Source: Acidimicrobiia bacterium
GTDB taxonomy: Bacteria; Acidobacteriota; Vicinamibacteria; Vicinamibacterales; CAVVIG01
Direction of reading: 5' to 3'
Length of the DNA: 64,000 nt
Assembly: GCA_016871175.1 (NCBI GenBank)
Contig: VFZL01000001.1
Coordinates: 192,218 to 256,217 of the forward strand
The position numbers and the translations under genes were made by a program. The first letter of the stretch is position 1. Every line of letters begins with the position of its first letter. This document shows positions 1 through 64,000 of this stretch, piece by piece. Under the pieces are notes generated by a model, which did not search any database, had not been told where the DNA came from, and was given only the letters and a program-made list of their open reading frames with translations.

Positions 1-11
1 AGCCTGTCGTG

Positions 12-1238
12 ATGACATCACGCATGCGTCTCATCGGCGCCCGTTCGGCACTCGTCTTGATAGGGCTGGCGGTTTCATGCGCACGGCCCGAGGGTCCGCT
101 CACCGGACGGTGGGCCGGCATTGTCGAGGCCAACAAGACCGAGGTGCCGTTTGAGTTCGAAATCGTCGAGGACGGTGAGGCGATCCGGGCGTCGTTTTTC
201 GACGGTGACCTGAGGGTGACCTCAACCGACGGTCAGTGGTACGGAGACGAGGTCCGGCTGGCGTTCGCGCAATACGGTGCCGAGCTCGTCGCGCACGTTC
301 GCAGCGGCCAGCTGGTGGGCATGTACAACCGCGGGACGCGTGTGCCGTACCCGATCCGCGCGATACGAGCCGACGCCGGGAAGGCCGCGCCGCCGCCTGG
401 CGCGGTCCCCGACATTGCCGGCGAGTGGACGATTCCACACGACAGCACGAAAGGGGAACGGGCCTGGCGCCTTTTGGTTCGGCAGGCCGGGGCCGACGTG
501 TCCGCCGCAATTCTTAGAGTCGACGGCGACACGGGGACGCTCACCGGCGGATACCGGGACGGCGGGTTCCTGTTGAGCCACTTCTCCGGCGCCCGGCCAT
601 TGCGCCTCGAGATCACACCCCAGGCCGATGGAAGCCTGGCGCTACTGCAGAACAAGCAGACCGAGTTGAAGGCCTATCGGGCCGACGACGCGCAGGCCAG
701 AGCGCTGCCAACGCCCAGCGACCCGGCGGCGCACACGCGTGTGAAGGATCCTCAGGCGCGGTTCACGTTTCAGTTCCCTAACGTGAACGGCCATTCAGTC
801 TCGCACGACGACTTCCGAGGCAAGGTGCTGGTGGTCAGCATTACAGGCAGCTGGTGTCCCAATTGCCACGACGAGGCGCCATTCCTGGTCGAATTGGACC
901 GGAACTATCGCGAGCGCGGGCTGGCGGTGGTGGCCTTCTCGTTCGAGGAAGAGGACCAGCTTACGGCGCCGGTTCGATTGCGGGCGTTCATGCGGACCTA
1001 CGGCATCACCTATCCCGTGTTGCTGGCGGGACTGCCGGAACAGCTCGCCGAGAAGGTGCCGCAGGCGGAGAACCTGAACGCGTTTCCGACCACGCTGTTC
1101 GTGGGGCGCGACGGACGCATTCGGTCCATTCACGCCGGATTTGCAAGTCCAGCGTCTGGAGCGTTCTTCTCGAAGGGCAAGAACGAGATCATCGGGACCG
1201 TCGAGCGCTTGCTGGCGGAGCCACCGCCACAGACATGA
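12..1238 (+). CDS. TlpA-like thioredoxin-fold lipoprotein
   Basis: Exported thiol-disulfide oxidoreductase of the TlpA/ResA type, 408 residues from the ATG at 12 (a GTG at 9 is in frame just before it). The N-terminus has a basic start, a hydrophobic stretch and a Cys near residue 23 (LAVSC), suggesting a lipoprotein facing the periplasm. Residues ~30-235 are a beta-rich region that I do not recognise and that looks partly duplicated. Residues ~245-400 form the thioredoxin fold, with the redox motif WCPNC around residues 281-285 and the cis-proline segment AFPTTLFV near 358. The family reduces or isomerises disulfides on exported proteins such as c-type cytochromes; the substrate here is unknown. 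The next strongly supported element downstream is the separate sulfur operon with its own promoter-like sequence, so this gene is probably not part of it. Confidence 0.85.
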   Translation: MTSRMRLIGARSALVLIGLAVSCARPEGPLTGRWAGIVEANKTEVPFEFEIVEDGEAIRASFFDGDLRVTSTDGQWYGDEVRLAFAQYGAELVAHVRSGQLVGMYNRGTRVPYPIRAIRADAGKAAPPPGAVPDIAGEWTIPHDSTKGERAWRLLVRQAGADVSAAILRVDGDTGTLTGGYRDGGFLLSHFSGARPLRLEITPQADGSLALLQNKQTELKAYRADDAQARALPTPSDPAAHTRVKDPQARFTFQFPNVNGHSVSHDDFRGKVLVVSITGSWCPNCHDEAPFLVELDRNYRERGLAVVAFSFEEEDQLTAPVRLRAFMRTYGITYPVLLAGLPEQLAEKVPQAENLNAFPTTLFVGRDGRIRSIHAGFASPASGAFFSKGKNEIIGTVERLLAEPPPQT

Positions 1239-1320
1239 GATCGAGTGCGCGGAAGCCAGGGCAGTGGGCGATCCCATCTTCACGTCCATTCGGGACTGGA
1301 CTGACCGGAAGGAGCCTGCG

Positions 1321-1350
1321 TTGACAGTAAAGACCCGTTTCGGTTACAAC
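1321..1350 (+). promoter_or_regulatory. Sigma70-like promoter of the sulfur operon
   Basis: A perfect TTGACA at 1321-1326 is followed after 18 bases by TACAAC at 1345-1350, which matches TATAAT at four of six positions. Transcription would begin near 1357-1360, on or just before the start codon of the polycysteine leader peptide. The leader would then be translated from a leaderless or nearly leaderless transcript. The call rests on sequence match only. Confidence 0.5.
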
Positions 1351-1359
1351 CAACGGGAG

Positions 1360-1461
1360 ATGTCGGATCTGGGCCGAGCTGCGTGTTGTTGTTGTACAGG
1401 CACCCGATGCCTCCGCGCCGGCACGTTCTTCGTGTGGGATCCGAAATTGCGAGTCACTTAG
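1360..1461 (+). CDS. Polycysteine leader peptide (attenuator uORF)
   Basis: A 33-codon ORF running from ATG 1360 to TAG 1459-1461. Residues 9-12 are four consecutive cysteines encoded by TGT TGT TGT TGT (1384-1395), with a fifth Cys codon at 1408-1410. It lies directly upstream of a terminator hairpin and the TauE-cysD-cysN sulfur genes. The arrangement is that of an amino-acid leader peptide: with little Cys-tRNA, ribosomes stall on the Cys run and leave the segment at 1408-1427 free to pair with the terminator. Polycysteine uORFs that regulate sulfur genes are known from mycobacteria. The reading frame is open further upstream, so an earlier start cannot be excluded, but GGGAG lies just before this ATG and the promoter-like sequence fits it. 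Confidence 0.75.
   Translation: MSDLGRAACCCCTGTRCLRAGTFFVWDPKLRVT
1408..1427 (+). promoter_or_regulatory. Antiterminator segment inside the leader ORF
   Basis: Bases 1408-1419 (TGCCTCCGCGCC) can pair with 1493-1504, the 5' arm of the terminator, at 11 of 12 positions; the only other mismatch-free alternative is 1421-1427 (GCACGTT), which pairs perfectly with 1504-1510 in the terminator loop and 3' arm. The segment begins 13 bases after the four Cys codons, so it would be free under a ribosome stalled there and covered when translation continues. The pairing is read directly from the sequence; the regulatory role is inferred. Confidence 0.65.
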
Positions 1462-1492
1462 CAACCATCAGTTCCACGCTGAATGTTCCGAA

Positions 1493-1522
1493 GGCCCGGA
1501 GGCAACGTGCTTCCGGGCTTTT
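1493..1522 (+). terminator. Intrinsic terminator (attenuator) before TauE-cysDN
   Basis: The hairpin GCCCGGAGGC (1494-1503), loop AACGT, GCTTCCGGGC (1509-1518) has a 10-bp stem with one G-U pair and is followed by TTTT (1519-1522). It lies 31 bases after the stop of the polycysteine leader peptide and 39 bases before the first structural gene. That is where a transcription attenuator would be expected, not the end of a gene. Confidence 0.8.
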
Positions 1523-1561
1523 GTCGTTTATGGGGGTTGACACTGTCGGACGGTAGGACAC

Positions 1562-2506
1562 ATGGAGCCCTACGCCATCTTTCTCGCGGTCATCACATTC
1601 GGCGCGGCCATCGTCAACGGGGCACTCGGCTACGGATTTTCGTCCCTGACGGTACCGCTGGCCTTGTTGTTCCTGGCCAACCGGGTGCTGAACCCCGCGC
1701 TCGTGCCGATCGAGGTGGCGCTCAATGCCTACGTGCTGTGGGTCAATCGTGATGCGCTGCCGAATGTGTGGCGGCGGATGCTTCCCATCGTCATCGGCTT
1801 GTTGCCTGGCGTCCTCCTTGGAACGACGATCGTGACGCAGGTGAGCCCGGCATGGCTGAAACTCGGCACGTACTTCGTGTTGCTCCCCCTGATCCTCCTG
1901 CAGGCCGCCGGATTCCGTCGTCCCATCCGATCGGAGCGGTCGATCGGGTTCCTGTTCGGTGGCGGTGTAGGTGTGCTGTATTCGGTGACCACCATCTCCG
2001 GCCCGCCTCTGGCGGTCATGTTGAGTAACCAGGGCTTCACCAAGAGGGACTTCCGCGCGTCACTCGGGTTCATCCGGCTCGCCGAGTCCTCGTTCACCGC
2101 AGTGGCATACGGCTATGCGGGGCTCTTTACGCACGAGAGCATGGCGCTCATCCCGATGATCCTGCCGAGCATTGCGATTGGCGTCCCCATTGGGGCGTAC
2201 CTGATTCAGCACATTCGCCCAGAGACGTTTCGTCGCGTGTGCATGAGCTTTGACGCCTGGGTGGTTGCGTTCGGCATCTCAACGCTTCTGCGGGAGGTTC
2301 GGTTCGTCGACGGCTGGGCCGCCTTCAGCGTGTTGCTGGCCGTGATCGTCATCGATGCCTGGATGCTCTATCGGTTCTTCCACATCCATGCGCCGCGCAT
2401 CGCGGCAGAAGAGGCGCATGCGACCGCGTTGCGTGCGGCCGAAGCGCGCGTGTTCGCCTCCGCCAGTACGTTCGCCGTCAGTGTCCAGAAACCAGCCATC
2501 GAGTAA
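1562..2506 (+). CDS. TauE/SafE-family sulfite/sulfonate exporter
   Basis: Polytopic inner-membrane protein of 314 residues with about eight hydrophobic segments and the TauE/SafE repeat pattern; glycine-rich segments ([11 protein letters not shown] near residue 20, [18 protein letters not shown] near 132-150) are typical of the family. Members export sulfite, sulfoacetate or related organosulfur anions. It is the first gene of an operon with cysD (2 bases later) and cysN and lies behind the Cys-responsive leader, so a role in handling sulfite or another sulfur anion during assimilation is likely. The substrate cannot be assigned from sequence. The C-terminal ~50 residues after the last membrane segment are probably cytoplasmic. 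Confidence 0.85.
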
Positions 2507-2508
2507 CC

Positions 2509-3471
2509 GTGAGACCATCTGCCACCACGTCGGACCAGTCACGCCGGGCTCTCGGCTCTCCCGGGGCTGTCACCTCACATGAGCATTTGAGAGCGCTCGA
2601 GGCGGAGAGCATCCACATCATGCGTGAGGTGGTCGCCGAGTTCGAGCGACCGGTCATGCTGTACTCGATCGGCAAGGATTCCTCGGTGCTGCTGCGGCTG
2701 GCGCAGAAGGCCTTCTATCCCGGTCCGATCCCGTTTCCGCTGCTCCACATCGACACGACCTACAAGTTTCGCGAGATGATCGAGTTTCGCGATCACTACA
2801 CGCGGGAAGTAGGCGCACGGTTGATCGTGCATACGAATGAAGAAGCGATCGCCGAAGGAACGCAGCCGTTCGTGGTGGGAACGCAGCGCTGCTGTGGCGC
2901 GCTCAAGACGAAGGCGCTGCTCGACGGTCTGGCAGCCGGCGGATTCGACGCGGCGTTCGGTGGAGCGAGACGCGACGAAGAGCGCTCTCGCGCGAAGGAG
3001 CGGATTCTGTCGCTGCGTGACGCCAACGGTCAGTGGGACCCGAAGAACCAGCGGCCTGAGCTGTGGCACCTGCTCAATGGACGCGTGCAAAAAGGGGAGA
3101 GCATCCGCGCCTTCCCGTTGTCGAATTGGACCGAGATCGACGTGTGGTCGTACATCCACGTCGAGCACATCCCCGTGGTCCCGCTGTACTTCGCCAAGGA
3201 GCGTGAAGTCATCGTGCGCGGCGAGTCGCTCATCGCGCTCGAGCAGCCGTTCGTGCCGATGATGCCAGGCGAGAAGGCGCAGAGGGTGATGTGTCGCATG
3301 CGCTCCCTCGGGTGCTCGCCGTGCACCGGAGCGGTTCGCTCGACGGCGGACACCGTGCCCAAGATCATCGAAGAGCTCATCGTGGCGAAGAACTCGGAGC
3401 GCCAACTGCGCATCATCGATCACGACCAGGACGGGTCGATGGAACTCAAGAAGCGCGAAGGGTACTTTTGA
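2509..3471 (+). CDS. cysD: Sulfate adenylyltransferase subunit 2
   Basis: Catalytic subunit of ATP sulfurylase, which forms adenosine 5'-phosphosulfate from ATP and sulfate. It belongs to the PAPS-reductase-like N-type ATP pyrophosphatase fold, with the loop [13 protein letters not shown] near residue 50. The track of conserved segments ([38 protein letters not shown]) matches CysD throughout. It starts at a GTG two bases after the TauE stop and is 320 residues long, about 18 more than the E. coli protein, with the excess at the N-terminus. Its TGA overlaps the cysN ATG by one base, so the two are probably translationally coupled. Confidence 0.95.
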
Positions 3472-4772
3472 TGTCCGGCCTGCTTCGGATCTGCACCGCT
3501 GGCAGTGTGGACGATGGGAAGAGCACGCTCATCGGGCGCCTGCTGTATGACTCACGATCCGTCTACGAGGATCAGGTGTCGTCGGTGCAGAAGGCATCGA
3601 AGAACCGGACGGCGGGACCAATCGATTTTTCGCTGTTTACCGACGGCCTTCGCGCGGAGCGCGAGCAGGGGATCACCATCGACGTCGCGTATCGGTACTT
3701 CGCCACGGCACGCCGCAAGTTCATCCTGGCGGACACCCCCGGGCACGAGCAATACACTCGTAACATGGCCACCGGGGCCTCGACGGCGGACGTCGCCATT
3801 CTGCTGGTCGACGCGCGCAACGGGGTTCGCCCGCAGTCGCGTCGCCACGCGCGCATCGCGCGCCTGTTGGGTATCACCGACTTCGTCCTGGCTGTCAACA
3901 AGATGGATCTGATGGAGTTCGATCGAGGGGTGTTCGATCAGATCTGTGATGAGTTCGCGGAAGCGCTGCACGGGGCACGCTTGCACCCCATTCCGATGAG
4001 CGCGCTCCACGGCGACAACGTGATCACGCGCAGCGAACGGACGCCGTGGTTCGAGGGGCGATCGCTCCTCGAGTATCTCGAAACCGTGGATGTCGAGCGC
4101 AGCCAGCACGGGAAGCCGTTCCGCTTCCCCGTCCAGCTCGTGCTGCGGCCGGACCACAACTTCCGTGGGTACGCGGGACAAATCGTCTCGGGAACGATCT
4201 CCGCGGGCGACGCCGTGACAGTCTGGCCCTCGGGTCGCACCACGCGAGTCGCGCGCATCGTGACCTGGGACGGAGACATCGACCAAGCGCGGTCTCCGAT
4301 GTCGGTGACGCTGACCCTCGAGGATGAGATCGACATCAGTCGGGGGGATCTGATTGCCACCGGCGACGTCGAGGTCGGCCAGCGGTTCAGGGCTGACGTG
4401 GTGTGGATGGACGAGCGGCCCCTGGACCCATCCCGCGTGTACCTCTTGAAGCACTCCACGCGGACCGTTACCGCTGAGGTGGACCACGCGCTCGTCTTGA
4501 ATCAGATCGGGTCGGTGACGGTGTCCACGGCGCGGCCGATTCTGTTCGACCGCTACAGCGAGAATCGCAGCACGGGCGGCTTCATTCTGATCGACCCCAA
4601 GACGAACTTCACCGCCTGTGCGGGGATGATTTCAGAATCATTGGGCCGGCACGCCGCGACTTCGGCGCGCCCGAGCGCCGCCGAGCGGATCGCGAGACTG
4701 GCGAGGGCCTCCGGATCGCATGACGAAGCGGTCGAGGCCGTCCGCAAGGCCCTCGAGGCGTTACTCACCTAG
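3471..4772 (+). CDS. cysN: Sulfate adenylyltransferase subunit 1 (GTPase)
   Basis: GTPase subunit that drives CysD-catalysed sulfate activation. It has an EF-Tu-like fold of 433 residues with the P-loop GSVDDGKST near residue 13, the switch II motif DTPGHEQYTRNMATGAS near 88, and NKMD near 143, followed by two beta-barrel domains. It starts at ATG 3471, overlapping the cysD stop by one base. An in-frame extension to 3291 exists but lies inside cysD and does not resemble the family. There is no C-terminal CysC (APS kinase) domain, unlike NodQ-type fusions, and no cysC or cysH follows, so later steps of assimilation must be encoded elsewhere. Confidence 0.95.
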   Translation: MSGLLRICTAGSVDDGKSTLIGRLLYDSRSVYEDQVSSVQKASKNRTAGPIDFSLFTDGLRAEREQGITIDVAYRYFATARRKFILADTPGHEQYTRNMATGASTADVAILLVDARNGVRPQSRRHARIARLLGITDFVLAVNKMDLMEFDRGVFDQICDEFAEALHGARLHPIPMSALHGDNVITRSERTPWFEGRSLLEYLETVDVERSQHGKPFRFPVQLVLRPDHNFRGYAGQIVSGTISAGDAVTVWPSGRTTRVARIVTWDGDIDQARSPMSVTLTLEDEIDISRGDLIATGDVEVGQRFRADVVWMDERPLDPSRVYLLKHSTRTVTAEVDHALVLNQIGSVTVSTARPILFDRYSENRSTGGFILIDPKTNFTACAGMISESLGRHAATSARPSAAERIARLARASGSHDEAVEAVRKALEALLT

Positions 4773-4839
4773 GGTCCCTGGGGGCAACGGCCAGGAACCG
4801 AACGTCGGCTCCCCGGCAGACGCCCGCCGCGACGCGCTG

Positions 4840-5615
4840 TCAGAACTTGTACACCGCCGAGACGGAGACGATTCTGGAGCGCGACGAGATACTCACCGCA
4901 GCGTCAATCTGCACGTCCTGGAACACGACACCGATACCAGAGGCGAGGTGCCACTGCCCGTTTCCGGCAGGATAGAGCGTTTCGTATTCTACGTTGATCG
5001 CCGAAGGCTTGAGTGTCATCTGGTGGGCCGGCTCGTAGCTCGTGCCAAAGCGAAACGAGGTCACCTGCGTGCCGCGGACGAGCGCGTACTCCAGACCCAG
5101 GCGGGCTTGATTGATGTCGGGCACCGTCAGTTCCGGCACCGGCGCCGGCACGTCAATTCCGGTGTTGACGTTCTGCAGGTCTTTGCTCAGCTGCGAGTAG
5201 AGGACGCGGTCGTACTGGAACGACACCAGTAGGCTGTCGGTCGGACGGACGGCGGCACCGACCGAGTAGACGTCCGGCACCTTGAACGTCACGCGATGCC
5301 GAGAGATGCGCGTTCCCGGAGGGGGAAATACCGATGCCACTCCGAAAGTCGCCTCCTGTTGGTACTCGAATTCTGGGTTGCGACGCACCGATCCACCGAC
5401 GCTGAGCTTGCTGCCCGAAGGGCGATACAGCGCGCTCGCGTTGAACGCCATCGCCTGGTCGCTCCCTTCCTCGGTGATGGTGCCGAGCACATTCGACCGG
5501 CTGAAATCGCCCGGGCCGAAGAACTGGCCTGTCCCTGTGAACCGCACTCGGTCGCGCTGGTTTCGATGGGGCAGAGCAGGACGGCGCTAAAGGCGACGAT
5601 GACGGCTCGGCTCAC
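4840..5615 (-). pseudogene. FadL/OMPP1-type outer-membrane porin remnant
   Basis: The C-terminal ~230 residues of a FadL/TodX-type outer-membrane hydrophobic-compound channel lie in one frame (5547 to 4840), including ASALYRPSGSKLSVGGSVRR, many amphipathic beta strands and a terminal VSAVYKF. A signal-peptide-like start (GTG 5615, SRAVIVAFSAVLLCPIETSA) lies just upstream in a different frame. Family members are usually above 400 residues, so roughly 150-200 residues of the N-terminal plug and barrel are missing. An internal deletion apparently joined the signal peptide to the middle of the barrel out of frame. A short functional product starting at GTG 5547 would have no export signal, so I treat the locus as decayed. 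It is convergent with cysN. Confidence 0.65.
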
Positions 5616-5864
5616 GGCGGTCTCCTTGTTGAGGGCGGACGCGGCGTTAGGCTAGCTAACGGAGTCGACCCCGTCAAGCGAACCCGCCACATGAGGACCG
5701 CCCACCCCGCTGGGCGGAGTCACGTCGATCATCACGGGTGCCAGGTTTCGGCTTCGAGCCCGTTCTCCTCCATCGTCCGTGCACGCTCGCTGCGTTCCGC
5801 GCTCCTCACGATGTTGCGGCCGACCCCGCGTGTTGCGGTGTAGGGGCGGTCGACCTGTGCACGC
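5616..5864. other. Intergenic region with two small inverted repeats
   Basis: GTTAG-GCTAG-CTAAC at 5646-5660 is a 5-bp dyad around a GCTAGC palindrome, about 30 bases upstream of the porin remnant's start; its size and position suit a repressor operator, but nothing identifies the regulator. CCGCCCA-CCCCGC-TGGGCGG at 5698-5717 is a 7-bp hairpin without a T-run. No gene is seen. Confidence 0.3.
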
Positions 5865-6704
5865 GTGATAGACTCACCGTGCGCACCAGGAGGACGACTG
5901 TCGCAGGTTTCGCAACCGTTCGAGCACGGCGGGGGCACGCTCGTTGACGAGACATTCGGCCCCGATGGCCAGCGACACCTCGTCTTCCTCCACGGCTGGG
6001 GGCTCACGCGTGACAGCCTCCGCGACATCGCGATCCTCTTTCAACACACCCATCGCATCCATTTGATCGACCTACCGGGGTTCGGCGATGTCAAGACGGC
6101 GCCCGCTGACTGGGGAACGCCGCAGTACGCCGACCTGGTCGAACGCTATCTCGCCTCACGCGTCCAGGGGACGGTCGTACTGGTCGGTCATTCATTCGGA
6201 GGGCGCGTAGCGTTGCGGCTCGCCGCGCGCCGTCTGCCGAACCTGGTTGGCGTGGTGCTGCTCGGCGTGCCAGGCCTGCCAAACCGCCAGTGGACCCGGG
6301 CTCGGCTTCGCCGTACCGGCATCTGGCTATTGCGGCGGCTGCTGGCGTGGGTCAAACCGCTGACGGGCGAGGGGCCGCTCGCCTGGCACACACGACGCTA
6401 CGGGTCTAGAGATTACCTCGCCGCGGGTCCTCTGCGCTCGATTCTGGTCCGAACCGTGAACGAGGATCTGACGGAGAGTGCGCGAGCGTCAACGTGTCCG
6501 TTCCTCCTGATCTACGGGACAGACGACACCGAGACCCCCCCGTGGCTCGGATTCGCGTATCGCGCCCTCATGCCCGACCGCGCGAACCTCGACGTGCTCC
6601 CGCACAAGGACCATCATCTGTACCGCGGGACCGGCTCTCACCTCTGCGCCTTCAAGATCCGCCACTGGTTGGCGACCATGGAGCCAGCGGCCCATGCCCG
6701 GTGA
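5865..6704 (+). CDS. Alpha/beta-fold hydrolase
   Basis: Alpha/beta hydrolase of about 279 residues. The oxyanion-hole segment is FLHGWGLT near residue 44, the nucleophile elbow GHSFGG near 107-112, the likely acid Asp lies in YGTDDTETP near 222, and the likely catalytic His in HKDHHLY near 247. The start is uncertain: GTG 5865 is the first in-frame candidate and conserved sequence begins only around residue 20. It overlaps the Mur ligase gene by 11 bases and that gene overlaps the ligase after it, so all three are very probably one operon. A hydrolase next to two peptide-bond-forming ligases of the D-Ala-D-Ala type suggests it acts on the product or a precursor (esterase, amidase or thioesterase). 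The exact reaction is unknown. Confidence 0.8.
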   Translation: MIDSPCAPGGRLSQVSQPFEHGGGTLVDETFGPDGQRHLVFLHGWGLTRDSLRDIAILFQHTHRIHLIDLPGFGDVKTAPADWGTPQYADLVERYLASRVQGTVVLVGHSFGGRVALRLAARRLPNLVGVVLLGVPGLPNRQWTRARLRRTGIWLLRRLLAWVKPLTGEGPLAWHTRRYGSRDYLAAGPLRSILVRTVNEDLTESARASTCPFLLIYGTDDTETPPWLGFAYRALMPDRANLDVLPHKDHHLYRGTGSHLCAFKIRHWLATMEPAAHAR

Positions 6705-8328
6705 GGCGCCGCTGCTCGCGGTTCCCGTGGCGGCGGCACAAGTCGTACTCGGATGGCGCCGGCTGCTCGCGTACTTGCGGTACTTCCAGCAGGAGGGGTA
6801 CGAGGCGGGCCGCTTCATGGGTTGGACGGGTGTGCGGCCGCTCACCGACCCGGGCTTCTGGCTGGCTGCCGGTGCGGCGTGGTTGGCCAATGCCGGAGGG
6901 CGTCCGGGCCTCAGCACCGCGCTCTTCGTCATCGGCGCCGTCGTGCTCGCGTTCGCGCAACCGGATCCGCGGACATCGGGGAAGATCACGCTCACGATGA
7001 CGTGGCGGGCGACGCGTATCGCCACGGTCGCCGCGGTGCTGGCCGTCGTGCTCTGGGCGGTTGGCATCGCCACGGTTGATGGGCCAGACCTCTGGGCCGT
7101 GTGCGTCGCGGGTGCGCTCGGTCTCCTCCTCCTGCCGCTGGTGCTGGTGGTGGCGAACGCGCTCCTGTCGCCGTACGAGCGATCGACTCAGGGCGTCTAC
7201 CGAGCCGAGGCCACGGACCTGCTGGCGCGCGTACAGCCGCTCGTGGTCGGCATCACCGGAAGCTACGGCAAGAGCAGCACGAAGGCGATGTTGGCGCACC
7301 TGCTCCAGTTCAAAGCCCCGACGCTGGCCGCTACCGGCAGCATCAACACGATCATGGGCCTCACGCGTCATATCCGCGAGAACCTCGTCCTTGGTCACGA
7401 GTTCATGGTGGTCGAGATGGGGGCCTACGGCATTGGCTCGATCCGACGGCTGTGCGACTTCACCCCGCCGCACGCCGCCATCGTCACGGCAGTCGGTGAC
7501 ATGCACCTCGAGCGGTTTGGCTCGCTCGAGAACATCTTCATCGCCAAACGCGAGCTCGCTCAGGCGCTGCCAGACGGCGGCCTGCTCGTCGTCAACGCGG
7601 ACAGCCCGAATGCGCTGCGGATCGCACGGACGGTGCCGAATCGACGTGCGCTCCTCTATGGCGAGGTCTCGACGGAAGATCTCGATACCCGGCTCGAGCG
7701 GGTTCAGTTCACAAAAGGGGGGACGTCGTTCGTCCTGCGGACCCGCACAGCGGAGTACGCCTGCGTGACCCCCATTCATGGTCGCCCCATCGTGCACAAC
7801 CTGGCCGGCGCGTTCACGCTCGCCGTCGCGCTCGGCGTCGACCCGACCGTGGCCGTGGCTGCCTTTCGGACGATTCGCGCCGTATCGAACCGGCTCGAGG
7901 TCGTGGAGGACCGCGGCATTACCTGGATTCGGGATGCGTACAACTCCAATCAGTACGGCTTTCGCGCGGCCCTCGAGGTGGCGGCGGCGCTGCCCGCGGC
8001 CAAGCGCGTGCTCGTGACGCCTGGGGTCATCGAGCTCGGAGCCGCGCAGTCGGAGGTGAACGCGGCGCTCTCGCGCGAGGCGGCGGCTGTGTGCGATAAC
8101 ACTCTCGTGGTAGCGGAGACGAATCGGGCCGCTTTCCTGCACGGGCACCAAGCCGTGGGTCGGCCGGACCGCCTGGTCGCGGTCGCCAGTCGGACCGAGG
8201 CGTTTCGCTGGATCGCGGAGCACGTGAACCCGGGCGACTTGGTTGTGCTCGAGAACGACTTACCGGATCTCTACGAGCACACGGAAGGGTTCTTCTGGGG
8301 CGGCGGGCGCGCTAAGGTCCGCGCGTGA
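6694..8328 (+). CDS. Membrane-anchored Mur ligase (MurF-like)
   Basis: A 544-residue ATP-dependent amide ligase of the Mur superfamily fused to an N-terminal membrane region. Residues 1-175 hold several hydrophobic segments and a characteristic LRYFQQEGYEAGRFMGW near 26-42. The ATP loop GITGSYGKSSTKAM lies near 188-201, the central domain has VEMGAYGIGSI and AVGDMHLERFG, and the C-terminal domain has DAYNSNQYGFRAAL, the MurF-type 'D-(A/S)YNxNP' region. True MurF adds D-Ala-D-Ala to the UDP-MurNAc-tripeptide and is soluble. A MurF-like protein with membrane segments, next to its own ligase homologue, implies a lipid-linked or envelope substrate. It overlaps the hydrolase by 11 bases and the next gene by one. 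Confidence 0.85.
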   Translation: MPGEAPLLAVPVAAAQVVLGWRRLLAYLRYFQQEGYEAGRFMGWTGVRPLTDPGFWLAAGAAWLANAGGRPGLSTALFVIGAVVLAFAQPDPRTSGKITLTMTWRATRIATVAAVLAVVLWAVGIATVDGPDLWAVCVAGALGLLLLPLVLVVANALLSPYERSTQGVYRAEATDLLARVQPLVVGITGSYGKSSTKAMLAHLLQFKAPTLAATGSINTIMGLTRHIRENLVLGHEFMVVEMGAYGIGSIRRLCDFTPPHAAIVTAVGDMHLERFGSLENIFIAKRELAQALPDGGLLVVNADSPNALRIARTVPNRRALLYGEVSTEDLDTRLERVQFTKGGTSFVLRTRTAEYACVTPIHGRPIVHNLAGAFTLAVALGVDPTVAVAAFRTIRAVSNRLEVVEDRGITWIRDAYNSNQYGFRAALEVAAALPAAKRVLVTPGVIELGAAQSEVNAALSREAAAVCDNTLVVAETNRAAFLHGHQAVGRPDRLVAVASRTEAFRWIAEHVNPGDLVVLENDLPDLYEHTEGFFWGGGRAKVRA

Positions 8329-9539
8329 TGACCGCCGCGAACGCCTCGTCTGGACGCACGGCGCCTCGAGTAGCGGCGGTTCTGTTTGGTGGCCGATCGC
8401 TCGAGCACGACGTGTCGATCGTCAGCGGTCTTCAGATCCTGCACGCACTCGACCCCGCCACGTGTACCCCGATGCCGGTCTACATCGACCAGCAGCTGCG
8501 ATGGTGGATCGGCGATGATCTGTGGCACACGGAGTCGTTCAAGCGCGGCGGGCCGAATCGGTCGCGCCTGACCGAAGTGCACCTCGGCGCCGGCTTCGGG
8601 ACATCCATGCTCGTCCCGGTCAGGGCCCCAGGCACCTTCTCGCGGGAGGCCATGCACGTCGACGTCTTCCTGCCCATGCTCCACGGGACCTACGGTGAGG
8701 ATGGTGCCATTCAGGGCCTGCTGGAAGTGAGCGGATGCGCATACGTCGGCTGCGGAGTCACAGCGTCCGCACTCGGGATGAACAAGCGGCTCACGAAGGT
8801 GTTGGCAGCCAACGCGGGTGTACCGATCGTGCCGTGTGTGGCGTGCGAGCGTGCGGTCCTCGAGCACGACTCTGTCTGGACGCGCGACGTTGTGCAACAG
8901 GTCGAGCGGGCCTTTGGCTGGCCGGTGATCGTGAAGCCGTGCAATCTAGGTTCCAGCGCCGGTGTGTCGACCGCGTCGACGTCGGGCGACCTCGTCGCGG
9001 CCATCCTGAAGGTGTTCGAGTACGACGTCGAGGCGCTGATCGAGCCCTTCATCAAGAACCGGCTCGAGCTGAACGTGGCGGTCGCCGGCCTCGACGAGCC
9101 CGTGCCGTCGGTGACCGAGATGCCCGCAACGTCCACCGCGTCGATTCTCAGTTTCAGCGAGAAATACAAGCGACAGGGTGGCAAGAGCGTGGGCACGAGC
9201 CAGGGTATGGCGGGCGCGCTCCGCGTACTCGATCCCCACGATCTGCCCGAGGAGCTGAGACGCCGTGCCCAGCAGCACGCCGTGACGGTGTTCCGCGCGT
9301 TGGGCTGTGAGGGAATCTCGCGGATCGACTTCCTCATCGACGCCGACGACGACACGTTGTACTTCAACGAGATCAATACACTGCCTGGATCGCTCGCCTT
9401 CTATCTCTGGTCGGCGGCGCCGCATCACTGGACGATCACGGAGCTCTTGAATCGCCTAATCGGCCGCGCCGAGCGTCTCCGTGCCATGAAGCGCGGTCTC
9501 CAGCGGCAACCTCCCGCGGAGCTCCAACTCTTTGGTTAG
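8328..9539 (+). CDS. D-alanine--D-alanine ligase-like ATP-grasp enzyme
   Basis: ATP-grasp ligase of 403 residues. It starts with the Ddl-type VLFGGRSLEHDVSIVSG (near 18-35), has the ATP-binding GWPVIVKPCNLGSSAGVS near 200 and ends with the metal and D-Ala-binding FNEINTLPGSLAFYLW near 345-360. These are the landmarks of D-Ala:D-Ala (or D-Lac/D-Ser) ligases. At ~400 residues it is longer than typical Ddl (300-360). Its ATG overlaps the Mur ligase TGA by one base; a GTG at 8325 is also in frame. Whether it makes ordinary D-Ala-D-Ala or another dipeptide or depsipeptide for the neighbouring Mur ligase cannot be told. A housekeeping ddl normally sits in the murein cluster, so this is probably a second, specialised enzyme. 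Confidence 0.85.
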   Translation: MTAANASSGRTAPRVAAVLFGGRSLEHDVSIVSGLQILHALDPATCTPMPVYIDQQLRWWIGDDLWHTESFKRGGPNRSRLTEVHLGAGFGTSMLVPVRAPGTFSREAMHVDVFLPMLHGTYGEDGAIQGLLEVSGCAYVGCGVTASALGMNKRLTKVLAANAGVPIVPCVACERAVLEHDSVWTRDVVQQVERAFGWPVIVKPCNLGSSAGVSTASTSGDLVAAILKVFEYDVEALIEPFIKNRLELNVAVAGLDEPVPSVTEMPATSTASILSFSEKYKRQGGKSVGTSQGMAGALRVLDPHDLPEELRRRAQQHAVTVFRALGCEGISRIDFLIDADDDTLYFNEINTLPGSLAFYLWSAAPHHWTITELLNRLIGRAERLRAMKRGLQRQPPAELQLFG

Positions 9540-11837
9540 TCCTTGGTCAACGACTGACGCTGGATGACCGTCGCGAGCAGCGCGGCAGTCGCAGCGAGTG
9601 TCTCCGGTTGGACGGGCTTGGGGAGGTGGACCTGGAAGCCGGCGCCGAGCACCCGTGCGCGCTCCCCGTCGCCCGCAGACGCCGTGACGGCCGCGGCAGG
9701 GATGTCTGCATAGGAGGCGGCGGTCTGCCGGCGGATTGTGCGGAGGAGCTCGTAGCCGTCCTGCTCGGGCATGGCGAGGTCGGTCAGCAGCACGTCGAAA
9801 TGCTCGCGCGACAGCCACTGCACAGCCTCCGAAGCGGATGCCGCGGCTCGAACGATCGCGCCGCCGCCCTCGAGAGTCGAGGTCATGACCTCGCGCGCGT
9901 CCCCATCGTCGTCGACGACGAGCACACGGACACCCGTCAGCGCGCGCCCGGCGCGCACGAGTTGGTCGCGCGACTCCAGAGCGACTGCTGCCCATGCCGC
10001 GGCGGCGGACTCGCCCTGGCCGGACGGACTCTGGCCGCCCGGCGGGGAGGCCAGCGGCGGGAGGGCGCCGGATCCGGCCGCGGTCGAGGCGACTGGGAGC
10101 GACACCGTGAAGGTGGCGCCCGTACCCGCGCCGTCGCTCTGCGCGCTGATGCGGCCTCCTTGTGCCTCGATCAGCCGACGGGCAATGAAGAGACCCAGCC
10201 CGAGTCCCCCGACGCTGCGGGCCATCGTGTTGTCGGCCTGCCGGAAGCGCTCGAACACATGTGGCAGGAAGGTGGGCTCGATCCCGCTGCCCGTGTCGAT
10301 GACGCGGACCTCGACGTGCTCGCCCAGGGCCGTCATGTCAACCGCGATCCGCCCGCCGCGCGGCGTGAACTTCACGGCGTTGGACAGGATATTCAGGAAC
10401 ACTTGCTCGAGGCGTCGGGGATCACCGAGTACGGCGGTCCCGGGATTCGCTGTGACGCGAACCTCGAGTGCTTTTGCCTCGGCGAGCGGCAAAATCGCTT
10501 CGGCGGCTCCGCGTACGTTCTCGCCGAGGTCGACGGTCTGGCGATCAATCGGCGCCCGCCCGGCCACGATCCGCGACACGTCGAGCAACTCCTCGATGAG
10601 GTGCGCCTGTCGCGTGGCATTCGAGTAGATAGCTTCAATCGCTCGGGCGTGGCGTGATTCGTCGAGCGTCCCGTTCTTCAGCAACGACGCCCAGCCCAAC
10701 ATCGCATTGAGCGGTGTGCGGAGCTCGTGAGGGACCGTGGACAGGAACTCATCCTTTGCGCGGTTGGCCTCCTCGGCCGCGTTCCGTGCCGCCTGAGCGG
10801 ACTCGTAGAGACGCGCGCGCTCGAGCGCTTGTGCGCAATGTTGCGCCACCGACAGCAGCAGCGCTGAATATCCCGGATCGAAGTGCACGGGTGCCGTGAA
10901 GTGGAAGAGCAGCACGCCCATGACTGCGTTCTCGATGAGCAAGGGCAGCGCGGCGGCTGACGTAAAGCCCCCGTCGGCGGCCGGCGCGGCCGACGCCGGA
11001 TACTGTCGCTGGAGCTCGTCGAACGATGAGACGAGGATCGGCTGGCGACGCCGCACCGCCGCAACGGACAGAAGGCCTTCGTTGGCCGGATATCGTTGCC
11101 ACGCCTCGCCGACCGAACGGGGGTACCCATCGGCATAGAGCGTTTCGAACGTCGTGTTCCCCTCGCTCGGGATCAACACGGAAGCTGCCGACGCGCCCAC
11201 GACGATCTTCCCCCGGGTGAACCATGACCCGAGCGACGGCGTCCACGGTCACCGCCTCCGACAACCCGACGCTGAGCTCGTATAGCTTGTTCGTCCGCGC
11301 CGCGAGCCCGCGGTATTTGGCCTCGCTCTCACGCAGGCGTTCCTCGGCCTTCTGGCGCTCTCGAAGCTCGAGATCCGCGCGGCCGCGAGACTTCTCCGCT
11401 TCCGCCAGTAGGCGCTCGGCCTCCGCTCGGGAGTCGCGGTCCGAGAGCGCCTGCCGCCGCAGCCGACGCATCGAGAGGCTGATGACGGTGCCGGTCAGGA
11501 TGAAGAACGTGAGCGCGAGGTAGTCGTCCGGTCGCTGAATGAACAACGTGTAGCGGGGCTCGACGAAGAAGTACATCCCCGCAATCGCCGCGCAGAGCGT
11601 TGCGAAGAGTCCCGGGCCTGACCCGCCGGTCCACGCGGCCACCGCCACGGCGGCGGAGAACACGGCTAGGGGAAAGCGATCGCCGAGTACCGGCGAGAGC
11701 GCGTACTGAACGAGCCCCGCGACCCCACAGGTGACCAGCGCCAGCGTGTACCCCACGAACAGTGGGTGGCCGGGACGCTCCCGTTCGCCATGCGGCTCTT
11801 CCTCAGGCGGTCCTTGGGGCCTACCGATGCGAGCCAT
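9536..11837 (-). pseudogene. Hybrid sensor histidine kinase, frameshifted
   Basis: A membrane hybrid kinase read in two frames. The first (ATG 11837 to ~11210) has about four membrane segments resembling the KdpD-type DUF4118 sensor region, then a coiled coil. The second (~11210 to 9536) has a GAF-like domain, HisKA with the phospho-accepting His at 10727-10729 (TVPHELRTPLNAML), HATPase (RLEQVFLNILSNAVKF; GGLGLGLFIARRL) and a C-terminal receiver with the Asp in LLTDLAMPEQDGYEL and the conserved Lys in HLPKP. The frames meet at a run of five C at 11210-11214; removing one base gives continuous VHPGKIVVGASAASV. So it is either one gene with a one-base insertion or sequencing error, or a genuinely split sensor and kinase. 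The last bases overlap the ligase stop on the other strand. Confidence 0.8.
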
Positions 11838-11913
11838 GCGGCTCTGGCCTCGAGCGGCTGCTCCCCCGCCGCCTCACGCGGGGGCATGTGGCCGCACACC
11901 CCTGCCCGCTACT

Positions 11914-12567
11914 TCAATATCGGCGCTTCTGTTGTCGGACGATATCGAACTTGGCCGTATCGGCGACGGCCATCACGGCCATGACACCGGCCTGCACGGG
12001 GTCCGACACGACGAGGTCCGCAACGTCCGGGACGCTCCCCGCCATGTTCAGCGAGATGACGACAAGTCCTTTCTGACGCACATCTTCGACGGCCTTCGAG
12101 ATGTCGCCGCCCATCAGCGACCCCGCCAGCACGCACAGACGCACGCGTGGGAGGCGGACGAGGGCGCGCACGGCCGCGGCCAGCGCCTCCTCCCCGACGA
12201 GTGGAATGGTATCGATTGAGATCCGCTCTCCGCGGATGTTGTGGCGGTCCGCCTCGGTGATGGCCCCGAGCGCTACCTGGCCGACTTGGGCCCCGCCACC
12301 CATGATCACGATCCGCTTGCCGTACAGCTTCGCGAAGGAGGGAATCACCTCGACGCTGCGCACGCCGGGGACGTCGCCGAGCTCGTGGATCACGGACTCC
12401 AAGGGGCGCTCGGTTGCGAACTCGAGATACACCTGCGCCTCCGGCGGTTGACGATCCAGGATATCGACGTGGGTGATATTCGCCTCGTGGTTGGCGAGCA
12501 CGCGGCTGAGCCCGAAGAGTATGCCGGGTTGATTGGTGACGGACGTGAGCACGGCGTACACAGGCAT
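11914..12567 (-). CDS. ACT-domain protein, DUF5612-like
   Basis: About 217 residues from ATG 12567, where similarity appears to begin (MPVYAVLTSVTNQPGIL); an in-frame start at 12648 adds 27 unlikely residues. Residues 1-75 are an ACT domain, a small-molecule-binding regulatory module common in amino-acid metabolism. The remainder, with GKRIVIMGGGAQVGQVALG near 83-101 and LAGSLMGGDISKAVEDV, looks like a dinucleotide-binding-like fold. It resembles the DUF5612 family, ACT proteins best known from archaea, with no assigned reaction. It is divergent from the IMP-dehydrogenase-like gene with ~215 bases between, so shared regulation is possible but unproven. Confidence 0.6.
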   Translation of the reverse strand: MPVYAVLTSVTNQPGILFGLSRVLANHEANITHVDILDRQPPEAQVYLEFATERPLESVIHELGDVPGVRSVEVIPSFAKLYGKRIVIMGGGAQVGQVALGAITEADRHNIRGERISIDTIPLVGEEALAAAVRALVRLPRVRLCVLAGSLMGGDISKAVEDVRQKGLVVISLNMAGSVPDVADLVVSDPVQAGVMAVMAVADTAKFDIVRQQKRRY

Positions 12568-12708
12568 GTCCGACTGTACCACGCGCTCGACTCCGACGCG
12601 GGTGCGGAGCCGACCGAGGTTCTCCTCCCTTCCTTCCGGCGTGCCCACGGCGGCGTCTGGTGTACATTGGCTGAATCGACACCGTTCACGCGATTCTTGG
12701 GAGGCGAC

Positions 12709-12786
12709 TTGCGCACGCTGTGGAGTTTCGACGCCACCGACCTGGTGGGCGAGGCGGGCCGGGGCGGAGCCCCGAGTAGCCAGTGA
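12709..12786 (+). CDS. Possible 25-residue leader ORF coupled to guaB
   Basis: A TTG at 12709 preceded by a strong ribosome-binding sequence (GGGAGG at 12699-12704) opens a 25-residue ORF whose TGA (12784-12786) overlaps the guaB GTG (12783) in a GTGA arrangement. It could serve translational coupling. Its second half spells out a CGGGGC-GGA-GCCCCG hairpin, so the coding potential may be accidental. No similarity is recognised. Confidence 0.25.
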   Translation: MRTLWSFDATDLVGEAGRGGAPSSQ

Positions 12787-14264
12787 CCCTCATCGAGTTC
12801 GTGCGCGGTTGCACGTTCGACGACTTCCTCCTGACGCCCCAGTGCGGGATCCTGCCGCGCCGCGACCCGCAGGTGGTCGACCTGTCGGCGCGCTTCTCGC
12901 GCCATCTCACGCTGCGCCGGCCGATCGTGTCGGCCAACATGGACACGGTCACGCGCGCGGCGATGGCCATTGTCTTGGCGGAGGAGGGCGGACTCGGCAT
13001 CGTCGATCGCGGCTTCCGGTCTGGCGACATCGGGCCCCAGGTGGCCGAGATTGCCATCGTGAAGCGGACGCAGCACGGCGTCATTGCCGATCCTCACGCC
13101 ATCGAGGACACCGCGCATGTCGAAGACGCGCGCCGCGCCATGGAGCGCACCAAGGTGGGGACGCTGGCCGTCGTCGACGGACGGCGACGCCTCCGCGGCC
13201 TGCTCACCGAGCGTGACATCCGTTTCGTTCCCGGTGACGCGGCAGTGGCCGAGCGAATGACTCCGCGGGAACGGCTCGTGCTGCACGAAGGCCCCATCAC
13301 GTTGGCCGATGCGGAGCGCGTGATGGTCGAACGAAAGGTCAAGAAGCTCCCGCTCATCGAGCCCGATGGCACCCTGATGGGGCTCGTCACGGCCAAGGAT
13401 CTCATGAAGCAAGCCCAGCATCCGTTCGCCACGCGCCACCGGCTCGGCCGCCTCGTGGTGGGTGCTGCCGTGGGTGCAACGGGCGATTACTTGGAGCGTG
13501 CCATCGAGGTGCAGCGGGCGGGCGCCGATGTGATCGTCATCGACATCGCGCACGGGCACTCGCAGGTGATGGAGCGCGCGTTGGCCGAGGTCCGGAAGCG
13601 TTGCGCCGATGTCGACATCGTTGCCGGAAACGTCGCCACGGGTGAAGGCGCGCGGTTCTTGCTCGAGAGGGGAGCCGATGCGATCAAGGTTGGTATCGGC
13701 CCGGGCGGCGGCTGCTCCACGCGACTGACAACGAACTTCGGCATTCCACAGGTGGAAGCGCTCGTGCGCTGTCGACAGGTGGTGGACGGCGCGGTCCCGA
13801 TCATCGCCGACGGAGGGATTCGCCGGGATGGGGCCCTGACGCAGGCGCTGTTGTTCGGCGGAGATACGGTCATGCTCGGGACCGCGTTCGCAAGCACCGA
13901 TGAGGCTCCCGGCGAGATCGTGCACAAAGCGGTGGTCGTGCCCGAGTCGCAGAAGATTGTCCAGGTGCCGTTCAAGGCATTCCGAGGCATGGCGTCGATT
14001 GGCGCGGTGCGAGATCGACTCGACATCGAGGACTCCGATCCGAATGAGGTGGAAGCCATCGGGGCCGAAGGGATCGAGGTCAGCGTACCGGCCCGCGGGT
14101 CAGCCCGAGTCGTCATTCACGACATGCTGAAGCACTTATGCTCCGCCATCAGTTATGGCGGCGCCACGAGTCTGGCAGCGCTGCAGCTCGCCTTTCGAGC
14201 AGACCCTATGCGCTATCTCGTCAAGCTGAGCGTTGCGTCTCGCGTGGAGTCGTTCCAGCGCTGA
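12783..14264 (+). CDS. guaB: IMP dehydrogenase, variant catalytic loop
   Basis: A 493-residue TIM-barrel enzyme of the IMP dehydrogenase/GMP reductase family with the N-terminal CTFDDFLLTP, a CBS pair inserted at residues ~95-210, the nucleotide-binding ADGGIRRDGALTQALLFGG near 340, and the family's dimer and phosphate-binding elements. IMP dehydrogenase makes XMP, the committed step to GMP. The loop carrying the catalytic Cys reads GIGPGGGCSTR (near 305-315) instead of the usual GIGPGSICTTR, and the flap region reads FRGMASIGA instead of YRGMGSLGA. It is therefore a divergent subfamily whose activity should not be assumed. A stop codon sits directly before GTG 12783, so translation cannot start earlier in this frame. 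The last 44 bases overlap the convergent LLM gene. Confidence 0.8.
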   Translation: MTLIEFVRGCTFDDFLLTPQCGILPRRDPQVVDLSARFSRHLTLRRPIVSANMDTVTRAAMAIVLAEEGGLGIVDRGFRSGDIGPQVAEIAIVKRTQHGVIADPHAIEDTAHVEDARRAMERTKVGTLAVVDGRRRLRGLLTERDIRFVPGDAAVAERMTPRERLVLHEGPITLADAERVMVERKVKKLPLIEPDGTLMGLVTAKDLMKQAQHPFATRHRLGRLVVGAAVGATGDYLERAIEVQRAGADVIVIDIAHGHSQVMERALAEVRKRCADVDIVAGNVATGEGARFLLERGADAIKVGIGPGGGCSTRLTTNFGIPQVEALVRCRQVVDGAVPIIADGGIRRDGALTQALLFGGDTVMLGTAFASTDEAPGEIVHKAVVVPESQKIVQVPFKAFRGMASIGAVRDRLDIEDSDPNEVEAIGAEGIEVSVPARGSARVVIHDMLKHLCSAISYGGATSLAALQLAFRADPMRYLVKLSVASRVESFQR

Positions 14265-15297
14265 CGTGTGCGTCGCTCGAGGACGATGGAATCCTGAACG
14301 CCTCCGCGAGCAGCTCGTACGATCGGCACCGCGTGTCGTGTCCGTGCGTGATCGTGACCACCATGACCTCGTCGGCGCCGTACTCGTGAGCGATCGCCTC
14401 GAGCTGCTCACGCACGCGGGTCGGCGTGCCAACTGTCCATCGGCGGTGATGCCCGAGTGCCGAGGCGGCGTCAGGGTTCGCGTCGAGGAATGCCACTGCC
14501 GTCTCCACGGAGGGTACCGGCTCTGGCTGACCCTGGAGGAATCGGACGAACCCCATGCGAGCGCTGGAGGCGATGCGGTTGGCGTCGGCGTCGGTCTCGG
14601 CGCACAACGCCCACGAGGAGACGATGACGTACGGCTCGGATAGTGCGCGCGAGGGTTGGAACGTCTCGCGATAACGTCGTGCGATGGCCGCGCCGTTCGG
14701 GTTGATGAAGTCCGCGAACGCGTAAGGGAGGCCCAGCTCCGCGGCCCAGACAGCGCTTTGAGGCGACGATCCGAGGAGCCAAGGGGCCGGACGTCCTGGA
14801 CTGCCGGGGAGATTGGCGAGCCGCGCAAAGCGGTGGCCGGCGGGCAGCGTGTCGTGCAGATATGCCAGGAGCTCGACGAGCTGCTGCGGGAAGTCGTCGG
14901 GGGCCGCTTGGCGGCGATCGCGCTGCAGGGCGTAGGCCGTGAGCGGGTCGGTTCCAGCGGCCCGCCCGAGCGCGAGGTCGATGCGGTGCGGGAAGAGGCC
15001 GCTGAACATCGTGAACGTCTCAGCAACCTTGAGCGGACTGTAGTGCGGCAGCATCACACCACCGGAGCCGACGCGGATGCGCCGCGTGAGTGCGGCAATT
15101 GGACCGATGAGCACCTCGGGACTGGCGCACGCCAACATCGTCGTCCCATGGTGTTCGGCGACCCAGTAGCGGGTGTAGCCGAGTCGATCGGCCAGCTGCG
15201 CCAGGTCCAGCGAGCGCCGCAAGGCGTCGGCGCTCGTCGAGCCCGCTGACACGGGCGACTGATCGAGCAGACTGAGGCGCAGCGGCATGGACGACAT
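14221..15297 (-). CDS. LLM-class flavin-dependent oxidoreductase
   Basis: A 358-residue bacterial-luciferase-like (F420/FMN) monooxygenase of the 'luciferase family oxidoreductase, group 1' type. N-terminal LRLSLLDQSPVSAG, the signature YWVAEHHGTTMLACASPEVL near 44-63, RIRVGSGGVMLPHYSPL near 75-91 and DLALGRAAGTDPLTA near 108 are all present. Family members are numerous and mostly of unknown substrate. No clear operon partner: it is convergent with guaB and divergent from the AI-2E-type permease. Confidence 0.9.
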   Translation of the reverse strand: MSSMPLRLSLLDQSPVSAGSTSADALRRSLDLAQLADRLGYTRYWVAEHHGTTMLACASPEVLIGPIAALTRRIRVGSGGVMLPHYSPLKVAETFTMFSGLFPHRIDLALGRAAGTDPLTAYALQRDRRQAAPDDFPQQLVELLAYLHDTLPAGHRFARLANLPGSPGRPAPWLLGSSPQSAVWAAELGLPYAFADFINPNGAAIARRYRETFQPSRALSEPYVIVSSWALCAETDADANRIASSARMGFVRFLQGQPEPVPSVETAVAFLDANPDAASALGHHRRWTVGTPTRVREQLEAIAHEYGADEVMVVTITHGHDTRCRSYELLAEAFRIPSSSSDAHVSAGTTPRETQRSA

Positions 15298-15363
15298 GAC
15301 TGCTCCTCAGCTTACTCTGGCGCCGCCCACACGCGATCGTGCGACCTCCGGTATGCTGGTCTC

Positions 15364-16515
15364 GTGCCCTCCTTGACTGCGCGGTGGCTCGCCCTGGTAT
15401 TGGGGCTGCTGGTGGCGCTGTACCTCTGCTGGCTCATGCTCCAGCCGTTCGTCGACGTGCTGCTGTGGGCAGTCGTGTTGGTGGCCGTGTTCATGCCGGT
15501 CTATCGGCGTTTGTTGGCCCGCTTCAACAGTCCGCCGCTCGCCGCGACCCTGTCGACGCTACTGGTTGTCGTCACGATCCTCGCACCCGCCACGCTCGTG
15601 ACAATCGCCGTCATCGGCGAGATCTCTGACATGGCGCGCACCGTCAACACCGGTACCTCGCAGTGGGGTAGCGTCCAGTTGTTGCTCGATCGCGTGCAAC
15701 CATGGCTACCCTGGATCGACCTGTATCAACTGGAATCGCGTGACTTTCTCCTCGAGCGCTTACAGGCCATCAGCGGCGCGTTGGCGAATCGCACGCTCGG
15801 CATGGTGGGCGGCGTCGTGTCCACCGTGGTGCAGACCTTTCTCGTGGTCTTCACGATGTTCTACGTGTTTCGGGACGGCGACGCCATTCGTCGGGCGTTC
15901 TACGACGTCTTGCCGCTGGACCGCATGCAGGCCCGGGCCGTGGTGGCGCGGACGCAAGAGGTGATCGGCGCCAGCGTGTACGGCGTCCTCGTCGTCGCGG
16001 CGATCCAGGGGTTTCTCGGGGGCTTCATCTTCTGGGCGATCGGGCTGCCGTCTCCGCTGCTGTGGGGCGTGGTCATGTTCTTTCTGTGCATGATCCCCAT
16101 GGCCGGCGCGTTTCTCGTGTGGGCGCCGGCGGCGGCGTTGTTGGCCGTCTCAGGTGCGTGGCTCCGTGCTCTGATTCTCACAGCCTGGGGGCTCTTCGTC
16201 GTCGGCGCCGTCGACAACTTCCTGAAGCCCAGGCTCGTTGGCAAGCGCGCGCGGTTACACGAGCTCCTGATCTTCTTTTCTGTCATGGGCGGACTGAACG
16301 TTTTCGGCGTGCTGGGAATCGTCTTGGGGCCTGTGACGGTGGCGCTCACGCTCGCGGTGTTCGAGGTCGTTCGGCAGACCAACCAGTCCCAGGAGTCCGG
16401 ACCCAGCGAGGCGGCTCCCGTGCCGCTCCCCGGCATCCACGCGGATGCTCCGGCCTCCGAGCTGCCTCCGCGACCCGCAGCGGAGAGTCCCACGGTAGTG
16501 GGAGATCGACGGTAG
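15364..16515 (+). CDS. AI-2E family transporter (PF01594-type permease)
   Basis: Inner-membrane permease of 383 residues from GTG 15364, with two N-terminal membrane spans, a loop, and the C-terminal bundle typical of the AI-2E family: VYGVLVVAAIQGFLGGFIFW near 205-225, LWGVVMFFLCMIPMAGAFLV near 235, NFLKPRLVGKRARLHELLIF near 285. Members include TqsA-like exporters and Na+/H+ antiporters, so the family name does not prove AI-2 transport. The last ~45 residues are a Pro/Ala-rich cytoplasmic tail. Confidence 0.9.
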   Translation: MPSLTARWLALVLGLLVALYLCWLMLQPFVDVLLWAVVLVAVFMPVYRRLLARFNSPPLAATLSTLLVVVTILAPATLVTIAVIGEISDMARTVNTGTSQWGSVQLLLDRVQPWLPWIDLYQLESRDFLLERLQAISGALANRTLGMVGGVVSTVVQTFLVVFTMFYVFRDGDAIRRAFYDVLPLDRMQARAVVARTQEVIGASVYGVLVVAAIQGFLGGFIFWAIGLPSPLLWGVVMFFLCMIPMAGAFLVWAPAAALLAVSGAWLRALILTAWGLFVVGAVDNFLKPRLVGKRARLHELLIFFSVMGGLNVFGVLGIVLGPVTVALTLAVFEVVRQTNQSQESGPSEAAPVPLPGIHADAPASELPPRPAAESPTVVGDRR

Positions 16516-16552
16516 GAGGAGCCACCTGCCCGCCGGTCTGGGGCGGATCCTG

Positions 16553-17282
16553 CTAGGGTCTCGAGTCGACCGATCGTTCTACCGCGAGGTAGTCCTCGAG
16601 CACCGCGCGTACGCGTTGTACGGCGGGCTGCCTTCGGGTCACCTCGAACCAGTTGCGGCCCTCGGTTCCCGAGAAGGCGATGTCGACCTGCCGACGGGCC
16701 CGTTCGAGGCGGAGCGGAAGCGTTGGGTCGATCGGGCGGTCCGGTGTGTCCGCCTGCTGAAGCTGGTTGACGAGCGCACCGGCGGCCTTCAAATCGAGCA
16801 CCGACAGCGGCGAGCCGCAGTGCCCGCACGCGGAACACTTCGCCAAGTCGACTGGCGCGCCGCAGTTCGAGCAGTTCACGAATGGCACGTTCCGCCGGAT
16901 CTCCGCGAGTTGCTCGGGTGACACCGGATGCACGAAGTTCTTCTCCCGCAGGAAATCGAAGAATGTGATCAGACGACCGTGTCCGTGCGGACAGCGTCGG
17001 TACTGGAAGCCGACGTTGCGCTGGCGGTCGTGTGTGACCAGGAGTTGCGACGAGCAGCGGGGGCATTTCGTGACTGCCGCCACCGGTCGGCGCTCCTTCG
17101 TCGCCTGCTCGCCGATGAGATGAAAGAGTCGGAGCGTCGCGCCCGGTGTGAGCTGGAGGCTCTCCCGTTGGTCGAACCAGAGCAGGTGGCACGCCAGGCA
17201 CAGGTCGATTTCAACCGACCGACCAAGGTGACCCCCCGAAGGCCTGTGTGGTCAGCGGCGCCTGGCAACTGGGACAGATCAC
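16553..17282 (-). pseudogene. Zinc-ribbon protein, one-base frameshift
   Basis: The frame from GTG 17282 reads ICPSCQAPLTTQAFGG and then meets a run of six C (17232-17237, + strand). With one base removed it continues as HLGRSVEIDLCLACHLLWFD, QLTPGATLRLFHLIGEQ, CPRCSSQLLVTHDRQRN, FITFFDFLREKNF-like sequence and CSNCGAPVDLAKCSACGHC to the stop at 16553. The result is a ~242-residue protein with four CxxC-type zinc knuckles. It resembles a widespread bacterial family of zinc-ribbon proteins of unknown function. Translation from the internal ATG 17083 would give only the last 176 residues and lose two of the knuckles. An intact gene with a sequencing error is the simplest explanation. Confidence 0.7.
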
Positions 17283-17323
17283 GGCGACACGAGTATAGTA
17301 CGGCTCCGAAACGGAGGAGCAGG

Positions 17324-18448
17324 ATGGACGAACGGCTGGACGCACACAGATCGCAGGAATCAGCGCTCTCAACGCTGACGGCGGCGTCGGAGGGCTCAGG
17401 GAGGATGACGCGGCGATCGTTGCTGCTGGCCGTGCCGTCCGCGGTCCTGGCCGCCTCGCGTGCCAGCGCTCAGGGCGCCAAGCCCATGCTGAAGGCGCGC
17501 GAGATGAACCATCTGACGCTCAGCGTGTCAGACCCCAAGCGGTCGCTGGAGTTCTATCAAGGGCTCCTCGGGATGCCGATTCAGGCCCGCCAGGCAGCGA
17601 CCGTGTGCCTGCGCATCGGCTCGGGGCCCCAGTTTCTGGCCCTCGGCGTAGCCGGATCGGCATCACCCAGCATCAACCACCTTTGCGTGACGGTCGATGA
17701 TTTCAGTGTCGACCGCGTGCTGTCAGTGCTCGCGGCGCACGGCATCACGAAGGCAGAGGCTGGCGGAGGTGGATTGAGCGGCGGACCAATGAAGGTCCGC
17801 GTCCGCATGCGCGGACCGGAATTCGGTGGCGCGAAGGACGGGACGCCTGAGCTCTACTTTGCAGATCCCGACGGTATCGTCATGCAGTTGCAGGATCATC
17901 GGTACTGCGGCGGCCGCGGCGCGTTTGGGGAGATCTGTGACAACGTCGAGCCGTCGAAAGCGAAGGGGCTGATCGCCGTGAGGGAGCTGAATCACTTCAC
18001 GATGTTCGTGTCCGATGCCAAGCGGTCGAACGCGTTCTATCAAGGGTTGTTCGGATTCCCGATCCGGTCGTATCAAGGTCCGACGGCGCCCACGCTTGCG
18101 ATTGGGCGGGTCGGTTTCCTGATGTACGCAGGCGGCGGAGGCGGAGGCCGTGCGGGCGGACCGCCCGCGCCGCCACGACCGGCGAGCATCAATCACGTGT
18201 GCCTGGGTGTCGAGAACTTCAACGTCGACCGGCTCACAAAAGCGTTCGAGAGCTTCGGCATCAAACCGCGCGGCACAAACGCCCCTGGACCGCTCCAGTG
18301 GTATGTCAGCATGCGGCGGGAGGATCGCGGCGGCGCCAAGGAGGGCACTCCAGAGCTGTACTGCACCGACCCCGATGGCATCCCGATTCAGCTGCAGGAC
18401 GTCACGTACTGCGGTGGCGGCGGTGTGCTTGGGAGTGTATGTCGTTAA
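17324..18448 (+). CDS. Exported tandem VOC (glyoxalase-fold) protein
   Basis: A 374-residue protein with two vicinal-oxygen-chelate domains (residues ~60-205 and ~220-372). Each begins with a similar MNHLTLSVSD / LNHFTMFVSD segment, has FYQGL near its start and ends with DPDGI-(V/P)-(M/I)QLQD. Metal ligands are plausible at the His near each domain start and the Glu in TPELY, but the metal and reaction are unknown. Residues ~27-50 (MTRRSLLLAVPSAVLAASRASAQ in two parts) form an export signal with twin arginines. The ATG at 17324 has a good GGAGGAGC; ATG 17405, directly at the signal, is the alternative. The next gene is a TonB receptor on the same strand, 62 bases downstream. Confidence 0.8.
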   Translation: MDERLDAHRSQESALSTLTAASEGSGRMTRRSLLLAVPSAVLAASRASAQGAKPMLKAREMNHLTLSVSDPKRSLEFYQGLLGMPIQARQAATVCLRIGSGPQFLALGVAGSASPSINHLCVTVDDFSVDRVLSVLAAHGITKAEAGGGGLSGGPMKVRVRMRGPEFGGAKDGTPELYFADPDGIVMQLQDHRYCGGRGAFGEICDNVEPSKAKGLIAVRELNHFTMFVSDAKRSNAFYQGLFGFPIRSYQGPTAPTLAIGRVGFLMYAGGGGGGRAGGPPAPPRPASINHVCLGVENFNVDRLTKAFESFGIKPRGTNAPGPLQWYVSMRREDRGGAKEGTPELYCTDPDGIPIQLQDVTYCGGGGVLGSVCR

Positions 18449-18460
18449 GGGAGGGAGTCA

Positions 18461-18510
18461 CCCTGCTGAACCCTTGAACCCCGATAACTCTCGACTCTGC
18501 GAACCTTCGA
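18461..18510 (+). repeat. Interspersed GAACCCTTGA-type repeat, copy 1
   Basis: CCCTGCTGAACCCTTGA (18461-18477), followed by degenerate 'aac-c-c-t' units, fills the gap between the VOC gene and the TonB receptor. The same 17 bases recur at 25102-25118 in a similar setting, between a stop codon and the start of the next same-strand gene. Confidence 0.6.
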
Positions 18511-21144
18511 ATGCGCATCGTCTTCGTGTTCCTGTTCGTCTTGGTGACCGCACGCGTGGCGACGGCGGCTCAGATCTCCGGGACGATCACCGATCCATCG
18601 GGCGCGGTCGTGCCGAGTGCGCGAGTCGTCGTGCGTGAGATCGCGACTGGGGTCGAACGTCAGGCCGACACCGACAGCCAGGGCCGATATCAGGCGGAAG
18701 CCCCCTCGGTCGGCTCGTACTTGGTCATCGTGACACGCGAGGGGTTCTCTGCGTTCACGCGGACGGTCGACATCACCTCGCCTTCGGATCGAATCGATGT
18801 GCCTGTGGCCCTTGAGCTCGGCCCGAGCTCCATCCAGCTGACCATCACCCCCGCGCGGTCGGAGCGCGATCAGCGACAGATCCCACTGCACATCGAGACG
18901 CTGCCGAAGGAGGCCATCCTTGGCGCCAATGCGCTCTCGACCGGAGACGCGATCGCCGCGGCCGTCAGCGTGACGCCTGTCGGGAACGGACCGTTTGGTG
19001 TGCGCCCGCGGCTTCGGGGTCTGGACTCCACGCGACTGCTGGTGCTGGTCGACGGGGAACGGCTCAACACGGCCCGGACGGCCACCGACCGCGCAGGCAT
19101 TGAGGTGGGGTTGGTGGCGACCGATGAGATCGAACGCGTCGAGGTGATCGCTGGTGCGGGATCACTGATGTACGGCACAGACGCGCTCGCCGGCACGGTC
19201 CACATCATCACCAACGAGCCAACGTTCACCGAGACCCGACGCTGGGTCTACGGATTCAACGGCTTCTTCAGTTCGAACGAGAAAGGATGGCGCGGGTCGC
19301 TCAGCCTGGGCGCCAGCGCGCCGCGCTATGCGGTTCGCATTCAGGGAGGAGCCGAGGGATACGACGAGTACACGGCCGGGTCGCTGACCAACGAGGACAC
19401 GCGACCGTTCTTCGCCTCGGGTCAATTGGCTCGGGCCGACACGATCGACAACAACTTCCCAGGCTTCAACCTTCGAGCGTTTCCTGATCCCTTCAACGCG
19501 CCCTTCGTCCGCACCGACAACTTCGTGCCGAACTCGGCATCGAAGGGGAATTTCGTCAGCGCGTCCGGGCTGATCAAGCTGAGCGACACACGATCGGTGC
19601 GCGTCCGCTACCAGCGCCGGCGGGTGAGTGACACGGGGTTCCCGGATTTCGTCGAACCCTACTTCTTCAACGTCGTGCGGTTGCCGCAAAGCGACTTCGA
19701 CCGGGTATCAGCCCGTTACGAGGCTCGCGCCATCACACGGTGGCTTGCGAATCTGTCAGTAACGGCGTATTACCAGCGGCAGAAACGAACGCTCGAGAAC
19801 CGCTTTCCCGTGCAGTTCCCGGCGCCTGCCGCGACGTTTTTTCCGATTAGCGTGATGCGGCTGCACGTCCGCTCGTTGACCGGGCAGCGGGTCTGGACGC
19901 CAGGCGTGGACGCACAAGCCGCGATCGTTCCTGCGCCCAATCATCTGCTGACGACCGGCCTGACGATCTACCGGGACAGCAGCCAGGATGATCGCCTCAC
20001 GGAGACGACATCGACGATGGTGGGTCAGGTGGTCGCAGGGCCGCGTGGGCCCAGCGCGGTGGTGTTCCCGCAGCCGGTCGTCCTTGGCCCGTCCACCGTG
20101 AGTCGCCCGGTCCGCGTGCCGAACGCCACCTTTCGAGACATCGGGTTCTTCGCGCAAGACGAATGGAAGGTTCAGTCGCGGCTGTCCGTGATTGCCGGAC
20201 TGCGCGGCGATCTGTATGCCGTCACGACGGCGTCCACCCCAGGCTACGACGTGTCGTCGCTCATTGCCGGAGCCCGCCCGGCGATCGACCCATCGACGTT
20301 GCCCGATCCCAGCGGCGCGACCTATGCGCGCAAGGCGCTGACCGGTGACATCGGCGTCATCGGCAACCCGGATGGACGGGTCAGCCCGTACGTACGGTTC
20401 GGCCGTAGCTTTCGTCATCCGAACCTCGAAGAACTGCTCTTCGCCGGGCCGGCCACGGCCGGTAACATCATCCCCAACGTGACGGTGAAACCAGAGAAAG
20501 GCAACAACTTCGACGCGGGCGCCAAGATCAGCGCTGGCTCGTGGACAGGCGGTGCCTTCTTCTTCTTGAATCAGTACCGCGACTTCATCGCATCCGAGCT
20601 GGTCATTGCCCGCACGGCCGCGGGTCCGCTGACGCGGGCCACCAACTTCGCCAACGTGCGGATCCACGGTCTTGAGCTCCAGGCGCAGAAGCCGTTCGTC
20701 ACGGAGCCCGGTGTGCTCACGTTGAACCTGGCGGGGGCGTTCATGCGCGGCGCCGTGACGGATGGCCAGAATCCCCTCGATGGCAGCTCGCTCTCGGGGA
20801 CTCCGGCCGACAACATCACGCCGTCGAAGGTCACCGCGAACGTTCGCTACACGGAGTCGGGCGCACGCTGGTGGTCGGAGTACGGCGTACGGGCGCAGGG
20901 AAGCGTCGACCGCGTCGCCCTTACCGTGCTCGAGTCGCCGTTCCTGATCGCTCAGGACCTGTTGTCACTCGATGCCTTCGTGGTCCACCGACTTGGCGCT
21001 GGCGTTCGCCTCGGGTCCGGCCTCCATCGCGCGACGCTGACGGTGGCGGTCGAGAATCTGGCGAATCGGTACTACCGCGAGCAGTTTCAGTTCGCTCCGG
21101 CACGCGGCCGCAGCTTCACGGTTGGGGTACGGATCGGGTCGTGA
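18511..21144 (+). CDS. TonB-dependent outer-membrane receptor
   Basis: An 877-residue receptor: signal peptide (~1-22), an N-terminal carboxypeptidase-regulatory-like beta-sandwich (~24-105, ISGTITDPSGAVVPSARVVV), a plug (~125-240, RLRGLDSTRLLVLVDGERLN, GSLMYGTDALAGTVHIIT) and a 22-strand-type barrel to the end (YYREQFQFAPARGRSFTVGV). These proteins import large or scarce ligands using energy from TonB-ExbBD. The CarboxypepD-type N-terminus is typical of the many oligosaccharide or unknown-ligand receptors of Acidobacteriota and Bacteroidota. The plug's wording is closer to siderophore or cobalamin receptors, so the ligand is open. Its 3' end overlaps the convergent sulfatase-like gene by 58 bases. 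Confidence 0.9.
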   Translation: MRIVFVFLFVLVTARVATAAQISGTITDPSGAVVPSARVVVREIATGVERQADTDSQGRYQAEAPSVGSYLVIVTREGFSAFTRTVDITSPSDRIDVPVALELGPSSIQLTITPARSERDQRQIPLHIETLPKEAILGANALSTGDAIAAAVSVTPVGNGPFGVRPRLRGLDSTRLLVLVDGERLNTARTATDRAGIEVGLVATDEIERVEVIAGAGSLMYGTDALAGTVHIITNEPTFTETRRWVYGFNGFFSSNEKGWRGSLSLGASAPRYAVRIQGGAEGYDEYTAGSLTNEDTRPFFASGQLARADTIDNNFPGFNLRAFPDPFNAPFVRTDNFVPNSASKGNFVSASGLIKLSDTRSVRVRYQRRRVSDTGFPDFVEPYFFNVVRLPQSDFDRVSARYEARAITRWLANLSVTAYYQRQKRTLENRFPVQFPAPAATFFPISVMRLHVRSLTGQRVWTPGVDAQAAIVPAPNHLLTTGLTIYRDSSQDDRLTETTSTMVGQVVAGPRGPSAVVFPQPVVLGPSTVSRPVRVPNATFRDIGFFAQDEWKVQSRLSVIAGLRGDLYAVTTASTPGYDVSSLIAGARPAIDPSTLPDPSGATYARKALTGDIGVIGNPDGRVSPYVRFGRSFRHPNLEELLFAGPATAGNIIPNVTVKPEKGNNFDAGAKISAGSWTGGAFFFLNQYRDFIASELVIARTAAGPLTRATNFANVRIHGLELQAQKPFVTEPGVLTLNLAGAFMRGAVTDGQNPLDGSSLSGTPADNITPSKVTANVRYTESGARWWSEYGVRAQGSVDRVALTVLESPFLIAQDLLSLDAFVVHRLGAGVRLGSGLHRATLTVAVENLANRYYREQFQFAPARGRSFTVGVRIGS

Positions 21145-22862
21145 TCGGTAGGGGCTCCGCCCCGAACCTGAACCGTCGTCCCGCGCCGTATGAGGGCCTG
21201 CGAGAAGTCAGACCGGCGAACCCGGTGCCCAGCGAGCCGGCCGGGCTCTGGCTCTCGATTGCCGAAGGCATCGAGCAGGATGGGGAGTAGCTCGTGCATC
21301 TTCGCGATCCGATCGCCGGATGGATCGAGGCCGTCGGAGAAGCCCAACACCCGCAGCCGATCGAGGATGTCTCTCTGAGCAGCGATCACATGGACCGGGA
21401 CGTCCCACGGTTGCCCCTCGCCGCTCACGAGTGCCGGTGGCTGATGGTCGCCGAGCACGATGAGGACGAGATCCCGATCGGCGTGCTGTCGAAGATAGCC
21501 CGCGACCACCTCGTGAGCGTAGGCCATCGCATCGCCGTAGCTCGGGCTGAGGTTTGTCCAATCCGGTTGGCGATCGAAGACTTCCTCGATGATCTTGTCG
21601 TCGAAGGGTTGGGCGCTCAGCATCCGGACCCAGTCCGGCTGGTAGGGCGGTGTCGGCGTGAAGGGCGTGTGCGTGCTCACGGTGGGGAAGAAGACGAACA
21701 GCGGACGCTTCGGTTGGCGGCCCAGTTCCAGCTCGTCGAGTTTGGCGAGCGCGAACTGGTCCGGGATGTCCCACCACCCGAACTGCGGACCGCGATAGTC
21801 CAACCGCCCGCCGCCGTAGATTTCCTGGAAGCCGTAGAACGCACCCTCAGGCCATGCCTGCCACAAGCCCGGCATCAACGCGATCGTCCGGAAACCACGT
21901 CGACCGAACGCGGTGACGAGTGTGTCGCGCCGTTGGGTCATGAGCAGGGCATTCGCGTTCGGATCGCGAATGTCCACACCCGAGAGCAGACTGATGTGTG
22001 CAAACCACGACGAGCCGCCGTAGGTCGGCGCTTCGACGAAGCCAGACACCACCCCGCGCCCGGTCTGGCCGATGCTTGCCGACAACTGCGCGCGTAGCGG
22101 CGCGAGTCGCTCTATGAAGTCCGGTCGCTGCCATGTGACCGCGCCGTACGACTCCATGAACATCAGGATCACGTCTGCGCCGGCCACCAGCGCGAGATCG
22201 GAGTTCATCGGCGGCGTCGGGGGCAACTCACGTGACGCGGCGCCGAGCGCGTCGCGCACGAGCCTCACCTGACGTACATACATCTGAGTCACGGGCGCCG
22301 CGAACGCGAAGACGGGCACCGCGTACCCAAGTGTTCGCTCGAGCGCGAATAGCAGCACCAATCCGATCCCGGTGACCGCGATCCGGCGCCGCTCGCCCGT
22401 TGTGTCCGAAGCGGCGGCCGCCACTCGGCCGAGCGACCAGCGGAGCAGGCGATGGAGGGACCAGACGAGGACGAGCAACCCGAGCGCGATGAGAGCCACG
22501 AGCCACCATGGCACCGCCCTCGCGAACATCTCGATCACATCGCGACCGAATCGGAGGTCCCAGAAGAGATTGATCTCGCGTCCAAGAAGCGCCGGCGTAG
22601 TCACGTCCGCGTACCGGCCGAAGACGAGCACCGCCCAGACCACGGAGAGGATGCCGAGCGCCCGCGGAGGCACCTGGCGGCCGCGCCGCGTGGCCAACAA
22701 CAGCAAGAGCAGGCCGATACCCAGCTCGAGCGACAGGTCGCCGGCCCACCAGACGGCGGGCGTTGGCCGGAGGTTCCGAAACGACAACGAGACGTTGAGG
22801 ATGAGCAGAGCGCCGGCGAGGCTCACCCATTGGCGTTGGATCGACGAGCGCAGCGCACCCAC
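21087..22862 (-). CDS. Membrane sulfatase/phosphoethanolamine-transferase-like protein
   Basis: About 591 residues from GTG 22862 (13 bases after the preceding gene's stop); GTG 22895 would overlap that gene. The N-terminal ~200 residues have about five membrane segments, then an alkaline-phosphatase-superfamily domain. ILMFMESYGAV carries the metal-binding and nucleophile region, although a Tyr/Gly pair stands where a Thr nucleophile is usual (ESYGAVTW), GSSWFAHISLLSG follows, and LIVLGDHQPP provides the late Asp-His metal ligands. Architecture resembles EptA/LtaS-type enzymes that move phospho-head-groups or glycerol-phosphate onto envelope glycans or lipids. Directly downstream of a CDP-alcohol phosphatidyltransferase, it may act on the lipid that enzyme makes. 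The substrate is unknown. Confidence 0.75.
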   Translation of the reverse strand: MGALRSSIQRQWVSLAGALLILNVSLSFRNLRPTPAVWWAGDLSLELGIGLLLLLLATRRGRQVPPRALGILSVVWAVLVFGRYADVTTPALLGREINLFWDLRFGRDVIEMFARAVPWWLVALIALGLLVLVWSLHRLLRWSLGRVAAAASDTTGERRRIAVTGIGLVLLFALERTLGYAVPVFAFAAPVTQMYVRQVRLVRDALGAASRELPPTPPMNSDLALVAGADVILMFMESYGAVTWQRPDFIERLAPLRAQLSASIGQTGRGVVSGFVEAPTYGGSSWFAHISLLSGVDIRDPNANALLMTQRRDTLVTAFGRRGFRTIALMPGLWQAWPEGAFYGFQEIYGGGRLDYRGPQFGWWDIPDQFALAKLDELELGRQPKRPLFVFFPTVSTHTPFTPTPPYQPDWVRMLSAQPFDDKIIEEVFDRQPDWTNLSPSYGDAMAYAHEVVAGYLRQHADRDLVLIVLGDHQPPALVSGEGQPWDVPVHVIAAQRDILDRLRVLGFSDGLDPSGDRIAKMHELLPILLDAFGNREPEPGRLAGHRVRRSDFSQALIRRGTTVQVRGGAPTDHDPIRTPTVKLRPRAGAN

Positions 22863-22875
22863 GAGGAATCCGGCC

Positions 22876-23628
22876 TCAGGAGTGGGCGGGAACACCGGTG
22901 AACCGCGGCTGTCGCCACAGCCACCACGTGTCGACCGCGAACGAGTACACGAGTGCGAGTAGCGCGACGGCTGCGATGCGTGTGCTCGCCGGCGGTCGGA
23001 TTGTCGGCACCATAACCGCGACCAGACACACAACCTGGACGACGCACACCGTCTGGCGCCGCCGGCTCTCGGGCAGCGGTTGGCGCATGCGGTGCACCAA
23101 CCATCCGGAGAGGACGAATGCGTAGCGGAGTGCGCCCGAGAGAACCACCCACGCCGGAGCCTTGTCGTGGCGCCAGGCCAGGATCGACAAGAGCAGGATC
23201 AAGAGCGCGTCGACCTCCATGTCGAATCGCGCTCCGAATGCGCTCGACATGCCGGTCTTGCGCGCGAACCAACCGTCGACGCCATCCAAGAGGGTAATCA
23301 GCGCGCTCAGCCCTGCTGCCGTCCAGGCGATCAGCGGGCTCTCGGGCGCCCCGATGAACCCCGCGACGAGCGCAACGAGCGCGGCCCTGAGCGTCGTGAT
23401 CTGATTGGCCGGACCGAAGTGCCTGAACGGGTGGTGCGCTGGGAGCGCGCGGACGGCGAGGACCATCACGAGGACGAACAGCGCGGTCGCCCGCGCGATG
23501 TCGAGCGGGCTCAGGCGCAGCGCGCCCTGCAAGCCCAGTGCGACGAAGATGACGACGGCGAGGCCATTGCCTGCGGCTGACACGACACCGGTGTTCCTGA
23601 CGTCGACGTGTTGCGGCCCTGCCACCAT
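22876..23628 (-). CDS. CDP-alcohol phosphatidyltransferase family protein
   Basis: Integral membrane enzyme of ~250 residues that displaces CMP from a CDP-activated alcohol or diacylglycerol. The full family signature D-G-x2-D-G-x2-A-R-x8-G-x3-D-x3-D is visible as LDGVDGWFARKTG followed by GARFDMEVD, with about six membrane spans. ATG 23628 leaves ~77 bases to the divergent dehydrogenase; GTG 23715 is also in frame but overlaps that gene's start. The family makes phosphatidylglycerol-phosphate, phosphatidylserine, phosphatidylinositol and archaetidyl lipids. Its place beside the pterin-like, glycosyltransferase and sulfatase-like genes argues for a special, not housekeeping, lipid head group. 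Confidence 0.85.
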   Translation of the reverse strand: MVAGPQHVDVRNTGVVSAAGNGLAVVIFVALGLQGALRLSPLDIARATALFVLVMVLAVRALPAHHPFRHFGPANQITTLRAALVALVAGFIGAPESPLIAWTAAGLSALITLLDGVDGWFARKTGMSSAFGARFDMEVDALLILLLSILAWRHDKAPAWVVLSGALRYAFVLSGWLVHRMRQPLPESRRRQTVCVVQVVCLVAVMVPTIRPPASTRIAAVALLALVYSFAVDTWWLWRQPRFTGVPAHS

Positions 23629-23705
23629 GCCCGCTCGGGATTGTATCGCGGCCCGCAAAAGCCGCAGAATGAAGGGCTGGTCGGTGCGTCGTTCGTAGGA
23701 GTGAG

Positions 23706-24674
23706 ATGAAGGCACGCGCGTTTTGGACGTCGGCTCCCGGACGGGGAGAGATTCGCGAGGAGACCCTGGCCGCCCGTGGCGAAGACGAGGTGGTGGTGAG
23801 GGCGCTGTTCTCGGGAGTCAGCCGAGGGACCGAGTCGTTGGTGTTTCACGGCCGGGTGCCCCGAGCCGAGTACGAACGGATGCGCGCCCCGTTTCAAGCT
23901 GGCTCGTTTCCCGCGCCGGTGAAGTACGGCTACTCGAGCGTCGGGGTTGTCGAGGACGGGCCGCGGACGCTGCTCAACCGTCGCGTGTTCGCGCTGTATC
24001 CTCATCAGACCCACTATTGTGTGCCCGCGTCCGCGGTGCACCGTGTGCCGGACGAGGTGCCGTCGGAGCGAGCCGTGTTGGCTGCCAACCTCGAAACGGC
24101 GATCAACGGTGTCTGGGACGCGCAGCCTTCGGTTGGCGATCACGTCGTGGTGATTGGCGGCGGGGTGGTGGGGTGTCTCGTCGCCTGGCTTGTCGGTCGC
24201 ATACCTGGCACGGACGTCACACTCATCGACGTGCGGCAGGAGCGAGGCCATGTCGCCGAGCGTCTCGGCGTGGCGTTTGCGATTCCGGACTTCGCACCCA
24301 CCGACGCAGATGTCGTGGTGCATGCGAGCGGCTCTCCTATCGGCCTGCAACTCGCGTTGCGCCTGGCTGCGTTCGAAGCGACCGTGCTTGAGTTGAGCTG
24401 GTACGGCGATTGGTCCGTGGCGCTGCCGCTCGGCGAGGCCTTCCATGCTCGGCGATTGACTCTGCGGTCGTCACAAGTAGGGCATGTCGCGCCACCACAA
24501 CGCCCTCGCTGGAGCCATCGTCGGCGAATGGCGCTGGCGTTGAACCTGCTGAAGGCCCCTGCGCTCGACGTCTTGATCAGTGGTGAGAGCCCGTTCGACG
24601 AATTGCCTGCTCTGATGCCAACGCTTGCCGCGGGCGACGGTGACGTGTTGTGCCATCGGATCCGCTACTCTTAG
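23706..24674 (+). CDS. MDR-type dehydrogenase (zinc-ADH-like)
   Basis: Medium-chain dehydrogenase/reductase of 322 residues with a clear ribosome-binding site (GGAG). It has [17 protein letters not shown] near 37-53, a Rossmann glycine motif [19 protein letters not shown] near 147-165, and the MDR fold throughout. The usual catalytic zinc ligands are not evident: there is no GHE motif, and the CxxC structural-zinc loop is absent. It may therefore be a zinc-free reductase. It leads a + strand set with the pterin-synthase homologue (4 bases downstream), glycosyltransferase and methyltransferase. This suggests it reduces or oxidises an intermediate of that pathway. Confidence 0.8.
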
Positions 24675-24678
24675 CGAT

Positions 24679-25086
24679 ATGTATACCGTGACCGTTCGTG
24701 ACCACATCATGGTCGCGCATAGCTTCAGGGGCGACGTGTTCGGGCCCGCGCAGCGCCTCCACGGCGCAACCTTCATCGTCGATGTCGAGTTTCGACGCTC
24801 CGATCTCGATCCCAACAACATCGTCGTCGACATCGGCCTCGCCACGAACGTCTTGCACCAGGAGCTGGCACCGCTGAATTTCCGGAATCTGGACGAACTG
24901 CCTGAATTCTCAGGACGTAACACCACGACCGAGTTCTTGGCGCACGCGGTCTTCACGCGCATGGTTGCGGCGATTCGTCGAGGTGCTCTTGGCCCGGGCG
25001 CGCTCGGCATCGCGAGCATCCGCGTGACGCTGCACGAGTCGCACGTGGCCGCCGCGTCGTTCGAGGGACGGCTGATCGAGCACTAG
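24679..25086 (+). CDS. 6-pyruvoyl-tetrahydropterin synthase (QueD)-like protein, altered active site
   Basis: A 135-residue T-fold protein from ATG 24679. Comparing it with QueD, the segment HGKCGRLHGHSF corresponds to [12 protein letters not shown] here. The catalytic Cys is replaced by Ala and one of the three zinc-binding His by Ala; the first His (VAHSF) and the middle one (LHG) remain. The LDHRNL-type segment reads LNFRNLDEL, so the Asp-His of the catalytic triad are also replaced. The substrate-binding region [12 protein letters not shown] and a late Glu (LHESHVA) remain. The fold and pterin-type pocket are kept, but the known QueD or PTPS reactions are unlikely. It sits 4 bases after the dehydrogenase gene. 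Confidence 0.8.
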
Positions 25087-25090
25087 CAGT

Positions 25091-25140
25091 GAACCCTAGA
25101 ACCCTGCTGAACCCTTGACCCTCGAGTCCTCGAACCCGCA
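25091..25140 (+). repeat. Interspersed GAACCCTTGA-type repeat, copy 2
   Basis: GAACCCTAGAACCCTGCTGA is followed by ACCCTTGACCC and further 'CGAACCC' units. It shares CCCTGCTGAACCCTTGA (25102-25118) exactly with 18461-18477. The TTG at 25115 inside it is the only plausible start codon for the next gene. Confidence 0.6.
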
Positions 25141-26179
25141 AACTCTCACCTTTGTCATTCCTGGGGATCTCGACACGCGGACGGGTGGATACGAGTACGA
25201 CCGACGCATCCGAGATGGGCTGAGTCGCCTCGGATGGAGGGTTGGCGTGCGCTCGCTCGAGGGGACGTTCCCCCGGCCGTCCGAAGCAGCGCTCGCGCGC
25301 ACGGACGCCACGCTGGCCGCGATTCCCGATGACACGCGTGTCCTGATCGACGGGTTGGCCCTTGGGGCGATGCCGGTCGAGGTGGCGAGGCACGTCTCAC
25401 GATTGAGGTTGCTGGGCTTGGTGCACCATCCGCTCGCGCTCGAAACCGGGATCGACCGCGAAACAGCCGCTCGCCTCCACGCCAGTGAGCGGCGTGCGCT
25501 CGCGGCCGTCCGGCACGTGATTGTCACCTCCGCTCGGACCGTGAGCGCACTAGCCGATCTCGATGTTCCCGCCGACCGCATCACCGTGGTCGAGCCGGGT
25601 ACGGACCCGGCGCCGGTGGCGAGGGGTTCCCAGTCGAATGAAGTTCGGCTCGTGTGCGTGGCCTCGCTCTCACCGCGCAAAGGGCATGCGATCCTGTTTC
25701 GCGCGTTGGGGATGCTGCGGTCGTTTCGATGGCATCTGGATTGTGTTGGCAGCGCCGACCGAGATCCGCAGACGGATGTCGCCCTTCGACAAGTCTTGCG
25801 TGAGGAGGGGATCGAGGACCGGGTCCGCCTCGTGGGAGAGGCCGACGCCCCGGAGGTCTCGGCCTACTACGATCGGAGCGACGTGTTCGTTTTGCCGACG
25901 CTCTACGAGGGGTACGGGATGGTGGTGGCGGAAGCCCTCGCACGCGGCTTACCCGTCATCAGCACGCCGACCGGGGCAATCGCCGACCTCGTCACCGATG
26001 ACGTGGGTGTTCTCGTGGCTCCGGGCGACATCGACGGATGGCGCGAGGCGCTCCGTCGAGTCTTCGACGCGGATGTGCGCGCGCGTCTGGCGACCGGGGC
26101 GCGCGCGAAACGTGCGCGGCTTCGCCGTTGGGAAGCGGCGGCGGCGGAGATGGCCGAGGCGCTCGTTCGTCATGGGTGA
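25115..26179 (+). CDS. Glycosyltransferase family 4 (GT-B fold)
   Basis: A 354-residue retaining glycosyltransferase of GT4/GT1 type. The N-terminal domain has IPGDLDTRTGGYEYDRRI near 14-31; the C-terminal donor-binding domain has VCVASLSPRKGHAILFRAL near 186, YYDRSDVFVLPTLYEGYGMV near 250-269 with the E-x7-E motif (YEGYGMVVAEAL), and a terminal helix. It transfers a sugar from an NDP-sugar onto an unknown acceptor. The start is a TTG within the upstream repeat: an in-frame TAG lies at 25097 and no ATG or GTG occurs before the conserved N-terminus. It overlaps the methyltransferase by 8 bases. Context makes the cluster's pterin-like or lipid product a plausible acceptor. Confidence 0.85.
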   Translation: MTLESSNPQTLTFVIPGDLDTRTGGYEYDRRIRDGLSRLGWRVGVRSLEGTFPRPSEAALARTDATLAAIPDDTRVLIDGLALGAMPVEVARHVSRLRLLGLVHHPLALETGIDRETAARLHASERRALAAVRHVIVTSARTVSALADLDVPADRITVVEPGTDPAPVARGSQSNEVRLVCVASLSPRKGHAILFRALGMLRSFRWHLDCVGSADRDPQTDVALRQVLREEGIEDRVRLVGEADAPEVSAYYDRSDVFVLPTLYEGYGMVVAEALARGLPVISTPTGAIADLVTDDVGVLVAPGDIDGWREALRRVFDADVRARLATGARAKRARLRRWEAAAAEMAEALVRHG

Positions 26180-27068
26180 TTTCAGCGCCGAGTGGTTGAC
26201 ACTTCGGGAACCCGCGGATCGCCAAGCGCGATCGGTGGAGCTGCTCGGGGCGCTCGTAGAGAAGCTCGGGCCCGGGCGTGTACGCGACGAGCGAACGCTG
26301 AGCATTCTCGACCTGGGTACCGGCACGGGCGCCAACGTACGGTACGTCGCTCCCCACCTATCGAGTCGTGCGCAGTGTTGGTGCCTCGTCGATCGCGATG
26401 CTGATTTGTTGCACCAGCTGCCACAGCATATCGCGGCCTGGGCCCTTGATCGCGGCGCGATCGTCAGCGGCGGTTCCTCATCTTTCGTCGCGCGCGGTCC
26501 GACGCTCGATTGCCTGTTCGAGACCCGGACCGCGGACTTGTCCAGGCTGGCCGACGACGCGCTGTTCGGGCCGCTCTTTGAAGGCCGCCAGCTCGTGACG
26601 GCGTCCGCGCTCCTGGACCTCGTGTCAGAGCGATGGCTGGAGCTGCTGGTCGACCGTTGCGCCGCCGGTGGGACACCTGTGCTGTTCGCACTCACGTACG
26701 ACGGCCGGATGGCCTGTAGACCCGAAGACCCAGACGATGCGTGGATCCGCTCGTTGGTGAATCGTCATCAGCAGACGAACAAGGGCTTCGGTCGAGCGCT
26801 TGGCCCTGATGCGGCAATGGCTGCGATTCGCCTGTTCGGCGCGGCCGGCTATGAAGTTGCCTCGGCCCCCAGTGACTGGGTGCTGGGCGGAGCCGCGGCC
26901 TCGCTGCAGCGCCCGCTGCTCGAGGGATGGGCGACGGCCGCAGCGGAGATCGCCCGAGGCGAGGGGCCGCGGGTGCGCGATTGGCTGACCCGTCGGCTCG
27001 CGCAGCTCGACGCAGGCGTGTCTGAGTTGATCGTGGGCCACCAGGATTGCACGGGATGGCCCCGGTAG
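26172..27068 (+). CDS. Class I SAM-dependent methyltransferase
   Basis: A 298-residue Rossmann methyltransferase from ATG 26172. Motif I is ILDLGTGTGANVRYVAPHL near 47-65, the acidic residue of motif II lies in CLVDRDADLL near 77, and motif IV-like TASALLDLVSERWLELL lies near 140. Overlap with the glycosyltransferase stop by 8 bases points to coupled translation. It ends 3 bases from the end of the convergent RibD-type gene. The substrate is unknown; it probably methylates the same product that the neighbouring glycosyltransferase modifies. Confidence 0.85.
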   Translation: MGDFSAEWLTLREPADRQARSVELLGALVEKLGPGRVRDERTLSILDLGTGTGANVRYVAPHLSSRAQCWCLVDRDADLLHQLPQHIAAWALDRGAIVSGGSSSFVARGPTLDCLFETRTADLSRLADDALFGPLFEGRQLVTASALLDLVSERWLELLVDRCAAGGTPVLFALTYDGRMACRPEDPDDAWIRSLVNRHQQTNKGFGRALGPDAAMAAIRLFGAAGYEVASAPSDWVLGGAAASLQRPLLEGWATAAAEIARGEGPRVRDWLTRRLAQLDAGVSELIVGHQDCTGWPR

Positions 27069-27071
27069 CCG

Positions 27072-28064
27072 TCAGATCACGCGCGCCAGGATGGAGCCGT
27101 CTGGCAGCGACGAACTCGGGTCATTCGCCGTGGCCCGCAGGTCGCAATCGAACAGGATGTCTCCGCCCATCCGGAACACGCGGTAGCGCGGCCGATGGCA
27201 ATCGCCCAGTGCCGCGGGCGGCTGCTGAAGGCGGATGGCGGGCCGGCCGTCGCCAATGATGATCGGAGCGATAGCCATCTGTAAGCGGTCGAGAAGATTC
27301 GCCTCGAGGAACATCGAGACGGTGACGCCACCGCCTTCGACGAAGATGCGATGGCATTCGCGCGCGCGGAGGAGCGCGAGGATGGCGGCGGCATCGACCG
27401 TGCCATCGTGATCGTCGAGGGCGAGAATCGTCGCCCGGCCGAACGTCCGCTCGTCCGGCTGAACGAGCGAGCGGCCGTACACCACGATCGTCTCCACTGC
27501 ATCGTCGCTGAAGACGCGGTAGTGCTCAGAGAGGCGGCGTGTCGGATCGATGATCACCCGTGTCGGGTTCGAGCCGACGACGTGGCGCGTCGTGAGTTGA
27601 GGGTCATCGGCGGCGACGGTGCCCGCGCCAACGATGATGGCGTCGCACAGCGCTCGCATCCGGTGCATGTGCTTCAGGTTCTCTGGGCCCGTGACGAACT
27701 GGGAATCGCCCGTATGCGTGGCGATGAAGCCGTCGAGGCTCTGCCCGAGGTGGCCGACCGTTACCGGGTGAGCCTTGGTCGCGCTGCAGACCGGGAGATA
27801 CAGGTCGAACAGCGGTCGACCTGGATGATGATCGGGCAGGCGAGCGGCCCACCCGTCGTGTGGTCGCCACGTGATGACCGCGTCGCGATCCGAGTCGCTG
27901 ACCGAGCGTAGCCCTGCCTCGCCGACCGCGAACGACTGCGAATGTCCCGACAGCGCACACGCCTCGGCCACCTCCGCCGCCGCGAGGGCGACGCTCCAGG
28001 CCCAGTCCTCGGTCGACCCATGGCCTAGCGCCGGATCGTGCGCCATGCCCGGTGACGTTCCCAT
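27072..28064 (-). CDS. RibD C-terminal-type pyrimidine/pterin reductase
   Basis: About 330 residues from ATG 28064. Residues ~105-330 are a RibD_C/dihydrofolate-reductase-like domain: VTVGHLGQSLDGFIA, AIIVGAGTVAADDPQLTTR, NPTRVIIDPTRRL and IFVEGGGVTVSMFLEANLLD. The family uses NADPH to reduce the ribose side chain of pyrimidine intermediates in riboflavin synthesis, or related pterins. The N-terminal ~100 residues are not the RibD deaminase (no H-A-E or P-C-x2-C motif) and are unrecognised. A housekeeping RibD would carry the deaminase, so this reductase probably belongs to the pterin-like cluster. It is convergent with the methyltransferase and divergent from the peptidase, only 26 bases apart. 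Confidence 0.85.
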   Translation of the reverse strand: MGTSPGMAHDPALGHGSTEDWAWSVALAAAEVAEACALSGHSQSFAVGEAGLRSVSDSDRDAVITWRPHDGWAARLPDHHPGRPLFDLYLPVCSATKAHPVTVGHLGQSLDGFIATHTGDSQFVTGPENLKHMHRMRALCDAIIVGAGTVAADDPQLTTRHVVGSNPTRVIIDPTRRLSEHYRVFSDDAVETIVVYGRSLVQPDERTFGRATILALDDHDGTVDAAAILALLRARECHRIFVEGGGVTVSMFLEANLLDRLQMAIAPIIIGDGRPAIRLQQPPAALGDCHRPRYRVFRMGGDILFDCDLRATANDPSSSLPDGSILARVI

Positions 28065-28090
28065 CACTCCAGTGTACGCTGAACGTCCAC

Positions 28091-28795
28091 ATGTGCCACA
28101 TTGTCCCGTTTGGAGGCTTGCGCCCGCTGTCAGGCCGTACGCATCCACTTGTCGGGTACCTGCTCGAACTTGCCGGAAAGCCGCGGGCACGTGTGGCGTT
28201 TGTTCCGACGGCGACCGGCGACTCGACGGAAACGCTGGTGAACATGTATGCCCGGTTCCCGGCGGAGCGCTCCGAGCGGACGCACCTCGCGCTCTTCAAT
28301 CGCACCGTCGAGGACATCGAGGCCTATCTACTGGCGCAAGACATCATTTGGATTGGGGGTGGCAACACGGCGAACCTGCTCGCGGTGTGGCGCGTTCACG
28401 GTGTGGACCGTGCGCTTCGAGCGGCGTGGGAACGCGGCGTAATCCTGACCGGTGGCAGCGCGGGATCGCTGTGCTGGTTTGAATGCGGCACGACGGACTC
28501 GTTCAACTTGGCGCGTCTGGCGCCGCTGCGTGACGGGCTCGGGTTCCTCCGCGGCAGCCATTGCCCGCATTACGACGGCGAGCCACAACGGCGTCCGCTC
28601 TACCACGCCCTCATCGCCGAGGGATTTCCTGCCGGCTACGCGATCGACGATGACGCCGCGATCCACTTCGTGGGGCAGGACCTGGTCGAGGTCGTGACGG
28701 CCCGAGCCGGGGCGAGTGCGTACCGCGTCGAACGTGGCCCGAGCGGCGGAGTCGTCGAGACCAAGCTGGACGCCCGCTTCCTGCCCGAGGGCTGA
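28091..28795 (+). CDS. Peptidase E (S51 family) dipeptidase-like
   Basis: A 234-residue serine peptidase of the S51 family, which includes alpha-aspartyl dipeptidase PepE and cyanophycinase. The nucleophile motif GGSAGSLCW lies near 117-125 and IWIGGGNTANLLAVWR near 82-97; the later SHCPHYDGEP segment is also typical. No signal peptide is seen, so it is cytoplasmic. It starts at ATG 28091; an in-frame GTG at 28052 would overlap the divergent reductase's start. It may release amino acids from Asp- or isoAsp-containing dipeptides. It is convergent with an exported amidase. Confidence 0.85.
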   Translation: MCHIVPFGGLRPLSGRTHPLVGYLLELAGKPRARVAFVPTATGDSTETLVNMYARFPAERSERTHLALFNRTVEDIEAYLLAQDIIWIGGGNTANLLAVWRVHGVDRALRAAWERGVILTGGSAGSLCWFECGTTDSFNLARLAPLRDGLGFLRGSHCPHYDGEPQRRPLYHALIAEGFPAGYAIDDDAAIHFVGQDLVEVVTARAGASAYRVERGPSGGVVETKLDARFLPEG

Positions 28796-28816
28796 CGGCG
28801 CGGGCTCCGCGTGAGG

Positions 28817-30478
28817 TCACGGTCCGTCGCGCGGGCCGTTGGCGTGTGCGGGTATCGCTGACGCAGCGAACGTTGGGGGCCGACGTGCGTTGACGCGCTG
28901 CTCGAAGGCGTAGGCGAGCGACAGCAGCGTCGCCTCTGACCAGGCCGGGCCGATGATGGACAGCCCAACCGGCAGGCCGTCGATGAACCCCATCGGCACC
29001 GTCACGTGAGGGTAGCCTGCCACGGCCGGCAGCTCGGCGGCGCTCCCGCCAACCTGATCGCCACGCTCGAGATCGGTGAGCCACGCCGGACCCGTCGTCG
29101 GGGCAATGAGCGCCGTCAGTTGATGCGCCGCCAGCGTACGGTTAATAAGGCTGCCGGCGGCGGCCTTTACACCGGCGCGAAGGCGCTGATACGCGTGAGG
29201 GTCGTGCGTGGCCGTGGCTTCGGCTTGCTCGAACAGCTCTTGCTGGAAGTGTGGCATCTCGCGCGCGGCGTTCATCTTGTTGAAGGCAATCACGTCGGTC
29301 AGCGTCCGCGTGGTCACCGTCTTCGGCGTCGAGGCGAGGTAGGCGTTGATCTCCGCGCGGAAGTCCGTGAGGAGCACACGCATTTCATCAGCGCCCAGCG
29401 TTTTCGCCTGCTCGATTCCACCGATGTTCACGACGGTGACGCCGGCCCCGCGCAGGGTCTCCAGGGTGCGGTCGAAGAGCGCGTCGAGGCGCCCATCGTA
29501 TCCCGCGACGAATCGCAGAACGCCGAGCCGCGCACCCTTCAACGCATCGGCCGATAGGGATGCCGCGTAGTCAGCTCTCCGAGCGTCCGCGTCGCGTGTG
29601 GCCAGATCCTGCGAGTCCGAACCGGCAATTGCGGCGAGCACGATTGCGGCGTCCTCGACCGTCCGCGTCATCGGCCCCGCGGTGTCTTGGGCGGACGAGA
29701 TCGGCACGATGTGACGACGCGAGACCAGGCCGACCGTAGGTTTCACACCGACGAGGCCGTTGATGGACGATGGACAGGTGATCGACCCATCGGTCTCGGT
29801 CCCGATCGCGGCCGCCACGAGGCTGGCCGCGACGGCTGCGCCGCTGCCGGAGCTCGAGCCGCAGGCGTTCCGATCGAGGGCGTAGGGATTTTTCGTGAGT
29901 CCTCCGACGGCACTCCAGCCGCTCGTGGAGGATGTGGACCTGATGTTTGCCCACTCGCTCAGATTGGTCTTGGCCAGGATGACCGCACCTGCCGCGCGAA
30001 GCCGCCCAACCAGGGGGGCGTCTCGGCCCGTGACGTTCGCGACGAGCGCCAGCGATCCTGCCGTCGTCGGCAACGGATCCGCGCTCTCGATGTTGTCCTT
30101 GATCCCCACAGGAATGCCGTGAAGTGGACCACGAACGCGGCCCGCGGCGCGCTCACGATCGAGGCGACTGGCCTCCTCGAGCGCCCTCGGATTGATTGCG
30201 ATGATGCTCCGCAGCGTCGGTCCGCTCTGATCGATCGCTCGGACGCGAGCTATGTAGCGCTCGACCAATTCTCGGCTGGTCACACGACCGGCTATCAGAT
30301 CGCGCTGAATCTCCGCGATCGAGCGCTCTTCGACAGCGTATGACACGAGAGGCGGAGGGGCGGTGCGGGGCGCACAGCCGACCCAGAGCGCGATGGCGTA
30401 CAAGATGCCCCGGCGAAGCGCGCCTGAGCGCGGCGGGCGATCGCGTCGTCTGCAACTCGCGCTCATCCTGGTGTTCAT
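28817..30478 (-). CDS. Exported amidase (amidase-signature family)
   Basis: A 553-residue enzyme with a basic N-terminus, hydrophobic segment and probable lipobox ending WVGC near residue 35. The amidase-signature domain shows the catalytic Lys in GIPVGIKDNIESAD (near 125), the Gly/Ser-rich ACGSSSGSGAAVAASL (near 207-222) and the cis-Ser/Ser pair region TDGSITCPSSINGLVGVKPT (near 230). It hydrolyses amides in the cell envelope; peptide, aryl-amide and nylon-oligomer-like substrates are all known in the family. Adjacency to peptidase E may reflect shared amide scavenging, but the genes are convergent, not an operon. Confidence 0.85.
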   Translation of the reverse strand: MNTRMSASCRRRDRPPRSGALRRGILYAIALWVGCAPRTAPPPLVSYAVEERSIAEIQRDLIAGRVTSRELVERYIARVRAIDQSGPTLRSIIAINPRALEEASRLDRERAAGRVRGPLHGIPVGIKDNIESADPLPTTAGSLALVANVTGRDAPLVGRLRAAGAVILAKTNLSEWANIRSTSSTSGWSAVGGLTKNPYALDRNACGSSSGSGAAVAASLVAAAIGTETDGSITCPSSINGLVGVKPTVGLVSRRHIVPISSAQDTAGPMTRTVEDAAIVLAAIAGSDSQDLATRDADARRADYAASLSADALKGARLGVLRFVAGYDGRLDALFDRTLETLRGAGVTVVNIGGIEQAKTLGADEMRVLLTDFRAEINAYLASTPKTVTTRTLTDVIAFNKMNAAREMPHFQQELFEQAEATATHDPHAYQRLRAGVKAAAGSLINRTLAAHQLTALIAPTTGPAWLTDLERGDQVGGSAAELPAVAGYPHVTVPMGFIDGLPVGLSIIGPAWSEATLLSLAYAFEQRVNARRPPTFAASAIPAHANGPRDGP

Positions 30479-30534
30479 CGTAACATCACGCCTTCGTCTG
30501 CCCGGTGCGGGCGACGTACAGTGGCCGAGGAGAG

Positions 30535-31292
30535 ATGATGGATCTCGGGCTCAGCGGAAAGCGCGCACTGGTGACCGGCGCGACGAAGGGGATCGGCCGC
30601 CGCATCGCCGAGCGGCTCGTGCAAGAGGGCGCGCATGTGGGGATTTGTGCTCGGCATCAAGAGGACGTGGAGGCGGCCGTGGAGGCCCTCGGCGCGCAGG
30701 GAACTCGCGTTTGGGGTCGTGCCTGCGACGTGGGGAGCGGCAGCCATTACCTGCAGTGGATACACGACGCCATCGCTGCGCTTGGCGGCGTCGACGTCTT
30801 CGTGCCGAACGTGACCGCCGGAAGTCGTCGCGACCCGGTCGAGCAGTGGCGGGCGAACTTCGAGGTGGACGTGCTCGGCACAGTCCGCGGCTGCGATGCC
30901 GTGCTGCCAAAGATGACGTCGGGTGGAGCGATCGTCGCGATCGGCACCACGGCCGCCGTAGAGACGTTCATGGCGCCACACGCCTACAACGCGATGAAGG
31001 CGGCACTCATCACCTACACCAAACAGCTCAGTCAAGCCGTCGGACCGAAAGGGATCCGGGTGAATCTCGTCTTGCCGGGACCGATCGAATTCGAAGGCGG
31101 CGCCTGGGATCGGATCAAGACCCACATGCCCGAGATTTACGAGAGGATGAGGGCGCTGGAGCCGATGGGCCGCATGGGTCGACCGGAGAAGTCGCCGACG
31201 CCGTCGCCTTCCTCGCCAGCGACCGCGCCAGTTGGATCACCGGCGTCAATCTGATTGTCGACGGCGAGTTTACGAAGAGAGTGGCGTTCTAA
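30535..31292 (+). pseudogene. SDR-family oxidoreductase, one-base frameshift
   Basis: Classical short-chain dehydrogenase of ~250 residues. It has the cofactor motif TGATKGIG near 14-21, the catalytic Tyr/Lys in HAYNAMKAALITYTK near 154-168 and the Ser region AIGTTAAVE. Reading is continuous from ATG 30535/30538 (GAGGAGAG upstream) to about 31188. The frame then slips, and the expected C-terminus (EVADAVAFLASDRASWITG, then NLIVDGEFTKRVAF) continues in the next frame to 31292. One missing base near 31186-31190 (GAGAAG for GAGGAAG) explains it. As written, translation ends at 31254 with a nonsense tail. The 3' end touches the convergent DUF5335 gene. Confidence 0.8.
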
Positions 31293-31648
31293 CGGTTGCC
31301 TGGCAGGTTCGGTGCGCCGAAGCGAACCGACGTCTTCACGCCGCCTGCGGATTCGATGTGCAGAGCGGCGTGGTCACCGCCGGCGTGCCGTTCTATCGTG
31401 ATGCTCGTGGCGCGGTGGATCACGTGGCTCATGTGGTCGTCCGTCGTGGCGCCCACGGAGATGGTGATAGCGTTGTCGGCCTCGTCGCGGTCAGCGGAGA
31501 CGCCGACCAAGGGGAGGTCGTGAATCTCGGGAAGGGCGCCGATCTCAGGGGTCCACGCCTCGACCGTCGTCAGCCATCCCTCGTGCGCGGCGCTGAAGTC
31601 GTTCAGCGCCGCGGTCCATGCCGGGCGTGGGATTTCCGTCAGGGCCAT
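31289..31648 (-). CDS. DUF5335 family protein
   Basis: A small soluble protein of 119 residues matching the DUF5335 pattern: IPRPAWTAALNDFSAAHEGW near 6-25, LPLVGVSADRDEADN near 45 and a C-terminal GVKTSVRF. Such proteins are common in soil bacteria and have no known function. The frame is clean. It overlaps the end of the SDR gene by four bases, tail to tail. Confidence 0.75.
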   Translation of the reverse strand: MALTEIPRPAWTAALNDFSAAHEGWLTTVEAWTPEIGALPEIHDLPLVGVSADRDEADNAITISVGATTDDHMSHVIHRATSITIERHAGGDHAALHIESAGGVKTSVRFGAPNLPGNR

Positions 31649-31952
31649 GCGTCACACTCCCGTCCTCCAGCGCCGTCGGCGGTGGCGGTGGCGGACGCAA
31701 GAAACGATACCGCGGGTTGACGCCTGGTGGCCAGATTTCGGAGGTTCGAACTGGCGAGACGTACTCGGTTGATTGCGCTGCTGGCCCCCGCATGCGCGGT
31801 CGGGTTTTCGAGTCGGGGGTCGGCGCAGCCGTCCGTTCTTCAGCGCACACCGATGGTGGCGGGTGGGTGGCTCGCCCCGGACCGGAGGCACTTGACCGGG
31901 GAGCGAACACAAAGCGAATATTCGATTTTGCACTAAGAAGGAGACAGCTCAT
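31649..31952 (+). other. Intergenic region with a possible secreted-protein remnant
   Basis: No intact gene is supported. A 69-codon + frame from GTG 31727 to 31936 has a signal-peptide-like start (RLIALLAPACAVGFSSRGSA) followed by QPSVLQRTPMVAGGWLAP, a phrase like the mature N-terminus of some exported outer-membrane proteins in this group. It then runs out, so it may be the fragment of a lost gene. A weak TTGACC at 31892-31897 could belong to a promoter for the DinB gene. Confidence 0.25.
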
Positions 31953-32430
31953 GTGACTCGCGAGTCAGGCCGTCGGAGAGCTGAATGCCGTCCACGAGTT
32001 CTTCAATCGCTCCACGCGTCATCTGACGGAGGCCCACTCCGCGTTCGCGCCGTCCCCGGGCATGATGACCGCCGCACAGCAGGTCGCTCACGCCGCTCAG
32101 ACCGTGGACTGGTTCATCGAAGGGGCCTTCCGGCCTGAAGGATTCAGTCAAGACTGGGAGGGGCAGGCGAAGGTCGTGGCGACTCACACCTCGTTGTCGG
32201 CCGCTCGGGCGTGGTTCGAAAGAGCCATTGCGAACGCGAAGGCCGTGATCGGTGCCAAGAGCGACGCGGATCTCATGGCGCCGCTGCCGTCAGGGCCGAT
32301 CATGGGCGGGCTGCCCCGCATGGCGATCATCAGCTCGATCACCGACCACACAGCACATCATCGTGGAGCACTCACCGTGTACGCGCGGTTGAACGGTGTG
32401 GTGCCGCCGATGCCCTACATGGACATGTAG
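31953..32430 (+). pseudogene. DinB-superfamily protein with frameshifted N-terminus
   Basis: Residues from ~31969 onward read AVGELNAVHEFFNRSTRHL, MMTAAQQVAHAAQTVDWF and ISSITDHTAHHRGALTVYAR, a DinB-like four-helix protein with the usual His triad (QQVAH and DHTAHHRG). These are metal-binding proteins or thiol-dependent transferases, mostly uncharacterised. A strong AAGGAGACAG at 31938-31947 precedes GTG 31953, but that frame (TRES) reaches the conserved region only if one G is dropped at 31968-31969. The ATG at 31951 is followed at once by TGA. As written only an internal start such as ATG 32062 is usable, which would lack ~35 residues. Confidence 0.65.
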
Positions 32431-32503
32431 GACAGCCGCCTCTCCGGTAATCGGCGGCAAGCAGACGGGCTGCGGGCGAAAGCGGGGTAAAGTAGTTTCC
32501 GGG

Positions 32504-33463
32504 ATGTCGTCTGTCGCGCTCTCGTTTGTCATTCCGCTGTTCTACAGCGCGGACACGATCACCGACGTGGTACGCGAGATCGACGCGTTGGACGTTTCGG
32601 GTGGCCACGAAATCATCCTCGTGAACGATGGCAGCACGGATCGCACGAGTGAGGTCTGTCGCGATCTGATTCGGACTGCGCGCGTGCCGATCACTCTCGT
32701 CGAGCACGCGCGCAACTTCGGTGAGCACAACGCGGTGCTCACCGGCTGGCGCCATTCGCGCGGTCGCCACATCGTTAACTTGGATGATGACGGGCAGAAT
32801 CCGCCCGCCGAGGCAGTGCGCCTCTGGGAGCACGCGGTGGCGAGCGGCCTCGACGTGGTGTTCGGTAACTACGAGGTGAAGCAGCACTCCTCGTTTCGGA
32901 ACCTCGGGAGCTGGTTCACGAACCGTGTCACCGACTTCGTGCTCGACAAGCCCCCTGGGTTCTACCTCTCGAGCTTTCGATGCGTCACTGCGTTTGTGGC
33001 CACGCAGGTCGCCGCGTACGCCGGGCCGTATCCCTACATCGACGGCCTCATTCTTCAGGTCACGCAGCGGATCGATTCGATCCGCGTTCGCCACGAGGAA
33101 CGGCACGCGGGCGAGAGCACGTACACGATGCGCCGGTTGATTCGGCTCTGGCTGAGCGCGTGGATCAACTTCTCACTCGTGCCGCTCCGTGTCGCCGGGA
33201 TTCTGGGGGTCGTCATGGCCGCTGTAGGGGTCGTTGCGTTTCTCGTGGTGGCCTGGCTGTGGCTGCGGGACGTGGGTCCGACGTACGGGTTTGGTTGGCT
33301 GATGGCCGCACTCCTCATCTTCTCGGGGACGCAACTCGTGCTCCTCGGGCTCATCGGCGAATACATCGGGCGCATGTTTCTGACCGTCAATCAGCGGCCC
33401 CAGTCCGTGGTGCGGTGCGTGGTCTCCAATCGACCCACGACTGGCACCCACGACTGCCCGTAA
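32504..33463 (+). CDS. Glycosyltransferase family 2 (GtrB/ArnC-like)
   Basis: A 319-residue inner-membrane GT2 from ATG 32504. The GT-A domain has SFVIPLFYSADTI near 7, ILVNDGSTDRTSEV near 37-50 and the metal-binding NLDDDGQNPP near 88-97. It ends with two membrane helices (~225-250 and ~265-295) and GLIGEYIGRMFL. This is the layout of dolichol/undecaprenyl-phosphate glycosyltransferases such as GtrB and ArnC, which load a sugar onto the lipid carrier for later transfer outside the cell. A partner transferase (GtrC/ArnT-like) is not adjacent, but the GT39-like protein at 39163-40692 has the right type of fold. Confidence 0.9.
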   Translation: MSSVALSFVIPLFYSADTITDVVREIDALDVSGGHEIILVNDGSTDRTSEVCRDLIRTARVPITLVEHARNFGEHNAVLTGWRHSRGRHIVNLDDDGQNPPAEAVRLWEHAVASGLDVVFGNYEVKQHSSFRNLGSWFTNRVTDFVLDKPPGFYLSSFRCVTAFVATQVAAYAGPYPYIDGLILQVTQRIDSIRVRHEERHAGESTYTMRRLIRLWLSAWINFSLVPLRVAGILGVVMAAVGVVAFLVVAWLWLRDVGPTYGFGWLMAALLIFSGTQLVLLGLIGEYIGRMFLTVNQRPQSVVRCVVSNRPTTGTHDCP

Positions 33464-33532
33464 CTGCCAGCGCGGGCTGCGCAGAATCGGCAACGTATCA
33501 AGCCAGACCCTAGTGCACCGATACTCTGATCG

Positions 33533-34723
33533 ATGCCCACGAGAGCTCACGTCGGAGTCTGTGCGCTTGAAGATGCGGTCGCCGCCGGCCGCGAGGCGGC
33601 ACAAGCGGCAGTGGCCCCATTACCAGGCGGTCGTGCAGACCTTGCGCTCGTGTTCGCGACGTCGGACTACCAGCAGCACGCCCTGATCGATGTCATCCAA
33701 TCGGCGATTCCCGACGCACGAGTACTCGGCTGTTCCGGGGAGGGTGTGATCGCGCAGGATGAGTCGCTCGAGGCGTCCGCGGCTGTTGCCGTCATGGCCA
33801 TCGCTTCGACGTCCATCCGGTTCGACACGTTCGTCGTCGATGAATATGCCCTGCAGCCGACCGACGCCGGGAAGCGGCTTGGCCAGATGGTGAAGGCCCA
33901 GGTGACCGACCCGAAGTGCCTCTGCATCCTCTCCGATGGCCTGATGGGCAACTGCACGGATTTCCTCAAAGCGCTGCACGACGAGATGGGGTCCGTGCCG
34001 ATCGTGGGAGGAACCGCTGCCGACGCGATGAGCTTTGAGCAGACGTATCAGTACGCCGGTAACCGGGTGCTATCGGGCGGTGTGGTGGCCTTTGCCATCT
34101 CGGGTGTGGTCGATGTCGAGATCGCCGTGAGTCATGGTTGCGCACCGATTGGGCTCGAGCGGACCGTGACCCACGCCGAAAACGGATGGATCCGCGAGAT
34201 CGATGGCATACCGGCCTGGCAGCTCTTCAAGGAGTACCTGGCGTCGGACGCGGAGGACCTGAACGCCGACGGCATCAGCCACCTGTGTATCGGTGAGCCG
34301 ATCGCGGGCGACACCAGTGGATACGATCCGTACGTGATCCGGACGCCACTCCGGCTCGACAAGGCGTCCGGCGAGCTGTTCTTCCCGGGCGGCGGACTGA
34401 CCGAAGGCAACCGGATTCACCTGACGCGGCGGGATCCCGACAAGATCAAACGGAGCGCGCAGGCGTGCGCCGAGCGCGTGCTCGACAGCCACAACGGCGA
34501 CGCGCCGGCGTTCGTGTTGCAGTTCGACTGCGCGGGTCGCGGTCGCATCTTGTTCGGCGCGTGCACCGCCGCCGAAATCGTCGTTCCGCTGCGCAAGACG
34601 CTGGGACCCACGACACCGTGGCTCGGGTTTCACACCTACGGTGAGATCGCGCCCATCGCCGGGCGCCCCTACTACCACAACTACACTGTGGCGTTGTGCG
34701 CCGTGTACGATCGCGCCGCCTAG
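33533..34723 (+). CDS. FIST-domain sensor protein (NosP-like)
   Basis: A 396-residue cytoplasmic protein with FIST-N (~25-225: [34 protein letters not shown]) and FIST-C (~230-370: [34 protein letters not shown] near 322). The C-terminal [15 protein letters not shown] is the family's strongest motif. FIST proteins are intracellular sensory modules. One branch, NosP, binds heme and nitric oxide and is co-transcribed with histidine kinases that it controls. Here a kinase gene follows 16 bases downstream, matching that arrangement. A heme-binding His cannot be assigned with certainty from sequence alone. Confidence 0.85.
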
Positions 34724-34739
34724 CTCGGACATCACTCTC

Positions 34740-36311
34740 GTGTCTGAGGTGGAAGATCTGCGTCGGCAGAACCGGGCGGTCGACGAGCAGATCAAGACGC
34801 TCGTTCGGATCGAGGCGAGCCTTCACAAGTCGCAGAACGAAATCGATCGCCAGGTCGCTCGGATCGAGCTGCTGAGCCGGTTCGCACTCGGGTGGACCAG
34901 CCGCTCCACTGCTCGCGAGATCCTGGCGGCGACCGTCGAGCTCTTCCAACGCCTGTTCAGCTGTGTGTGGGTGACCGTGCTGGCGTCGGATGCCGACGCG
35001 GTTGCGGAGGATCCGGCGCGCCTGCCCGATCGGATGCGCTCGGTGGCGGACTGGCCCACCCTTGCCCTCGCCCTCAGCGATGCGACGGGGCCTGCGGTGG
35101 TGCGCCGAGAGACCCTCCTCGGCCGGTGGCCCGCGTTCGAGCCGCACGTGCCATGTTCGGTGTTACCGGGTCATGCCGACGCCTTCCACGTCGTGATGAC
35201 ACTGCGCGATCGCGAAGGCCTGCCGAGCTATGTGCTCGTTGCCGCGGGGAAGGTCCTGAAGCGCAGTACTCACCTCAAGGACGCGCCGAAGCCGTCGAGC
35301 CTCGCGTTCCTCCAGTTGATGAACAGCCACGTGGAACACATGCTCCGCACCACGCGGCTCCTCGAGGATCTGGCACGGACCCACCAGCACCTCGAGGCAG
35401 CGCGTGACGAACTCGAGGATCGCGTGGACGCCCGCACACGCGAACTGCAGGCAGAGGTCCTCGAACGCCGACGCGCCGAGGAAGCACTGATCGTGGCCCG
35501 AGACGTCGCCGAAGCCGCCAGTCGCTCGAAGAGCGCGTTTCTGGCGCACATGAGCCACGAGCTACGGATGCCGCTCAACGCCATCATCGGCTACAGCGAG
35601 ATGCTTCAAGAAGAGGCGGCAGCCGAGGGACGGGAACACGCCTCGCGCGACTAAGGGGTGGTGATCGCCTCCGGCAAACACCTGCTGAGCATGGTGAACG
35701 ACATCCTCGACCTGTCGAAGATCGAGGCCGGCCGGATGCGGTTGGACGTGGAGACCTTCGAGGTAAGTCCCGTGCTGGAGGTGCTCATCAACACCGCGCG
35801 TCCGTTGCTCGAGCGCAACGGCAATCGCTTCGAGCTGGTAAGACCAGCGCCATTGGGCGTGATGGCCAGCGACGCGATGCGCCTGCGGCAGGTCCTCCTG
35901 AATCTTCTCGGCAACGCGGCCAAGTTCACCGAACGCGGCCTCGTGCAACTGGGCGCGACTCGCGTCGAGCTCGACGGCCTCGCTGCTCTGGTCTTTCGCG
36001 TCGAGGACACCGGAATCGGGATGACCGCCGAGCAGATGAGCCGGCTGTTCAACGAGTTCACGCAGGCTGACTCCTCGACGACCAGAAGGTTCGGCGGAAC
36101 CGGATTGGGCCTTGCGATCAGCCGTCGGCTTTGCCGACTCATGGGCGGGGACATCAAAGCGGCCAGCGTTCCCGGACAGGGCAGCACGTTCACAGTGACG
36201 CTGCTCGCCGCGATCGACGCGGGCGCGCTGCGGGACGACCGCCAGCCCGAATCGAGCCCGTTCAGTCCCGATTTGGCCCCGTCGTCCTCAATCCCGAGTT
36301 GTGACGGGTGA
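34740..36311 (+). pseudogene. Sensor histidine kinase interrupted by in-frame TAA
   Basis: Cytoplasmic kinase partner of the FIST gene from GTG 34740. Residues ~1-35 are a coiled coil, ~40-200 a GAF-like domain, ~205-260 a coiled coil, then HisKA with the phospho-accepting His in [24 protein letters not shown] at 35652-35654 follows, and the same frame resumes with VVIASGKHLLSMVNDILDLSKIEAG, HATPase motifs (MRLRQVLLNLLGNAAKF; DTGIGMT; FGGTGLGLAISRRLC) and the end at 36311. Kinases of this type usually read D-L-R-x-I-x-ASGKHLL. GACCTAAGGGTG instead of GACTAAGGGGTG would give exactly D-L-R-V, so two small compensating errors are likelier than a true stop. Confidence 0.8.
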
Positions 36312-36323
36312 AGCGGTGGGCGC

Positions 36324-39005
36324 TCAGGCCGTCACGGTGGCGGCCGACAGCGCCCCGCGTACCGCTGTCAACAGAACCTGCCGCGAGAAAGGCTTCTGCA
36401 CGAGCGTGGGGGCATCCTCCGGAATATGATGTGCTTCTAGCGCGTCATCGGGGTATCCGCTCATGAAGAGCACGCGCACGTCGGGATAGCGCTGCTGCAC
36501 GTGCGTGGCCAACTCCGGACCGCTCATGCCGGGCATCACGACGTCGGTCAAGAGGAGGTCGACCGGGCCGTCGTGTCCATCTAGGCGCGTCAGCGCCTCG
36601 TCGCCACTCTCGGCGGCCACCACGTGATAGCCTGCCGACGTTAGAAATCGGAGCGTCACCTCGCGAACGGCCGGCTCGTCTTCGGCGAGCAGAATGGTCT
36701 CCTCACCACGGGGGTCCGCGATGGTGACTGGCGGACGCAGGGGCAGTGCTTCCACGGCGTCGGTCACCGCCGGAAGATGAACCACGAAGGCGGTGCCCAT
36801 ACCCAGGCGGCTGGCAACGGTTACATAGCCGCCGCTCTGCTGCACGATGCCGTGGGCCGTGGCGAGGCCGAGGCCGGTCCCTCCACCGGATTCCTTGGTC
36901 GTAAAGAACGGTTCGAACACGTGCTCGAGCACCGCAGCCGGTATGCCGACTCCGGTATCGATCACGCTGAGCGCGACAAACGGCCCTGGCCGAAGCTCGT
37001 GTGCGCGACACTGTTCTTCGGAGAGCTCCACCCCCTCCACACGAATCGTGAGCTGACCACCCGCCGACATCGCGTCGCGCGCGTTCACCACGAGATTGAC
37101 CAAGACCTGCTCGATCTGCCCGCGGTCCGCGTGTACGCATGGCACGCGCTCCCCGAGCTGGCAGGCAAGCTGGATGTGTTCGCCGATCAGTCGGCGCAGC
37201 ATGTGCTCACAGCCGCGCACGACCTGGCGCACGTCAAACACTTCGGCCTGGAGCACCTGCCGTCGGCCGAACGCGAGCAGTTGCTGCGTGAGCTGTGCGG
37301 CACGCATCGTGGCTTCCCGGACCTCCTGGAGCGTGCGTCGATTGGGGTCCTCGGGCGCTATCCCGTCCACCGCGAGCTCGGTCGCGCCGCCGATGACGGT
37401 GAGCAGGTTGTTGAAGTCGTGGGCCACGCCGCCGGCCAGTCGGCAGATCGCCTCGAGCCGTTGCGCTTGCCGAAGTTGGTCCTGCAAGGCGCGTCGCTCG
37501 GTGACATCACGCATCACGCTGAGCGTGCGATTCGACCCGAGCGGGACAACCCGCGACTCGATCCAGGCCGAGCGCCCGTGCCATGACACCTGGGACTCGA
37601 GGACTTCGGGTGCTTTCGTGTCGAGCACTCGCAGGCGTACCGCTTCGAGAGGCGCCGCGTCGGCCGGCGCGAGCAAGTCCACCGCTCGATGTCCGACGAG
37701 CTGATCGGGGGAGACGGCGATGTTCGACTGCGGAGACGCGTGTGCGCCGACGCAGCGACCGGTCCGGTCGCTGATGACGATCAGATCGGGAAGCGCGGCG
37801 AGGACGGCTTGCCATTGGGCCTCGCTCATCGCGAGCGACTGCTCGGTCTCGCGCTCGCGAAAGAGGTCACGTATCACGATGAGCGTGTGGCGCTCGTCGT
37901 CGACCGGCACGGAGCTCAGCGAGACATGGACGGGGAACTCCAGGCCATCGGCCCGGATCGCGATGGTATCGAGGGCTATGGGGTCCTCGGCGACCGCAGG
38001 CGTCCCTTCGAGCAGAGGAATCAAGCGCTTCGCCTCAAGTGCGGTTGAGCGTCCCGCATCCACCGCGAGCATCGCCGCGGCGCTGCGATTCATTGCGCGC
38101 ACGGTCTTGTCGGTGTCGACCACGATGATGCCCTCGCTCACGCCGTCGAGCACGCCGCGCATGAGGTTCTGGGACCGACGACGTTCGAGGACACCGGTTG
38201 ATAGAACCAAGAACGCGCCGCTGACAATCAGGTGCAGCCACACGCTGGTCAGGACCTCCGCGGTGCTCGCCTATCCCGCCCACACGCTCGAACGCCACAC
38301 CAGGGTGCCGGCGGCAGTCAAGGCAAACGCGACGTTCGCCAGACCACCTGCCAGCGGAAACCTCAGTGCCGCCAAGGCCAGCGGCGGCGCGAGCAGACCC
38401 GGTCGCGCATACCCTGGCCCGGACCACATCAGATAGGCGGCCACGACCACCCCGCCGAGCATCGCCACCATTTCCACCGCGCGGCGTCCCGTCGGCAACA
38501 GATGGCGCCGAGCGGCGACGATGGCGACCGGCACGACGATCGACATGCTGAACAGGTCAGCAATGAACCGAAGGTGCCAGACACTCAGGAGCGACTGCCA
38601 CCATGCCGCGGATGGACCGGCGATGGTCCAGCAGGTGGCACCCACGACGGCATCCGCTGTGACCGCCTCGATGAGGTGCCGCGCATCCTTGACGGTCCAC
38701 ACTGCACGGAGATCGACACCGCGCCGCCGCAGCAGAGCCGCGCCGGCGGTGGCCCCAGCCGCGTCCGCATATCCCCGCGCGAGCGCGAGTCCGATCGGGT
38801 CCTGGCCGATGATCCCGGCGGAAAGACTGCTGGCGAGAGCTCCTGCGATCGCGAGCGGCAGGCGACGCGCCGGCGGCGCGACCGCCAGGATCACAAAGAG
38901 TAAGCCGGGAGCTAGGGGCAACAGGGAGAAACCGGCAGGCTCGATGCTGATTCTGCCCAATTCGAGGCTTGCCAGATAGAGGAGAACGAGAAGAGGTTGG
39001 AGCAC
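36324..39005 (-). pseudogene. MASE1-like hybrid histidine kinase interrupted by in-frame TAG
   Basis: From GTG 39005 the frame encodes ~8 membrane segments resembling a MASE1 sensor (VLQPLLVLLYLASLELG onward), to a TAG at 38271-38273. The same frame continues nine codons later with one more hydrophobic segment (LIVSGAFLVLSTGV), two PAS-like domains, a HisKA with GGVAHDFNNLLTVIGG (phospho-accepting His), HATPase (QIEQVLVNLVVNARDAMS; GGGTGLGLATAHGIVQQSGG) and a receiver (LLTDVVMPGMSGPELA; VQKPF) ending at 36324. GTG 38243 could start a soluble kinase with one membrane helix. A single full-length sensor broken by the stop is the likelier original. The output domain is unknown; the receiver has no effector. 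Confidence 0.75.
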
Positions 39006-39162
39006 GCTGCTGACGGAATGTATCGGCGACTGCGCGTCGAGACACGGAGAGTCAACGAAGGGCGGGGCGATACATTCGAGGCGAAGCCGTGCAGTCGTGA
39101 GCAGCGACCGAGCCGGAGCTACCGCCGAAGCGCTGCGACGTAGGGGGGCGCGCAGAGCCCGA

Positions 39163-40692
39163 CTAGTCTTCGTTAGGCTGGCGCCTCCAAATCTCGACCG
39201 GCCACGACTGCTGGGCCCACGGGAGGTCGATGACCAAGTGCTCGACGGGTCGATAGCGGACCGCGAGCGCGTCGGGTGTGATGCGGTCGAGGGCGAGCCG
39301 GTTCGAGATGACGAGATCGAAGGCCCCGTTGTGGATGGCGGAATAGAAGCGTCGCTCGAACAAGCGCACGGCTGTCTCGAAGCGCTCAGTCTCTCCCCAG
39401 AGAGGAGCGAGATACGCCGGGAGCCGCCGATTGTGGAAGTACTCCGTGTGACCCGTCTCGATGGGATCGCGACCGGCGGCCAGCAGCAGCGGGGCCACTT
39501 CGCTCGTCCCCGTCGGACGGACGGCCGCGTCGATGGCGCGCGCCAATCGGTCGAATGTCGACTCGGCCCGAGCCATGCGGTCCAGGTCGAACGTGAACCA
39601 GTGGGCGTTGATCGCGACCGCCACGAGCAGTGCGAGCGACATGGCAACGCGAGCGAGCAGCCGACGATCGGCCTCTCGGAGCGCCACGATCGTTAGAGGC
39701 GGTGTGACGACGTGGAAGAAATAGGTCATGTGCGCGCCCCGGTGTCCGCCAAGCACGAGCAAGACGGCGGCGAGCCCCACGAGGAGCGCTACGGTCCAGA
39801 GGTCCATCGCTCGTTGCCACGGTCGCCAGGCGATCACGGCCGCCACAATCAGGGGGAGACTGAAAAGCGTCCAATCCAGAGACTGTCTCACGAGGTGTCC
39901 CACGTCGTACGTGGTGGCGTGGAGGTTTGCACCGAGCACGATAGATGGCCACGCCGGGTACATCGTGGCCAGACCAATCATCGTCATGGCCGTCGCACAG
40001 GCCGCCACCGCCCCTGCCTTCAGGCCCATGGTTGGGCCCCGTCTCACTCCGATCCAGGCGACGGCCGAGACGACCGGCAAGACGTAATAGACCTTGGTCG
40101 CCAGACCGGCGAGGGACAGGAGCAGACCAAGAGCGAATCGCTTGGGTGACGCAGGATTGGGCGCCATCGTCGCGTAGGCTGCGATGAGCAAGGCGATACC
40201 CACCCCGTCGGGTCGTGCGGTGGGGCCCACCCAGTACAGCAGGCCCGCGAGGTTGATCGCGGCTCCGGCCAGGGCCGTCGGACGTGTCGCATCGAACGCA
40301 CGCAGGGTGCGGTAGATCAGGAAGCAGGCGATCGTGATGCCGATTCCGTTGACTAATCGATGCGTGAAGAGCGTCGGACCGAACAGCCAGGCCCACGGCA
40401 CGACGAGCAGCGGGTAGAGCGGACCGTAGAGATTCGCCGGCCCAGGCAGAGTCTCGAACGCGTACGGGTTCCGAAACTCAAGCAGCGCCCTGGTGGACCA
40501 GAGGAGGGCGCCCTCTCGCATTTCCTGCGGCGCCGGGGAAACCACCATCCGGAGCCAGAACGGTACGAGACAGGCGATGCACGCCACACCGAGGAGCGTC
40601 ATCCACCGTGACCACTGTTGTAGCGGGAGGGCGTCCAGGCGTGACCGCTGGGTCAGGCCGTTCACAGAGAACGACAGTACTCGAGCGGTCAT
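39163..40692 (-). CDS. GT39-like polytopic membrane protein
   Basis: About 509 residues from ATG 40692 (an upstream ATG at 40707 is in frame). Roughly ten membrane segments follow a soluble-looking first loop with RNPYAFETLPGPANLYGPLY near 73-92, a phrase typical of dolichyl-phosphate-mannose-mannosyltransferase/GT39 and GT87-type proteins. An external C-terminal domain of ~130 residues ends at 39163. Such proteins take a sugar from an undecaprenyl-phosphate carrier on the outer face of the membrane. Acceptor and sugar are unknown. The GtrB/ArnC-like GT2 at 32504 could supply the donor. Confidence 0.65.
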   Translation of the reverse strand: MTARVLSFSVNGLTQRSRLDALPLQQWSRWMTLLGVACIACLVPFWLRMVVSPAPQEMREGALLWSTRALLEFRNPYAFETLPGPANLYGPLYPLLVVPWAWLFGPTLFTHRLVNGIGITIACFLIYRTLRAFDATRPTALAGAAINLAGLLYWVGPTARPDGVGIALLIAAYATMAPNPASPKRFALGLLLSLAGLATKVYYVLPVVSAVAWIGVRRGPTMGLKAGAVAACATAMTMIGLATMYPAWPSIVLGANLHATTYDVGHLVRQSLDWTLFSLPLIVAAVIAWRPWQRAMDLWTVALLVGLAAVLLVLGGHRGAHMTYFFHVVTPPLTIVALREADRRLLARVAMSLALLVAVAINAHWFTFDLDRMARAESTFDRLARAIDAAVRPTGTSEVAPLLLAAGRDPIETGHTEYFHNRRLPAYLAPLWGETERFETAVRLFERRFYSAIHNGAFDLVISNRLALDRITPDALAVRYRPVEHLVIDLPWAQQSWPVEIWRRQPNED

Positions 40693-41504
40693 GGCCAACG
40701 AGCGCATGCCGGGGAAGGAATCGCGCCTGCGAGTATACCGTCGGCGCCTTGCCCAGAGGCCATTAGGGGGCGAGGGGAAGACGGGCTAAGGGGCCCGCCT
40801 AGCCCTCGCCTAGCCCCTATCTTCGCAGCCGCCTCAGTCGCGTTCCACCACTCAAGTCGTAGCGGCGTGACGATCAGCCCCATGGTGTCCACGAGCGCGT
40901 GCGCCAGAATCATGGCGAAGAGATCGCGGGTGAGGATGAAGACGACGGCGCTCACCGCACCGGCCACGACGAAGGTCTGCACCGGCCCTGATCCCCACAT
41001 CGGGTAGTGAAGGAACGCAAATGCGAGCACGACGATGACGGCCGCACCGCAGTAGCTGCCGAGTAACGTGCCGAGCCGCGTGAGCGCGTACCCGTGAAAG
41101 AGGGTCTCCTCGACCACCGCCGCAGTGATGACGGCGACGATCCGTAACCACATCGGCAGAGAGAGCACCCGGTTCATGCCGGCACCGAATCCAGACAAAC
41201 CGGACTTGTTCAGGAACCACATGTTGAAGGGAAACACGACGTAAATGTGCACGGCGGCCAACGCGATCCCCAGCAGCAGGGAACGCCAGCGGAGCGGTCG
41301 CAGCCACAACGACGCGAGCGGTTCGCGTTCCCACAAGAGGACCACCGCGAGGATCGCCGCAAACAGCAGCCAAAGGACCACGTGGCCTCGCACGTGCGTA
41401 GCCACGCGATCGTCTTCACCCAGACACCTGCCGATCGGACTGACGAGTGCTCCCACGCCCCCAAACACAATCAGGAGCCCCACAAGGACCGGTAAGACCC
41501 TCAC
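40689..41504 (-). CDS. CPBP-family intramembrane protease-like protein
   Basis: About 271 residues from GTG 41504 with six to eight membrane segments and the CPBP (CAAX-protease and bacteriocin-processing) core. VVEETLFHGYAL (near 143) holds the Glu-Glu pair but has His where the usual EExxxR has Arg; FAFLHYPMWGSG and FAMILAHALVDTMGL supply the His/Asn-type residues of the later motifs. These act as membrane proteases or in self-immunity. The last ~45 residues are Pro/Gly-rich and are read through a short repetitive sequence, so the conserved protein probably ends near 40830. It overlaps the GT39-like start by 4 bases. Confidence 0.75.
   Translation of the reverse strand: MRVLPVLVGLLIVFGGVGALVSPIGRCLGEDDRVATHVRGHVVLWLLFAAILAVVLLWEREPLASLWLRPLRWRSLLLGIALAAVHIYVVFPFNMWFLNKSGLSGFGAGMNRVLSLPMWLRIVAVITAAVVEETLFHGYALTRLGTLLGSYCGAAVIVVLAFAFLHYPMWGSGPVQTFVVAGAVSAVVFILTRDLFAMILAHALVDTMGLIVTPLRLEWWNATEAAAKIGARRGLGGPLSPSSPRPLMASGQGADGILAGAIPSPACARWP
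40796..40816. repeat. Short tandem CGCCTAGCCC repeat
   Basis: CGCCTAGCCC occurs at 40796-40805 and again at 40807-40816, flanked by GGGCTAAGGGGC and CCCCTATC. The block is read as the tail of the CPBP gene on the minus strand but looks like intergenic low-complexity sequence. Confidence 0.5.
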
Positions 41505-41530
41505 GCGACGAGCATAGCAGCCTCGACGAG

Positions 41531-42241
41531 TCAGTACCGTACAGTGACGAGCGCGCCCCGGACGTGTCGGCTGACGGTTGGCGACACATCGACGCGAGGT
41601 CGCGCGGAAGAGGAGGGCTTGGCTGACGGTCGGCGAACCGCATCGATGATCGCGCCGACACCGGCACCGATGCCTGCCCCGAGGATGCCGGCGACCGTGT
41701 AGTAACCTCGCGCCTCGCTGTCCCAGATCGGAATCACCATGGGCCAGACGGGATGAGCGCCGGTCGTCAACAGGACGACGGAGAGGACCGCGACGACCGC
41801 CGACACCCCGCCCAGCCGCTGCGCCCTGTGCACGTGCCAGAAGGCCTCGCGTTTCCAGTTGATGTCGAAGTGCGGCACCACGACGAGCGCCAGCACGACC
41901 AGGCCGGGTAGGACGACGCCGGAGATCAGCGGCGGGTAGTAGTGCAGCAGCTCCTGTAAACCCAAGAAGTACCACGGGGCTTTTGCTGGGTTCGGTGTCT
42001 TCTCCGGATTCGCCAACTCCTCGAGCGGCGCGTCGAACAGCAGCGCCACCACAACGAGCCCAAGCGACAACCCGACGAACGCGATCGCCTCGCGGACCAG
42101 CAGGTGCGGAACGGTCATCACCATCGGCTCATCGTCTGCGTCGACGGCCGGCATGCGATCACCTTGTACGACAACCACACGAATCGGCGAGCGTCGCGCG
42201 TCGTCGTCGCAATGGAGCGCGAAGCGCGGAGCCGTGGCCAT
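41531..42241 (-). CDS. Cytochrome b C-terminal subunit (PetD-like)
   Basis: A 236-residue membrane protein corresponding to subunit IV of b6f-type complexes. [20 protein letters not shown] and [20 protein letters not shown] (near 75-120) are the conserved quinol-site and helix segments, preceded by one membrane span and followed by two more. It anchors quinol oxidation together with the Rieske and cytochrome b subunits. Its ATG shares one base with the stop of the preceding cytochrome b gene (TAATG). The first ~40 residues are a polar extension of unknown role. Confidence 0.9.
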
Positions 42242-43037
42242 TACGCCCCCTCATCCCCAGTGGTTGGCGTGTGCGATGAGCGCTCGGGCGCCGACGACCG
42301 ATCGGGCAGGAAGATCCCACCGTCCTTCCGGACGCGCCAAATGTGCACGGACGCGAGCACCGTCAAGAAAAGCGGCAAGACGACGCAGTGCAGCACGTAG
42401 AAGCGGAGCAATGCGTTTTCGTTGACGGCGTTGCCGCCGAGCAACAGGAACTTGATCTGCGGACCGATGACCGGCACGGCATCGGCCATGTTCGTGCCGA
42501 CCGTGACGCCCCAGTACGCCAGCTGGTCCCACGGCAACAGGTATCCGGTGTACGAGAGCAGAATCGTGATGAGCAGGAGCAGCACACCGATCAACCAGTT
42601 GAACTCTCGCGGCGGCCGATACGCGCCCGCGAAGAACACGCGGACCATGTGCAGCAGCACGAACGCCACCATCGCGTGCGCGGCCCAGCGGTGCAGGTTG
42701 CGCAGGAACGGTCCCATGTAGACGACGAACTGGAGGTCCTTCATGTCGTCGTAGGCGCGCGGGACCGAGGGGTGGTAGTAGAACATCAAGAAGATGCCGG
42801 TCACGACCAGGATGAAGTAGCAGCCGCCCGAGAGTCCGCCGAGGTAGAAGGTCCGGCTGAACTCGATCGCGCGCAGGTTCACCTTCACAGGGTGGATGTG
42901 GAGGAAGAAGTTGCTGAAGACGGCGAGCGACCGATTGCGATTGGTCGCCGCCCACCCCGTCGCACGATGGAGCGGTACACACGATTGGCCGTGACGGCGT
43001 GGCCCAGCGTGCGCATCATCGACAGCGTGCCGGCCAT
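42241..43037 (-). pseudogene. Cytochrome b N-terminal subunit (b6-like), one-base frameshift
   Basis: Heme-bearing core of a quinol oxidase/reductase complex. From ATG 43037 (5 bases after the Rieske stop) the frame reads [21 protein letters not shown]. It then breaks at CCCC 42955-42958 (+ strand), and one added base restores [20 protein letters not shown] and the rest: [10 protein letters not shown] with its two His, [18 protein letters not shown], and [13 protein letters not shown] plus ASVHIW, giving the four heme-b His. The intact stretch from GTG 42888 is 215 residues but lacks the first amphipathic helix. Because the rest of the operon is sound, a sequencing error is the likeliest cause. 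Confidence 0.8.
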
Positions 43038-43041
43038 CGCG

Positions 43042-43536
43042 CTACACCTTCAGCACCGTCTCGGGTGCGACGACCTTCGAGGTGTCGACGACCAGCAGTC
43101 CGCGCTCCACCGAGAGCGCGAGTCGCGGCAGTGGTCGGGGCGCTGGGCCCTGCCGTGCGCTCCCGTCTGGCGCGAACTGGCTGCCGTGGCACGGACATAG
43201 AATGCGGTTGTTCTCGCGCTCGTACTGCGTCAAGCAGCCTAGGTGCGTGCAGACGGCGCTCATGGCGATGAATCCGCTCGCGGCGTGCATGACGTAGACC
43301 TTCTGTTGCGGCAGCACGGTGAGGGTGCCGACCGCGATGTCGTCGGGTCGGTCGATGCGAAACCGGGTCTCTGGCTCGAAGAGCACTTCGGGCCACAGAT
43401 AGCGCACTGCCGTGACCGCCGTCCCGACGTTGGCAAGCGCCAAGGCGCCCGCTCCGACCGCCTGCAGGAACACACGGCGAGTGTGCGCACTTTCGCCTTC
43501 GGCACGCGTGGCCCTCAGGTCGTCGATGAGAGCCAT
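43042..43536 (-). CDS. Rieske [2Fe-2S] protein
   Basis: A 164-residue protein from ATG 43536: a basic N-terminus with RRVFLQAVGAGALALANVGT (membrane anchor with twin Arg, consistent with Tat export) and a C-terminal Rieske fold. Cluster ligands are seen in VCTHLGCL and CPCHGSQF, two Cys and two His, including the disulfide Cys. It passes electrons from quinol to a c-type acceptor. It lies between the Fe-S oxidoreductase (4 bases upstream) and cytochrome b (4 bases downstream), so it is part of the same complex. Confidence 0.9.
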   Translation of the reverse strand: MALIDDLRATRAEGESAHTRRVFLQAVGAGALALANVGTAVTAVRYLWPEVLFEPETRFRIDRPDDIAVGTLTVLPQQKVYVMHAASGFIAMSAVCTHLGCLTQYERENNRILCPCHGSQFAPDGSARQGPAPRPLPRLALSVERGLLVVDTSKVVAPETVLKV

Positions 43537-43540
43537 CAGA

Positions 43541-45463
43541 TCACCCGATCGGCCATCGCCTGAGAGAGGCCTCATCATGCCGGTAGGGGGCCTGCATCGT
43601 GATGACGCCGGTGGGGCACCGTCGGGCGCACAGGCCGCAGCGGATGCAGGCGGTTTCGTCTTTCAAGAGCGCCGCGCCGGATCGACGGTCGAGCAACTCC
43701 GCCGGCGCGCCGTTGGGGAGCAGCGCTCGAGCCTCGTTCTCGGCCGCCGCCACCCGCATGATCGACACGAGGTCGATGCACGCCTCGGGGCAGACATCCA
43801 CGCAGCCACCGCACTGGATGCACTCCGATCCTTGGACGCGAGAGGAGTCGAAGATCGTGTTCACCCGGCAGTGCAGGCAACGGCTCCCTTCCGCGCGAGC
43901 CTCATCGATCGAAAGAGCCTGCTCGACCTCCTCACTCGCCTGCCGCCGCTCGATCGGCGTGACCGGCACTCGGCTGCGAGGGACGGTCTCGTAGTCGCCC
44001 CGCGCGAACGGGTGGCTGTAGCCGAACGTCGGGAAGACGTGCACGACGTGGTCCGGCTCCTCGTCGTGGCGGCCTGTCAGGTAGGTGTCGATCGAGCGCG
44101 CCGCACGGCGTCCGTCCGCCACCGCGGCGATCACGATGCCCGGTCCGAACGCGATGTCGCCGCCAGAGTAGACACCCGGCACCGACGTCGTGAGCGTGGC
44201 AGGGTCGACGACGACGGTCTGCTGGGGTGTGGTGGTCAGCCCGTGATTCGGACCGAGGAAGCTGAGATCGCCGATCTGACCGACGGCCAGCACGACGGTG
44301 TCGCACGGCATTTCACGCTCCGAACCGTCGACGAAGCTGGGCGCGAATCGACCGTTCTCGTCGAACACGCGTGCGACGTCGATCGTCTGTAGTGCCTCGA
44401 CCCGCCCGCGTCCCAGGATCGCTTTCGGCCCTCGACCATGGACGAGCTCCACGCCTTCGTGCGAGCCCTGCTCGATCTCTTCCGGATCGGCAGGCATGTC
44501 CTCGCGCCGCTCGAGCGATACGAGCGTGACTCGGCGACCGAGCGCGCTCGAGGCGGCGACCGCGGCGTCGGTCGCGAGGTTGTGGTGCTCCTCGGTGTCT
44601 TGGGAGGTGCCGCCGAAGCGTCGGGCAGTGCGCGCCACGTCGAACGCGACATTGCCTCCGCCCACGACCACGATCGAGGAGCCGACGTCGAGCAGTTGAT
44701 TGAGGTTGATCGCCGCGAGCAGGTCGACGGCAGTGAGCACACCGGGCAAATCCACGCCCGGCAGACGCAGGCTTCGGCCCTTGCGGCACCCTGGCGCGAG
44801 AAACACCGCGTCATGCGACCTTCGAAGGTGGGCGAAGGTGAGGGCGGTCCCGATTTCCACCCCCAACCGGAACGTGACCCCCAAGGATTCGATGAACGCA
44901 ATCTCTCGCTCGACCACGGTCCGCGGGAGGCGGTAGTCGGGGATGCCCAACCGCATCATGCCGCCCGCTACTGGTGCGGCGTCGAAGAGCGTGACTGCGT
45001 GGCCCATGAGCGCGAGGTCGTGCGCACACGACAACCCCGCAGGACCCGAGCCGACGACTGCAACGCGGCCTGCGACTGCCGCACGCGGACGCGGGCGCTC
45101 GACCGCTTCGAGGATCTCGTCGAAGCGGCACGCGCTCTCGATACCGAACTGCTCGGTGACCACGCGTTTCATCGCTCGAATCGCGATCGGCGCATCGAGC
45201 TGACCGCGACGGCACGCGGCCTCGCAGGGGTGCGCGCAGATCCGCCCGCAGATCGACGCCAGCGGATTCGGACGACGAGCGAGCAGATAGGCCTCGCGAT
45301 AGCGTCCCTGGGCGATGAGGCTGACGTATCCGCCGGCGTTCGTGTGGACGGGACAAGCCGCGCGACAGGGGAAGTTGCTGTCGAGGTACCGCGCACTCAG
45401 AGCATCGCGCCCATGCCACCACGAGCCGTCTGGCTGGGTGGCGTTCAGCAATGTGGGGAACAT
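43541..45463 (-). CDS. FAD/Fe-S NAD(P)H oxidoreductase with C-terminal ferredoxin domains
   Basis: About 640 residues from ATG 45463. The N-terminal Fe-S region has CRAACPVHTNAGGYV and CGRICAHPCEAACRRG (two 4Fe-4S sites as in glutamate synthase small chain), then an FAD domain (VAVVGSGPAGLSCAHDLALMG, GIPDYRLP), an NAD(P) domain (IVVVGGGNVAFDVARTARRF, then GVYSGGDIAFGPGIVIAAVA) and a C-terminal two-cluster ferredoxin (CIQCGGCVDVCPEAC; CIRCGLCARRCPTG). It resembles GltD/NfnB-type flavoproteins. It precedes the Rieske gene by 4 bases in an operon with cytochrome b, so it probably feeds electrons from NAD(P)H or ferredoxin into, or takes them from, the quinone-linked complex. Confidence 0.85.
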   Translation of the reverse strand: MFPTLLNATQPDGSWWHGRDALSARYLDSNFPCRAACPVHTNAGGYVSLIAQGRYREAYLLARRPNPLASICGRICAHPCEAACRRGQLDAPIAIRAMKRVVTEQFGIESACRFDEILEAVERPRPRAAVAGRVAVVGSGPAGLSCAHDLALMGHAVTLFDAAPVAGGMMRLGIPDYRLPRTVVEREIAFIESLGVTFRLGVEIGTALTFAHLRRSHDAVFLAPGCRKGRSLRLPGVDLPGVLTAVDLLAAINLNQLLDVGSSIVVVGGGNVAFDVARTARRFGGTSQDTEEHHNLATDAAVAASSALGRRVTLVSLERREDMPADPEEIEQGSHEGVELVHGRGPKAILGRGRVEALQTIDVARVFDENGRFAPSFVDGSEREMPCDTVVLAVGQIGDLSFLGPNHGLTTTPQQTVVVDPATLTTSVPGVYSGGDIAFGPGIVIAAVADGRRAARSIDTYLTGRHDEEPDHVVHVFPTFGYSHPFARGDYETVPRSRVPVTPIERRQASEEVEQALSIDEARAEGSRCLHCRVNTIFDSSRVQGSECIQCGGCVDVCPEACIDLVSIMRVAAAENEARALLPNGAPAELLDRRSGAALLKDETACIRCGLCARRCPTGVITMQAPYRHDEASLRRWPIG

Positions 45464-45919
45464 CCCCGAGTCCCTCCCGTCGGCTGACAGGCCGCCTGAT
45501 CGCCGCGTCGAGTCGGTGGTCGTGACGCCTTTGGGGGCAGCAAGCGCAATACCAGTCGCGCGGAATTGCCTTTTCGAGCCGACGCGAGTTCCTATCAGGA
45601 CGGCGGCCGCGCTCGCCCCGAACCGATGCCGGGTTCCCGGCAGGTTCGACGCCCCGTCGGCGCTCCGGTTAGAAGTCGACGGCAGGAGCCGTACTGCTGC
45701 GCGCACCATGCCGGATGACGGCTGCCGATCGGGTGAGAGGTTGTCAGGTCCAGGAGCAACGTCGCGAATCGATTGAGGTCGGCGAGGGCCAACGGTAGTG
45801 TTCACCGTCCCCATGTCGATTGAGTGTCCGCCGCCACACTGGCAACGTCGGGCCGCACCGTGCTCAGAAGCTCGGTCGTGGCGTCGCGGGTGCGTGGTGA
45901 GCGGGCCGACGAGCGAGGC
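45464..45919. other. Intergenic region, 456 bases
   Basis: No supported gene, RNA or strong hairpin is seen between the oxidoreductase start and the thiolase end. The oxidoreductase frame stays open upstream to 45814, but that extension has no conserved character. A promoter for the Rieske/cytochrome b operon would lie here; I could not single one out. Confidence 0.4.
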
Positions 45920-47125
45920 TCAGGCCGGCGGCGCTAGGACCGTGCAGACCGACGCGCAGATGGGGCCGCCGATGTTGAATGTGGCGGCGTACCGCGGATT
46001 TGCCACCTGGAGCTCGCGCGGTGCCTTGCCGGCCAGTTGCCACGCGGACCAGCCAATCATCGCGATGCCGGTCGCGCCGATCGGGTGACCCTTGGCGATG
46101 AGGCCGCCCGACGTGTTGATGGCGCACTCGCCGGTGACCGCCGCGCGCTCGTCGGCCCAGTATCGGGCGCCGCGACCGACGTCCGCCTTGCCGACGACCT
46201 CGGTCCCAATCGCACCCATCACGGTGAAGCAGTCGTGCAGTTCGGCCACGTTGACCTCGTTGGCCTTGATGCCTGCCATCGTGTAGGCCTTCTGCATAGC
46301 GCGGTACGCACCGGCCGGGCGGAGCACGTCGCGCCCGGCCTTCTTGAGCGGATCGGTCGCCTGCGCCCAGCCCGCGAGCCGTACGCACTGCGCCGGCGAC
46401 AGGCCGAGACGCTCGAGCCCCTCGCGCGTGGCGAGCATCATCGCCGCGTAGCCGTCACTGATCTGCGAGCAGTCGTACGTCTTGAGCGGGAGCCCCTCGA
46501 CGATGGAGCGATTCACGCCCTCGAGGGTTTCGGCCACGTCGAGCGTCAGGGTCACGTCGCGCATCTGGGCGAACGGATTGAAGCGGGCGTTCGCGTACTC
46601 CGTCACGGCGATCGACGCGAGCTCCCGCGCCGTGACGCAGTGCGTGGCCATGTAGGCGGCCATCACCTCAGCAAAGAGATGCGGGAAGACGAACACCTTT
46701 CCTTCCCGCTCATCGGGATGCGAGAAGTACCCGAGCACGCGTCCGATGAGCTTGCCGTCCATCTTCCCCGCGGCGTCCCGCATCTTCTCGAACCCGACGG
46801 CGATGCCCACGTCACCCAGCTCGAGCTGCAGCTTGTGCACGACCGAGAGCACCGCCTGTCCACCTGTGGCACACGCGTTCTCGACGGCTTCGATGGGCTT
46901 GCCCTCGAGACCCGGCACGCTGGCCAGGAGACCCGCGAGCAACCCCTGTTCGTTCAACGAGAAGTTGCAAGCCGAGCCTATCGAGGCGACGTCGATGGCC
47001 GATGCCTCAACGCCGATCTCCTGGCACGCGCCCGTAACGGCGCGCTCGATGATCGACGGTACGGTCATATCGAACAGCTTGCCGAAGGGCGATTGGTGGT
47101 ACGCGGCAATGTAAATGGGCTTCAT
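45920..47125 (-). CDS. Thiolase-family protein (acetyl-CoA acetyltransferase-like)
   Basis: About 401 residues from ATG 47125 (MKPIYIAAYHQSPFGKLFD); ATG 47137 is also in frame. The acyl-accepting Cys lies in VENACATGGQAVLS near 88, the His of NEVNVAELHDCF near 292, and the second active-site pair in GLIAKGHPIGATGIA near 345 with a final Cys in GGPICASVC. The sequence is nearer to SCP2-thiolase/lipid-transfer types than to beta-oxidation FadA. It probably cleaves or condenses a branched acyl- or steroid-CoA. No fatty-acid or hydratase gene lies adjacent, so the pathway is open. Confidence 0.9.
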   Translation of the reverse strand: MKPIYIAAYHQSPFGKLFDMTVPSIIERAVTGACQEIGVEASAIDVASIGSACNFSLNEQGLLAGLLASVPGLEGKPIEAVENACATGGQAVLSVVHKLQLELGDVGIAVGFEKMRDAAGKMDGKLIGRVLGYFSHPDEREGKVFVFPHLFAEVMAAYMATHCVTARELASIAVTEYANARFNPFAQMRDVTLTLDVAETLEGVNRSIVEGLPLKTYDCSQISDGYAAMMLATREGLERLGLSPAQCVRLAGWAQATDPLKKAGRDVLRPAGAYRAMQKAYTMAGIKANEVNVAELHDCFTVMGAIGTEVVGKADVGRGARYWADERAAVTGECAINTSGGLIAKGHPIGATGIAMIGWSAWQLAGKAPRELQVANPRYAATFNIGGPICASVCTVLAPPA

Positions 47126-47146
47126 ACGGTCAATCACTCTGACGCT

Positions 47147-47434
47147 TCACATCGAACGCCGGATTCTGGAGCTCTTGCTCCTTGGCCACCGCCACGACGA
47201 ACGACCTCGCAAGCCCTGGCAAAGCCGCCGCGACGCGTCGTGCGTACTTGAGCAAGAGTGCAGGCACATCTGCTCGATCACATTGTAGAAACGGGTCAGA
47301 TGGTGACCGGCGCTGTCGTACGCCGCCGGCGACCCTTCGTCGAAGCGGCTGGCGGCCAGTTCGAACGCTCCAGCCGCGATCGCGCAATCGGCGGCGATCT
47401 CGTCCGTCAGAGTCTGAAGCTCTAGCTGATCCAC
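47147..47434 (-). pseudogene. HEPN/HepT-like toxin remnant
   Basis: The first ~60 residues (LQTLTDEIAADCAIAAGAFE, HHLTRFYNVIEQMCL) match the N-terminal helices of HepT-type HEPN proteins, which usually run to ~140-150 residues with a catalytic R-x4-6-H near the C-terminal half. Here the similarity stops and the frame becomes unlike protein; another frame (ALLLKYARRVAAALPG to 47130) is open but not HEPN-like. The catalytic motif is therefore missing. It overlaps the nucleotidyltransferase gene by 13 bases in the usual MNT-HEPN order. Confidence 0.55.
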
Positions 47435-47751
47435 ACGTCGCCTTCCTTCAAAATCCGGTCCCGAAACCGACAGTGATCGGGCAGCACGACGTCAACGGGA
47501 CGGCCAAGCCGCTCGCTCAGCTTCGACATCAACTGTCCGACACTGATCCCTTCTGGCTCGCGCTCGAGCGCCAAGTCGATGTCGGAAGCGGCGTTGAAGC
47601 GACCCGGCTGTAACAGCGAACCGAACACAACCACGCGCTGGCCGGGGATGAGCGCCGCGAGATGCTCGCGGAGCAGCCGACGGGTGCTCTCGCAGAGCGC
47701 CAGCCGTTGCCGGTGCCGGGCTTCGTCGCGCTGCTGAAGCAAGGTGGACAT
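47422..47751 (-). CDS. MNT-type nucleotidyltransferase (MntA-like antitoxin)
   Basis: A 109-residue minimal nucleotidyltransferase with VVVFGSLLQPGRFNAASDID (near 41-60), holding the G-S and D-x-D motifs, and VDVVLPDHCRF. In MntA/HepT systems such proteins neutralise the HEPN RNase by adding AMP to it. The motif here appears intact, unlike the adjacent HEPN gene. Confidence 0.75.
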   Translation of the reverse strand: MSTLLQQRDEARHRQRLALCESTRRLLREHLAALIPGQRVVVFGSLLQPGRFNAASDIDLALEREPEGISVGQLMSKLSERLGRPVDVVLPDHCRFRDRILKEGDVWIS

Positions 47752-47919
47752 CGAGTCTGTCGTGGGCCTCCCTCTCCACGGACGAGATTAGCACGAGGAA
47801 TTCGTAACGATCGCCGCACGTCGTGACCGAGCGTGCGTGCGAAGAACGTGGCAATGAACGCGCAGTCTCATGCACCTCATGTGCACCAACTGCGGTAAAG
47901 TTCACGACAAAGGCACTTT

Positions 47920-49542
47920 ATGCTGTCGAGTCGACGCCAGTTGGGATCAATCGTTGCTGTGGTGGCCGCGTTCGTGGCCACACTGGGCGCGGCCGAAGTG
48001 GTCAAGGTTCCCCCGGCCAAGCCGTCGCCGCTTGCGGACGCGGTGCAACGAGGCGACACGCAGGCCGTCCAGTCGCTGCTGAAGAAGAAGGCGGACGTCA
48101 ACGCGCCACAAGCCGACGGCGCCACCGCGCTTCACTGGGCGTCCTACCGCGGCGATGCCGAGTCGGCCATCGCGCTCATCCGCGCCGGCGCGAACGTCAA
48201 CGCGCGCAACAACTACGGCGTCACGCCGCTCGCCCTCGCGGCTCAGCAAGGGAGCGCGGCGGTGCTGAACCTCCTTCTCGAAGCGGGCGTCAACCCGAAT
48301 GACCCGATGCACGTCGTGAACAGCGGCGAAACGCCGCTGATGCACGCGGCGCGATCGTCCAAGGTGGACGCGGTCGAGGCGTTGGTGCGTGCGGGTGCCA
48401 ACGTGAACGCGAAGGAAACGTGGAACGGTCAAACAGTGCTGATGTGGGCCGCGGCCGAAGGCGACAGCGCGATGGTGTCCGCGCTGCTGAAGATAGGCGC
48501 CGACCTCCACGCGCGCTCCAACGGCGGCACGACCCCGTTCGTGTTTGCTGTGCGCAAAGGAGACGTGCGCACCGTGCAGGCGATGCTCGCGGCGGGTGCC
48601 GACGTCAACGAAAAGCGGCCTGGTGACCTCGCGACGCCGCTGCTCGTGGCCATCATCAACGGCCATGAAGATCTCGTGGACCTGCTCCTCGACAAGGGCG
48701 CCGATCCGAATGCAGAAGGCGGCTCCACCAACCTGACGGTAACGGGCGCCAAGGCTTCGGAGATCAACATCGCGTTCAAGACGCCCACCTTCCGCGAGCA
48801 ACTGCGCGATACCGGCACCGAGCTCTGGAACGGCCGGAGCAACTCGTGGGGCCGGCCGCTGCAGGCTGCGGTGCACGTCGCCAACTGGCACGTCAGCGAC
48901 ATCCTCATTGCCGTCAACATCGATCGGATCCGCGTCATCAAATCGCTGTTGGCCCATGGCGCGGACGTCAACGGCCGCAACACCGACATGGAGCCGCGCT
49001 GGGAAGGCGCGCGCTATCGCCGTCGTCTGGTGGGCGCAACCGCGTTGCTCTTTGCCGCGAAGGCGGCTGACGTGGAAGTGATGCGGCTGCTGCTGGCCCA
49101 CGGCGCCGATCCGAAGATCAACACGGGCGTCAACATTACGCCGCTGATGGCGGCAGCTGGTATCGCGTGGGCGTCGAATCAGGAAAGGGCGAGCGAGGCC
49201 GACGTGCTGGAAGCGGTCAAGCTGCTGGTGGAAGAGCACGGGCTCGACGTGAACTTCGTGGCCGATACCGGCGAGACGGCGATGCACGCCGCCGCGTACC
49301 GCGGTGCCAATAGCGTGGTGCAGTATCTGTTCGATCGCGGCGCGAAGCTCGATGTCGCCGACAAGAGCGGTCGAACGCCATTGGCGGTTGCCAACGGTGT
49401 GGAATACGGCAACTCGTTCGCCTCGCAACCGCACACGGCGGTGCTCTTGCGCAAGCTCGGTGCGAAGGAAATCCCCTGCCCCGGCTTCTGCCCGAACATG
49501 ATCCCCGAAGAAGCCTTGCCACGCGAGGAGGCGGTTCGATGA
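47920..49542 (+). CDS. Exported ankyrin-repeat protein
   Basis: A 540-residue protein: signal peptide (~1-25), then ~12 ankyrin repeats, with a central non-repeat insert near 265-320 (FREQLRDTGTELWNGRSN). Repeat units such as DGATALHWASYRGDAESAIA and GVTPLALAAQQGSAAVLNLL are canonical. The C-terminus carries two Cys (CPGFC). It overlaps the next gene by the ATGA arrangement. In this gene order with DUF1592 and DUF1552 proteins, it is probably a periplasmic binding or scaffold partner of the large cytochrome. Confidence 0.9.
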   Translation: MLSSRRQLGSIVAVVAAFVATLGAAEVVKVPPAKPSPLADAVQRGDTQAVQSLLKKKADVNAPQADGATALHWASYRGDAESAIALIRAGANVNARNNYGVTPLALAAQQGSAAVLNLLLEAGVNPNDPMHVVNSGETPLMHAARSSKVDAVEALVRAGANVNAKETWNGQTVLMWAAAEGDSAMVSALLKIGADLHARSNGGTTPFVFAVRKGDVRTVQAMLAAGADVNEKRPGDLATPLLVAIINGHEDLVDLLLDKGADPNAEGGSTNLTVTGAKASEINIAFKTPTFREQLRDTGTELWNGRSNSWGRPLQAAVHVANWHVSDILIAVNIDRIRVIKSLLAHGADVNGRNTDMEPRWEGARYRRRLVGATALLFAAKAADVEVMRLLLAHGADPKINTGVNITPLMAAAGIAWASNQERASEADVLEAVKLLVEEHGLDVNFVADTGETAMHAAAYRGANSVVQYLFDRGAKLDVADKSGRTPLAVANGVEYGNSFASQPHTAVLLRKLGAKEIPCPGFCPNMIPEEALPREEAVR

Positions 49543-52037
49543 CACGCAGGTTGACGGGAATGTTGGTTGGCGCGTGCGCGATCCTCGTCGTCACGCTCGG
49601 AGTGGCTGGGAGCGCGCAGCAGTCGCCCACGACGGCGAAGCCAGCATCGGAACGGACCCCGTCGACGTCAACGACGTCGACGGCTGCCGCCCACCAGGCG
49701 CTGATCGGCAAGTACTGCGTGACGTGCCACAACGACCGGTTGAAATCGGGCGGTCTCGTGCTGAGCGCCCTCGACGTTTCAGCCCCCTCAAAGCACAGCG
49801 AGGCGTGGGAACGCGTCATCCGCAAGCTGGAGACCGGTGCCATGCCGCCGGCGGGACGCCCGCGCCCGGACAAGACGGCGGTCGACGGTCTCGTGAGGTA
49901 TCTCGTCGCGGATCTCGACCGCGCCGCCGCGACCCAACCAAATCCAGGACGTCCAGGGCTTCAGCGTCTGAACCGTGCCGAGTACAAGAACGCGATCCGC
50001 GATCTGCTCGCGCTGGACGTCGACGTCACGTCCATGTTGCCGGCCGACACGGCGGGCTTCGGGTTCGACAACAACGCCGATGCGCTCACGCTGTCCTCTG
50101 CGCTCACCGAGCGCTATCTGAGTGCCGCCGCGAAGATCAGCCAAATCGCGCTGACACGTCCGCGCGGTCTGCCAACGCCCGAGACATTCTTCGAGCCGAC
50201 CGACCGGAGTGTCGCGACGCGGTGGAGCGACGACATGCCGTTCGGCACGCGCGGGGGGATCGCGGTCCGCTATCTGTTCCCCGCCGACGGCGAGTACCTG
50301 ATCGAGACGCGTCCGAAAGAGAACGGCGCCAACGACGGATTCGAGAACTTCTCTGACGAGATTCATCAGCTCGACATTGCCATCGATAGCGTCAAGGTCT
50401 GGTCGGCTGGTCTCGGCGGACCGGAGTGGAAAGGCAACCGGCTCGGACCGAAGCGAGCCGAGCTCGAAGGCAAGATGCTCGACCAGATGAAGGTCACCGT
50501 GCACGTGAAAGCCGGCGATCACCTCGTGCAGGCGTACTTCGCCCAGAGGACGGCCTCGGTCTCCGAGGATCTCTTCGACCCGTCACTGCGCCGCGAACCG
50601 TATCGCCCAGTCGGCGGCATACCGAAGCTCTCGTATCTCCGGATCACCGGACCGTTGAACGGCACGGCGACCACGAGCGACACGGAAAGCCGCCGCCGCG
50701 TGCTGCTGTGCCGCCCTGCGGCACTCACCGGCGCGGCATCGCCCACCGGCTCGGCGGGGCCCGCTACGCGGGGAGATGACGCGTGCGCCAAGCGCATCAT
50801 CTCGGCGCTGGCGCGCCGCGCCTATCGCCGTCCAGTGACCGACGCCGAGATCGAAGTGCCACTAGCGAGGTATCGCGCCGGCGCTCAGCAGGGTGGATTC
50901 GAGTCAGGCGTCGAGATGGCGCTCCGCAGCATTCTCGTGAGCCCGAAGTTTCTGTTCCGCGTGGAGAGTCAGCCATCGACCGTCGCGCCGAACACGCCGT
51001 ATCGGCTCAGCGACATCGACTTGGCATCGCGGCTGGCATTCTTCTTGTGGAGCAGCATCCCCGACGACACGCTGCTCGACCTGGCCGCCAAGGGCACGCT
51101 GCACCGACCGGAAGTGATGCAGCGCCAGGTGGAGCGGATGCTGACCGATCGGAAGTCTCAGGCGCTCGTCGACAACTTCGCGGGACAGTGGCTGCACGTA
51201 CGCAACGTTCGGTCGCACCAACCGAGCCCGGAGACGCTCTTCCACTTCGACGACAACCTGCGCACGGCGCTTGAGCAAGAAATGAACCTCTTCTTCGAGA
51301 GCCTCGTCCGGGAGAACCGCCCCATCACCGACTTGCTCGACGCCAACTACACTTTCTTGAACGAACGTATCGCCAAGCACTACAGCATTCCCGGTGTGCA
51401 GGGTGAGCGCTTCAGGCGCGTCACGTTGCCGGACGGCAGCGTCCGTAGCGGTCTGCTCGGCAAAGGCGCTATCTTGATGTCCACGTCGTATCCGAGCCGG
51501 ACTTCACCGGTCATCCGCGGCAAGTGGATTCTCGAGAACGTATTCGGCACGCCGCCTCCGCCGCCGCCGCCCAACGTCCCTGCGCTGGCCGAGGAGCGGG
51601 ACCCGCGCAAGGTGCTGCCGATCCGCGAGCAGATGGCCGCGCACCGGAAAAATCCGGTGTGCGCCGGTTGCCACTCGCAGATGGACCAGTTGGGATTCGC
51701 GCTCGAGAACTTCGATGCGATCGGCGAATGGCGAGACATCTATCCATCCGGCACGCGGGTCGACGCGTCGGGCCAGCTGCCCGACGGCGCGAAGTTCGGC
51801 GGTCCCGTCGAGCTTCAGGCGCTGCTCCGCGAACACTCGGATCAGTTCAAGACGACGATGGTCGAGAAGCTGCTAACCTACGCATTGGGTCGAGGCCTCG
51901 AGGCGAGCGATACGCCTGCGGTGCGCGCGATCAAACGAGGCGCGGCGAGCACCAATTACCGGTTCGCGTCGCTCATTCAGCAGGTTGTGGCGAGCACGCC
52001 GTTTACGCACAGAATGGCCGTAGAGTTGAGCAACTGA
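49539..52037 (+). CDS. DUF1592-family di-heme cytochrome c-like protein
   Basis: An 832-residue exported protein. It has a signal peptide (~1-26), a CxxCH heme site at residues 60-64 (KYCVTCHN), the DUF1587 segment LNRAEYKNAIRDLLALDVDV, DUF1595/1592 blocks, and a late DUF1588/1585 region with a second CxxCH near 708-712 (VCAGCHSQMDQLGF). Such planctomycete/acidobacterial cytochrome-like proteins have unknown function. ATG 49539 overlaps the ankyrin stop by four bases; a DUF1552 gene follows 17 bases later. Confidence 0.9.
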   Translation: MTRRLTGMLVGACAILVVTLGVAGSAQQSPTTAKPASERTPSTSTTSTAAAHQALIGKYCVTCHNDRLKSGGLVLSALDVSAPSKHSEAWERVIRKLETGAMPPAGRPRPDKTAVDGLVRYLVADLDRAAATQPNPGRPGLQRLNRAEYKNAIRDLLALDVDVTSMLPADTAGFGFDNNADALTLSSALTERYLSAAAKISQIALTRPRGLPTPETFFEPTDRSVATRWSDDMPFGTRGGIAVRYLFPADGEYLIETRPKENGANDGFENFSDEIHQLDIAIDSVKVWSAGLGGPEWKGNRLGPKRAELEGKMLDQMKVTVHVKAGDHLVQAYFAQRTASVSEDLFDPSLRREPYRPVGGIPKLSYLRITGPLNGTATTSDTESRRRVLLCRPAALTGAASPTGSAGPATRGDDACAKRIISALARRAYRRPVTDAEIEVPLARYRAGAQQGGFESGVEMALRSILVSPKFLFRVESQPSTVAPNTPYRLSDIDLASRLAFFLWSSIPDDTLLDLAAKGTLHRPEVMQRQVERMLTDRKSQALVDNFAGQWLHVRNVRSHQPSPETLFHFDDNLRTALEQEMNLFFESLVRENRPITDLLDANYTFLNERIAKHYSIPGVQGERFRRVTLPDGSVRSGLLGKGAILMSTSYPSRTSPVIRGKWILENVFGTPPPPPPPNVPALAEERDPRKVLPIREQMAAHRKNPVCAGCHSQMDQLGFALENFDAIGEWRDIYPSGTRVDASGQLPDGAKFGGPVELQALLREHSDQFKTTMVEKLLTYALGRGLEASDTPAVRAIKRGAASTNYRFASLIQQVVASTPFTHRMAVELSN

Positions 52038-52054
52038 GGCTGTTGGAGACACGC

Positions 52055-53389
52055 ATGATCATCACGAAGCTCGCGTTGCCGCGTCGCACGTTCCTTTGCG
52101 GCATGGGCGCGGCCGTCGCCTTGCCGTTGCTGGATGCGATGGTGCCCGCCCTGGGCGCGCAGTCGAGGTCGAAGGGGAGCCCGCGGTTTGCCGCGGTCTA
52201 CGTCGGCAATGGCGCCCACATGGCCCAGTGGACGCCGGCCACCGAGGGTGTCGACTTCGAGGTGTCACCGATCCTCAAAGGGATCGAGGCGTACCGGGAT
52301 CGCTTGGCCGTGTTCACCGGGCTCGACAACTTCCCCGCCACCGACCAGGGCGACGTCGGTGGACAGCATCCGCGCGCCGCACCGGCTTTCATGAGCGGCA
52401 TCCATGCGAAGCCGACCGAAGGCGCTGACCTCGAGGCCGGCACGACCATCGATCAGATGATCGCCGCCAAGATCTGCCAGGACACCAAGCTGTCGTCGCT
52501 GGAAGCCGCGGTCGATCGCATCGACGTCGTCGGCGCCTGCGATCACGGCTACGCCTGTGCGTACATGAACTGCATGTCGTGGCGAACCCCGACGATGCCG
52601 CTGCCGTCGGAGACGAATCCGCGCTTCATCTTCGAGCGGATGTTTGGTGTGGGCAGCACTGCGGAAGAGCGCATGCACCGTGCCGCTGAAGATCGCAGCA
52701 TCCTCGATGGGATCACTCAGGAGATCGCCGACCTTCGCCGCCAGCTCGGGTCACGCGATCGCTCCAAGCTGGGCGAGTACTTCGACGCGGTGCGCGATGT
52801 CGAAGGACGCATCGCGAAGGCTGAGTCGACCAATACGGACTTCGCGGTACCAGACCAACCCGTCGGCGTGCCCGCCAACTTCAAGGAGTACATCGAGCTG
52901 ATGTTTGATCTCCAGGTGCTGGCGTTCCAGGCCGACATCACGCGCGTCAGCAGCCTGATGATGGCCCGCGAGAATACCGGCCGCGCCTATCCGGAGATCG
53001 GCATTGGCGAGGCGCACCACGCCATCTCGCACCACGACAACAACCCCGACAAGCTCGCGGCCTATGCAAAGATCAACGCGTATCACGTCCAGATGCTGAG
53101 CTACTTCCTGAAGAGGCTCGATTCGATTCAGGACGGTGACGCCACGCTGCTCGATCGCACCACGGTGCTCTACGGTAGCGGCATGAGCAACGGCAACGTG
53201 CACAGCAACTTCGACGTGCCGGTGATGGTCGTGGGTGGCAAGTCGCTGGGTATCCGCGGCAACCGCCACGTCCGCTATCCCAAAGGTACGCCGCTGGCGA
53301 ACCTGATGCTCGGCTTGACCGATCGGTACGGCGTCAGCCTCCAGAAGTTCGGTGACAGCAACGCCGCAATCGACTTGACGACGCTCTAA
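52055..53389 (+). CDS. DUF1552 family Tat-exported protein
   Basis: A 444-residue protein starting at ATG 52055 with a twin-arginine signal (LPRRTFLCGMGAAVALPLLD). The mature part matches DUF1552: YVGNGAHMAQWTPA near 50, GLDNFPATDQGDVGG near 90, VLYGSGMSNGNVHS near 370. It resembles the sulfatase-like DUF1501 group but has no proven activity. It nearly always neighbours DUF1592 cytochrome proteins, and the spacing here supports one operon with the ankyrin and DUF1592 genes. The encoded system is thought to be envelope-associated, but its substrate is unknown. Confidence 0.9.
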   Translation: MIITKLALPRRTFLCGMGAAVALPLLDAMVPALGAQSRSKGSPRFAAVYVGNGAHMAQWTPATEGVDFEVSPILKGIEAYRDRLAVFTGLDNFPATDQGDVGGQHPRAAPAFMSGIHAKPTEGADLEAGTTIDQMIAAKICQDTKLSSLEAAVDRIDVVGACDHGYACAYMNCMSWRTPTMPLPSETNPRFIFERMFGVGSTAEERMHRAAEDRSILDGITQEIADLRRQLGSRDRSKLGEYFDAVRDVEGRIAKAESTNTDFAVPDQPVGVPANFKEYIELMFDLQVLAFQADITRVSSLMMARENTGRAYPEIGIGEAHHAISHHDNNPDKLAAYAKINAYHVQMLSYFLKRLDSIQDGDATLLDRTTVLYGSGMSNGNVHSNFDVPVMVVGGKSLGIRGNRHVRYPKGTPLANLMLGLTDRYGVSLQKFGDSNAAIDLTTL

Positions 53390-53456
53390 GGTAGTTCTTG
53401 AGTTGTGTGTCGTGAGAGGTCTGACGCCCTAACGCCGGGCCGCGCGGCCGATTCAG

Positions 53457-53856
53457 TCAGGCGCCCGCCGGAGGCCGCGCTTTGTCCCGTGGCGAAAGGA
53501 CCCGCCGAGCAGCGGTGCCGTCGACGTCGTCCAAGGACGTTGCGGGCTCGAATTGACGTGAAGGAAGCGCGAAGACGAACAGCGTCAGGCCCGCCATCGC
53601 CGCGACGTACTGCTTGCCGTTCATCGCGTACGTAATCGGGTTGTTCAGCATCTGCGCCCAGAGGTTGTTTCCAGAGAAGCGTTCCGTTGCGTGCATCGAG
53701 GATCCCGCCACACGCGTCTTCCGCTCCCGATGAGTAAACGCTGAGGTTCAGCGCGCCTGCGTCGATGAACAAGGCGGGATCAATGGGCTCGTGAGGATGG
53801 TCGCACTGATGACAGTTTCGAGGTGCGCGCCAAGTCTCCGCGTGAAGAGTACACAA
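53457..53856 (-). pseudogene. PQQ-dependent dehydrogenase C-terminal remnant
   Basis: In one frame ILDARNGTLLWKQ appears, and in the next frame NPITYAMNGKQYVAAMAGLT then LFVFALP. Together these make the final blade of a quinoprotein (PQQ) alcohol dehydrogenase, joined by a frameshift near 53670. Upstream codons (SVYSSGAEDACGG and an unmatched CHQCDHP stretch) do not extend the match. Nothing else of the ~600-residue protein is present, so this is a decayed fragment. It is convergent with the DUF1552 gene. Confidence 0.6.
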
Positions 53857-53884
53857 AGGCGATCGAACACCATACCCTGTCCCT

Positions 53885-54172
53885 ATGAATGTGTACGGCC
53901 CAACTGTTCGACTCGGGCTCTGGCTCTGGCTGCTGACCGGCCTATTTGCGCTCAGGGTCGTCGCGCAACCGATGTCGCTCCTCCTTGAACACCCGCTCTT
54001 GCCTCGCTTCGAAGCCTGGCATAGCGATGCGTTGCCCTACGGACTGCTCGTGGCCTCACAGATCCTGATCCTCGTCGCGATGTCGTGGACGGCGCGCGGA
54101 ATCGACGCGGGAACGATGGCCCTGACACCTCCAGAAGGGCCGCGCCGCACGAGCGCCGCGGCCTGTCAGTGA
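53885..54172 (+). CDS. Small membrane protein of unknown function
   Basis: 95 residues with two predicted membrane segments (LGLWLWLLTGLFALRVVAQP near 10-29; LPYGLLVASQILILVAMSWT near 50-69) and a polar C-terminus. The conserved-looking motif EAWHSDALPYGLLVASQ lies between them. No family is recognised. The C-terminal tail after the second helix is short and may be truncated. Confidence 0.5.
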   Translation: MNVYGPTVRLGLWLWLLTGLFALRVVAQPMSLLLEHPLLPRFEAWHSDALPYGLLVASQILILVAMSWTARGIDAGTMALTPPEGPRRTSAAACQ

Positions 54173-54389
54173 ACTCCGCGAGTTCGACGACGACGAGGCG
54201 CCAGGCTACTCGCCGAACAGGAGCGGCACAACACTCTCCGCGGAGAATTCGCCACAGACGAGGCGGCTCGGTGTGAAGCTGCACCATCGTGGCGTCTGCT
54301 GACCTACTGGTCTGACACGCAGGGAGGTTCGGCGCGAGCTGGCCTCCTGACGTAAGCTGATGCCGAACCACGCTCCCCGAAGGAGGACT

Positions 54390-54953
54390 ATGAAGCGCAT
54401 CGGTATCCCCTTAACGTTCGCAGCGGTGTTCGCGCTCGCCACGCCCGTCGCCCCATCTCTCGCCCAGCCAGCACCTGCTGCGGCGCCGTTGCGCGCACCT
54501 GACGTGATCTTCGTGCCCACACCCACGGAAGTGGTCCAGGCGATGCTCAAGCTCGCCAAAGTCGGACCCAAAGACGTCCTCTACGACCTCGGATCGGGTG
54601 ACGGACGAATCGCGATCGCAGCGGTGAAGGATTTCGGTGCCTTGCGCGCGACGGGCATCGATATCGACCCGCAACGCATCAAGGAAGCCGAGGAAAACCG
54701 GCAGAAGGCAGGGGTTGGAGACAAGGTCCGATTTCTGAATCAGGATCTGTTCACGACGAACATCAGCGACGCGACTGTCGTGACCCTCTATTTGCTGCCC
54801 AGCCTGAACGTGAAATTGATCCCCAAGCTCAAGTCTGAGCTGAAACCCGGCACCCGAATCGTCTCGCATGCCTTCGACATGGGTGATTGGAAGCCGGAGC
54901 AGACGCTCGATGTGAACGGCCGGTCGGTGTTCTTCTGGACCATTCCGAAGTGA
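54390..54953 (+). CDS. Signal-peptide-bearing SAM methyltransferase-fold protein
   Basis: A 187-residue protein from ATG 54390 with a strong AAGGAGG. Residues 1-26 form a cleavable signal peptide ending in LAQ. The rest is a class I methyltransferase fold with VLYDLGSGDGRIAIAAVKDF (near 62-81), GIDIDPQRIKEAEENRQKAG and a conserved end, VSHAFDMGDWKPEQTL. The intact SAM motif behind an export signal is odd, because the cofactor is not normally available outside the cytoplasm. The family is common in Acidobacteriota and Planctomycetota with unknown substrate. Confidence 0.85.
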   Translation: MKRIGIPLTFAAVFALATPVAPSLAQPAPAAAPLRAPDVIFVPTPTEVVQAMLKLAKVGPKDVLYDLGSGDGRIAIAAVKDFGALRATGIDIDPQRIKEAEENRQKAGVGDKVRFLNQDLFTTNISDATVVTLYLLPSLNVKLIPKLKSELKPGTRIVSHAFDMGDWKPEQTLDVNGRSVFFWTIPK

Positions 54954-55071
54954 TGCCCTCACGGTGCGTGAGCGCCGCGGCGCCAGGGGAAGTCCAACAC
55001 TGCGCTGGTCTAACGGTCGTGGAATCGGTGACGGTCGATGAGCCACGCTGGAGAGATGTGCGGCCAGCTTC

Positions 55072-56175
55072 TCATAGTCGGAAGCCGCTCGGCCGGATCC
55101 AGAAGCTTTCCCGCCACACACCTCCGGGTTCGACTGTCTGAAGCTCCGTGTAGGTGCCACGCGCGGCCATGTTCAACGCGTTGCTGATCGCGACCATGGG
55201 TTCGATGCACACGAAGTTGCGCTCGGCGGGTGGCGACGGGCCCTGCCCGCCGCGTCCCGTCCCGCGCGGATTCGGCGCCCACGCGACAACGGCTCGGTAG
55301 CGGGGACCGAGCACGACATCGAGCCGCTGCGTGCGGCCGTGGACAGTCATGGTCGCTCGACCGGATGCGTCGCGCACCAGATCGCTGAACACCTCGTCGA
55401 GGTTGTAGTCGCGAAGCTGCGCGCGCCCGCCGGGCAGGAGCGCCTCGACCGGCTCGGTGACTCCGGTCGGGACCTTGTCAGCGTCGAGGACCCAGCGCGT
55501 ACGAGCGCCGATCGCAATCGTCCAGTCGTCGCGAGGGGAGTCACTCAGCTGAAAGTAGGGATGGAATCCGACACTCACCGGCATCGGGTCGGCACTCAGG
55601 TTGGTGATCGTGGTGTCGACCTCGAGTGCGCCGTCCGCCAGGCGATACGTCATCTCGATCGTGTGCGCGAAGGGCCATTGCTTCATCCATGAGGGCTGGC
55701 GGAAGAAGTCGAGACGGCTCGTGACCGACGCCCCATCGCGTCCTGCACGCACATCAATGACGCGCCAGGCGTCGGTGGTGGTCAAGAACCCGTGGATGGG
55801 AATGGGCGCGCGCACGTTGCCGATGCGCAGATCGAACGAATAGCGTTGGCCGTTGGCGTAGAACGCCGGTTCGTCGAGCCGATTGGCCCACGGTCCCATG
55901 AACGGCAGCGCCGTCATCGCCGGCCTGGCTTTGAACTCCTCGACCGACTGGTAGGGGAAGCGCAACACGTGGTGTCCGGCCACTTGCATGTCGAACGCGA
56001 TGTTTCCGACCGACGGCAGAATCGAGACCTCGATGTCGGCCGTGCGGTCCGTCAATCTGACGATGTCGCCCTGTTGAACGGCCCCGTGCCGCTGCTGAGC
56101 TGTGGGCGCAGCGGTCAGCCAGACCCCGGAAGCGGCGAGAGCCACGGCGCCGCGCGCAAGAAGGCTGGAGCTCAC
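55072..56175 (-). CDS. Exported aldose 1-epimerase-family protein
   Basis: A 367-residue protein: signal peptide (~1-26), then a galactose-mutarotase-like beta-sandwich. Likely active-site residues are His in IPIHGFLTT near 122, His in SVGFHPYFQL near 204 and Glu in FVCIEPMVAISN near 322, with the Asn/Arg binding pair in GPWANRLDEP near 93. It interconverts alpha and beta anomers of sugars, apparently in the periplasm. It is divergent from the DLQGVW protein at 56263. Confidence 0.85.
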   Translation of the reverse strand: MSSSLLARGAVALAASGVWLTAAPTAQQRHGAVQQGDIVRLTDRTADIEVSILPSVGNIAFDMQVAGHHVLRFPYQSVEEFKARPAMTALPFMGPWANRLDEPAFYANGQRYSFDLRIGNVRAPIPIHGFLTTTDAWRVIDVRAGRDGASVTSRLDFFRQPSWMKQWPFAHTIEMTYRLADGALEVDTTITNLSADPMPVSVGFHPYFQLSDSPRDDWTIAIGARTRWVLDADKVPTGVTEPVEALLPGGRAQLRDYNLDEVFSDLVRDASGRATMTVHGRTQRLDVVLGPRYRAVVAWAPNPRGTGRGGQGPSPPAERNFVCIEPMVAISNALNMAARGTYTELQTVEPGGVWRESFWIRPSGFRL

Positions 56176-56262
56176 GCGAAAATGGTCTCACGAACTGCTC
56201 AACGCGTCATCCCCATGGGCCCCGGGTCTGGTAAGGTATGCCAATCTGACGGGAGGTCTTGC

Positions 56263-57297
56263 ATGCAGTGGCCACGGCTCACGCAACAGGTCGTAACGCT
56301 GTCCGGTATCGTCGTACTGGTCGTCGCCGGTTCCGTAGCGGGCCAGGCACAAGCGCCCGCGCCCAGCGCCAAGAAGGCCGCGGCGGCCGTGAAGAAGGCC
56401 AAGTTGCCGAGAACGGTTGACGGCCAGCCGGACCTCCAGGGGGTGTGGAACTACGCCACCGTCACGCCGCTCGAGCGGCCGGACGCGCTGCGCGGGAAGG
56501 ATGTCTTCAGCGAGGACGAGGCTGAGGAGTACGCGCGACAGGAAGCCGACAAGGCGGATCACGACAAGAACCCACCGGCTGACATCGTCGGGAACTACAA
56601 CGAGTTCTGGTATGACGCCGACAAGAAAGTGGTAGGGACCAGGCGCACGTCGCTGATCGTGGACCCGCCCGATGGGCGGCTGCCGCCGCAGACCGAACAG
56701 GCGAAACAGCGGGAGGCCGCCATCACCGCCGCGCGCCGTGGTGTGGGACGTCACGAGCCCACGCCTGGCGGATTCGTCGAGGACCTCGGGCCGGGGGGCT
56801 TACAGGTCCGCTGCATTCTCGGTTTCAACTCTGGACCACCGATGACGCCGGCGGCGTACAACCAGAACGTCCAGATCTTCCAGACACGTGACTACGTGGT
56901 GATCCTCAACGAGATGATCCACAGCGCGCGGATCGTGCCGATGGACGGACGACCGCATGGCAAGCTGCCGCAGTGGGTCGGCGATTCTCGCGGCCGCTGG
57001 GAAGGCGACACCCTGGTTGTGGAGACGGTCAACTTCAAGCGCGAGACGGCGTTCCTCAACGGCAGGACGACGTCGAAGCTGCATCTGACGGAGCGCTTCA
57101 CGCGCGTGGACCCCGATACCCTGTTGTATCAGTTCACCGTCAACGATCCGAACGTCTGGACGAGGCCGTGGACCGCGGAGATCGCGATGAGCCGGAACGA
57201 GGAGCGCATCTACGAGTACGCGTGCCACGAAGGAAACCACGGGCTGGTCGGCATCCTCGGCGGCGCTCGCGCGAAAGAATCCTCGGCCGCTAAATAG
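56263..57297 (+). CDS. Exported DLQGVW-type protein, paralogue 1
   Basis: A 344-residue protein from ATG 56263 with a GGGAGG upstream, a signal peptide (~1-28) and a Lys-rich linker. The core starts with GQPDLQGVWNYATVTPLERP and has RTSLIVDPPDGRLPP, MIHSARIVPMDGRPH, LPQWVGDSRGRWEGDTLVVE and EYACHEGNHGLVGIL. This family is highly expanded in Acidobacteriota with no known function. A paralogue on the other strand lies at 60993-61994. Confidence 0.8.
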   Translation: MQWPRLTQQVVTLSGIVVLVVAGSVAGQAQAPAPSAKKAAAAVKKAKLPRTVDGQPDLQGVWNYATVTPLERPDALRGKDVFSEDEAEEYARQEADKADHDKNPPADIVGNYNEFWYDADKKVVGTRRTSLIVDPPDGRLPPQTEQAKQREAAITAARRGVGRHEPTPGGFVEDLGPGGLQVRCILGFNSGPPMTPAAYNQNVQIFQTRDYVVILNEMIHSARIVPMDGRPHGKLPQWVGDSRGRWEGDTLVVETVNFKRETAFLNGRTTSKLHLTERFTRVDPDTLLYQFTVNDPNVWTRPWTAEIAMSRNEERIYEYACHEGNHGLVGILGGARAKESSAAK

Positions 57298-57309
57298 TCT
57301 CGGGGGAAA

Positions 57310-58266
57310 CTATCGCCCGGCGGCGCCACGCTGCAGATAGGTCCGATCGATCCGGAACGCCATCGCGCTCAAACCGATGAGCAGCAGGCCGAAGACGACG
57401 AGCGCGATCGGCCAGCCCACCGAGTCGGCGAAGTGTTCGCTCGTGAACCACCCGGTGTAGGCAAGAATCGCCAGCGTGGCGACGAACAGCAGTGTTCGGC
57501 TCCGCACGGCCACGCTGAGACAGACGACGCCAGCCGCGGCGAGCAAGAAGACGACCTCGATCGGTGTGCGCTCGAGGATCGCGAAGAGGCCAGCCAGCGC
57601 CGCGGTGGCACCGACGAGATACCACGCCGGCGTGACCGGCCGATGTCGCGTGCGGTCGACACCCGTCGCGGCCAACACGAGGCTCGCGCCGACCACCAAC
57701 GCGATCACTTCGCCGTCCACGTCCAGGAGGGCGAAGGCGGTCCACGCGAAGCACGTGGCGAAGGCCACGCTCACCAGCAGCAACGTCGCGCGGCCCAGCG
57801 GCACGAACACGGCGCCGAATTGCGCGGCCATCGTGCCGCAAACGATAAGGACGGCCCACCGCCAGTCGCCGCCTTCGCCGTACTCGTCGAAGAGCACGAT
57901 CAGGCCGGTGGGTTCGAGTGCCGTCGCCATCAGAAACAACGCCGTGGTGGCTTTGTCGAATCGCCCATCGCGCTGCGCGAGCACGGCCAGGACGAACGCG
58001 GCTACGCCAGAGCCGAGCGTAATGACGACCCGCCCCGCGGGTGACATTGAGTCCCACTGCAGCGCGATGAAGACGCAGACGCCGGCGAAGACGAACGTTC
58101 CGCCGATGTAGCCCAGCACGCGGATGAGGAGTTCCTTTCTACGCGAGCCGTGGCTGACCGGGGCGACGTCGCCCAATGCCTCTGCGATGTCCTGCAGGGA
58201 CAGCCCGTGCCGCTTGGCCAGCGTGGATATGTCGTGGAGCGCTTGCGCGCGGTCAGCGTCGCTCAT
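57310..58266 (-). CDS. DUF2157-like membrane protein
   Basis: About 318 residues from ATG 58266; ATG 58308 would lie further inside the upstream gene. The cytoplasmic N-terminus (~45 residues) is followed by about ten membrane segments arranged as paired hairpins, beginning VLGYIGGTFVFAGVCVFIAL. This matches the DUF2157-type pattern. The function is unknown. It overlaps the preceding small protein gene by 14 bases, so they are probably co-expressed. Confidence 0.6.
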   Translation of the reverse strand: MSDADRAQALHDISTLAKRHGLSLQDIAEALGDVAPVSHGSRRKELLIRVLGYIGGTFVFAGVCVFIALQWDSMSPAGRVVITLGSGVAAFVLAVLAQRDGRFDKATTALFLMATALEPTGLIVLFDEYGEGGDWRWAVLIVCGTMAAQFGAVFVPLGRATLLLVSVAFATCFAWTAFALLDVDGEVIALVVGASLVLAATGVDRTRHRPVTPAWYLVGATAALAGLFAILERTPIEVVFLLAAAGVVCLSVAVRSRTLLFVATLAILAYTGWFTSEHFADSVGWPIALVVFGLLLIGLSAMAFRIDRTYLQRGAAGR

Positions 58267-58858
58267 CGCGTGTGACCCAGCCGACAAACGTGATCGGCCG
58301 ATACGCATCGGTGAACGGCGCGGGCAGTGTGATGTTCACGCCGCGACCGCGACTGAACAGGGTGATGCGCTGACGGTAGCTGCGCATGCCGAAGATCTCC
58401 CCGATGAGCCCGGGACCGCCCGACATGTCGGGCGTGCGAAGGGCATAGCCGTCCGGCGCCTCGACCGCAGTCGAGACGGGCGTCGTCGCCAACGCGTCGA
58501 TGACGATCACACGTTCCGATTCGCCCTCGTTGAGTCGATCAGGCGCCGTGAACGGAATCTCTTTGGCCGTCAGCGTCGCGTGGTCGACGAGGAGCAGGTT
58601 CCGCCGCCAGCTGTAGCCGCCTGAGGCCACCGGCGTGACGATGGCGACCACGCGATTGTCACGTACGCCGAAGTCCATAGATGTCGAGGGCCTCGCGGCG
58701 TCATACGGTCCGTCGATCTTGAGGACCATGTCGTAGGTCGGCAGCGGCACGGTCCATCGCGGCACCGTTGAGGCGACGAGAAAAAACGCCGCCACCAGCG
58801 GAAGCGCGATGGCCGCGAATATGAACGCGTTGTCGCGGGGGGGCTGTCTCGAGCGCAT
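58253..58858 (-). CDS. Single-span membrane protein of unknown function
   Basis: About 201 residues from ATG 58858 (GTG 58867 also in frame). One N-terminal membrane segment (AFIFAAIALPLVAAFFLVAS in essence) is followed by a beta-rich domain of ~165 residues with SWRRNLLLVDHATLT and RPITFVGWVTRD. No known family is recognised. It overlaps the DUF2157-like gene and is likely its partner. Confidence 0.65.
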   Translation of the reverse strand: MRSRQPPRDNAFIFAAIALPLVAAFFLVASTVPRWTVPLPTYDMVLKIDGPYDAARPSTSMDFGVRDNRVVAIVTPVASGGYSWRRNLLLVDHATLTAKEIPFTAPDRLNEGESERVIVIDALATTPVSTAVEAPDGYALRTPDMSGGPGLIGEIFGMRSYRQRITLFSRGRGVNITLPAPFTDAYRPITFVGWVTRDERR

Positions 58859-59033
58859 GGCTACCATCGTCGCGTTCCGTGGTCAGCGGTCGAACAGGTG
58901 CTCGACCGAGGAAGGTGATCGGGCCGCGCCTCATACCTGCGCCACATCATACGCTGCCGTCGGAGGAGGGGTGCCCGCGGCAGAGTGAGCAACAGACTGG
59001 CGCTCCCGGTGTAGGCTCGCGGAGAGGCTCTGT

Positions 59034-59888
59034 ATGGGGATCGGTACATCGACGATGGGGCGATGTGCGCAACTCGCCTTGGCCATCGCAGGAATCTCGA
59101 CGGCCGCCTGCTCAGCTGGTTCGTCTGTGCCCGCGGTGCCGCAGCCTGGCGCGAATGCCGCGTTCACCCTCCCGGCCGGACGCGTCGTCGACCTGTCACA
59201 CGCGTACGACGCGAGCGCAGTCTTCTGGCCGACAGCGGACCCGTTCCGCCTCGAGAAGGTTGCTGACGGCGTCACGCCAAGTGGCTATTACTACACGGCG
59301 AACAACTTCTTCAGCTCCGAGCATGGCGGCACGCATCTCGATGCGCCGGTTCACTTCGCGCAGGGACGTCAGACCGTGGATCAGGTGCCTCTCGATCGAC
59401 TCCTCGGCCCGGCCGTTGTGGTCGACGTCACGGCCGCCGCTGCCCGCGACCCAGACTATCTCATCACCGGGGCGGACCTGGAGGCGTTCGAGCGTACACA
59501 TGGACGCCTGACGCCTGACGTGATGTTGCTGTTCTGAACCGGCTTCGCCTCACGCTGGCCGGACCCGGTGCGTTACGTCGGCACGGCGGAGCGCGGCGAA
59601 GCAGGCGTCACGAATCTCCACTTTCCAGGGCTCCACCCCGACGCTGCGCGGTGGATTGTGGCGAATCGGCCGGTGAAAGCCGTCGGCATCGATACGGCCA
59701 GCATCGATTACGGCCAGTCGAAGGGATTCGAATCGCACCGCGTGCTGTACGAGCGCGACGTCCCCGCCTTTGAGAACCTGGCGTCGCTCGACGCGCTCCC
59801 GCCGCGCGGTGCCTACGTGATCGCCCTGCCCATGAAGATTGCCGGTGGCTCCGGTGCGCCACTGCGGGCGGTTGCGCTGCTCCCCTGA
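59034..59888 (+). pseudogene. Cyclase-family (kynurenine formamidase-like) lipoprotein with in-frame TGA
   Basis: From ATG 59034 an exported protein with lipobox-like STAAC near residue 26 and the metal-binding HGGTHLDAPVHF near 98-109, as in cyclase/arylformamidase enzymes that hydrolyse cyclic or N-formyl substrates. The frame is interrupted by TGA (59535-59537) in LLF-stop-TGF. The same frame goes on with ASRWPDPVRYVGT, LHPDAARWIVANRPV and a normal end. CGA (Arg) would restore the usual LLxRTG motif, so a single C-to-T change or base error is likely. The final His and Glu ligands lie beyond the stop. Confidence 0.7.
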
Positions 59889-60136
59889 GCCCTCGTGCGG
59901 AGGTGCGTCTGGTCGCGAGGCCGGCCCTGGCGTGGCGCTTCAGGCGTACCGGCGTCGATCAGCCGACGACGTGGACAAGAACCTCCGCGTCCTGGTCGCT
60001 TATGGAAGCACTGGTTCCCCTGGTACACGCGACGTCTGGCCGAGCGTCCCGCCAACGTCTGGTTCGTGTTGAAGAGCCTGTTCGGGTAAGAACGGCACCC
60101 GCAGCCTCCCCGGTGGCCTCGACACGGCGGTCGCCC
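59889..60136. other. Intergenic region with a possible gene fragment
   Basis: No intact gene. A + frame ending at 60089 reads KHWFPWYTRRLAERPANVWF and then VLKSLFG, with a protein-like composition that starts abruptly near 60000. It could be the tail of a lost gene; the evidence is weak. Confidence 0.15.
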
Positions 60137-61003
60137 CTATGGGTTCGACCTCGCCCGCCTCGCTTCCGGCCAGTGCGCTAGGCGATCGGGCAGCTGGCGC
60201 CTGAGGGCGGCCAGCATCCGAAACACCGTCGTGAGGCGACGGTCGTGGCGCTCGCTCCAGGTGAACCCGTACTGTTCACGTATGGGTCTGGGAAGCGTGC
60301 CGACCGTGACCACACGATTCAGTGTCGTGACCGGCGCGATGAGGGCCGACAGCGGAGGCCTCAGCACGGCATACGCCAGCTCGCGCGCCTGATGGCCAAC
60401 CGCGATCGCACCGCTCGCGTACATCCCGGTGAGGTAGTCGTTCAGCTCGTTCCACGTGCGTGGAACGTCCCGATCCCGCGCGCCGAGCGCAACCGCCACC
60501 GCGGCGGACTCGAGACAGTACCGGTTACGTTCGTCCGCACTGAGCGGTCCCACGGTGCGCTCGTACACGAGCGGAATGGAGTCCAGGAGCGTCGCGTGGA
60601 CCCACAGGAGCAACGCCGGGTCTTTGGTGGAGTACGGCGTGCCTGCGGGGAATCGACCAGTGGCGACGCTCAAATGTCCGTGAACCCGGCGGTGGATCCC
60701 GCGGATGGAGTCGAGCGTCTGCTGACGCTGTGCCGTCGTCCCGAAGGTGAGCGACAACATCGCGCGTACTGTCGCGCGGAGCCGTGTGGCGGCCGCCGAT
60801 GGTCCGCCTCGAAACGAGCTGTGATCGAACACGCCGGCGGCCACGAGCGGATGCGCGAGTTGAAGCAGGATCGCGCGCGGCCAGGCCAGGAGCACCAGCC
60901 GTTCGGCGTTCAGGCGACGCGCCACCGGCGCGAGCGCCTCGTCGACCGACGCCAACGTGGCTAGCCCGTCTGCACGGCCCACCAGAACGGGCTTACTTGC
61001 CAT
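60137..61003 (-). CDS. MpaB/DUF2236-family oxygenase
   Basis: A 288-residue protein of the DUF2236 (oxygenase MpaB) group: LVLLAWPRAILLQLAHPLVA near 36-55, the HisxHis-type GIHRRVHGHLS near 101, and ALLLWVHATLLDSIPLVYER near 129-148 are all conserved. MpaB-type heme enzymes cleave prenyl chains, and bacterial relatives include latex-clearing protein. Substrate here is unknown. It overlaps the upstream DLQGVW paralogue by 11 bases, suggesting co-expression. Confidence 0.85.
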   Translation of the reverse strand: MASKPVLVGRADGLATLASVDEALAPVARRLNAERLVLLAWPRAILLQLAHPLVAAGVFDHSSFRGGPSAAATRLRATVRAMLSLTFGTTAQRQQTLDSIRGIHRRVHGHLSVATGRFPAGTPYSTKDPALLLWVHATLLDSIPLVYERTVGPLSADERNRYCLESAAVAVALGARDRDVPRTWNELNDYLTGMYASGAIAVGHQARELAYAVLRPPLSALIAPVTTLNRVVTVGTLPRPIREQYGFTWSERHDRRLTTVFRMLAALRRQLPDRLAHWPEARRARSNP

Positions 61004-61994
61004 CCCGTTCGTTGGCCCGTTCGGCGCTCAGGATGTTTGGCATCGCGTGGTTGCCTTCGTGGCACGCGTACTCGAAGATCGCGCCGTCAATCCGCTGCAT
61101 CGGGGTGGACGCGGTCCACGGACGCGTATAGACCTCAGGCGCGTCGACCGTGAATTGATAATCGATGGTGTCAGGCCCGGTCCGCCGGAACCGCTCTGTC
61201 AATCTGACCGAGGCACCGACGGCAAACAATGCACCGCCAGGGTCGAACGCTTTGTCGTTCACGTTGCGGGTTTCGACGACGAGCGTGTCGCCTTCCCAGC
61301 GGCCCCGCGAGTCGCCCAGCCACTGCTGAATCGTACTCGGCAGATGCGGGCGACCGTCGATCGGGATGATCCGCGCATCGTGAATCATCTCCGCCACCAG
61401 GACGACGTGCGTTTGTGTCTGCAGGATCTGATAGTTGTGGTTGTAGAAGCCCGGCATCATCACACCGGGGACGCCTCGCGTGATGCAGCGATCGTAGGCG
61501 CTCCGGTCCAGCCACGAATCAGCGGGATGATCCTTCCGCCTGGCGGTTTGGGCATCGAGCCGTGCCTTGCCGGCCGGCGTCATCGCGGGGAACTTGCCGT
61601 CCGGCGGGTCGATGATCAGGGAGGTGCGGTTGTTGAGCGCGCCGCGCTCCATCCAGAATTCGTTATACGCCCCGACGTTGCCGGCCGACCGCCGGTCGAA
61701 GCTCACGCGCGCCGCGACTTCGGCACTGCGCTTGCCTCGCTCATCCTCCGTCAGCTCGGCTTTGCCGGCCAGATCGTCCGGACGCTCGAGTGGCGTCGTG
61801 GTCGTATTGGTCCACACGCCCTGCAGATCGGGGTGTCCCCAGGACGTGCGAAGTGACGAGCCCTTCGGCGAGCCACCTTGCGACGGCGTGCGCCGATCAG
61901 CCGTCTGCCCTCCCGCCGCGATCGGTGAAGCCAGCGCAGCCAGAAAGACGATCGAGATAACCCGTGCGGAGCTGATGCGTGAGGCGTGCGCCAT
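60993..61994 (-). CDS. Exported DLQGVW-type protein, paralogue 2
   Basis: About 333 residues from ATG 61994 with a signal peptide (~1-28). The core follows paralogue 1 closely: HPDLQGVWTNTTTTPLERPD, SLIIDPPDGKFPAMTP, MIHDARIIPIDGRPH, WLGDSRGRWEGDTLVVETRN and EYACHEGNHAMPNIL. Unknown function. The stop overlaps the MpaB gene; the long open frame upstream of 61994 has no conserved sequence. Confidence 0.8.
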   Translation of the reverse strand: MAHASRISSARVISIVFLAALASPIAAGGQTADRRTPSQGGSPKGSSLRTSWGHPDLQGVWTNTTTTPLERPDDLAGKAELTEDERGKRSAEVAARVSFDRRSAGNVGAYNEFWMERGALNNRTSLIIDPPDGKFPAMTPAGKARLDAQTARRKDHPADSWLDRSAYDRCITRGVPGVMMPGFYNHNYQILQTQTHVVLVAEMIHDARIIPIDGRPHLPSTIQQWLGDSRGRWEGDTLVVETRNVNDKAFDPGGALFAVGASVRLTERFRRTGPDTIDYQFTVDAPEVYTRPWTASTPMQRIDGAIFEYACHEGNHAMPNILSAERANERDGK

Positions 61995-62196
61995 ACCTAC
62001 CTCCGATTCGCGCCCATTATCGCCGATGGCGCCGGCCCGCGACGGTGAGCGCCGACGAAAAACCCATCCCGGGCCGGAGACGGTCGAGGTCGGCCGCTGC
62101 GGCGCGAAGTTCCCGCTCGACGCGGACGACGTCCAGCGACTATGGTTACTGCTGGGCATCGAGGCGAGCCTACTCGCCGGGGAGGAGGCGATCGGT

Positions 62197-63813
62197 ATGG
62201 TCCGGAGTCTGGGCGTTTCGGCGGGGCTGTGTGCGATCCTCCTCGCGGGAGTGTCCGTGCCAGCCGCGGCGGTCGATCCTGACGTGCGGTTGGTCGCGGC
62301 CGCGGCCGCCCAGGACAGAGCGGCGGTACGCGCGCTGCTCAAGGCGGGCGTCAACGTCAATGCTCCTCGCGCCGACGGGGCGACGGCATTGCTCTGGGCC
62401 GCGCACTGGAACGACTTGGAGATGGTCAATCTCCTGCTCGCGGCCGGCGCCGACGTGAACGCGGCCGACGATCACGGCGTCACATCGCTCGCCCGAGCGG
62501 CCGAGAACGCGGACCTCGCCATGATCGAGCGGCTGCTCAAGGCGAAGGCGAATCCCAATCTGGCCCAGGCCAGCGGTCGGACGCCCCTGATGATCGCGGC
62601 CAGGACCGGCAACGTCGCAGTGGTCAAGACGCTGTTGGCTCATGGCGCGAACGTCAATGCCGAGACGCTGTTCGAGAAGAACACGGCACTGATGTGGGCC
62701 ATCACCGAAGGGCACGACGACATCGCCAGCGTTCTCGTGGAAGGGCATGCTGACGTCCGGACCGCGTCGGCGCGAGGCTTCACGCCGCTGATGTACGCCG
62801 CCAGGACCGGCAACATCGCCATCGCCAAGATGCTGCTGGCGGCCGGCGCACGAGTCAACGACACGGCGCCCGACGGCACCCACGTCTTGCCGTTCGCCAT
62901 CGACAGTGGCCAGGTCGACTTCGCGCTGTTCCTGCTCGAATATGGTGCCGACCCGAATGGGGGGATGGGTGGTGTTCGGGCGCTGCACACGGCTGCCGGC
63001 AACGCTGGCTTGTGGCTGGCCGATTGGTACCGCTCGCACGGTGTGGGCGGCCAATTCGCCCCGATCGCCGGCGTGCGTCTTCCCCCCGCGCGACGAGCGT
63101 TGTTGGTGAAGGCGCTTCTGGCGCGCGGCGCGGACCCGAACGCGCGGACCACCACGTCGGCGATGCAGATGTTCTACATCGGGCACCCGAAGAAGGGCGC
63201 GTTCGAGCCCTTCGCGTGTGGGACCGGCGATCTGGTTGGCGCGACGCCTCTTTGGGTGGCGGCCAACGCGGCGAGCGCGAATCAGTTGCAGCTCGAGTTG
63301 GAGTTTGTTGTTGCTGGGACGGAAGGTGCCGGGGAGGTCCTGCAGGGGCTGCTCGATGGAGGCGCCGATGTCCGAATACCGACCGTGGACGGCACCACGC
63401 CGCTCATGGCGGCGGCAGGGCTCGGCGGCGCCACGTTCACCCCGGGTCGACAACGGGGCTTCCGGGTGGCCGGTGCTGAGGAGGCCGTCAAGCGGCTCGT
63501 GGAGGCCGGTGCCGACGTCAATGCGGTCAACGAGGCGGATTTCACAGCGCTCCATGGTGCCGCCATGCGCGGCCTGAACGAAGTGGTGCAGTATCTGGTG
63601 GAGCACGGCGCTCGGATCGACGCCCGCGACTTCCGCGGCCGCACGGCATACCGCCTCGCCGAGGGTGCCAAGCAGTCGTTTCAATTCCAAGCGTTTCCGG
63701 AGACCGCGGCGCTGCTGAAGCAGCTTGGTGCGGATCCGTCGCTTGGCATCCCCGGGGCGGTGCACGAACGGTTGCGTGACGTCGCATCCGAGACCAGCGC
63801 CGGCCAGCCCTGA
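62197..63813 (+). CDS. Exported ankyrin-repeat protein, paralogue 2
   Basis: A 538-residue protein from ATG 62197 with GGAGGAGG upstream and a signal peptide (~1-25). It has ~12 ankyrin units in the same layout as 47920-49542, including a first unit LLKAGVNVNAPRADGATALL, a central non-repeat stretch (WYRSHGVGGQFAPIAGVRLP near 275) and a final TAALLKQLGADPS. Both lack enzymatic motifs. No cytochrome gene follows within the window edge. Confidence 0.9.
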   Translation: MVRSLGVSAGLCAILLAGVSVPAAAVDPDVRLVAAAAAQDRAAVRALLKAGVNVNAPRADGATALLWAAHWNDLEMVNLLLAAGADVNAADDHGVTSLARAAENADLAMIERLLKAKANPNLAQASGRTPLMIAARTGNVAVVKTLLAHGANVNAETLFEKNTALMWAITEGHDDIASVLVEGHADVRTASARGFTPLMYAARTGNIAIAKMLLAAGARVNDTAPDGTHVLPFAIDSGQVDFALFLLEYGADPNGGMGGVRALHTAAGNAGLWLADWYRSHGVGGQFAPIAGVRLPPARRALLVKALLARGADPNARTTTSAMQMFYIGHPKKGAFEPFACGTGDLVGATPLWVAANAASANQLQLELEFVVAGTEGAGEVLQGLLDGGADVRIPTVDGTTPLMAAAGLGGATFTPGRQRGFRVAGAEEAVKRLVEAGADVNAVNEADFTALHGAAMRGLNEVVQYLVEHGARIDARDFRGRTAYRLAEGAKQSFQFQAFPETAALLKQLGADPSLGIPGAVHERLRDVASETSAGQP

Positions 63814-64000
63814 CGCGAATCGCGTCGGGCCGGGTGGGATTGCTGCTGGTGCTCGAACCGTTCCCCGCGTGCGCGTACGACTGTTCGTCAACAAGCGACT
63901 CGGCGTCCCTGTGGCGTCGTCGACAGGAGCGGTTGGTTGAGCACGCCCTCGACGCCGCGAACTTTCCGGGCGTCGCCGATTGCCCAACTGTCGCGTCGGC
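63814..64000. other. Window edge, 187 bases
   Basis: No gene is firmly supported. A minus-strand frame entering at 64000 and ending at 63888 (WAIGDARKVRGVEGVLNQPL) might be the C-terminus of a gene outside the window. Confidence 0.2.

Follow-up and report, generated by a model that had tools for sequence, protein, structure and literature searches.

The DNA analysed here (the window, 64,000 nucleotides of an Acidobacteriota genome) carries, in front of a TauE-cysD-cysN operon, an element that we interpret, with a probability of roughly 90%, as a transcription attenuator of the classical leader-peptide type, by which the level of charged cysteinyl-tRNA would control this operon. Read from the sequence, it comprises a predicted promoter, a nearly leaderless ORF with a run of Cys codons, the mutually exclusive helices 1:2, 2:3 and 3:4, and an intrinsic terminator before the first gene (Table 1). 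The enterobacterial trp, his, leu and thr attenuators consist of a leader rich in the regulating amino acid, helices 1:2, 2:3 and 3:4, an intrinsic terminator and a biosynthetic operon, and the element in the window has the same defining anatomy. It differs from them in the amino acid, i.e. cysteine instead of Trp, His, Leu or Thr, in the nearly leaderless start of the ORF, and in the phylum, Acidobacteriota; moreover, while the enterobacterial attenuators each serve a single operon, here many separate targets make up a regulon. Anatomy, conservation, compensatory base changes and gene association carry this interpretation.

Table 1. Features of the attenuator and of the genes that follow it (positions in the window)
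Feature	Position	Strand	Basis and details
Sigma-70-type promoter	1321..1350	+	Sequence; TTGACA 1321-1326, 18-nt spacer, TACAAC 1345-1350
Leader-peptide ORF, 33 codons, nearly leaderless	1360..1461	+	ATG 1360, stop TAG 1459-1461; peptide MSDLGRAACCCCTGTRCLRAGTFFVWDPKLRVT
Four consecutive TGT (Cys) codons, predicted sensor	1384..1395	+	Sequence; Cys runs conserved in relatives
Region 1 (AGGCA), 5' arm of the 1:2 hairpin	1398..1402	+	Sequence, folding, helix 1:2 covariation
Region 2 (TGCCTCCGCGCC), 3' arm of 1:2 and antiterminator strand	1408..1419	+	Pairing and covariation tests
Region 3 (GGCCCGGAGGCA), pairs with region 2 and forms the 5' terminator arm	1493..1504	+	Pairing and covariation tests
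Intrinsic terminator	1494..1522	+	GCCCGGAGGC 1494-1503, loop, GCTTCCGGGC 1509-1518, T run 1519-1522; helix 3:4 covariation
TauE/SafE-family sulfite or sulfate transporter, first regulated gene (predicted)	1562..2506	+	Pfam PF01925, E 9e-26
cysD, ATP sulfurylase small subunit (PAPS_reduct)	2509..3471	+	Pfam PF01507, E 9e-48
cysN, ATP sulfurylase GTPase subunit (GTP_EFTU)	~3468..4772	+	Pfam PF00009, E 3e-43; position by tblastn

Most of these features had been claimed in an earlier sequence-only reading. The 33-codon ORF it described and the coordinates it gave for the four TGT codons hold base for base, the downstream genes are confirmed by Pfam, and regions 2 and 3 do pair at 11 of 12 positions, the exception being a C-C mismatch at the ninth. 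Likewise, the terminator stem with its TTTT was found where it had been placed, 31 nt beyond the ORF stop, counted from the stop codon to region 3. The promoter is absent from that reading and was found when the window sequence was re-read; it places the predicted transcription start (~1356-1360) within a few bases of the ATG, which lies ~39 nt downstream of TTGACA, and thus the ORF would be nearly leaderless. In the window, the 2:3 duplex has an energy of -23.6 kcal/mol (p = 0.012 against shuffled spacers), which is modest for one GC-rich sequence, and therefore the argument against chance is made mainly through conservation.

We infer the sensing of cysteinyl-tRNA by ribosome stalling, and the direction of regulation, as follows. 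When cysteine is plentiful, the ribosome would pass the Cys codons and region 2 would be covered or paired with region 1; the terminator 3:4 would then form and transcription would end before the operon. When cysteinyl-tRNA is scarce, the ribosome would stall at the Cys codons and mask region 1, which in the window lies where a ribosome halted at the later Cys codons would cover it. Region 2, just beyond the stalled ribosome, could then pair with region 3, so that the terminator would be blocked and the operon transcribed.

To follow the element in relatives, we gathered TauE relatives by protein similarity and family search, and independently performed a class-wide CysD protein search with retrieval of the upstream DNA, in which leader information was not used to find the loci. 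The nearest TauE relative (L002, same genus) as well as L003 and L006 have the same plan, i.e. promoter, Cys run, hairpin and a GCCCGG-type terminator; other TauE relatives have Cys-rich leader ORFs with no recognisable terminator. Several genomes have a second Cys leader with a terminator between TauE and cysD, directly before cysD. The class is taken to be Vicinamibacteria, since one member of the collected protein family is labelled Luteitalea, a genus placed there. A cysD homologue was found in 72 of 193 genomes of the class, and at the 20 cysD loci with a strong terminator close upstream, a Cys-rich ORF was present just before the terminator in all 20. These 20 loci, L014 and L019, and four TauE cases (the window genome and relatives) gave an alignment of 26 attenuators. 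Their Cys runs contain 85 TGT and 42 TGC codons, i.e. the runs are kept while the codons interchange. The alignment across relatives thus supports the attenuator proposed from the window sequence: the Cys run and the pairings are conserved, the antiterminator pairing is kept by compensating changes, and the element recurs before sulfur-assimilation genes throughout the class. At one locus (L006/L126/L242; G121 contig 1, ~46022-46409), two divergent attenuators, for TauE and for cysDN, lie back to back in a single intergenic region.

In the 26 leaders, the true pairs of region 2 and region 3 were stronger than swapped pairs (permutation p = 3e-4) and region 2 paired better than shuffled spacers overall (Fisher p = 2.7e-7, uncorrected for relatedness); these and the following p-values are optimistic because relatives are non-independent samples. 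Column counts gave two-sided changes in helices 1:2, 2:3 and 3:4 that exceeded those in slid controls; however, MAFFT put some terminators one column out of register, which weakens these counts for all three helices, whereas the energy-based pairing tests are unaffected.

To obtain a replicate, we built a covariance model (R1) from the 26 leaders, encoding helices 1:2 and 3:4 and not 2:3. From the matches, 80 further loci were fetched and a Cys run and a scorable terminator were present in 78 of 80; since R1 includes the Cys codons this Cys content is partly circular, while gene content and helix 2:3 are free of circularity. In these 78 loci, found by a model without helix 2:3, the true 2:3 pairs had a mean of -21.8 kcal/mol compared to -18.9 kcal/mol for swapped pairs, and none of 20,000 permutations was as good; in the CysG group alone, again no permutation matched the true pairing. 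Helix 2:3 had z = -9.2 and the terminator stem, the positive control, z = -15.4, while five controls (terminator 3' arm, spacer, upstream DNA, downstream DNA and reversed region 2) had no clear effect (|z| ≤ 1.4). For helix 1:2, the sign was wrong with fixed windows, and z was -7.6 when region 1 was taken as the whole interval between the Cys codons and region 2; thus, support for this helix depends on how region 1 is defined.

The leading edge of a ribosome lies at +12 from the first base of the A-site codon, as taken from established footprints. Region 2 starts at a median of 12 nt past the last Cys codon (IQR 10-14; 78 loci) and, therefore, would begin at about the edge of a ribosome with this codon in its A site. 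In agreement with the proposed stalling, when a ribosome was modelled as stalled on the last Cys codon, region 2 became more accessible at the stage preceding synthesis of region 3 in 22 of the 26 aligned leaders and 74 of the 78 replicate loci. The stop codon is past region 2 in 75/78 loci and is at least 20 nt before the terminator, and never inside it, in 78/78 (median 28 nt). A promoter motif close to the ORF is also common: at 91 of 105 loci an in-frame start is combined with a TTGAC no more than 110 nt upstream of the Cys run, compared to TTGAC in 2 of 36 control windows; the start codon lies at a median of 39 nt after TTGAC, a distance that is biased because the start was chosen near 39. 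By equilibrium folding, the terminator was favoured in most full-length leaders including that of the window, even with a modelled stalled ribosome, so that the switch would have to operate kinetically, as known attenuators do. Moreover, in a simple model the truncated RNA of the window forms 2:3 with or without a stalled ribosome; therefore, the off state in the window would need helix 1:2 to form first or the ribosome to cover region 2.

The sequence-only reading understated its case in that the element in the window is one member of a large regulon. R1 had matches in 122 of 193 genomes of the class; in a phylum sample that includes class genomes, 42 of 396 had matches, and those outside the class were few and mostly weak. 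Two inspected out-of-class matches, L292 (before a cysH-like gene) and L302, have Cys codons and a terminator. Nearly all fetched R1 loci precede cysG, cysH, cysK, TauE or other sulfur and redox genes. The first gene was readable at 79 loci. The siroheme synthase N-terminal domain (CysG) is matched by 35 of these genes, followed by 12 PAPS-reductase-domain proteins, 10 TauE, 9 tetrapyrrole methylases, 5 cysteine synthases, 5 AhpC/redoxin proteins, 4 Cons_hypoth698 and 4 DUF2061 (families can overlap within one protein). Because gene content is not part of R1, these targets independently support a function in sulfur metabolism. By contrast, a search of the window genome for four consecutive TGY codons gave 57 sites, about as many as in the control, and a Cys run alone is thus not diagnostic. 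Altogether, we consider it likely that cysDN, cysH, cysG, cysteine synthase, sulfonate/sulfite transport and thiol-redox genes form a class-wide cysteine regulon controlled by transcription attenuation from nearly leaderless polycysteine ORFs, with the same attenuator repeated at many individual targets. On this view, close relatives have the leader in a translational form, and MAGs labelled Gemmatimonadetes in a form with a terminator.

The window genome itself carries two further attenuators. One (L303; G000 contig 1, 191979 to ~192190, just left of window base 1) has the Cys leader MGRRSAATCACCPGFC... and the terminator GGGGCCCGGTAGGCGAG... and precedes a TlpA-like/redoxin gene at window 9-1238; since this gene adjoins the element in the window, two neighbouring transcription units have cysteine attenuators. 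The other (L201; G000 contig 31, 7497-7641) has six or seven Cys codons and precedes a CysG-like gene with a siroheme synthase N-terminal domain. Elsewhere, a cysteine synthase fused to a Prok-JAB domain (PALP + JAB; L280:375-1784) lies behind an R1 match, and in a complete genome of the order (G186; L274/L294) a Cys attenuator is present before a gene for an NMT1-like binding protein. Finally, in L207, L221 and L226 a DUF2061 gene lies directly 3' of a Cys attenuator, followed in L207 by a cysH-like gene, and this points to a role related to sulfur for the membrane protein family.

The ribosome on the Cys codons could instead unmask the start site of the next gene, i.e. act by translation attenuation as proposed for mycobacterial polycysteine ORFs. 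This output is suggested by related Acidobacteriota in which no terminator was found at Cys leaders before TauE or its operon, and in which GGTGAGAAG, CTTCTCC and GGAGAAG could mask the Shine-Dalgarno site. In twelve such loci (L004, L005, L008, L011, L013, L014, L021, L030, L047, L085, L093 and L128), the Cys leader, often TGTCGATGCNNNTGT, has no recognisable terminator, and the Cys motif is followed by GGTGAGAAG at or near the leader stop, CTTCTCC and, mostly, GGAGAAG before the next start. Judged from these motifs, the terminator-less leaders are likely a translational version of the same switch, and translational output probably exists in related Acidobacteriota. For the window, however, this explanation is very unlikely: although the ORF there has a Cys run and, judged from promoter position, would be nearly leaderless, similar to those in mycobacteria, the mycobacterial type regulates translation without a terminator, whereas a terminator hairpin followed by T residues is present in the window and at ~100 sister loci. 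Moreover, covariation links region 2 to the 5' arm of the terminator and not to the sequence downstream of it. The leaders in MAGs labelled Gemmatimonadetes (L009, L016, L017, L020, L023, L029 and L049) are polycysteine leaders with a terminator (GGCCCGGCCACC...) before TauE, and their region 2 is mostly 13 nt past the Cys run. In L011 and L047, the interval between leader and TauE contains short stretches that by eye resemble remnants of both ends of a lost gene; this gene may have encoded a TonB-dependent receptor, such as is seen upstream of TauE in L007, L010, L014 and L019.

Two further explanations assign the Cys codons another meaning. With four adjacent cysteines, the peptide could be a functional thiol- or metal-binding protein, of which small Cys-rich examples exist, and the terminator could merely end its own small transcript or that of an upstream gene. 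We regard this as less likely still, because the peptide sequences diverge beyond the Cys run, Cys residues vary in number and spacing, and the antiterminator covariation would be left unexplained; the one conserved C-terminal stretch, VPALSV in cysD leaders, corresponds to RNA region 2. Least likely is that the Cys codons play no part and the leader is a metabolite-binding riboswitch or is bound by a protein. The window leader is indeed structured, folding better than 200 of 200 dinucleotide shuffles (z = -2.84); however, no known Rfam leader or riboswitch family matched the window at gathering score, the alignment has no conserved aptamer-like core between the Cys codons and the terminator beyond helices 1:2 and 2:3, and the Cys codons persist over ~100 loci with both codons in use.

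Cysteine leaders have been described in other bacteria. In Actinobacteria, short ORFs with Cys runs precede cys operons; no conserved terminator hairpins were found and Rho was suggested to be involved (Seliverstov et al. 2005, PMC1262725). The Cys-run ORFs are thus common to both groups, while the leaders described here have an intrinsic terminator and a covarying antiterminator. According to the accounts in PMC13236596 and PMC9031893, the leaderless polycysteine ORFs of mycobacteria (Canestrari et al. 2020) respond to cysteine, lie upstream of sulfur genes and act by translation attenuation; as far as these accounts go, the leaderless Cys-run ORF and the sulfur genes are alike, and the output predicted here differs in being transcription termination. 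The ilvB1 leader of Mycobacterium tuberculosis is a leader-peptide transcription attenuator with anti-terminator and terminator hairpins (PMC13236596); it is likewise outside the enterics and it concerns branched-chain amino acids instead of cysteine. In 2010, leader-peptide systems were known to the authors of PMC2965389 from Proteobacteria and Actinobacteria only, besides the one in Firmicutes that they reported, and almost none of the Acidobacteriota attenuators predicted in a survey of that year had a known function (PMC2965389). In line with the earlier claim that such an element is undescribed, our search of openly accessible papers gave no description of a transcription attenuator for cysteine that uses an intrinsic terminator.

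If our interpretation is correct, ribosome stalling at Cys codons would run the sulfur assimilation of a whole class through many separate operons, in a phylum that is among the commonest in soil. The leaders also form a natural set in which one sensor is connected to transcription termination in some lineages and apparently to translation in others, so that the evolution of attenuator output could be studied directly. Finally, the leaders flag likely sulfur genes, including ones of unknown role such as DUF2061 and Cons_hypoth698.
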